Source: Candidatus Mediterraneibacter gallistercoris
GTDB lineage: Bacteria; Bacillota_A; Clostridia; Lachnospirales; Lachnospiraceae
DNA: 26,226 nucleotides
NCBI GenBank assembly: GCA_019119745.1
Contig: DWWI01000237.1
Span: 1 to 26,226, forward strand
Direction of reading: 5' to 3'
Below are positions 1 to 26,226 of this stretch, piece after piece. How positions within the stretch are numbered: the stretch's first letter is position 1; every line of letters begins with the position of its first letter. Made by a program: the position numbers and the translations under genes. The notes under the pieces are model-generated. The model was not told where the DNA came from. It worked only from the letters and a program-made list of their open reading frames with translations, and did no database searches.

Positions 1-2424
1 CCAGAAGAAGCCCCATCCCGGCATATCTACAGTCACGATCTCATCCGTGCCGCCGCTCAGCAGGTTCGTATACTCTGCTTTTTCCGGCATCCATACCGTT
101 TTCGGATAATCGCTGAAATTGAACACAGCATGGAGTTCTTCTCCGCCGGCCCTGCGGACAATCCAGAGAATAGACTGGTCGCTGTAATCTTTCGTCCACA
201 CTTCAGCATCTGCATTAAACACAGGCTCGCTCCTGCGGATCTTCTCCAGTTTTCCGAGGGCGTTGAAAATACGTCCCTGTACGCTGCTCTTGTCTTTGAT
301 ATTTTCCACCAGATCCCAGTTGAATTTTCCTCTGTGGATATAACGGGAATCCGGCGCCTTCTCAGGATCATCTTTGTATGTATAGTCATTGACCTGTCCG
401 ACTTCATCTCCGCTGTAGAGCATCGGGATTCCGGACTGGGTCAGCATATATGCGTGGAGCATCACATCTTTCGTGATCGCCCAGTCCATCTTCTCTGCAT
501 TCTGTTCGAAACCAGCGCTCTCGATACCGCACATAGATGCAGTAGTCGCACAGAATCTCGCATCTCCCGTAACCGGATCCTCATTATAGAGTTCTCCCCG
601 GCTGACACTTCCCTCTGTCTTGCCCTGGAAATAGTCATTCAGATATTTCTTGTGAGGTACTTCCTCCATGCCCCATGTTTTCAAAGTATCATAATCCAGT
701 CCCCATCCGATATCGTCATGACATCTCAGATAATTCAGGAATGTATACTCTCGCGGAAGCGAGCACACGATATCCATCTGTTTTCTGAGGAGCCGGATAT
801 CTCTTGTCGCAACGGTGTGCCATGTAGTCGCCATAGTCGTAACATTGTAGAGCATATGGCATTCCGGTTTCTCAACTGTACCGAAATACGGCGCCACTTT
901 ATCAGGTTCCATAACAACCTCTCCAAGCAGTACAATTCCCGGACACACGATCTCACCGATCATGCGCATCATGCGGACAATGGTATGTACCTGAGGAAGA
1001 TTTCTGCAGTTCGTCCCCAGCTCTTTCCAGATATACGGCACAGCATCGATACGGATAATATCCATACCCTGATTTGCCAGATAAAGGAAATTGTACATCA
1101 TCTCATTGAACACGCGCGGATTGCGGTAGTTCAGATCCCACTGGTACGGATAAAACGTTGTCATTACATAGTGTCCGAGCTCCGGAAGATAAGTGAAGTT
1201 ACCCGGTGCAGTCGTCGGGAATACCTGCGGGACCGTCTTCTCATATTCCTGCGGAATGGACGGATCTGCATAGAAGAAGTATCGGCTCATATATTCGCCG
1301 TCTCCCTGACGCGCTCTTCTTGCCCATTCGTGATCCTCCGATGTATGGTTCATGACAAAATCCATGCACAGGCTGATACCTTTATCATGGCATTTTTCTG
1401 CGAGTTCCGCCAGATCATCCATCGTTCCCAGCTCCGGTTTCACCTTGCGGAAGTCAGCTACCGCATAGCCGCCGTCCGAACGGCCTTTTGGCGAGTCAAG
1501 GAAAGGCATCAGATGGATATAATTGACATTGCATTTCTCAATGTATGGAAGCTTCTCCTGCACGCCTTTGATATTCCCGGCAAAGTTATCAATATACATC
1601 ATCATGCCCAGCATATCACGCTTACGGTACCATTCCCCCTCAGCTTCACGCTTGGCGTCAAGTTTTTTCAGCTTCTCATTACGCTCGTCGTAATAGCGTT
1701 TCATCTGACCGCACAGCTCTGCAAACATATCGTCATTGCCGTACAGTTCCATATAGAGCCAGCGCAGCTCATCGTGATGGCGCCCCAGTCTTTCCATGAA
1801 GATCCTGTCTTCTTCCTCTTTTTTCTTCGCTGCCGCCTCTGCTGCTTTAGCTTTTTTCTCTGCTTCTGCTTTTTTCTTTGCAGCTGCTTTCGCCTTCTTC
1901 TCCGCTTCCGCTTTCTTCTTTGCCTCCGCCTCGGCTTTTTTCTTTGCTTCCGCTTCCGCTTTGGCCTTCGCCTCTGCCTCGGCTTTTTTCTTTGCTTCCG
2001 CTTCCGCTTTGGCCTTCGCCTCTGCTTCCGCTTTCTTCTTCGCCTCTGCTTCCGCTTTCGCCTCTGCCTCTGCTTTCGCCTTCTTCTCCGCTTCCGCTTT
2101 TGCTTTCGCCTCTGCCTCTGCTTTCTTCTTTGCTTCCGCCTCCGCTTTGGCCTTTGCCTCAGCTTCCGCTTTCTTCTTTGCTTCCGCTTCCGCTTTTGCC
2201 TCTGCCTCCGCTTTGGCCTTCGCCTCTGCTTCCGCTTTCTTCTTTGCTTCCGCTTCTGCTTCTGCTTTCGCTTCTGCTTCCGCTTTCGCTTCCGCTTTGG
2301 CCTTCGCTGCTTTCTCCTCCTCGGCTGCCGCCTTAGTGTCTTCTGACGCTTTTACGCTTCTTGTAACTGCTTTTGCTCTTGTCGCCGTCTCTTTCTTTCT
2401 TGCGGCTCTTGATTTCTTTGCCAT
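1..2424 (-). CDS. Amylosucrase-type GH13 (subfamily 4-like) with Lys/Ala/Glu-rich N-terminal tail; 3' end cut by window edge
   Basis: The enzyme probably splits sucrose into fructose plus a glucosyl unit transferred to a glucan. The reading frame opens at the ATG at 2424 and is still open at base 1 (808 codons seen). Residues 1-28 are basic, about 31-205 are an A/E/K repeat, and from about 209 an amylosucrase-like helical region leads into the GH13 barrel. Visible catalytic landmarks are IIRIDAV with D460 (nucleophile), LLGEVV with E502 (acid/base), and CHDDIGW with H569/D570. The flanking words GTNCRNLP and DGGYAV fit amylosucrases better than sucrose phosphorylases. There is no signal peptide, so it should be cytoplasmic. 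It lies 19 bp behind the GH36 gene as the distal part of the operon. The end of the visible frame (MPGWGFFW) looks like the last beta-domain strand, so only a few residues are probably missing. Glucan synthesis versus sucrose hydrolysis cannot be told from sequence. Confidence 0.88.
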   Translation of the reverse strand, partial: MAKKSRAARKKETATRAKAVTRSVKASEDTKAAAEEEKAAKAKAEAKAEAEAKAEAEAEAKKKAEAEAKAKAEAEAKAEAEAKKKAEAEAKAKAEAEAKKKAEAEAKAKAEAEKKAKAEAEAKAEAEAKKKAEAEAKAKAEAEAKKKAEAEAKAKAEAEAKKKAEAEAKKKAEAEKKAKAAAKKKAEAEKKAKAAEAAAKKKEEEDRIFMERLGRHHDELRWLYMELYGNDDMFAELCGQMKRYYDERNEKLKKLDAKREAEGEWYRKRDMLGMMMYIDNFAGNIKGVQEKLPYIEKCNVNYIHLMPFLDSPKGRSDGGYAVADFRKVKPELGTMDDLAELAEKCHDKGISLCMDFVMNHTSEDHEWARRARQGDGEYMSRYFFYADPSIPQEYEKTVPQVFPTTAPGNFTYLPELGHYVMTTFYPYQWDLNYRNPRVFNEMMYNFLYLANQGMDIIRIDAVPYIWKELGTNCRNLPQVHTIVRMMRMIGEIVCPGIVLLGEVVMEPDKVAPYFGTVEKPECHMLYNVTTMATTWHTVATRDIRLLRKQMDIVCSLPREYTFLNYLRCHDDIGWGLDYDTLKTWGMEEVPHKKYLNDYFQGKTEGSVSRGELYNEDPVTGDARFCATTASMCGIESAGFEQNAEKMDWAITKDVMLHAYMLTQSGIPMLYSGDEVGQVNDYTYKDDPEKAPDSRYIHRGKFNWDLVENIKDKSSVQGRIFNALGKLEKIRRSEPVFNADAEVWTKDYSDQSILWIVRRAGGEELHAVFNFSDYPKTVWMPEKAEYTNLLSGGTDEIVTVDMPGWGFFW
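1810..2334 (-). repeat. Lys/Ala/Glu low-complexity repeat region inside the GH13 gene
   Basis: Codons for residues about 31-205 are almost only GCN, GAR and AAR, giving alternating AEAEAK, KAKAEAEA and KKK blocks in a quasi-16-residue rhythm. Charges of both signs alternate, so a long single alpha-helix or extended coiled coil is the likely shape, as in TolA-like stalks. The stretch has no stop in the antisense frames because GCN/GAR/AAR codons cannot form one in reverse, which creates long false plus-strand frames. Its function is unknown. Confidence 0.95.
1933..2028 (-). repeat. 48-bp tandem duplication (two copies) within the KAE tail
   Basis: Bases 1933-1980 and 1981-2028 are 47/48 identical, differing only in the last triplet (ctc versus ttc on the plus strand). 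Each encodes 16 residues. This is the least diverged pair in the tail and suggests growth by slippage or unequal recombination. Confidence 0.9.
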
Positions 2425-2443
2425 GATTTCTGTCCCCCGTATC

Positions 2444-4627
2444 TTAATCTGCCTGTACGAAATGCCACTGATATGCCTGATATTCTCCGTGAAGCACCGG
2501 CTTCGGCACGCCTGCTTCGCGCAGGGCTGTACTGTTGTACAGTTTACCTGTCGTTGTCTCGCGGTACATTGTATTTTCTTTCAGGCCTTTCACCTTTATA
2601 TAATCCACCGTCATATTTGCGTGCTTCTTAATACCTACTACCTGAACCAGCGCTTCTCTCTGATCCTCCGATACAAACTCCCACGCTCCCTGATTATCTG
2701 TCTGAGGATTTGTAAGACGGTAGTAGAGTCCCCGCTGAACCAGCGCGGCATATTCTTTATACTCTGCGATCTGACGACGGATCTCTGCTTTTTCTTCCTC
2801 ACTCAATTCATTCAGGTTCAGTTCGTATCCAAATGTGCCGGCGAGAGCTACTGTCCCCCGCGTCTTCATCGGTGTCACCCTCTCTGTCTGATGATTCGGT
2901 GAAGCCGATACATGGGATCCCACACAGGAAGTCGGATAAATAAACGATGTTCCATACTGGATCTCCAGTCTGTCAATCGGATCTGTATTGTCACTGCACC
3001 AGATCTGCGGCGTGTAGTACAGCATGCCGGCGTCAAACCGTCCGCCGCCTCCGCTGCATCCTTCAATCAGAATATTCGGATACCGGTTCACCAGACGCTC
3101 AAGGAAATCATATAGTCCCAGCACATAATCATGCAGTACCCGTCCCTGGCTGTCCGCTGTTGCAGAATACACGTCTGCAATACTCCGGTTCATATCCCAT
3201 TTGATATATTCCACATTCCCCTGATCCAGCACAGAACAGATCTGATTGTAGATATAATCCACCACTTCTTTTCTTGAAAAATCAAGAACAAGCTGATGTC
3301 TGGAACGATTCGGCCGGCGTCCCGGTATTACGAAAGCCCAGTCCGGATGCTCCCGGTAGAGATCACTGTCTTCATTCACCATCTCCGGCTCAATCCAGAT
3401 ACCGAATTTAAGACCCATATCATTGATCTTTCCGATCAGTTCGCCCAGTGTGCACCCCAGCTTTTCTTCGTTAACCTTCCAGTCTCCCAGCCCGCGCAGT
3501 TCACTGTCTCGTTTTCCGAACCAGCCGTCGTCCATTACAAACATCTCGATTCCCAGTTTTGCCGCTTCTGACGCCAGTTTAAGAAGAGACTCTCCCGTGA
3601 AATCAAAATAGGACGCCTCCCAGCTGTTTAGCAGGATCGGTCTTACAATTTCTTTATATTTTCCCCTGCACAGATGCGTGCGCATACAGCGGTGAAGATT
3701 CTGCGAAAGTTTTGCCAGCCCTTCGGAGGAGTAACTCATAATAACCTCAGGAGATTGGAATTCTTCCCCTGCTTTAAGCGGATATGCAAACTGTTCTTCG
3801 GAGAACCCCATAAGCAGCCGTGTCTGGTAATACTGATCCTGTCCTGCCTCACTCTGGAACCCGCCGCTGTAGACAAACGCCATTGCATAACAGCTTCCCG
3901 CGTCTTCCGTCGCCTCATGTTCCGCCATAATAACAGCCGGATTATACTGATGGCTGGATGAGCCACGCAGGCTGCCGATCTTCTGCACTCCATGTCCGAC
4001 AGGCATTCTCTGCATATTTCTCTCCATGGCATGACGCCCGTAGAATGTAATAAAATCATATTGTCCACCCACCATATCCAGACATGCCGGAGCAAGTTTC
4101 TTCACCGAAATACGTCCGTCACTGGCATTTACAATTTTAACACTGCGGGTGATAATATCATATTCCGGAAGCACACCGTAAAGCAGCACCGCCTGTACTC
4201 CGGTCACACGGTCTTTCAGAACCACCTCAAGGGTCTGAGCTTCATCATCATCCGCATACACCGCCGGAAGTCCTTCCAGAGCATATTTCCCGTCGCGTAT
4301 GCTGTGACTCTCATATCGGAAATCACTGCAGTAGGTGCGGTCCGTATTTTTAATAATACATGCCGGAGTGCGGTAGTCCCCTGTCCCCAGAGAAGGAAAT
4401 TCCTGCGGCAGTGAGTCCATAGAATAAGTCTTGTCATTTCCTGCGTCGTACGGATTGCCTGAAAATCCTCTGTCATAATATGTCAGAAGATAATCCATGC
4501 ATCCCTCTGCTGTTTTTCCATAATATAGATGCAGCAGAAATCCGTATTTGTCTACCTGCATCTGATAAGTTGTGTTTCTGGTATGAAGAGTAATTGTCTT
4601 CTGTGCCTCATCATAAATTATGCTCAT
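2444..4627 (-). CDS. aga: Alpha-galactosidase, GH36
   Basis: This enzyme removes terminal alpha-1,6-galactose from melibiose, raffinose or stachyose. At 727 residues it has the usual length of the bacterial GH36 AgaA/RafA group. An N-terminal beta-supersandwich is followed by the barrel. The motif KWDMNR places the nucleophile at D478 and SDNTD (545-549) carries the acid/base. MDDGWFG and the EPEMVNEDSDLY segment are further family marks. No signal peptide is seen, so it acts in the cytoplasm on imported sugars. It starts at ATG 4627 behind a GGAGAG ribosome site. It is separated from the permease gene by 157 bp that hold a strong terminator and a repeat, so it may have its own transcript start. 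Oligosaccharide preference is not decidable by eye. Confidence 0.95.
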   Translation of the reverse strand: MSIIYDEAQKTITLHTRNTTYQMQVDKYGFLLHLYYGKTAEGCMDYLLTYYDRGFSGNPYDAGNDKTYSMDSLPQEFPSLGTGDYRTPACIIKNTDRTYCSDFRYESHSIRDGKYALEGLPAVYADDDEAQTLEVVLKDRVTGVQAVLLYGVLPEYDIITRSVKIVNASDGRISVKKLAPACLDMVGGQYDFITFYGRHAMERNMQRMPVGHGVQKIGSLRGSSSHQYNPAVIMAEHEATEDAGSCYAMAFVYSGGFQSEAGQDQYYQTRLLMGFSEEQFAYPLKAGEEFQSPEVIMSYSSEGLAKLSQNLHRCMRTHLCRGKYKEIVRPILLNSWEASYFDFTGESLLKLASEAAKLGIEMFVMDDGWFGKRDSELRGLGDWKVNEEKLGCTLGELIGKINDMGLKFGIWIEPEMVNEDSDLYREHPDWAFVIPGRRPNRSRHQLVLDFSRKEVVDYIYNQICSVLDQGNVEYIKWDMNRSIADVYSATADSQGRVLHDYVLGLYDFLERLVNRYPNILIEGCSGGGGRFDAGMLYYTPQIWCSDNTDPIDRLEIQYGTSFIYPTSCVGSHVSASPNHQTERVTPMKTRGTVALAGTFGYELNLNELSEEEKAEIRRQIAEYKEYAALVQRGLYYRLTNPQTDNQGAWEFVSEDQREALVQVVGIKKHANMTVDYIKVKGLKENTMYRETTTGKLYNSTALREAGVPKPVLHGEYQAYQWHFVQAD

Positions 4628-4657
4628 AATCTGTCTCTCCTGATCTGTGAATATTAA

Positions 4658-4667
4658 CTAAAATGTG
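4658..4667. promoter_or_regulatory. Possible third AraC-regulator half-site upstream of GH36
   Basis: The plus-strand word CTAAAATGTG matches 8 of 10 bases of the half-site CTAAAATATC seen twice between the binding-protein and regulator genes. It lies about 30 bp before the GH36 start, next to an AT-rich stretch (minus strand TTAATATT) that could be a -10. The match is short and may be chance. Confidence 0.3.
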
Positions 4668-4685
4668 TTCTTACTTCATTGGAAA

Positions 4686-4716
4686 GCCATGCGGACACCT
4701 GCCGGGCGTATCGCAC
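4686..4716 (-). repeat. Dispersed intergenic repeat, copy C
   Basis: The 15-bp word CCGGGCGTATCGCAC (4702-4716) recurs exactly at 23582-23596 and with one change at 13475-13489. The neighbouring GCCATGCGGAC (4686-4696) recurs as its reverse complement at 23535-23545. As in the other copies, it directly follows a terminator on the minus strand. Confidence 0.75.
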
Positions 4717-4760
4717 AAAAAAGGGCGGGTGAATGTACTTCACGCACATAACACCCGCCC
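4717..4760 (-). terminator. Rho-independent terminator between permease and GH36 genes
   Basis: On the minus strand a perfect 9-bp GC-rich stem, GGGCGGGTG (4760-4752) with CACCCGCCC (4731-4723), is followed by six T (4722-4717). The loop is 20 nt and can itself form a small hairpin. It sits 33 bp after the permease stop, so it should separate or attenuate transporter and glycosidase expression. Confidence 0.88.
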
Positions 4761-4792
4761 GGTAAGACGCGCGGATGCGCATCAGGGCTCAC

Positions 4793-5635
4793 TTATTTCA
4801 CAGCACCGTTTACCACACCGTTGATGATCTGTTTCTGGCAGATCACGTAGAATATGATGATCGGAATCAACGCCAGCAAATAAGATGCGAACGCCAGATT
4901 ATAGTTTGTACCGAACTGTGTCTGGAACGTCAGCTGTGCCAGCGGCAGTGTGTTCTGGCCTTTTCCTGACATGATGATCAACGGAGTCATAACGTCATTC
5001 CATACCGCCAGAGCCGTGATTACCGCTACTGTTGCGTGCATTGGCTTCATGATCGGGAAGATAATCTTCCAGAAAGTGCGCCATGTGCTTGCTCCATCCA
5101 CTCTCGCCGCCTCTTCAAGCGCGATCGGGATGTTTACAAGGTATCCTGTATAGAGAAGTAAGTTCATCGGCATATAGAATACCACATAAAGGATAATAAC
5201 GCCAGCCCAATTATCAAGATGCATTTCTGCAGTCTGTTTTGCCAGAGGCATCATCAGGATCGCAAACGGCACAAACATACCACTTACAATGAAAAGATAA
5301 ATCAGGTTATAAATCTTACTGTGCGCTTTGTTTCTTCCCACTGCATATCCCATAAGAGAATGAAGGAGCAGGCAGAGCACTACAGTACTGATCGTTACAA
5401 GAAGGCTGTTCCCAAGGGAGCGCCAGAAATCGGTCAGCTCCATAGCCTGTGCAAAGTTGCTTAAGCTCCAGTGTGCAGGCAGAGACAGGATTCCTGAGAT
5501 GCTGTTTGTCATCTCTGTAGGCTGTTTGAACGCGATTACAATGGTCATATACAGCGGGAATGCCACTGTGATAAGACCGATAAACAGAAGGATCGTAACA
5601 GGCCAGTTTACTCTTGCTTTCATTTTCTCATACAT
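4793..5635 (-). CDS. Sugar ABC transporter permease, MalG/MsmG type
   Basis: This is one of the two inner-membrane subunits of a CUT1-type oligosaccharide importer (280 residues). About six hydrophobic segments are seen, beginning with ILLFIGLITVAFPLYMTIVI after a short cytoplasmic N-terminus. The EAA loop that docks on the ATPase is visible as EEAARVDGAS followed by FPIMKP. Its ATG shares one base with the stop codon of the preceding permease (TAATG), which implies translational coupling. No ATP-binding subunit is encoded in the operon, so a shared MsmK/UgpC-like ATPase from elsewhere is expected. Transport of raffinose-type sugars is inferred from the GH36 gene downstream. Confidence 0.93.
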   Translation of the reverse strand: MYEKMKARVNWPVTILLFIGLITVAFPLYMTIVIAFKQPTEMTNSISGILSLPAHWSLSNFAQAMELTDFWRSLGNSLLVTISTVVLCLLLHSLMGYAVGRNKAHSKIYNLIYLFIVSGMFVPFAILMMPLAKQTAEMHLDNWAGVIILYVVFYMPMNLLLYTGYLVNIPIALEEAARVDGASTWRTFWKIIFPIMKPMHATVAVITALAVWNDVMTPLIIMSGKGQNTLPLAQLTFQTQFGTNYNLAFASYLLALIPIIIFYVICQKQIINGVVNGAVK

Positions 5636-6507
5636 TATAACTGTTCCTCCTTCTTACTTGATATAGACATCTGCGCTACGGAAATCGCTACGATCACAAT
5701 GAAGAATACAACCGCATTCGCACTCTGATATCCGAAGCTTCCGCCTGACAGACCATTGTTATAGATCAGGTAGGAGATTGACTCTGTACTCTGTTCCGGG
5801 CCGCCCTTTGTCATAGCCATGATCTGATCGAACACCATCAGGAAGTTCTTAACGCACAGAACCATGTTGATCGTAAAGAAAGGAATGATCAGAGGGAATG
5901 TAAGATATCTGAACTTCTTCCATCCTGTAGCTCCATCCAGATCGCCTGCTTCATATACATCTTCCGGCACTGTCTGAAGACCTGAGATGTAGATGATCGT
6001 ATTCATGGCGATGGACTGCCAAGCACACACGATCACGATCGCGATCCATGCAGTCTTGCTGTTCGACAGCATACTTCCGCTCAGAGCGTCGATTCCAAGA
6101 GCCTTTCCAAGTCCCGGAAGGATATATGTAAAGAAATACTGGAAGATATAACCTACAACCAGTGCTCCAAGTACATTCGGAACGAAGTAAGCCGCTCTTA
6201 AGAATGTCTTTCCTTTAATCTTGCTGTTCAGGCCAAGGGCAAGGATCAGACTGATCACATTCGTCAGGATCGTCGCCACAACAGCCAGTTTAATCGTGAA
6301 CAGGTATGATCCGCCGATTCTTGGGTCTGTAAACAGATCCATATAGTTTCTGAATCCGACAAAATCATATGTACCAAAACCTTTAAAGTTCGTAAAACTG
6401 TAGACCACACCGCGGATCAGCGGTACTGTATTGAAGCAGACAAACAGTGCCAGGATCGGTATTGTGATCAGCATATAAGTCCGCTTGCTGTCATTTACTT
6501 TTTTCAT
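5635..6507 (-). CDS. Sugar ABC transporter permease, MalF/MsmF type
   Basis: This is the partner membrane subunit of the importer (290 residues). The N-terminus KRTYMLITIPILALFVCFN is the first membrane segment, and about five more follow. The EAA loop is seen as YEAGDLDGATGWKKF with FPLIIP. The start at 6507 has an AAAGGAG ribosome site and lies 19 bp after the binding-protein stop. It overlaps the next permease by one base. The pair would form a heterodimeric channel for sugar delivered by the lipoprotein. Confidence 0.93.
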   Translation of the reverse strand: MKKVNDSKRTYMLITIPILALFVCFNTVPLIRGVVYSFTNFKGFGTYDFVGFRNYMDLFTDPRIGGSYLFTIKLAVVATILTNVISLILALGLNSKIKGKTFLRAAYFVPNVLGALVVGYIFQYFFTYILPGLGKALGIDALSGSMLSNSKTAWIAIVIVCAWQSIAMNTIIYISGLQTVPEDVYEAGDLDGATGWKKFRYLTFPLIIPFFTINMVLCVKNFLMVFDQIMAMTKGGPEQSTESISYLIYNNGLSGGSFGYQSANAVVFFIVIVAISVAQMSISSKKEEQL

Positions 6508-6526
6508 AATCTACCCCGCTCCTTTC

Positions 6527-7810
6527 CTAATCGGAAGTTCCGTGTTCTTCGTTATATTCCTGAACTTCACGGATAATATCTCTGTTATATCTCTGCCAGT
6601 CTTTATCAAACTTGGCCAGGAATGCATCCACATCCTTATTGATGATCAAGGTCTGAATCTGCGCATCGACTGCCATCTCTGACGGATAGTAGTGATCCTG
6701 ATAGTCCGTCATATTTCCGGACTCAATGTAGGATTGCATACCGTCAAGCATCGGAGCAAGATCGAAATCGCCTTCCTTACACGGAACGGCATTCTGATCA
6801 TCAATGTATGCCTGGATATTTTCATCTTCCATCAGGAAATCGAGTACTTCATAGGCTTCTTCCTTGTGTTCGCACGCAGCGGTAACAGCAAACATAAGGT
6901 CTACGCCGGAGTTCAGTGTATTCTTGTCCGCATCGTCATTACCCGGTGTTACAAACGAATCGATGTTCATATCCGGATTTACGGAAAGAATCTGCGGTAC
7001 TGCATAACTTCCGATCGGGTACATTGCAGACTCACCGTTTGCAAATGCCGTACAGGCATCATTATAACCATACGCTACCGGATCTTCCGGTCCGTAGCTT
7101 ACAAGCTCCAGACATTTCTCGGCCACCTCTCTGTAATTGTCCGTAAATGTCGTCTCGCCTGCATTAACCTTCTTACACGTATCGGCCGGTGCAAGATCTA
7201 CAGCAAGAGAGTTCCAAGGTGCCAGACAGGTCCATGTATCACGGAATCCGAAATAGAACGGCAGGATTCCCTCTGACTTGATTTCCTCACACAGGTCGAT
7301 CAGTTCATCCCAGGATTCCGGAATCTGCCAGCCGTGCTCTTCAAACATATCCTTGTTGTACAGGATACCTGCTGCATTTGCCACATAAGGCACACCAAAC
7401 ACACCATCTTTCGGAGTGATCTCAAGGTTCTCCAGAATATCCAGATATGACTGTTTAACGTTTGCCAGCCCCGGATAATCAGATACGTCTGCAAGAATAT
7501 CCGCATCAACATAATAGGAATAGTTAATATCTCCTCCTATTCCGATGATGTCCGGATAATCCTCACGGACGAACCTCGTTCTCATGATCGTGCTCGCATC
7601 GTTCGGAGAACTGATGGTCAGATGGATGTCATCGTGAGTTGCGTTAAACTGCTCTTCCACCTGGTCGAAGTACGTCGCCGCCTCCGGCTTGTACTGCAGG
7701 ATCTCGATTTCCGTCACTCCGCTGTTCTCGTCCGAACCGCATCCCGGAAGAATCACTGCCGCAAGCATGGACGCTGCAAGTACCGCACTGATCGCTTTTT
7801 TCTTTTTCAT
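6527..7810 (-). CDS. Extracellular sugar-binding lipoprotein of the ABC importer
   Basis: This is the solute-binding protein (427 residues) that captures oligosaccharide outside the cell and passes it to the permeases. The N-terminus has a basic KKKK start, a hydrophobic stretch and the lipobox LPGC with C24 as the lipidated cysteine. A short acidic linker leads into a type-1 extracellular binding domain (ILQYKPEAATYFDQVEEQF, then ADILADVSDYPG). It is the first gene of the minus-strand operon and faces the divergent AraC-type regulator. A ribosome site is present (AAGGAGC). Substrate is inferred as alpha-galactosides from the operon, not read from the protein. Confidence 0.92.
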   Translation of the reverse strand: MKKKKAISAVLAASMLAAVILPGCGSDENSGVTEIEILQYKPEAATYFDQVEEQFNATHDDIHLTISSPNDASTIMRTRFVREDYPDIIGIGGDINYSYYVDADILADVSDYPGLANVKQSYLDILENLEITPKDGVFGVPYVANAAGILYNKDMFEEHGWQIPESWDELIDLCEEIKSEGILPFYFGFRDTWTCLAPWNSLAVDLAPADTCKKVNAGETTFTDNYREVAEKCLELVSYGPEDPVAYGYNDACTAFANGESAMYPIGSYAVPQILSVNPDMNIDSFVTPGNDDADKNTLNSGVDLMFAVTAACEHKEEAYEVLDFLMEDENIQAYIDDQNAVPCKEGDFDLAPMLDGMQSYIESGNMTDYQDHYYPSEMAVDAQIQTLIINKDVDAFLAKFDKDWQRYNRDIIREVQEYNEEHGTSD

Positions 7811-8043
7811 AGTTGTTTCAGCTCCTTCCTTTTAGCTTTTCCGCTTATGAAAATATTATAACATTATAAAATTTTTCTAAAATATCTCGATTGTCCGTGT
7901 TTTATACCACAATGCAACTTATATACTATTCTTGATAAGTCCGGTCGCATTTTGGGATATTTTAGTTTATAATCTTTTTAAAAGCGGAAAGTAATTTAAA
8001 ACAACAAATAAAAGTGCTTTGAAAATAGAAGGGAGGATTCCTT
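7811..8043. promoter_or_regulatory. Divergent promoter and operator region between binding-protein and AraC-type genes
   Basis: This 233-bp AT-rich gap must drive both directions. On the minus strand two overlapping TATAAT boxes (7868-7863 and 7860-7855) precede the binding-protein gene but lack a good -35, as expected for activator dependence. On the plus strand TATAAT lies at 7968-7973 before the regulator, again with a poor -35. A 12-bp inverted pair, CTAAAATATCTC (7877-7888) and GGGATATTTTAG (7954-7965), matches at 11 of 12 positions. Its left half overlaps the -35 zone of the operon and its right half abuts the regulator -10. This suggests activation of the operon and autoregulation by the AraC-type protein. 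Confidence 0.65.
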
Positions 8044-8895
8044 ATGAGCGATTCTGTATTTACTGTATTCCCAAATGAAAATTTTGTTGATCTCTGCCTG
8101 TACCAGTTTGGGAGAGAACAGTGTCCGCCAGCCTATTCTTTTGGCCCGGCTAAAAGAAATCATTATCTTTTTCATTACGTTTTATCCGGCACCGGAAAAC
8201 TGATCGCCGCTGATTCCAAAGGTCAATCCCATGAATATCAGATTCACACAGGGCAGGGCTTTATGATTTTTCCACGGCAGATCACAACCTATATTGCCGA
8301 TGAAAAACTTCCGTGGGAATATACATGGCTGGAATTTGACGGGATGCGTGTCAGAGAGATCATAGAGACTGCCGGGCTGTCTCCCGACCATCCGGTCTAT
8401 CATGCATCCCACAAAGACCTGCGGGAGAACATGGTAAATGAAATGGTCTATATAGCAGAACACGGGGATGCCTCTTCATTCCACCTGATCGGGCATCTGT
8501 ACCTCTTTGCGGATTTTCTTGCCCGTTCTGCCGCATCCACTCATGTATCGACCAGTGGAAAAGTTCGCGACTTCTATATCAAAGAGGCATTAAACTATAT
8601 CGAGCAGAACTTTCAGAATGATATTACCGTAGAGGGGATTGCGGCATTCTGCGGATTAAACCGCACCTACTTCGGCAGGATCTTCAAAGATACAGTAGGG
8701 AAATCGCCGCAGCAGTTCCTGCTCAATTACCGTATGACAAAAGCTGCCGAACTGTTAAAACTGACCACTCTTTCCATCAGTGATATCGGAAATGCTGTAG
8801 GCTATCCCAATCAGCTGCACTTTTCAAGAGCATTCAAAAATGTGTTCGGAATATCTCCGAGAGAATGGAGAAATAAGAATCAGATTATGAAATAA
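8044..8895 (+). CDS. AraC-family transcriptional regulator of the alpha-galactoside operon
   Basis: This 283-residue protein has an N-terminal cupin-like ligand-binding domain (about 25-160) and two C-terminal helix-turn-helix units (about 180-280). The family signature is clear in DITVEGIAAFCGLNRTYFGR and DIGNAVGYPNQLHFSRAFK with the closing GISPREWR. It resembles MsmR/RafR-type activators that sense an alpha-galactoside or its product. The start at 8044 has a GGGAGG ribosome site 7 bp upstream. It is divergent from the transporter operon, with an inverted repeat between them. Its TAA stop (8893-8895) overlaps the first bases of the large palindromic element that follows. Confidence 0.93.
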   Translation: MSDSVFTVFPNENFVDLCLYQFGREQCPPAYSFGPAKRNHYLFHYVLSGTGKLIAADSKGQSHEYQIHTGQGFMIFPRQITTYIADEKLPWEYTWLEFDGMRVREIIETAGLSPDHPVYHASHKDLRENMVNEMVYIAEHGDASSFHLIGHLYLFADFLARSAASTHVSTSGKVRDFYIKEALNYIEQNFQNDITVEGIAAFCGLNRTYFGRIFKDTVGKSPQQFLLNYRMTKAAELLKLTTLSISDIGNAVGYPNQLHFSRAFKNVFGISPREWRNKNQIMK

Positions 8896-8907
8896 ATTTC
8901 GATTTCT

Positions 8908-9243
8908 CGGACTGAATGCCGATGATATAAGGTCCGAAAACAGATGGAGATGAGGCACGGAAATACTTTTTCTAGATGACCGGTATGTGCTTCAGGCTCC
9001 GCTTCATAATCCGAGAAAAATTAAAGGGTCTGAAATCTGATTAAAGACAAAGCCGCAAAATGGATAACTCGCCTTCGGCTCAAACAATCCATTTTGCGGC
9101 TTAACATCAGCTTTCAGACCCTTAACTTTTTCTAGCAGATTATTCCGAAGTTGCCTTCCTCACATACCGGACATCTCATTTTAAGCATTCCTGTACCTCA
9201 TCTCCATCCATTTTCTGCTTCATTGGATTCGGCAGTCACTCCG
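8908..9243. repeat. Very long imperfect hairpin within element 1
   Basis: The left arm (about 8908-9065) pairs with the right arm (about 9087-9243) along most of its length. Clear paired blocks are GATGGAGATGAGG with CCTCATCTCCATC, ACCGGTATGTG with CACATACCGGA, and AAGGGTCTGAAA with TTTCAGACCCTT. At the tip, AAGCCGCAAAATGGAT (9050-9065) pairs perfectly over 16 bp with 9087-9102 around a 21-nt loop containing GCCTTCGGC. Mismatches and small bulges are scattered along the arms, as in an old palindrome or a folded RNA. Confidence 0.85.
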
Positions 9244-9349
9244 ACAAAACTGAAAGTCGAAGAAACGGGTTGAAATGGGAACGTAGTCGATAAAATTTCA
9301 GCCTTGATTCTCCCGTTTAAATTCTATTTTCGGGATGGGAAAGAAAGCA

Positions 9350-9480
9350 GCCGGGAGGCAGGTATTGTGTACGCACCGTTGGAGCAGCGTCGGTACTTAG
9401 AGCGCGTCTTTTGCGCTCTTATGTACCGTTACGCTGCGACCGAATGAAAATGTGTGCGTTAGCAATACCGGCCTCCCGGC
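9350..9480. repeat. Hairpin module of element 1, shared with element 2
   Basis: Arms 9350-9367 (GCCGGGAGGCAGGTATTG) and 9463-9480 pair at 17 of 18 positions. Two inner stems continue the fold: GCAGCGTCGGTAC (9384-9396) with 9423-9437, and AGAGCGC (9399-9405) with GCGCTCT (9413-9419). The preceding GGAAAGAAAGCA and the following GGATACTTT are also conserved in the second element. Confidence 0.85.
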
Positions 9481-9511
9481 GGATACTTTATCAGTCCGAG
9501 AAATCGAAATT

Positions 9512-10471
9512 TTATCCACGGATCAGCGCTTCAACCTCATCCCTCTCCGGCATGGAGCGGATAGCGCCTTTCTTTGTCGTAACGATTGCCGCGGCCGCGT
9601 TTGCGAATGTGAGTAACTCGCCCAGCTGATCTTCCGTCAGATCTGCGAAGCCATGCTCCACGATATAGTTCAGGGAGCTTCCGCAGAATGTATCGCCTGC
9701 CCCTGTCGTCTCGATTGCTTTAACCGTAAATCCCGGGCGTTCTACGCGCATTCCTTTGTAATATGCACGGCTTCCGTCTTTTCCCATAGTAAGGAGAATC
9801 ATCGGGATATTATATTTTTCCTGCAGATACGCAATACCCTCGTCATAGTCCTCTTTTCCCGAGACAAACTGAATTTCATTGTCGGAGATTTTCAGAATGT
9901 CGCACATTCTGAAACCATATTCCATCTGCTCTTTTGCAAGATCGAGAGAAGACCAGAGCGGCGGGCGCAGATTCGGATCAAAGGAAACAAGACAGCCCGC
10001 GTCTTTCGCTGCCTGAATAGCCTTCTTCGTTGCCGCCCTTACACCTTCATGAGTCATTGAGAGTGTACCGAAGTGGAATATCTTTGTCTGAGCAATAAAT
10101 TCCGGATCCACTTCCTCCTCTGTGAGCATCATATCAGCCCCCGGATTGCGGTAGAAAGAAAATTCGCGGTCTCCGTCCGGGAACGTATGTACAAATGCCA
10201 GTGTCGTATTCACCTTATCATCGATTACAAGATGAGAAGCATCAATTCCCGCATCTGTGATTGTATCTTTCAACAGTGTGCCAAACTGATCCTTCCCCAC
10301 TTTTCCGAGGAATGCCGTCTTCTTTCCCATCTTGTTGAGAAGAGCCAGCACGTTACACGGCGCTCCTCCCGGGCATGCCTCAAACATATTGTTTCCCTGT
10401 TCGCTCTGTCCGTTCATTGTAAAATCGATCAGAAGTTCGCCAAGAGCGATCACATCATATTTTTTCTCCAT
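9512..10471 (-). CDS. scrK: Fructokinase, PfkB/ribokinase family (ScrK-like)
   Basis: It should phosphorylate fructose with ATP to fructose 6-phosphate. The frame opens upstream at 10498, but ATG 10471 is chosen because AGGAGG lies 9 bp before it and the protein then begins MEKKYDVIALGELLIDF, the family N-terminus (319 residues). PfkB landmarks are GGAPCNVL, FLGKVGKDQFG near the N-terminus and the C-terminal TTGAGDTFCG with the catalytic Asp. Fructose as substrate is inferred from the GELLIDF type and from the neighbouring sucrose-splitting GH13 gene. A possible promoter TTACAG-N17-TTATAT lies in the 65-bp gap behind the GTPase gene. Its stop overlaps the end of palindromic element 1. Confidence 0.88.
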   Translation of the reverse strand: MEKKYDVIALGELLIDFTMNGQSEQGNNMFEACPGGAPCNVLALLNKMGKKTAFLGKVGKDQFGTLLKDTITDAGIDASHLVIDDKVNTTLAFVHTFPDGDREFSFYRNPGADMMLTEEEVDPEFIAQTKIFHFGTLSMTHEGVRAATKKAIQAAKDAGCLVSFDPNLRPPLWSSLDLAKEQMEYGFRMCDILKISDNEIQFVSGKEDYDEGIAYLQEKYNIPMILLTMGKDGSRAYYKGMRVERPGFTVKAIETTGAGDTFCGSSLNYIVEHGFADLTEDQLGELLTFANAAAAIVTTKKGAIRSMPERDEVEALIRG

Positions 10472-10536
10472 TTCCGAGTACCTCCTGCTGATATTCATAA
10501 ATTTATATAATACCGGGACAGCCGCCCCTGTAACTC

Positions 10537-11484
10537 TTAATTGAAGTATACCAGTTCCTCTATAGGATCTGCAAGCTCTATATTCTCCGCTTCCAGTACC
10601 GGACCTTCACCTCTGTAGACTGACAGATTTGCGAACCGGATCTTCGCCCTGATTTTCACCCATTGTCCGGGCTTAAGCTTCGGCGCGTATGCGCTCCTGC
10701 ACACATATCCGAGAAATGACGTATCATCCGCGCAGCATGTCATCGCCATGCGTCCTGCCATAAAGACTTTTGCCGGGAATGTTCTGGGCTTAAGCACTTT
10801 TGCAGTGTATTCCACCACTTTTCCCCTGTAGCGGTCCGGATTTTCCATCATATCCACATACCATATACCATAATCCTCTTTTGCGATCTCAATGACCGGG
10901 GCTTTCAGATCATAAGGCACCTCATCCTCAAAAATATTTTCAATCTCCCCCTGCTCGTCTTCAAAGATCACTTCAGCCTGCGGGCTCACTACTTTTACAC
11001 TGCGGCGGTATCCCGCCAGCGGCTTGATGTCCTCGCACCGGTTAAAAAGCACCATATCAGCGCCCCTGACCATCTCCACAAACAGAGGTTTCAGATTGGT
11101 CAGATACATCTGAAACGTACTGGCGTCTACGGTAGTTATTTTCTGCTCGATTCCCCATCCGGCAGGAAGTTTCAGATTCTCAAAATCACTTACTTTCCAC
11201 ATGCCGTTATATTCCACTACAACACGCTCGGGCTCGTGCTTTTTATTCATCTCGTCAAGCCACTCTGCCGTCAGGTCTTCCTGATTTTCGACTTTTTCTA
11301 TGACGACGCCATATTTCAGCATCTCCATCGGATCATACTCTTCCTCTCCCTCTTCACAGAGGATCAGCAGAGTCTTGCCGTCGATCTGAAAATAATCCTG
11401 TTTCAGCGTAAATGTCAGGAACTGTGTCTTGCCGCTGTCCAGGAAACCTGTCATAAGATAAACCATAATATCAGGTTCAGTCAT
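10537..11484 (-). CDS. CobW-like P-loop GTPase fused to a YcgQ/DUF1980-like C-terminal domain
   Basis: The protein has 315 residues. Residues about 5-190 resemble the COG0523/CobW GTPase fold, with the Walker A loop GFLDSGKT (13-20) and an NKxD-like NRCED. The metal-binding CxCC motif of that family is absent; the matching area reads LCEEGEEEYD. From about residue 205 the sequence switches to a pattern typical of YcgQ/TIGR03943 proteins: NPDRYRGKVVEYTAKV, then GRMAMTCCADD, then GQWVKIRAKI, ending ADPIEELVYF. YcgQ-type domains usually accompany a membrane permease, which is not seen here. It follows the His-rich GTPase by 44 bp, so both probably share a transcript and a metal-related role. The domain assignment is by recognition only. 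Confidence 0.75.
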   Translation of the reverse strand: MTEPDIMVYLMTGFLDSGKTQFLTFTLKQDYFQIDGKTLLILCEEGEEEYDPMEMLKYGVVIEKVENQEDLTAEWLDEMNKKHEPERVVVEYNGMWKVSDFENLKLPAGWGIEQKITTVDASTFQMYLTNLKPLFVEMVRGADMVLFNRCEDIKPLAGYRRSVKVVSPQAEVIFEDEQGEIENIFEDEVPYDLKAPVIEIAKEDYGIWYVDMMENPDRYRGKVVEYTAKVLKPRTFPAKVFMAGRMAMTCCADDTSFLGYVCRSAYAPKLKPGQWVKIRAKIRFANLSVYRGEGPVLEAENIELADPIEELVYFN

Positions 11485-11528
11485 ATCCGTTCTCTCCCAT
11501 CTTCAATTACTTTTCAACAGGGCCCTGC

Positions 11529-12623
11529 TTACGCCAGACCGAAAAGCTCTGCCAGCTTATCTTCATTAAGTTCTGCTCCGATCACGCAGATCCGCCCTGT
11601 ATACTCCGGCGCCCCGGCACGGACTTCATGCTCTTCAGGAACCATGTCAAAGTAAATCCATTCACCGTCAGCTCCGGCCACCATTCCCTTGGCGCGAAGT
11701 ACATTTCCGTAACTGCTGTCTGATTCCAGCGTTTTCAGGATATCGCCGATCTGCTCTTTTGTGTAGGTATGGATCGTCTCACGCCCCCAGCTCGTAAACA
11801 CATCGTCCGCATGGTGATGGCCTGCATGGTCATGATGATGGTGCTCATGATCATGGTCGTGATGGTGGTCATGCTCTTCGTGTTCGTGATGATGTCCGTG
11901 TTCGTCGTGATCATGATCGTGGTGGTCATGCTCATGATCGTGATCATGTCCGCAGCACTCGCCCTCTTCATGGTGATGTCCGCATTCCGGACAGATAATC
12001 TCATCGAGCAGTTCCTCCTCAAGGGACTTGCCTGACTCCATTGTCTCGAGGATCTTTTTGCCCGGAAGCTGTGCGATCGGAGTCGTAATAAACGGCGCCT
12101 TATCATTGAGCTCTCTGAGCAGGGCAACACTCTCCTCGATCTTCTCCGGTTTCGCCTTATCTGTACGGCTTAGGATGACAGCTCCCGCATACTCGATCTG
12201 ATTGCTGAAGAACTCGCCAAAATTTTTTCTGTAAATCCGGCATTTTGTCACATCAACTACTGTTGTAAAGCTGTTGAGCTCCGCGTCAATTTCTGCCTGT
12301 ACATCCTGCACTGCCTTGATCACATCAGAAAGCTTGCCCACACCTGACGGCTCGATCAGGATTCGATCCGGATGATAAGTGTCTACCACTTCACGAAGTG
12401 ATTTTCCGAAATCTCCTACAAGTGAACAGCAGATACATCCCGAATTCATCTCACGGATCTCAATCCCGGATTCTTTTAAAAAACCTCCGTCGATTCCAAT
12501 CTCACCGAATTCATTTTCGATCAGCACAACCTGCTCTCCGGCAAACGCCTCTGAGAGCAGCTTTTTTATCAGTGTCGTTTTTCCGGCTCCAAGGAAACCG
12601 GAAATAATGTCTATCTTTGTCAT
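11529..12623 (-). CDS. COG0523/CobW-family metallochaperone GTPase with His-rich insert
   Basis: This 364-residue protein probably hands zinc or another metal to client enzymes using GTP. It shows the full family set: Walker A GFLGAGKTT (9-17), the metal motif GCICC (62-66), EPSGVGK (91-97), and SRTDK in the place of NKxD. Between the GTPase domain and the CobW C-terminal domain (about 285-364) lies an insert with CPEC (211-214), C223-C224 and about 30 histidines between residues 216 and 271, a likely metal store or sensor. The start at 12623 has AGGAGG 7 bp upstream and lies 15 bp behind exonuclease III. No Zur-type operator was recognised nearby. Confidence 0.92.
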   Translation of the reverse strand: MTKIDIISGFLGAGKTTLIKKLLSEAFAGEQVVLIENEFGEIGIDGGFLKESGIEIREMNSGCICCSLVGDFGKSLREVVDTYHPDRILIEPSGVGKLSDVIKAVQDVQAEIDAELNSFTTVVDVTKCRIYRKNFGEFFSNQIEYAGAVILSRTDKAKPEKIEESVALLRELNDKAPFITTPIAQLPGKKILETMESGKSLEEELLDEIICPECGHHHEEGECCGHDHDHEHDHHDHDHDEHGHHHEHEEHDHHHDHDHEHHHHDHAGHHHADDVFTSWGRETIHTYTKEQIGDILKTLESDSSYGNVLRAKGMVAGADGEWIYFDMVPEEHEVRAGAPEYTGRICVIGAELNEDKLAELFGLA

Positions 12624-12638
12624 TTCAATTCCTCCTGT

Positions 12639-13391
12639 TTATTTTATATCAAGTTCCACCGGGCAGTGATCCGAGCCCATAACATCTGTCAGGATCTTCG
12701 CATCCACAAGCCTGTCCTTTAAGCACTCCGATACGCAGAAATAGTCAATACGCCATCCCGCGTTCTTGGCACGGGCGCTGAAGCGGTACGACCACCATGA
12801 GTAAATACCTGTCTGATCCGGATAAAAATAGCGGAATGTATCGATAAATCCCGCATCCAGAAGTTCAGTAAATTTCTGTCTTTCCTCATCAGTAAATCCA
12901 GCGTTTCTGCGATTGGTCTTCGGATTCTTCAGATCAATCTCCTCATGCGCCACGTTCATATCTCCCGTCACGATGACCGGTTTTTTCTCCTCCAGCTTCT
13001 TCAAATAAGCCCGGAAATCATCTTCCCATTTCATACGGTAATCAAGTCTTGCCAGCTCATTCTGCGAGTTCGGCGTATATACCGTAACAAAATAGAAATC
13101 ATCAAATTCGCATGTAATGACGCGGCCCTCCTGATCATGCTCCTCGATACCGATGCCGTAAGTAACATTCAGCGGTTCTTTTTTTGTAAATACCGCTGTC
13201 CCTGAGTATCCTTTTCTTACGGCATAATTCCAATACTGATGATAGCCCTGCAGGTCGAGTTCAAGCTGTCCTTCCTGCATCTTTGTCTCCTGAATACAGA
13301 AGATATCGGCATCCGCCTCTTTAAAAAAGTCAAGAAATCCCTTCTGGACACATGCCCGGATTCCGTTGACATTCCATGATATCAGTTTCAT
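12639..13391 (-). CDS. xth: Exodeoxyribonuclease III / AP endonuclease
   Basis: The enzyme cuts DNA at abasic sites and has 3'-5' exonuclease activity in base-excision repair. ATG 13391 is chosen over the upstream 13427 because AAGGAGG precedes it and the protein then starts with the family hallmark [15 protein letters not shown] (250 residues, normal length). Further motifs are FCIQETKMQ (metal-binding Glu), [14 protein letters not shown], and the closing [11 protein letters not shown] with the catalytic Asp-His. The metal-dependent phosphodiesterase fold is complete. It lies directly before the two GTPase genes, and its upstream region is dispersed repeat copy A. Confidence 0.96.
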
Positions 13392-13415
13392 GAATACCTC
13401 CTTGTTACTGTCCAA

Positions 13416-13490
13416 TCTGCGCAACACCGTACGGCTCAGCTCGGACTACGTCCCTCGCTCATCTCGCGGCATTGCCGGGCGTATCGCGCA
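13416..13490 (-). repeat. Dispersed intergenic repeat, copy A
   Basis: Two blocks match copy B near 23.5 kb. CCGGGCGTATCGCGC (13475-13489) differs by one base from the shared 15-mer. Block 13416-13459, which contains CCGTACGGCTCAGCTCGG and TCCCTCGCT, aligns with 23479-23516. The repeat fills the gap between the end of truA and the ribosome site of exonuclease III. No conventional promoter is visible inside it. Confidence 0.72.
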
Positions 13491-13519
13491 AGTAAGGGCA
13501 GATAACTTTCTACCTGCCC
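13491..13519 (-). terminator. Hairpin overlapping the truA stop codon, possible weak terminator
   Basis: On the minus strand GGGCAGGTAGAAAGTTATCT continues to CTGCCC and forms a stem of 6 or more pairs followed by TTACTT. The first arm includes the last truA codon and its TAG stop. The T-run is poor, so termination is probably partial. Confidence 0.45.
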
Positions 13520-14289
13520 CTCCGGTCATAATGCACCTCTTTCAAGAACAGTCCTCTTGCCGGGGCAAGAAAGCCTGCCTGTCCTCTGTCTTTTGTCCTC
13601 AGGGCTTCCATCACACTTTCAGCAGTACGCTGATGTGTCCCTGCCTCAAGCAGTGTCCCTGTCAGGATTCTCACCATATGGTAGAGAAATCCTGTCCCTT
13701 CATACCGTATGGTGACACTGCTGCCTTGCCCGCTGACTATTATATCATAAATCGTCCGGTTTGTGGACTTTTCATCTGCTTTATTGCCTTTGCCGTCCGG
13801 GATTATTTTTTTATCTGTATATCCTGCGAAATCATGCGTTCCTTTCAGATACCCCGCAGCTTTCCTCATGGCCTCGAGATCCGGTTCACATGGGAAATGA
13901 TAACAGTAACGCCGACGGAACACATCCGGCTTCATACCCGTATCGATACAATACTCATATATTTTCCAGGCAGCGCTCTTCCTCGCATGGAATCCGTTTT
14001 TCATAAGATTCGCCTTGCATATACGGATATCATGTGGAAGCTTTCCGTTTACATAGTCTGTAAAAAAGCCTTCTTCCACAGCGCCGGGCAGCACTACACT
14101 GGCCGTCTGTCCCGAAGCATGAACCCCTGCATCAGTCCTTCCGGAACCATTCACTTCCACTGGATACTGTGCAGCTTCTGATATGATTTTTTCAAGTATT
14201 CCCTGTATTGTCCGATCCGTATTAGCCTGCCGCTGCCATCCCTGATAGCGGGTTCCGTCATAAGCAATGGTCAGTTTATAAGTACGCAT
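13510..14289 (-). CDS. truA: tRNA pseudouridine(38-40) synthase TruA
   Basis: It isomerises uridines 38-40 in the anticodon stem of many tRNAs. The 259-residue protein begins with the family N-terminus MRTYKLTIAYDGTRYQGWQ, and GRTDAGVHASGQ carries the catalytic Asp. FLYHMVRIL and the C-terminal ARGLFLKEVHY are further TruA marks. Its start lies 3 bp after the nrdR stop and has no clear ribosome site of its own, so translation is probably coupled to nrdR. Confidence 0.97.
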   Translation of the reverse strand: MRTYKLTIAYDGTRYQGWQRQANTDRTIQGILEKIISEAAQYPVEVNGSGRTDAGVHASGQTASVVLPGAVEEGFFTDYVNGKLPHDIRICKANLMKNGFHARKSAAWKIYEYCIDTGMKPDVFRRRYCYHFPCEPDLEAMRKAAGYLKGTHDFAGYTDKKIIPDGKGNKADEKSTNRTIYDIIVSGQGSSVTIRYEGTGFLYHMVRILTGTLLEAGTHQRTAESVMEALRTKDRGQAGFLAPARGLFLKEVHYDRRGR

Positions 14290-14292
14290 ATG

Positions 14293-14742
14293 TTACTGCA
14301 AAAACTTCTTCAGCTCGTCCATGAATGTATTCGCATCCTTGAACTCTCTGTAGACAGACGCAAAACGCACATAAGCAACCGGATCAAGATCCTTTAGCTT
14401 CTCCATGACAATCTCTCCGATCGCGCTGCTGGGAATCTCTTTTTCCTCACGATTGAATATCTCCAGTTCTACAGCATCGATTGTCTTCTGGATAGCATCC
14501 GCTGGAACCGGACGCTTATAGCATGCGCTCAATATTCCTTTCTCAATCTTGGCGCGCTGATACTGCTCACGGTTGTTGTCTTTTTTAATCACGATCATGG
14601 GAATTGTCTCCACCTTCTCATAGGTGGTAAATCTCCTTCCGCACTCATCGCAGGAACGCCGTCTTCGGATCGAGCTCTTATCCTCAGCCGGACGGGAATC
14701 TATGACTCTTGTATCCGGATTGCCGCAATATGGACATCTCAT
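14293..14742 (-). CDS. nrdR: Transcriptional repressor NrdR
   Basis: This nucleotide-sensing repressor controls ribonucleotide reductase genes. It has 149 residues, close to the family norm. The N-terminal zinc ribbon has C3, C6, C31 and C34 (MRCPYCGN and RRSCDECG). The ATP-cone follows with VIKKDNNREQYQRAKIEKGI and continues to the C-terminus. A good promoter sits just upstream, overlapping the end of the ylmC-like gene. truA follows with a 3-bp gap, so the two form a unit. Confidence 0.98.
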   Translation of the reverse strand: MRCPYCGNPDTRVIDSRPAEDKSSIRRRRSCDECGRRFTTYEKVETIPMIVIKKDNNREQYQRAKIEKGILSACYKRPVPADAIQKTIDAVELEIFNREEKEIPSSAIGEIVMEKLKDLDPVAYVRFASVYREFKDANTFMDELKKFLQ

Positions 14743-14820
14743 AATTTATTCCGCCTTTCTCAGCACAGATGTATTCAGTAACTGCCCTGTCTTATACATC
14801 GCCGCTGTCAATCTGCGTAC

Positions 14821-14849
14821 ATTATACACAATCACTAAAACTTTTGCAA
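14821..14849 (-). promoter_or_regulatory. Promoter of nrdR-truA
   Basis: On the minus strand TTGCAA (14849-14844) and TATAAT (14826-14821) are separated by exactly 17 bp. The -35 lies inside the last codons of the ylmC-like gene. The expected start lies about 70 bp before the nrdR ATG. Confidence 0.75.
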
Positions 14850-15089
14850 AAATTTTTCTTCCTGAATCTCAACAATCACGATGTCCGGCCCGATCTTTCT
14901 TACACACGCAAACGGAATAACATATTCACAGTCCGTACCAAGGAAACCGCAGATCTTCCCCGGTCCCGGAATTATGACAGCCTCCACCTCTCCACTGCAG
15001 ATATTAATCTCTACATCGACAATACATCCCAGACGTCTGCCGCTGCATATATTGATCACTTCTTTATCCCTGAGTTCGCTGAGCCTCAT
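14835..15089 (-). CDS. YlmC/YmxH-family sporulation-type PRC-barrel protein
   Basis: This is a small 84-residue protein of the YlmC/YmxH family found in spore-forming Firmicutes, built on a PRC-barrel. The start at 15089 is chosen because GGGAGGGAC precedes it and the family N-terminus MRLSELRDKEVIN then begins the protein; the longer frame from 15191 adds an untypical leader. GRRLGCIVDVEIN and PGPGKICGFLG are family patterns. The biochemical role is not established; the family name rests on expression and phylogenetic association with sporulation. It is divergent from the DUF3783 gene. Confidence 0.85.
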   Translation of the reverse strand: MRLSELRDKEVINICSGRRLGCIVDVEINICSGEVEAVIIPGPGKICGFLGTDCEYVIPFACVRKIGPDIVIVEIQEEKFLQKF

Positions 15090-15138
15090 AACTGTCCCTC
15101 CCGCAGCAGCATATTCTATAAAGTATTGTATGCCATTT

Positions 15139-15168
15139 TTGAAATATAGTTCCTTTTTCGGGTATAAT
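15139..15168 (+). promoter_or_regulatory. Promoter of the DUF3783 gene
   Basis: TTGAAA (15139-15144) and TATAAT (15163-15168) are 18 bp apart. The expected start lies about 55 bp before the ATG at 15231. Confidence 0.65.
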
Positions 15169-15230
15169 GATATAAAATAAGGAAAGTACATTTTTCGTAC
15201 AAATCAGATATTCAGGAGTATCAGTTAATT

Positions 15231-15605
15231 ATGAAAGAAACAATCTTACTTTTTAATGCACCCGATAAAAGCGACCTGCTGAAAATAGAGATGGCGCTCT
15301 TTCCCCTTCATATCCGCCTGAAAAAAATTCAGAAGGAAGATTACAGCCAGCCGCTCGGTGTTCTCGCCGGGATGAAAGACATAGAGCCTGCCGGATCAAA
15401 ATACAGCGGTCCCGAACTTCCCGGCACCATGTTTGTATTCTGTTTTCTCAATGACAGCCGGCTCAATCAGGCGCTTGCTGCTCTCAGAAAATGCGGAGCG
15501 GGTCCATTCCCTTACAAAGCGATTCTCACACCTACGAACAGTTCCTGGACAGCTCCGGACTGTTTTGCCGAGATCCGCAAAGAGCATGAGGCACTCCACA
15601 AATAA
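15231..15605 (+). CDS. DUF3783 domain protein
   Basis: The 124-residue protein matches the pattern of DUF3783 proteins of Clostridia: an N-terminal ILLFNAPD, a KIQKEDYSQPLG segment, then GTMFVFCFLNDSRLNQAL and PYKAILTPTN. It is soluble with no signal peptide. No function is known for the family. It is transcribed alone on the plus strand from a good promoter. A GC-rich gap of 127 bp with the promoter of the next gene follows it. Confidence 0.8.
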   Translation: MKETILLFNAPDKSDLLKIEMALFPLHIRLKKIQKEDYSQPLGVLAGMKDIEPAGSKYSGPELPGTMFVFCFLNDSRLNQALAALRKCGAGPFPYKAILTPTNSSWTAPDCFAEIRKEHEALHK

Positions 15606-15671
15606 TGTGCCGTTCCTTATCAAATGACACGCACGGCCCTGCAGCTGTTCCGGGGCTGTTTCGCGGCGCAC

Positions 15672-15700
15672 TTGCAAATCCCCCGCATTCCATTTATAAT
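15672..15700 (+). promoter_or_regulatory. Promoter of the DUF975-CmpB gene
   Basis: TTGCAA (15672-15677) and TATAAT (15695-15700) are separated by 17 bp. GGAGGG lies 6 bp before the ATG at 15733, giving a short leader of about 25 nt. Confidence 0.75.
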
Positions 15701-15732
15701 ATACTATTATTTATTATGCGGAGGGATCTGCC

Positions 15733-17310
15733 ATGTGGAAACGTAGGACAATAAAAAAGAAAGCAGTAACACTTCTGAAAAAGAGCTACTCCCGTATGCT
15801 CTCTGTCTGTTTTCTTATCGCCATGCTCACGGCCGCTTATTCTGTTTCCACTACTTTTTTTAATCTTCAGATGCCATCAGAACCATCCGGTACTGATGCT
15901 GCATATACATTCAGCATCTCTAACTCTGAAGCCGTCCTTGACACAATAAGCCATTTCTTCGAAGGCACACCGCTGGCCGCAATATCAGACGGCATATTGT
16001 ATGATATCAGTTCCGTAGTGATCGATCTGTTTTCGACAAACATATCCGTCTTTTTCACCTTTCTCCGCACTATATATTACTATCTCGCGGAAGATACAGG
16101 CACGGTTCTGCTCTTTTCAACGGTCAGCATACTTTTTGCTTTCTTATATCAGATTTTCATCAGCAATATTTTGCTGATCGGTGAAAAACGTTTTTTCCTC
16201 GAAAACCGCAATTACCGCCAGACGCCCGTTTCTAAGATTTTCTTTCTTTTCAAACTGCGTTATATCCGTCATCCGGCATGGGTGATGTTTATGAGATCCC
16301 TTTTTCAGTCTCTCTGGAATCTCACGGTGGTCGGGGGGATCGTCAAGCACTACGAATACATACTGATCCCATATATACTGGCAGAAAATCCGAGGATAAG
16401 CCGCAAAGACGCTTTTCATCTGTCAAGACAGCTCATGCGGCGCAGTAAATGGAAGTTTTTCATGCTGGATCTGTCGTTCGCAGGATGGGAGATCTTATCT
16501 CTGTTCACACTGGGACTGCTTGATCTTTTATTTGTAAATCCTTATATAGCAGCCTGCCGGGCGGAGCTTTATGCCACTTTGAGAAGAAATTATGTCCTGT
16601 CACGCTCACCCGGATATGAAGCACTGAATGATTCCTACCTGGAGCATGTTCCTTCTGATGATGAACTTCTCATCAGCAAAGCCCTGTATGACGATTCCCA
16701 GGGACCCTATACAAAAATTTCATATTTTGCCCCTGAGCAGTACCCTGTATTTCTTTTTTCCGTACAGCCTCCGATAAAAGCAGTCAGATCGCCGATTAAA
16801 GCCGAACGGAAATACGATCTGTTGACCTATCTGTTCCTTTTCCCGGTATTTTCTGTTTCCGGCTGGATACTGGAGACGCTGATCCGGCTGATCAATGACG
16901 GAGTTTGGGTTAAAAGCGGCATACTGTTCGGTCCGTGGATTCCACTTTACGGGCTCTACGGGATTCTTATATTGTTGTTAGGGAAACATCTCATCAAGAA
17001 GCCCGCGCTGGTATTTATCCTTAATATGCTTCTCTATTCGGTTCTGGAGTATTCTGCCAATTTTATATCGGAGCTGATTACCGGGAAAGCGCTCCGGGAA
17101 TACAGTGAATTCTTCCTGAACCTGAATGGAAGAGTATACCTTGGAGGAGCTATCGCCTTTGCGCTGATCGGCTGTGCCATTCTGTACTATCTGGCACCGA
17201 GATGGGCAGACCGATATATGAAGCTGGGCCATTCAAAAAGAGTCTTTCTGTGCACGCTCCTGTACGTGCTGTTTATTGCTGACGTTATCTTCACTGTGCT
17301 TCTGGGATAA
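15733..17310 (+). CDS. Membrane protein: DUF975 domain fused to CmpB-like putative transporter domain
   Basis: This is a 525-residue polytopic membrane protein. Residues about 1-290 follow the DUF975 pattern: a basic start with a hydrophobic segment near 22-40, two further long hydrophobic blocks, the words YILIPYILAENP and SRQLMR, and a closing FVNPYIAACRAELY. Residues about 365-525 match the CmpB-like family (putative ABC transporter type IV), with FSVSGWILETL, GILFGPWIPLYGLYG and SVLEYSANF. The two parts are joined by a hydrophilic linker (about 300-360). The CmpB name does not prove transport; no ATPase is adjacent. It has its own promoter. Confidence 0.78.
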   Translation: MWKRRTIKKKAVTLLKKSYSRMLSVCFLIAMLTAAYSVSTTFFNLQMPSEPSGTDAAYTFSISNSEAVLDTISHFFEGTPLAAISDGILYDISSVVIDLFSTNISVFFTFLRTIYYYLAEDTGTVLLFSTVSILFAFLYQIFISNILLIGEKRFFLENRNYRQTPVSKIFFLFKLRYIRHPAWVMFMRSLFQSLWNLTVVGGIVKHYEYILIPYILAENPRISRKDAFHLSRQLMRRSKWKFFMLDLSFAGWEILSLFTLGLLDLLFVNPYIAACRAELYATLRRNYVLSRSPGYEALNDSYLEHVPSDDELLISKALYDDSQGPYTKISYFAPEQYPVFLFSVQPPIKAVRSPIKAERKYDLLTYLFLFPVFSVSGWILETLIRLINDGVWVKSGILFGPWIPLYGLYGILILLLGKHLIKKPALVFILNMLLYSVLEYSANFISELITGKALREYSEFFLNLNGRVYLGGAIAFALIGCAILYYLAPRWADRYMKLGHSKRVFLCTLLYVLFIADVIFTVLLG

Positions 17311-17463
17311 ACCGCCGGCATCACAGACACCGGCGCTGCCGCAAAGAACATCCTGTAACTGTTGATTTTTGCCGAAAATGATAGTAAACTTTCTAATAAG
17401 CTATCTCTTAAATATAACAGAAATATAAAAGCCGCGGATAAGAAGCGGCGGAATGGAGACATT

Positions 17464-18393
17464 ATGAAAAAACGAGTTGTTTTAGCTTTGGGACACCGTG
17501 CCCTCGGAACCACGCTGCCGGAACAGAAAGCAGCTATCTCACACACGTCAAAATGCATCGCCGATCTGATCGAAGAAGGCTATAAAGTTGCCATTACTCA
17601 CAGTAACGCGCCACAGGTAGGCATGATCCACACAGCCATGAATGAATTTGCCAAAGCCCATCCCGAATATACCGCATGCCCGATGTCCGTCTGCTCTGCC
17701 ATGAGTCAGGGATATATCGGATACGATCTGCAGAACGGCATCCGTGAAGAGCTGTTAAACCGTGGAATCTACCGCACGGTCAGCACGATACTGACGCAGG
17801 TTATCGTGGACCCATATGACGAAGCTTTCTATACACCGACAAAAGTACTCGGCCGTTACATGAATGCTCAGGAAGCCAATGAGGAACGCAAAAAAGGAAA
17901 CTATGTAATTGAAGAACCCGGAAAAGGGTTCCGTCGTGTGGTATCTGCACCGAATCCGGTCAAGATCGTAGAACTTGATGCTGTCAACGCTCTCCTCGAC
18001 GTGGATCAGGTGGTTATCGCTGCCGGCGGCGGCGGAATTCCTGTTATGGAGCAGGATAACCACTTAAAAGGAGCCAGCGCTGTTATCGAGAAAGACCTCG
18101 CAGCAGGGAAACTGGCCGAAGGGATTAACGCCGATATGCTCATTATCCTTACAAATGTCGAGCAGGTGTGTATCAACATGGGACAGGAAAACGAAGAGCC
18201 GCTGGGTGAAATCTCCGTCGCACAGGCAAAAGCCTATATGGAGGAAGGTCATTTCGGTGTATACAACATGTATCCGAAATTCCGCGCCGCAGTCGAATTT
18301 ATCGAGCAGAGAGAAGGCCGCTGCGCTTACATCACTTCTTTTGACAAAGTAAAAGATGCCCTTAAAGGAAAGACAGGTACACTTATAAAATAA
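17464..18393 (+). CDS. Carbamate kinase-like protein with altered active-site loops
   Basis: By fold this 309-residue protein is an amino acid kinase most like carbamate kinases of the YqeA/ArcC group, which interconvert carbamoyl phosphate plus ADP and carbamate plus ATP. ATG 17464 is chosen for its GGAGAC ribosome site and the family N-terminus. Shared blocks are PMSVCSAMSQGYIGYDLQN, FRRVVSAPNP, AAGGGGIPV and NHLKGASAVIEKD. Three normally invariant loops differ. The GGNALG loop reads GHRALG (H11, R12), HGNGPQ reads HSNAPQ (S47, A49), and the KGSM loop reads VYNM, although K272 is kept. Activity on carbamoyl phosphate is therefore uncertain. No arginine deiminase or ornithine carbamoyltransferase gene lies nearby. 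A terminator follows. Confidence 0.85.
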   Translation: MKKRVVLALGHRALGTTLPEQKAAISHTSKCIADLIEEGYKVAITHSNAPQVGMIHTAMNEFAKAHPEYTACPMSVCSAMSQGYIGYDLQNGIREELLNRGIYRTVSTILTQVIVDPYDEAFYTPTKVLGRYMNAQEANEERKKGNYVIEEPGKGFRRVVSAPNPVKIVELDAVNALLDVDQVVIAAGGGGIPVMEQDNHLKGASAVIEKDLAAGKLAEGINADMLIILTNVEQVCINMGQENEEPLGEISVAQAKAYMEEGHFGVYNMYPKFRAAVEFIEQREGRCAYITSFDKVKDALKGKTGTLIK

Positions 18394-18404
18394 GCAGATA
18401 TTAC

Positions 18405-18433
18405 AAAAGCCGGTATATACCGGCTTTTATTTT
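18405..18433 (+). terminator. Rho-independent terminator after the carbamate kinase-like gene
   Basis: The perfect 12-bp palindrome AAAAGCCGGTAT/ATACCGGCTTTT (18405-18428) is followed by ATTTTGTTT. It lies 11 bp after the stop codon. Confidence 0.88.
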
Positions 18434-18447
18434 GTTTAATTTTATAA

Positions 18448-18508
18448 TTGATTTTTATGAATTCCTGATGTAATATATGCATATACTAGATGTGGTTTTA
18501 AAAACCAC
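18448..18508 (+). promoter_or_regulatory. Promoter and leader palindrome of the hemolysin III-type gene
   Basis: TTGATT (18448-18453) and TAATAT (18471-18476) are 17 bp apart. Downstream of the expected start, GTGGTTTTAAAAACCAC (18492-18508) has perfect 8-bp arms around one base and could be a repressor site or a short RNA hairpin. GGGGAGG follows before the ATG. Confidence 0.55.
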
Positions 18509-18541
18509 TTTCATTTTTAACATCCGGGGAGGTGCATATTT

Positions 18542-19264
18542 ATGGAAAATACCGGAATCATAAAAAATGCAATGAACATAGAAAGGCCTGCTGACAGTAA
18601 AAAGCAGCCAAAGAAGCTTCACATCAAAGAGCCTGGCAGCGCTATCACACATTTTATCGGAATGTTGATGGCAATGTTTGCAGCAGTACCTCTGCTGATC
18701 AAGGCAGCGAACGAACCGAGCAGGATATATATCATATCGCTGGCTGTCTATGCGGCAAGCCTGATCCTGTTATATGCAGCCAGCACCACTTACCATACTT
18801 TTGATATTTCCGAAAAGGTAAATACCATTTTAAAGAAGATCGATCATATGATGATCTCCGTGCTCATAGCGGGGAGTTACACCCCGGTGTGCCTGCTCGT
18901 TTTAAAAGGCCGGATCGGTATCATTCTTCTTTCGATCGTCTGGGCGATCGCGATTGCCGGGATCCTTATCAAAGCATTTTGGGTGTACTGTCCGAAATGG
19001 GTATCATCCGTGCTGTACATCGGAATGGGATGGACCTGTGTGCTTGCATTCACGCAGCTTTTGAACAATCTGTCACCTGCAGCATTCGGATGGCTGCTGT
19101 CAGGCGGGATCATTTATACAGTAGGCGGCGTGATCTACGCACTGAAGCTGCCTCTGTTCAACAGCAGACACAAAAACTTCGGCAGCCACGAGATCTTCCA
19201 TCTCTTCGTAATGGGCGGAAGCGCATGCCACTTTGTAGTGATGTATGCATTTCTCCTGCCGTAG
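18542..19264 (+). CDS. Hemolysin III / PAQR-family membrane protein
   Basis: This 240-residue protein has seven likely membrane segments after a basic N-terminal tail of about 35 residues. The family's metal-site residues are present: ASTTYHTFD with His near 84, and the C-terminal SHEIFHLFVMGGSACHFV with two further His. The DHMMISVLIAGSYTP block is also typical. Bacterial members are named after a Bacillus cereus hemolysin, but the PAQR fold suggests a membrane hydrolase or sensor role, so haemolysis should not be assumed. GGGGAGG supports the start at 18542. It has its own promoter and ends at palindromic element 2. Confidence 0.92.
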   Translation: MENTGIIKNAMNIERPADSKKQPKKLHIKEPGSAITHFIGMLMAMFAAVPLLIKAANEPSRIYIISLAVYAASLILLYAASTTYHTFDISEKVNTILKKIDHMMISVLIAGSYTPVCLLVLKGRIGIILLSIVWAIAIAGILIKAFWVYCPKWVSSVLYIGMGWTCVLAFTQLLNNLSPAAFGWLLSGGIIYTVGGVIYALKLPLFNSRHKNFGSHEIFHLFVMGGSACHFVVMYAFLLP

Positions 19265-19467
19265 TAAAAATTTCGTGTTTATCTGTGAGACATATTCTCG
19301 GTAAAACGTTCGAAAATTACTCAGATACAGTGGATCGACTCACGTATTCGGGATAGGAAAGAAAGCAGCCGGGAGACAGGTATTGTATACGCCCCGAGCG
19401 AAAGCGGGTGCGCTAACAATACCTGTCTCCCGGCGGATACTTTGTCGGTCTGTAAAATACGAATTTA
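19265..19467. repeat. Palindromic intergenic element 2
   Basis: This element lies between the convergent hemolysin III-type and hemerythrin genes. Its ends form an imperfect inverted repeat (AAATTTCGTG at 19268 and, on the minus strand, TAAATTCGTA from 19467). The core is a perfect 19-bp stem, 19368-19386 with 19416-19434 (GCCGGGAGACAGGTATTGT), closed by a loop containing CCGAGCGAAAGCGG. The segments GGAAAGAAAGCA before and CGGATACTTTGTC after match element 1 (9339-9350 and 9478-9492). The long hairpin of element 1 is absent, so this is a shorter relative. Confidence 0.8.
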
Positions 19468-19887
19468 CAGTCTCTCACTGCTGGAATTCATGAATTTATA
19501 CTCAGCCACCGAACGATCAAAGCCTTTGATGTGACGGTACAGCCACTCGATAACATTTTTATTGACCTGCTCAACAAATGCGTCTGACGGTCCTTCTTCT
19601 TCCTCAAGCATGTTATAGAGATCTTTTACGACCTGACGCAGCTTGTCATGTTCTTTCTTATGCTCCGCGATCCCCGGATAGCCGATGGATTCCTGAAGTT
19701 TCTCTTCTTCTCCAAAATGAAATTCTGTATAATCCGCAAGATAGTCCAGTGTTTTTACAGCCACTACTTTGTCTTTGCTTGTCTCACAGCTGTCTAGCAA
19801 TTTGTTGATCTTATCGATCAGTTCCCTGTGCTGTGTATCGATCATCTCATTGCCTGTTACCAGGCTGTCATCAAATTCTGCTCTCAT
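19465..19887 (-). CDS. Bacteriohemerythrin
   Basis: This is a 140-residue non-heme di-iron protein that binds oxygen reversibly. All iron ligands of the family are present: H20, H57, E61, H76, H80, H119 and D124, in the patterns TQHREL, FHFGEEE, HKKEH and HIKGFD. No signal peptide or membrane segment is seen, so it is cytoplasmic; oxygen scavenging or delivery in an anaerobe is the likely role. AAGGAGG precedes the ATG at 19887. Its stop codon TAA is the first triplet of element 2 on this strand. Confidence 0.95.
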   Translation of the reverse strand: MRAEFDDSLVTGNEMIDTQHRELIDKINKLLDSCETSKDKVVAVKTLDYLADYTEFHFGEEEKLQESIGYPGIAEHKKEHDKLRQVVKDLYNMLEEEEGPSDAFVEQVNKNVIEWLYRHIKGFDRSVAEYKFMNSSSERL

Positions 19888-19947
19888 TAATAGCTACCTC
19901 CTTATTCTGCCATATTTCTTTCTGGCAATTGATATATATCTTTCTCT

Positions 19948-19976
19948 ATTATACATTAGACTGCGCCGTTTTTAAA
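19948..19976 (-). promoter_or_regulatory. Likely promoter of bacteriohemerythrin
   Basis: On the minus strand TTTAAA (19976-19971) and TATAAT (19953-19948) are 17 bp apart. The -35 lies in the last codons of the nudC-like gene. The -35 match is only moderate. Confidence 0.5.
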
Positions 19977-20792
19977 CTGCATAATCATCTCATTTGTCAG
20001 ACTGTCCCGCGACGGCTTGACCGGTATGTCCTCACGCTCAAACCATTCAGCCAAGGCAAGCTCGCTCTGATCCAATGTAATCTTATCTTCGCCGTCAAGA
20101 TCACAGTAAAATCCCATAAGAAGCGTGTCACTGAACGCCCACGGCTGGCTTTTATAGTAACGGATATTCTTTACCCGCAGTCCGACCTCTTCCATCACTT
20201 CCCGCGCAACTGTCTGCTCCACAGTCTCTCCAATCTCGGTAAAGCCTGCAAGAAGCGCATACTTCTTATATGTCCTGCCTGCATATTTTGACATCAGTAT
20301 CCGGTTTCCGTCCGTAACGCCGATGATAACAGCCGGGCAGATCTTCGGATACTCCATATTATGGCATTCTCTGCAGTACAGCATCCGCTCCTTTTGGTCC
20401 CTGACCATCATCCTCCCGCACCTGCCGCAGTACTTATGGTTCTTGTACCAGTTATACAGCTGATATCCTGTAATTCCCGCAAAGGCGTGATACTGCGGAT
20501 CAGCACTTCGGAACACTTCCGTATTCTCCATCACAAATTCAGACAATGGTTCCCTGTTTATTTCCTGAACGAGATAATATCTCTGGTCGTCAACAGAGAA
20601 CAGATATATGTAGTCCTCATATATTTCTTCATTCAGTCTTTCCAGTTCTCTGAATCTCGGAAACGTGATTCCCTTCTCTGTCTTTTTCAGGAGCACTGCG
20701 TGATCCTCATAATACAGTGCATAACTCTCTTTATCCGGCGGCACGGGATCATACTGGTTATTAAGGTGCCGCGGTTCTATATCCTGGATCAT
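19956..20792 (-). CDS. nudC: NudC-type NAD(H) diphosphatase / Nudix hydrolase
   Basis: It is expected to hydrolyse NADH to NMNH plus AMP, and NudC members can also remove NAD caps from RNA. The 278-residue layout is typical: a variable N-terminal domain, a zinc ribbon with CGRC and CREC, then the Nudix domain. The Nudix box is complete (GFTEIGE then REVMEEVGL). The NudC-specific SQPWPFPxS motif is present in altered form as SQPWAFSDT. It lies 53 bp behind smpB and may be co-transcribed with rnr-smpB. The ribosome site AGGAG is rather far (10 bp) from the ATG. Confidence 0.9.
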   Translation of the reverse strand: MIQDIEPRHLNNQYDPVPPDKESYALYYEDHAVLLKKTEKGITFPRFRELERLNEEIYEDYIYLFSVDDQRYYLVQEINREPLSEFVMENTEVFRSADPQYHAFAGITGYQLYNWYKNHKYCGRCGRMMVRDQKERMLYCRECHNMEYPKICPAVIIGVTDGNRILMSKYAGRTYKKYALLAGFTEIGETVEQTVAREVMEEVGLRVKNIRYYKSQPWAFSDTLLMGFYCDLDGEDKITLDQSELALAEWFEREDIPVKPSRDSLTNEMIMQFKNGAV

Positions 20793-20845
20793 CCTTTTTT
20801 CACTCCTCTTATGAAAATATCAGAATTTTTACTGCCGGCCGTATA

Positions 20846-21310
20846 TCAGAGGTTTCTTACCTTGAAATCTCTCTGTGCTTCCCTCTTCTGATCTTTCTTT
20901 GCGATATCCGCCCTCTTGTCATAGAGTTTCTTACCTTTTGCAAGTCCGATTTCTACTTTCACAAGACTTCCGCTGAAATATACTCTCAGCGGAACGACTG
21001 TGATTCCCTGTTCTTTCATCTTTCCGAATATCTTCAGTATTTCCTTCTTGTGCAGAAGGAGCTTCCGGACTCTCAATGGATCTTTGTTGAATATATTTCC
21101 TTTTTCATAGGGGGAAATGTGCATGCCGTAAATATACATCTCTCCGTCTTCCACACGGATAAATGATTCTTTAATACTGCACTTTCCCATACGCAGGGAT
21201 TTCACCTCAGTCCCATGGAGCACGATTCCCGCCTCATACTTTTCCAGGATAAAATAATCGTGATATGCTTTTTTATTATTGGCAATAAGTTTTATCTGTT
21301 CCTTAGCCAT
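20846..21310 (-). CDS. smpB: SsrA-binding protein SmpB
   Basis: SmpB binds tmRNA and carries it to stalled ribosomes for trans-translation. The 154-residue length is standard. [30 protein letters not shown] and the basic C-terminal tail with [18 protein letters not shown] are diagnostic. The gene follows rnr by 18 bp, the common Firmicute order, with GAAGGAG as ribosome site. The tmRNA gene ssrA, often nearby, was not recognised in this window. Confidence 0.98.
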
Positions 21311-21328
21311 ATATTTTTACTCTCCTTC

Positions 21329-23440
21329 TCAGGATATGATTTCAAAATTTACTGTTCTCTGCAGTTTATCTGCGTCAGTCACACATACCCGGACAGGCTG
21401 CCCAAGCTTATAGGACTTTCCCGTATGTTGGCCGGTCAGCTCATAAGTCTGTTCGGAAAACTCATAATGATCATCCCTCATGTCGGCTACATGGACAAGA
21501 CCTTCAACGGTATTCGGAAGCTCTACATAGACACCCCATTTCGTCACGCCTGAAATAACCCCGTCATATTCTTCGCCGATATGGGAATACATATATTCCG
21601 CTTTCTTCATCCTGACGACTTCACGTTCCGCCTCTTCTGCCCTCCGCTCACGATCACTGCACTGAGCCGCGACCTTTGGCAGGATTTCTTCATAGTGGGC
21701 GATCCGGTCTTCGTTCAGCCGTCCCCTCAGATTCTCCTTGATGATCCGGTGGATCTGAAGATCCGGATACCTTCTGATCGGTGAAGTAAAATGCGTATAA
21801 TATTTCGCCGCAAGTCCGAAATGTCCTGTATTCTCAGTCGTATAGCGCGCCTGCTTCATGGACCGAAGCGCCAGACGGCTGATCAGCGCTTCCTCCGGAG
21901 TGCCGTCTACCCGTTCGAGAAGCTTCTGGATCTCTTTCGGGCGCACTTCGTTACGCACATGGATATGATAGCCGAAATTATTAATAAATGTCGAGAGCTG
22001 CCGTATCTTTTCTTCATCCGGCACCTCATGTGTACGGTACAGAAACGGAAGTTCTCGCCAGTAATACTCCTCAGCCACAGTTTCATTTGCCATCAGCATA
22101 AAATCCTCAATGATTTTGGTCGCATCGTTCCGCTCATATGGCTTAATATCCACCGGTCTTCCTTCTTCGTCCAGAATCACTTTAGTCTCCGGGAAATCAA
22201 AATCTATAGACCCTCTCCTGCCGCGCCGTTCCCGCAGGATATCAGACAGCTTCTTCATGCTCTGTATCATGGAAATGATCTTTTCATCTTCAAGATCCTG
22301 TGTGTCCCCTGCCAGAATTGCGGCAACGCCGTTGTAGCTCATACGTCTGTTAACATTGAGCACAGTCTCGGCGATCTCATGGTCGATCATATCTCCGGAC
22401 GAATCAAAGGTCATGATACATGACAAAGCAAGTCTGTCCTCGCCCGCATTCAAAGAACAGATGCCGTTGGACAGCCGGTGGGGCAGCATCGGAATTACAC
22501 GATCCGCAAGATATACGCTGGTTCCCCGCTCAAATGCCTCCCGGTCAAGAGCGCTGTTCTCCTGCACATAATTCGTAACATCCGCTATATGCACACCGAG
22601 AACATAACGGCCTTCTTCCTCCTTCAGGGATACAGCATCATCCAGATCTTTCGCATCCTCTCCGTCAATCGTCACCATAAGCCAGTCGCGCAGATCCTTT
22701 CTTCCCGCACAGTCGGCTTCGCTTACAGGCTTTCCCACGCGGACTGCCTGATTAAGCACTTTCTCAGGAAACTCTGTCGGTATTCCGGAATCCATCACAA
22801 CAGACAGAATATCCGTACCCGGATCATTGACATGCCCGATGATCTCAACAACCTTCCCCTCCGGTTTCATATGCTCACCGCCATAGGAAGTCAGCTCAAC
22901 AACAACCTTGTGTCCGGTCATAGCCCCTCGCTCTTTCCCGGAAGGGATATAGATATCCTTCAGGTATCTCTGATTATCAGGACGCACAAAGCCGAAACTT
23001 TTACTCTTCTCATATAAGCCGACCACGTGCACCACACTGTGCGAAAGTATCCGGACGATCTTTCCTTCCTTCCGCCTGCCTGACGGAGCCGCGGTTATTA
23101 TATATTCTACTTCGTCCCCCTGAAACGCTCCGGATATATTATCCTCGGGAATGAATACATCCTCGCTTCCATCCTCAGGCGTAACAAATCCAAATCCTCT
23201 TGCATTGGCCTGAAAAGTGCCTTTCAGATGTACAGCATGTCCTTTACTGTATTTTCCTCTCTTTGACAGAGAGATCTTTCCCTCTTCTACAAGAGCATCC
23301 AGCACCTCTTTTAATTCATCCCTCTGTTCTCTGGGAATCTGAAGCACGATCGCTATCTCTTTAATTTTCATTGGAACATACAGATCATCACTGATAAAAT
23401 CAAGGATAACCTTTTTACGCTTGTCAAATGTCTGGTCCAT
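21329..23440 (-). CDS. rnr: Ribonuclease R
   Basis: RNase R is a processive 3'-5' exoribonuclease that degrades structured RNA and works with SmpB/tmRNA in quality control. The 703-residue protein shows an N-terminal winged helix (1-60), two cold-shock/OB domains, the RNB catalytic domain, and a C-terminal S1 domain (GVISGVTKWGVYVELPNTVEGLVH). The RNB active site is seen as IDGEDAKDLDDAVSL with its cluster of Asp residues, and HFTSPIRRYPDL is also diagnostic. The start at 23440 has AGGAGA upstream. Between it and secG lie a terminator and repeat copy B; no standard promoter is evident there. Confidence 0.97.
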   Translation of the reverse strand: MDQTFDKRKKVILDFISDDLYVPMKIKEIAIVLQIPREQRDELKEVLDALVEEGKISLSKRGKYSKGHAVHLKGTFQANARGFGFVTPEDGSEDVFIPEDNISGAFQGDEVEYIITAAPSGRRKEGKIVRILSHSVVHVVGLYEKSKSFGFVRPDNQRYLKDIYIPSGKERGAMTGHKVVVELTSYGGEHMKPEGKVVEIIGHVNDPGTDILSVVMDSGIPTEFPEKVLNQAVRVGKPVSEADCAGRKDLRDWLMVTIDGEDAKDLDDAVSLKEEEGRYVLGVHIADVTNYVQENSALDREAFERGTSVYLADRVIPMLPHRLSNGICSLNAGEDRLALSCIMTFDSSGDMIDHEIAETVLNVNRRMSYNGVAAILAGDTQDLEDEKIISMIQSMKKLSDILRERRGRRGSIDFDFPETKVILDEEGRPVDIKPYERNDATKIIEDFMLMANETVAEEYYWRELPFLYRTHEVPDEEKIRQLSTFINNFGYHIHVRNEVRPKEIQKLLERVDGTPEEALISRLALRSMKQARYTTENTGHFGLAAKYYTHFTSPIRRYPDLQIHRIIKENLRGRLNEDRIAHYEEILPKVAAQCSDRERRAEEAEREVVRMKKAEYMYSHIGEEYDGVISGVTKWGVYVELPNTVEGLVHVADMRDDHYEFSEQTYELTGQHTGKSYKLGQPVRVCVTDADKLQRTVNFEIIS

Positions 23441-23463
23441 ATCTGTTTTCTCCTATCCGCTCT

Positions 23464-23596
23464 CCGGGCGTATCGATCTCTGCGATACCGTACAGCTCGG
23501 GACTATATCCCTCGCTGACCGCTGCCCGTCGAATGTCCGCATGGCTGTTCAGGCTGGCCTGACCGACTATGCGGTCGCCCTCCGGGCGTATCGCAC
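23464..23596 (-). repeat. Dispersed intergenic repeat, copy B (longest copy)
   Basis: This 133-bp GC-rich stretch contains CCGGGCGTATCGCAC (23582-23596) and a second shortened copy of that word at 23464-23475. Block 23479-23516 aligns with 13416-13459 of copy A, and GTCCGCATGGC (23535-23545) is the reverse complement of a word in copy C. It occupies the gap between the secG terminator and the ribosome site of rnr. Confidence 0.75.
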
Positions 23597-23634
23597 AAAA
23601 ACATAAGCACTCTATATCCGTTATAGAGTGCTTA
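23597..23634 (-). terminator. Rho-independent terminator of secG
   Basis: On the minus strand TAAGCACTCTATA (23634-23622) pairs perfectly over 13 bp with TATAGAGTGCTTA (23616-23604) around a 5-nt loop, followed by TG and five T. It lies about 54 bp after the secG stop. Confidence 0.9.
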
Positions 23635-23687
23635 CATGATTATTATCTTCTGATATAGTGCATTTGATACCAGTGCAGTACTTTTCT

Positions 23688-23930
23688 CTAATTGAAAATC
23701 TTAAGGTTAAGGACTACAGCCAGCACGATAAAAAGTATTGCTACCACACGGGTAACCTTTACAAGAGTTCCCTCCATGGAACGTCCTTTATTATGTCCCC
23801 AATATGTGTCAGCCGCCCCGCTGATCGTACCCAGTCCTGCGGATTTTCCTTCCTGAAGAAGAATAATTGCAGCTAATGCAATGCAGTCTATAACAAAGAT
23901 GATCGTTATCACGGTCTTTAAGATATCCAT
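23688..23930 (-). CDS. secG: Preprotein translocase subunit SecG
   Basis: SecG assists SecYEG in protein export. The 80-residue protein has two membrane helices (about 5-23 and 57-76) joined by the conserved loop IILLQEGKSAGLGTISGAA. AGGAGG supports the ATG at 23930. The order secG, rnr, smpB is typical of Firmicutes. It has a strong promoter and its own terminator, so it is mainly a single-gene transcript. Confidence 0.96.
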   Translation of the reverse strand: MDILKTVITIIFVIDCIALAAIILLQEGKSAGLGTISGAADTYWGHNKGRSMEGTLVKVTRVVAILFIVLAVVLNLKIFN

Positions 23931-23960
23931 CTCTACACCTCCTGCGGATAAACCACGATT

Positions 23961-23989
23961 ATTCTACCACAGTTACCGGATCTTTGCAA
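23961..23989 (-). promoter_or_regulatory. Promoter of secG
   Basis: On the minus strand TTGCAA (23989-23984) and TAGAAT (23966-23961) are separated by 17 bp, about 30 bp before the secG ATG. Confidence 0.75.
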
Positions 23990-24030
23990 GACGAAAACTC
24001 CTTAAGTCCCCCTGCTGTTCAGCTGATACT

Positions 24031-26226
24031 TTATTTTCCTGTGATCTCTTTCACATATTTTTTATTCAATCTCTGATTGCGGAAGAAACCGCTTATCGTC
24101 CGACCCAGTCCCCTGAACAGATGTCCGTTGACCATTGTCACTATTCCTTCCACCATCTCCATGCTCACCATACCGCCGGTCATCTTTGCGATAGCCCGGA
24201 ACGGCATGTTATATATGAAAAGTATATTCAGATCCGGTTTTCCCGCATCTTCGCTCTTCTTTTTCATCTGTGTCAGTTTCTTGTATGCAAACCGCGCAAT
24301 GGCACTTTTTGCATAGTACATCTGGCAGATTGCGTCATTGACAGTCAGATCACCCGTCCACTTGCCTGACGGGATCGGCATGCCTAGCAGTTCTTCAAAC
24401 TCTTTGTCGTCAACCTGCTGGATCAGCCCGGAGTAGTAAGACGGCATCCGGTTTGTATAATACGGGAATTCTTCTGTTGTTCCCTCGACATCTGCCTCTG
24501 CTTCAAGACGGATATCCGCGCAGCTTGCACCGACCATAATGCGGTATGTGCCGCCCTCGATTTCCCAGCGGTTTGTCCGCACATTCCAGTACCGGAACGT
24601 CTTATCGTCAAAGTCGATCCGCACCTCCGCGCTCTCTCCTGCTTTCAGGAATACTTTAGCAAAACCTTTCAGCTCTTTCTCCGGACGGTATACTTTCGCG
24701 TCTTTCATTCCTACATATAGCTGAGCCACTTCCGCTCCGTCCATTGCGCCTGCGTTGGTAATTGTAAATGTAACGCCCGAGTCGTCTACTTTCAGTCCGC
24801 TGTACTCAAATTTTGTATAGGACAGCCCGAACCCGAACGGATACATTACCCGCACCTTGCTTGTATCATAATAGCGGTAACCCACATAGAGTCCCTCCCT
24901 GTATTCCGAATTGCGTTCTTCGCTCGGGAAGTAACGGAATGCAGGAGTATCCTCATAACGCAGCGGATATGTCTCATTAAGCCTTCCGGACGGATTGACC
25001 TTTCCGGTGAGAATATCAAGCATGGCTCCCGCGCCTGCCTGACCGTAGAGATACCCGTGAAGAAGACCTTTCAGACAGTAGTGCCATGGCATCTCAATGG
25101 CTGCACCTGCGCTCAGTACGCCTACAATATTCTTGTTCACTCTGGCCATTGCCTCCAGCAGAGAGATCTGGTTCTGCGGAATACGCATATGTGTACGGTC
25201 AATGCCTTCGGATTCACTCAGCTCGTCCAGTCCGAAGCAGTACAGGATCACATCTGCCGACTGTGCAAGATCAACCGCCTCTTTTGCCAGTACTGTATCC
25301 TCTTCGCCTGTTCTGATATAACCTTTTGAACTTCCGGCCAGTACAAGATCATAGCCTTTGATCATCTCTTCCATCTTATCCAGAGCTGTTGCATTTACCA
25401 TGGAAGAGCCCGCGCCCTGATATCTCGGTTCAAACGCGAAGTCGCCGATCAGCGCCACTCTTGTTCCCGGCTTCAGCGGAAGGATATTCTCCTCATTCTT
25501 CAACAGGACCGCGCTCTCCGAAGCTGCTTTTCTCGCCAGCGCATGATGTGCTTTTTTGTCAAATTCTTTCGGTATCTCTCTGTCTTTTGTAAGAGTAAGA
25601 ACTGCCTCCAGGAGACGGTCAACGCACTCATCCACAGCAGACTCTGCCAGCTTGCCGTCCTTTACTGCTGCCACGATCTGTCTTGCGGAATCCAGTCCCG
25701 GGGTAGGCATCTCAAGATCAGAACCTGCTTCTACTCCCTTGATATGGTCGTTGGAACCGCCCCAGTCTGTAATAACAATACCTTCATATCCCCATTCATT
25801 TCTCAGGATATCTCTGAGGAGGTGCATATTTTCATTGGCATAGGTTCCGTTAACCTGATTGTAACTGGTCATGATCGCCTTTGCGCCGCCCTCTTTTACA
25901 GCAATCTCAAATCCGGTCAGATAAATCTCTCGCAGCGTGCGTTCATCTACCACAGCGTTCATTGCCATTCTGCGAAGTTCCTGACTGTTTACTGCGAAAT
26001 GTTTCGGGCAGGCATAGACACCCTGGCTCTGAATCCCCCGAACATAGCCTGCGGCCATTTTGCCTGCAAGATACGGATCTTCAGAAAAATATTCAAAATT
26101 TCTTCCGCACAGGGGGCTTCTTTTAATATTGAGTCCCGGTCCGAGCACTACATGTACGCCCTGCACACTCGCTTCTTCGCCAAGAGCTTTTCCGATTTCC
26201 TCTCCAAGCTCCGGGTTCCAGCTGTT
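24031..26226 (-). CDS. Beta-glucosidase-type glycoside hydrolase, GH3; 5' end cut by window edge
   Basis: The enzyme should remove terminal beta-linked glucose or related sugars. The frame is open at the right edge, where the residues read NSWNPELGEEIGKALGEEA; 731 codons and the stop are visible, and the in-frame GTG at 26166 is internal. The GH3 N-domain shows KHFAVN and VITDWGGSND, with the nucleophile Asp encoded at 25765-25767. The C-domain shows LSESEGIDR with the likely acid/base Glu at 25207-25209. A fibronectin III-like domain follows (YPFGFGLSYTKFEYS onward). A further extension of about 130 residues at the C-terminus is not part of the classic layout. No signal peptide can be judged because the start is missing. 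It is not obviously in one operon with secG, which has its own promoter. Confidence 0.93.
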   Translation of the reverse strand, partial: NSWNPELGEEIGKALGEEASVQGVHVVLGPGLNIKRSPLCGRNFEYFSEDPYLAGKMAAGYVRGIQSQGVYACPKHFAVNSQELRRMAMNAVVDERTLREIYLTGFEIAVKEGGAKAIMTSYNQVNGTYANENMHLLRDILRNEWGYEGIVITDWGGSNDHIKGVEAGSDLEMPTPGLDSARQIVAAVKDGKLAESAVDECVDRLLEAVLTLTKDREIPKEFDKKAHHALARKAASESAVLLKNEENILPLKPGTRVALIGDFAFEPRYQGAGSSMVNATALDKMEEMIKGYDLVLAGSSKGYIRTGEEDTVLAKEAVDLAQSADVILYCFGLDELSESEGIDRTHMRIPQNQISLLEAMARVNKNIVGVLSAGAAIEMPWHYCLKGLLHGYLYGQAGAGAMLDILTGKVNPSGRLNETYPLRYEDTPAFRYFPSEERNSEYREGLYVGYRYYDTSKVRVMYPFGFGLSYTKFEYSGLKVDDSGVTFTITNAGAMDGAEVAQLYVGMKDAKVYRPEKELKGFAKVFLKAGESAEVRIDFDDKTFRYWNVRTNRWEIEGGTYRIMVGASCADIRLEAEADVEGTTEEFPYYTNRMPSYYSGLIQQVDDKEFEELLGMPIPSGKWTGDLTVNDAICQMYYAKSAIARFAYKKLTQMKKKSEDAGKPDLNILFIYNMPFRAIAKMTGGMVSMEMVEGIVTMVNGHLFRGLGRTISGFFRNQRLNKKYVKEITGK

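Follow-up and report, generated by a model that had tools for sequence, protein, structure and literature searches.

The 619-nt stretch between two convergent genes of Candidatus Mediterraneibacter gallistercoris is, in the reading that we somewhat favour, a composite copy of a dispersed, non-coding, MITE-like family of giant hairpins of the Lachnospiraceae, which in Mediterraneibacter would serve as a device at gene 3' ends. Under the same reading, the family would be defined by a strand-specific hairpin core of about 166 nt, carried at the apex of the giant hairpin. The element occupies positions 8894-9512 of the window, by which we mean the whole stretch of 26,226 nucleotides that was analysed. 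A full-text literature search, in which hits were judged by title and start of abstract and which covers mainly journals other than subscription ones, returned no account of this family.

The element and its fold

An earlier note, made from the sequence alone, had claimed perfect 22-bp terminal inverted repeats, and these are confirmed at exactly 8894-8915 and 9491-9512. They are the longest exact self-complementary match within the 619 nt, the maximum in 30 mononucleotide shuffles being 12. The convergent neighbours and the gene-free interior described in the same note hold as well: an AraC-type and a PfkB-type open reading frame (ORF) point toward each other across the element (Table 1), and no ORF of at least 80 amino acids, the minimum length in the ORF list, lies within it. 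Because the repeats overlap both stop codons (8893-8895 for the AraC-type gene and 9512-9514 for the PfkB-type gene), the element makes up the whole intergenic gap.

Folded as RNA, positions 8894-9512 reach -283 kcal/mol, vs. -165.5 (sd 6.9) in 20 dinucleotide shuffles (z = -17.0). In the minimum free energy (MFE) structure, a 22-bp terminal stem encloses a 318-nt hairpin, three small hairpins, and a 146-nt hairpin; we call the two large ones modules A and D. A large hairpin had indeed been announced, together with two more, but at about 335 nt; since the MFE branches differ, the sizes and the count given then were only approximate. Promoter signals are at chance level in the element (1 found vs. 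1.2 expected). A known Rfam RNA was rejected, since no family of Rfam 15 reached its gathering score within the window, the only sequence searched. Below threshold, four matches of the chance type were obtained, the best being to a microRNA family at 9008-9141 (31.3 bits for a gathering score of 140; E = 5e-4).

Table 1. Features of the element and of its two flanking genes (window positions).
Feature	Positions	Strand	Basis or remark
AraC-type regulator gene, flanking, convergent	8044..8895	+	named from reading of the sequence
Left terminal inverted repeat, AAATTTCGATTTCTCGGACTGA	8894..8915	+	starts with the final two bases of the AraC stop codon
Module A, a giant 318-nt hairpin with 113 pairs	8917..9234	-	MFE fold, strand stability
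Conserved structured core	8990..9157	-	156.4 bits with model R1 (166 positions), trained on 41 sequences that include the window copy
T-rich tract TGTCTTTAA, 5 T of 9, immediately following the apical stem when the core strand is read 5' to 3'	9041..9049	-	
Apical stem, arm 1 of a perfect 16-bp stem	9050..9065	none	inverted-repeat search
Apical loop TGTTTGAGCCGAAGGCGAGTT, 21 nt	9066..9086	-	family motif TGTYTGA..GAGTT, covarying inner stem
Apical stem, arm 2 of a perfect 16-bp stem	9087..9102	none	inverted-repeat search
Linker bearing small hairpins 9235-9266, 9267-9304, and 9311-9340	9235..9343	none	MFE fold
Module D, the second large hairpin (55 pairs in 146 nt)	9344..9489	+	occurs apart from module A elsewhere
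Right terminal inverted repeat	9491..9512	-	last base, 9512, belongs to the PfkB stop codon
PfkB/fructokinase-type kinase gene, flanking, convergent	9512..10498	-	named from reading of the sequence

A dispersed family with a covarying core

Relatives were collected by a search with the PfkB-type neighbour, which gave 138 relatives; 80 loci were retained. Mediterraneibacter and other, related Lachnospiraceae account for the best of these, with identities up to 98%, and chicken gut is the source of many. Among 26 related genomes chosen from these loci, 16 match the 619-bp element used as query. The richest hold 46, 39, 34, 30, and 27 matching pieces, numbers that count pieces and not whole copies and are swollen a little by reverse-strand shadows of the palindromes. 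The count of 27 is that of a cultured gut commensal, Mediterraneibacter catenae SW178 (genome G007). Whole or near-whole matches (1-619 or 8-619 of the query) occur at five places, three in G007 and one each in G006 and G004, and most of the matches listed cover part of either about 1-400 (module A) or about 380-619 (module D). The two modules are indeed found separately and in both orientations among copies. At the AraC/PfkB junction of two relatives (L001 and L004), whose PfkB and AraC proteins are 97-98% identical in amino acids to those of the window, other module combinations lie between similar ends. Where module D and a core occur together, the core is on the same side of D and in opposite polarity in all 23 distinct pairs. 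A pattern built on the terminal repeats has four matches in G007 vs. one in the control, this small number being due to the drift of the ends between species.

The earlier note had allowed for a decaying local palindrome, present once per genome and not conserved in structure among relatives. A lone decaying palindrome was rejected in view of the matches in many genomes and of the covariation: the family has many copies, and its covariation, described below, is strong. An origin from phages or plasmids was also tried and is unsupported by searches of collections. The 619-bp element has no match in the phage or plasmid collections, its exact terminal repeat is absent from the viral contigs searched, and an element of genome G385 (see below) has no match among plasmids. 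The G385 element does match MT837089.1, a record named 'Bacteriophage sp.', over 49% of its length. This record carries no annotation, and its matching stretch has, by eye, chromosomal-looking ORFs.

Structure conservation was measured on alignments from which near-identical copies had been removed, as well as one redundant core (L096). In module A (64 distinct copies), 29 of 52 tested pairs show at least two Watson-Crick types, each at a frequency of at least 10%; the corresponding figure for module D (37 copies) is 12 of 43. The counts from a first self-alignment of module A include conserved mismatches, and we rely on free energies and on the later pair counts. The window-minus strand of module A is the more stable one in 64/64 copies (mean -154.6 vs. 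-129.7 kcal/mol), and module D shows no strand preference in stability (20/37).

The apical loop gave access to more distant copies. The pattern TGTYTGAGN(3-12)CGAGTT is found in 22 of the 26 genomes, with 1-30 occurrences per genome vs. 0-2 for a reversed control; 10 of 147 loop matches were false and were removed. When 18 loci were folded, the motif was seen by eye at the tip of a giant hairpin whose internal loops recur from locus to locus, except in L215 and, partly, in L238. The L215 motif apparently lies inside a gene. In an alignment of 41 cores with 52 pairs, double changes occur in 50 of the pairs. Pairing extends to 90.7% of the cells, vs. 63.7% after shuffling, and covariation scores 0.749, vs. 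0.248 when shuffled and 0.118-0.188 when slid. The core strand is the more stable in 40 of the 41 cores, and G.U pairs outnumber A.C pairs by 122 to 39, a count biased by the preference of RNAalifold structures for G.U on the strand that is folded; free energies suffer less from this bias. Covariation, G.U excess, and strand stability together argue that selection has acted on a folded single strand with one polarity, be it RNA or DNA. The earlier suggestion of a large structured RNA is supported as regards a strand-specific conserved structure, which may, however, be that of single-stranded DNA.

At E <= 1e-4, a covariance model of the core (R1; 166 positions, 52 pairs) has matches in 42 of the 397 family genomes searched, the training genome G007 included; copy numbers per genome are lower bounds, as at most seven candidates were scored in each. 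Among 398 genomes drawn from the phylum, seven matched, two of them (G007 and G285) being shared with the family search.

The apex of the core resembles an intrinsic terminator on one strand, with its perfect 16-bp stem followed by a T-rich tract. To judge from its sequence, this tract may be terminator-like in function too. Over the 41 cores, the nine nucleotides after the apical stem contain on average 4.83 T on the core strand vs. 1.34 on the other, and at least five T of nine are present in 29/41 cores on the core strand and in 0/41 on the other. However, unlike in an intrinsic terminator, this stem tops a giant hairpin in which conservation extends to the opposite arm, and its loop measures 21 nt. 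A consensus terminator scan, with a loop limit of 8 nt vs. these 21 nt, called no terminator in the element. The tail of module D is weakly T-rich (2.9 vs. 1.1 T of nine in the 24 of 37 copies that are readable).

Transposition and position at gene ends

In two other genomes, G385 and G071, whose loci are outside the training set of R1, the core lies inside hairpins 287-291 bp long, whose ends read GTTAC, GTAAC, or a close variant and which have 8-bp target duplications. The duplication is exact in 19 of the 22 paired copies, one of the 19 being offset by one base; L287, L333, and L344 do not have it, and L281 yielded no pair and is excluded from the 22. The full-length copies (287-290 bp; 16 of 22) all have the full core, and 14 of these 16 have the duplication. 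The six shorter ones (73-238 bp) have a shortened core (L337) or no core match (five copies), and five of the six have the duplication. Three additional full-length copies with duplications came from a search that demanded the duplication. On the strength of the GTTAC-type ends and the 8-bp duplications, the core-bearing hairpins of G385 and G071 have clearly transposed.

No target duplication was found in the 14 full Mediterraneibacter elements, the window copy included, nor in 85 distinct cores of this genus and its near relatives, among which some of the 14 recur. Among 55 distinct cores from other genomes, five have the duplication, all in G385 or G071. With no duplication found at the Mediterraneibacter copies, we therefore only infer that the lineage of the window copy moved by the same route. 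Hence, the non-autonomous mobile element proposed in the earlier note is well supported for the family, which is multi-copy with terminal repeats and, in two genomes, 8-bp duplications, but the window copy itself has no duplication. As for a partner transposase, none with matching ends is among the IS66 hits or the IS256 hits of G071, and G385 has zero IS256 hits; both IS66 and IS256 were thus rejected as partners. The 27 stretches around other end matches contain only short elements and no autonomous partner. Two end-like matches in L325, which form a pair of 2.5 kb, were discarded, as they enclose UbiD/UbiX-like genes (named by eye) and no transposase.

To describe the position of the family relative to genes, 80 places were fetched from the match listing in ten genomes, 66 of which have called genes on both sides. 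These comprise 45 convergent, 20 tandem, and one divergent site, vs. 29, 252, and 28, respectively, of the 309 gaps in a 400-kb sample of G007, in which genes were called by a home-made caller similar in kind (Fisher p = 1e-22 for the convergent class, 0.04 for the divergent one). Matches running to the outermost one or two bases of the element allowed 57 outer ends to be placed. A gene 3' end is faced by 51 of them, and the distance to the stop codon is between -3 and +7 nt for 49 of these 51, whereas the remaining two are at +208 and +918 nt; the six ends that do not face a gene 3' end are 18-108 nt away from the gene. Because the terminal repeat contains TAA, it may itself supply some of the stops. 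For the window pair, the stop codons look native, given that an element-free locus (L015) aligns over PfkB 1-328 and AraC 1-283.

The same AraC-type neighbour is found at 31 loci, and the junction is only 19-195 nt long in 15 of them. An ordinary terminator-like hairpin is seen there by eye in L012, L015, L025, L034, L035, and L040. In L028, L041, and L013, the gap is 19-39 nt and shows no clear hairpin, so a terminator is not always kept at this junction. The orientation of the core strand relative to the adjoining gene is mixed, and for this reason a plain sense 3'-UTR role was rejected. At tandem sites, either end of the element may face the gene, which would be superfluous for a one-way terminator. 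The 15 G385 copies are in 11 tandem and four divergent gaps and in no convergent one; thus, the preference for gene 3' ends does not hold throughout the family. G385 tandem copies with a readable core strand are sense in seven cases and antisense in one. G071 has two clear antisense copies (L282 and L283) and a third, L281, with a single flank. Since G071 looked opposite, nothing is concluded from the orientation bias of G385.

Weighing the explanations

By analogy, the family would work most like MITEs and REP/BIME repeats. In passages of one source (PMC2229807), the MITEs RUP, ERIC/RU-1, YPAL/RU-2, and NEMIS are about 100-200 bp long, non-coding or nearly so, and multi-copy, and bacterial MITEs mostly have terminal inverted repeats and target duplications, are predicted to give folding transcripts, and often lie beside genes. 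The window element shares with them the lack of an ORF of at least 80 amino acids, the terminal inverted repeats, and membership of a dispersed family. In contrast, the giant hairpins range from 289 bp to about 920 bp as composites of large hairpins and have in common, across genera, a covarying core of 166 nt; their Mediterraneibacter copies abut stop codons, and no partner insertion sequence (IS) was found among the IS66 and IS256 hits. We describe the family as MITE-like, with incomplete membership, because the window copy has no target duplications and the IS searches yielded no partner. REP repeats, as characterized in parts of another source (PMC3733652), are palindromic, lie between convergent or unidirectional genes, and often supply a stop codon with their ends. 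Palindromic units, convergent or tandem gaps, and ends able to supply stops are found here also, but the units measure 146-318 nt instead of 20-40 bp, the ends are AAATTTCG and not the GTAG/CGTC tag by which a REP/BIME unit is defined, module polarity is fixed, and both stop codons are abutted. Large structured RNAs of Rfam are similar in their large size and their conserved loops and helices, and differ from this family, which has a high copy number per genome.

According to the reading that we favour, the family would have been spread by a transposase acting in trans, and in Mediterraneibacter its copies would be fixed as devices at gene 3' ends. Transcripts entering from the PfkB side would be ended by the minus-strand core, at the apical stem and its U-tract, and those coming from the AraC side, much less clearly, by module D. 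Recombination among dispersed copies may swap modules within the conserved ends. A stage of read-through RNA or of single-stranded DNA would be needed in addition, because a terminator has no need of a conserved far arm.

The strongest of the rivals, which we place on the unlikely side, is a purely selfish MITE, whose hairpin and strand-specific core would serve its own movement and whose position at gene ends would be a tolerated insertion. One example would be a mobilizing enzyme that recognizes the core as single-stranded DNA or RNA. Such an element accounts well for the 8-bp duplications and near-constant 289-bp length in G385 and G071 and for the missing convergent bias in G385 (0/15), and the excess of G.T wobbles is expected from folded single-stranded DNA too. 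However, the abutment of stop codons at 49 of 51 ends looks over-exact for mere tolerance, even if the TAA of the repeat may supply some of the stops, and the U-tract is placed like that of a terminator. Moreover, enzymes that leave fixed 8-bp duplications are not known to require a folded core of 166 nt.

We regard as unlikely a functional structured non-coding RNA that would not be mobile in Mediterraneibacter but copied by recombination and retained where genes end. Consistent with it are the covariation, together with the conservation of internal loops, the strand asymmetry, the fixed module polarity, and the lack of target duplications in this genus. Yet the same core has clearly transposed in G385 and G071, its strand is mixed relative to the adjoining gene, which excludes a simple sense 3' UTR, and promoter signals in the element are not above chance.

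It is very improbable that template switching or repair between the arms, rather than selection on the structure, keeps the palindromes perfect. In 20 aligned rows, the outer arms of G385 have a mean identity of 71% between copies and a mean self-pairing of 94% (means that include one false pairing, L327, at 33%), and module D has no strand preference, both as this mechanism would have it. However, arm correction is strand-blind, yet G.U exceeds A.C on one strand, and the conserved loops have unpaired bases. Nothing was found in favour of the third suggestion of the earlier note, a chromosome-structure site. A DNA cruciform or BIME-like site of that kind, to which the gene 3'-end position might point by comparison with the REP repeats of the source cited above (PMC3733652), can practically be set aside in view of the strand-specific structure.

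Beside the favoured reading of a MITE-like family fixed at gene 3' ends, we entertain, as a possibility and not as a probability, that the core represents a widespread and so far undescribed class of large structured RNAs on mobile DNA and that the element is a transposable two-way terminator. It would jump, then be fixed tail-to-tail between convergent genes, where it would displace ordinary terminators down to the stop codons, its two modules, fixed in polarity, allowing it to act either way.

Matching pieces number in the dozens per genome, at stop codons, and contigs break at these elements, an edge being present at 14 of the 80 fetched sites. The covariance model R1 offers a direct route for the annotation of the family. 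If the proposal is true, mobile repeats, structured RNA, and the architecture of gene 3' ends would be linked in a major gut family. If the apex does terminate transcription, a transposable element would be supplying terminators genome-wide.

Core-bearing hairpins and related structures

In another genome of the family (locus L272), the core, a conserved strand-specific structured hairpin of about 166 nt, lies within an almost perfect hairpin that has arms of at least about 200 bp and folds at -437.9 kcal/mol for 554 nt. At locus L269, a core-bearing hairpin is adjoined by short hairpins with GCATGGGAA-type arms, repeated as an array. A core-like hairpin is also found in MT837089.1 (L387), the record matched by the core-bearing element of G385. 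This record is labeled 'Bacteriophage sp.' in the database; the surrounding ORFs look chromosomal, and it may be a bacterial contig. At the AraC/PfkB junction of Ruminococcus turbiniformis, two hairpins resembling module D, the second large hairpin of the element, are apparently present, as judged by eye.

Coordinates of the features described
Sequence	Position	Strand	Feature
L272	1307-1849		core within hairpin
L269	roughly 1750-2280		short-hairpin array
MT837089.1	3453-3599		core-like hairpin
L038 (R. turbiniformis)	6970-7490		module D-like hairpins
window	1796-2340	+	repetitive ORFs
window	10537-12623	-	CobW-type-like ORFs

Elements around a weak IS66-family match, and repetitive and CobW-like ORFs

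Genome G071 carries three elements of 1,899 bp (L352, L353, and L354) around a weak IS66-family match, with GGTAGTGTCAAA-type termini and 8-bp duplications. Their ends are unrelated to those of the core-bearing hairpin family.

In the window, the highly repetitive ORFs (FASASA and LRFRF repeats) may be a shadow cast by low-complexity sequence, either a protein or a repeat, on the opposite strand. Two other, neighboring ORFs resemble CobW-type GTPases by eye, the longer one containing a stretch very rich in histidine.

Contig edges at element sites

Of the 80 sites retrieved, 14 are located at the edge of a contig (L148, L149, L151, L153, L160, L171, L183, L190, L196, L199, L202, L203, L204, and L209), the match being at most 2 nt from the contig end in eight of them. 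The assemblies seem to be broken by the hairpins.
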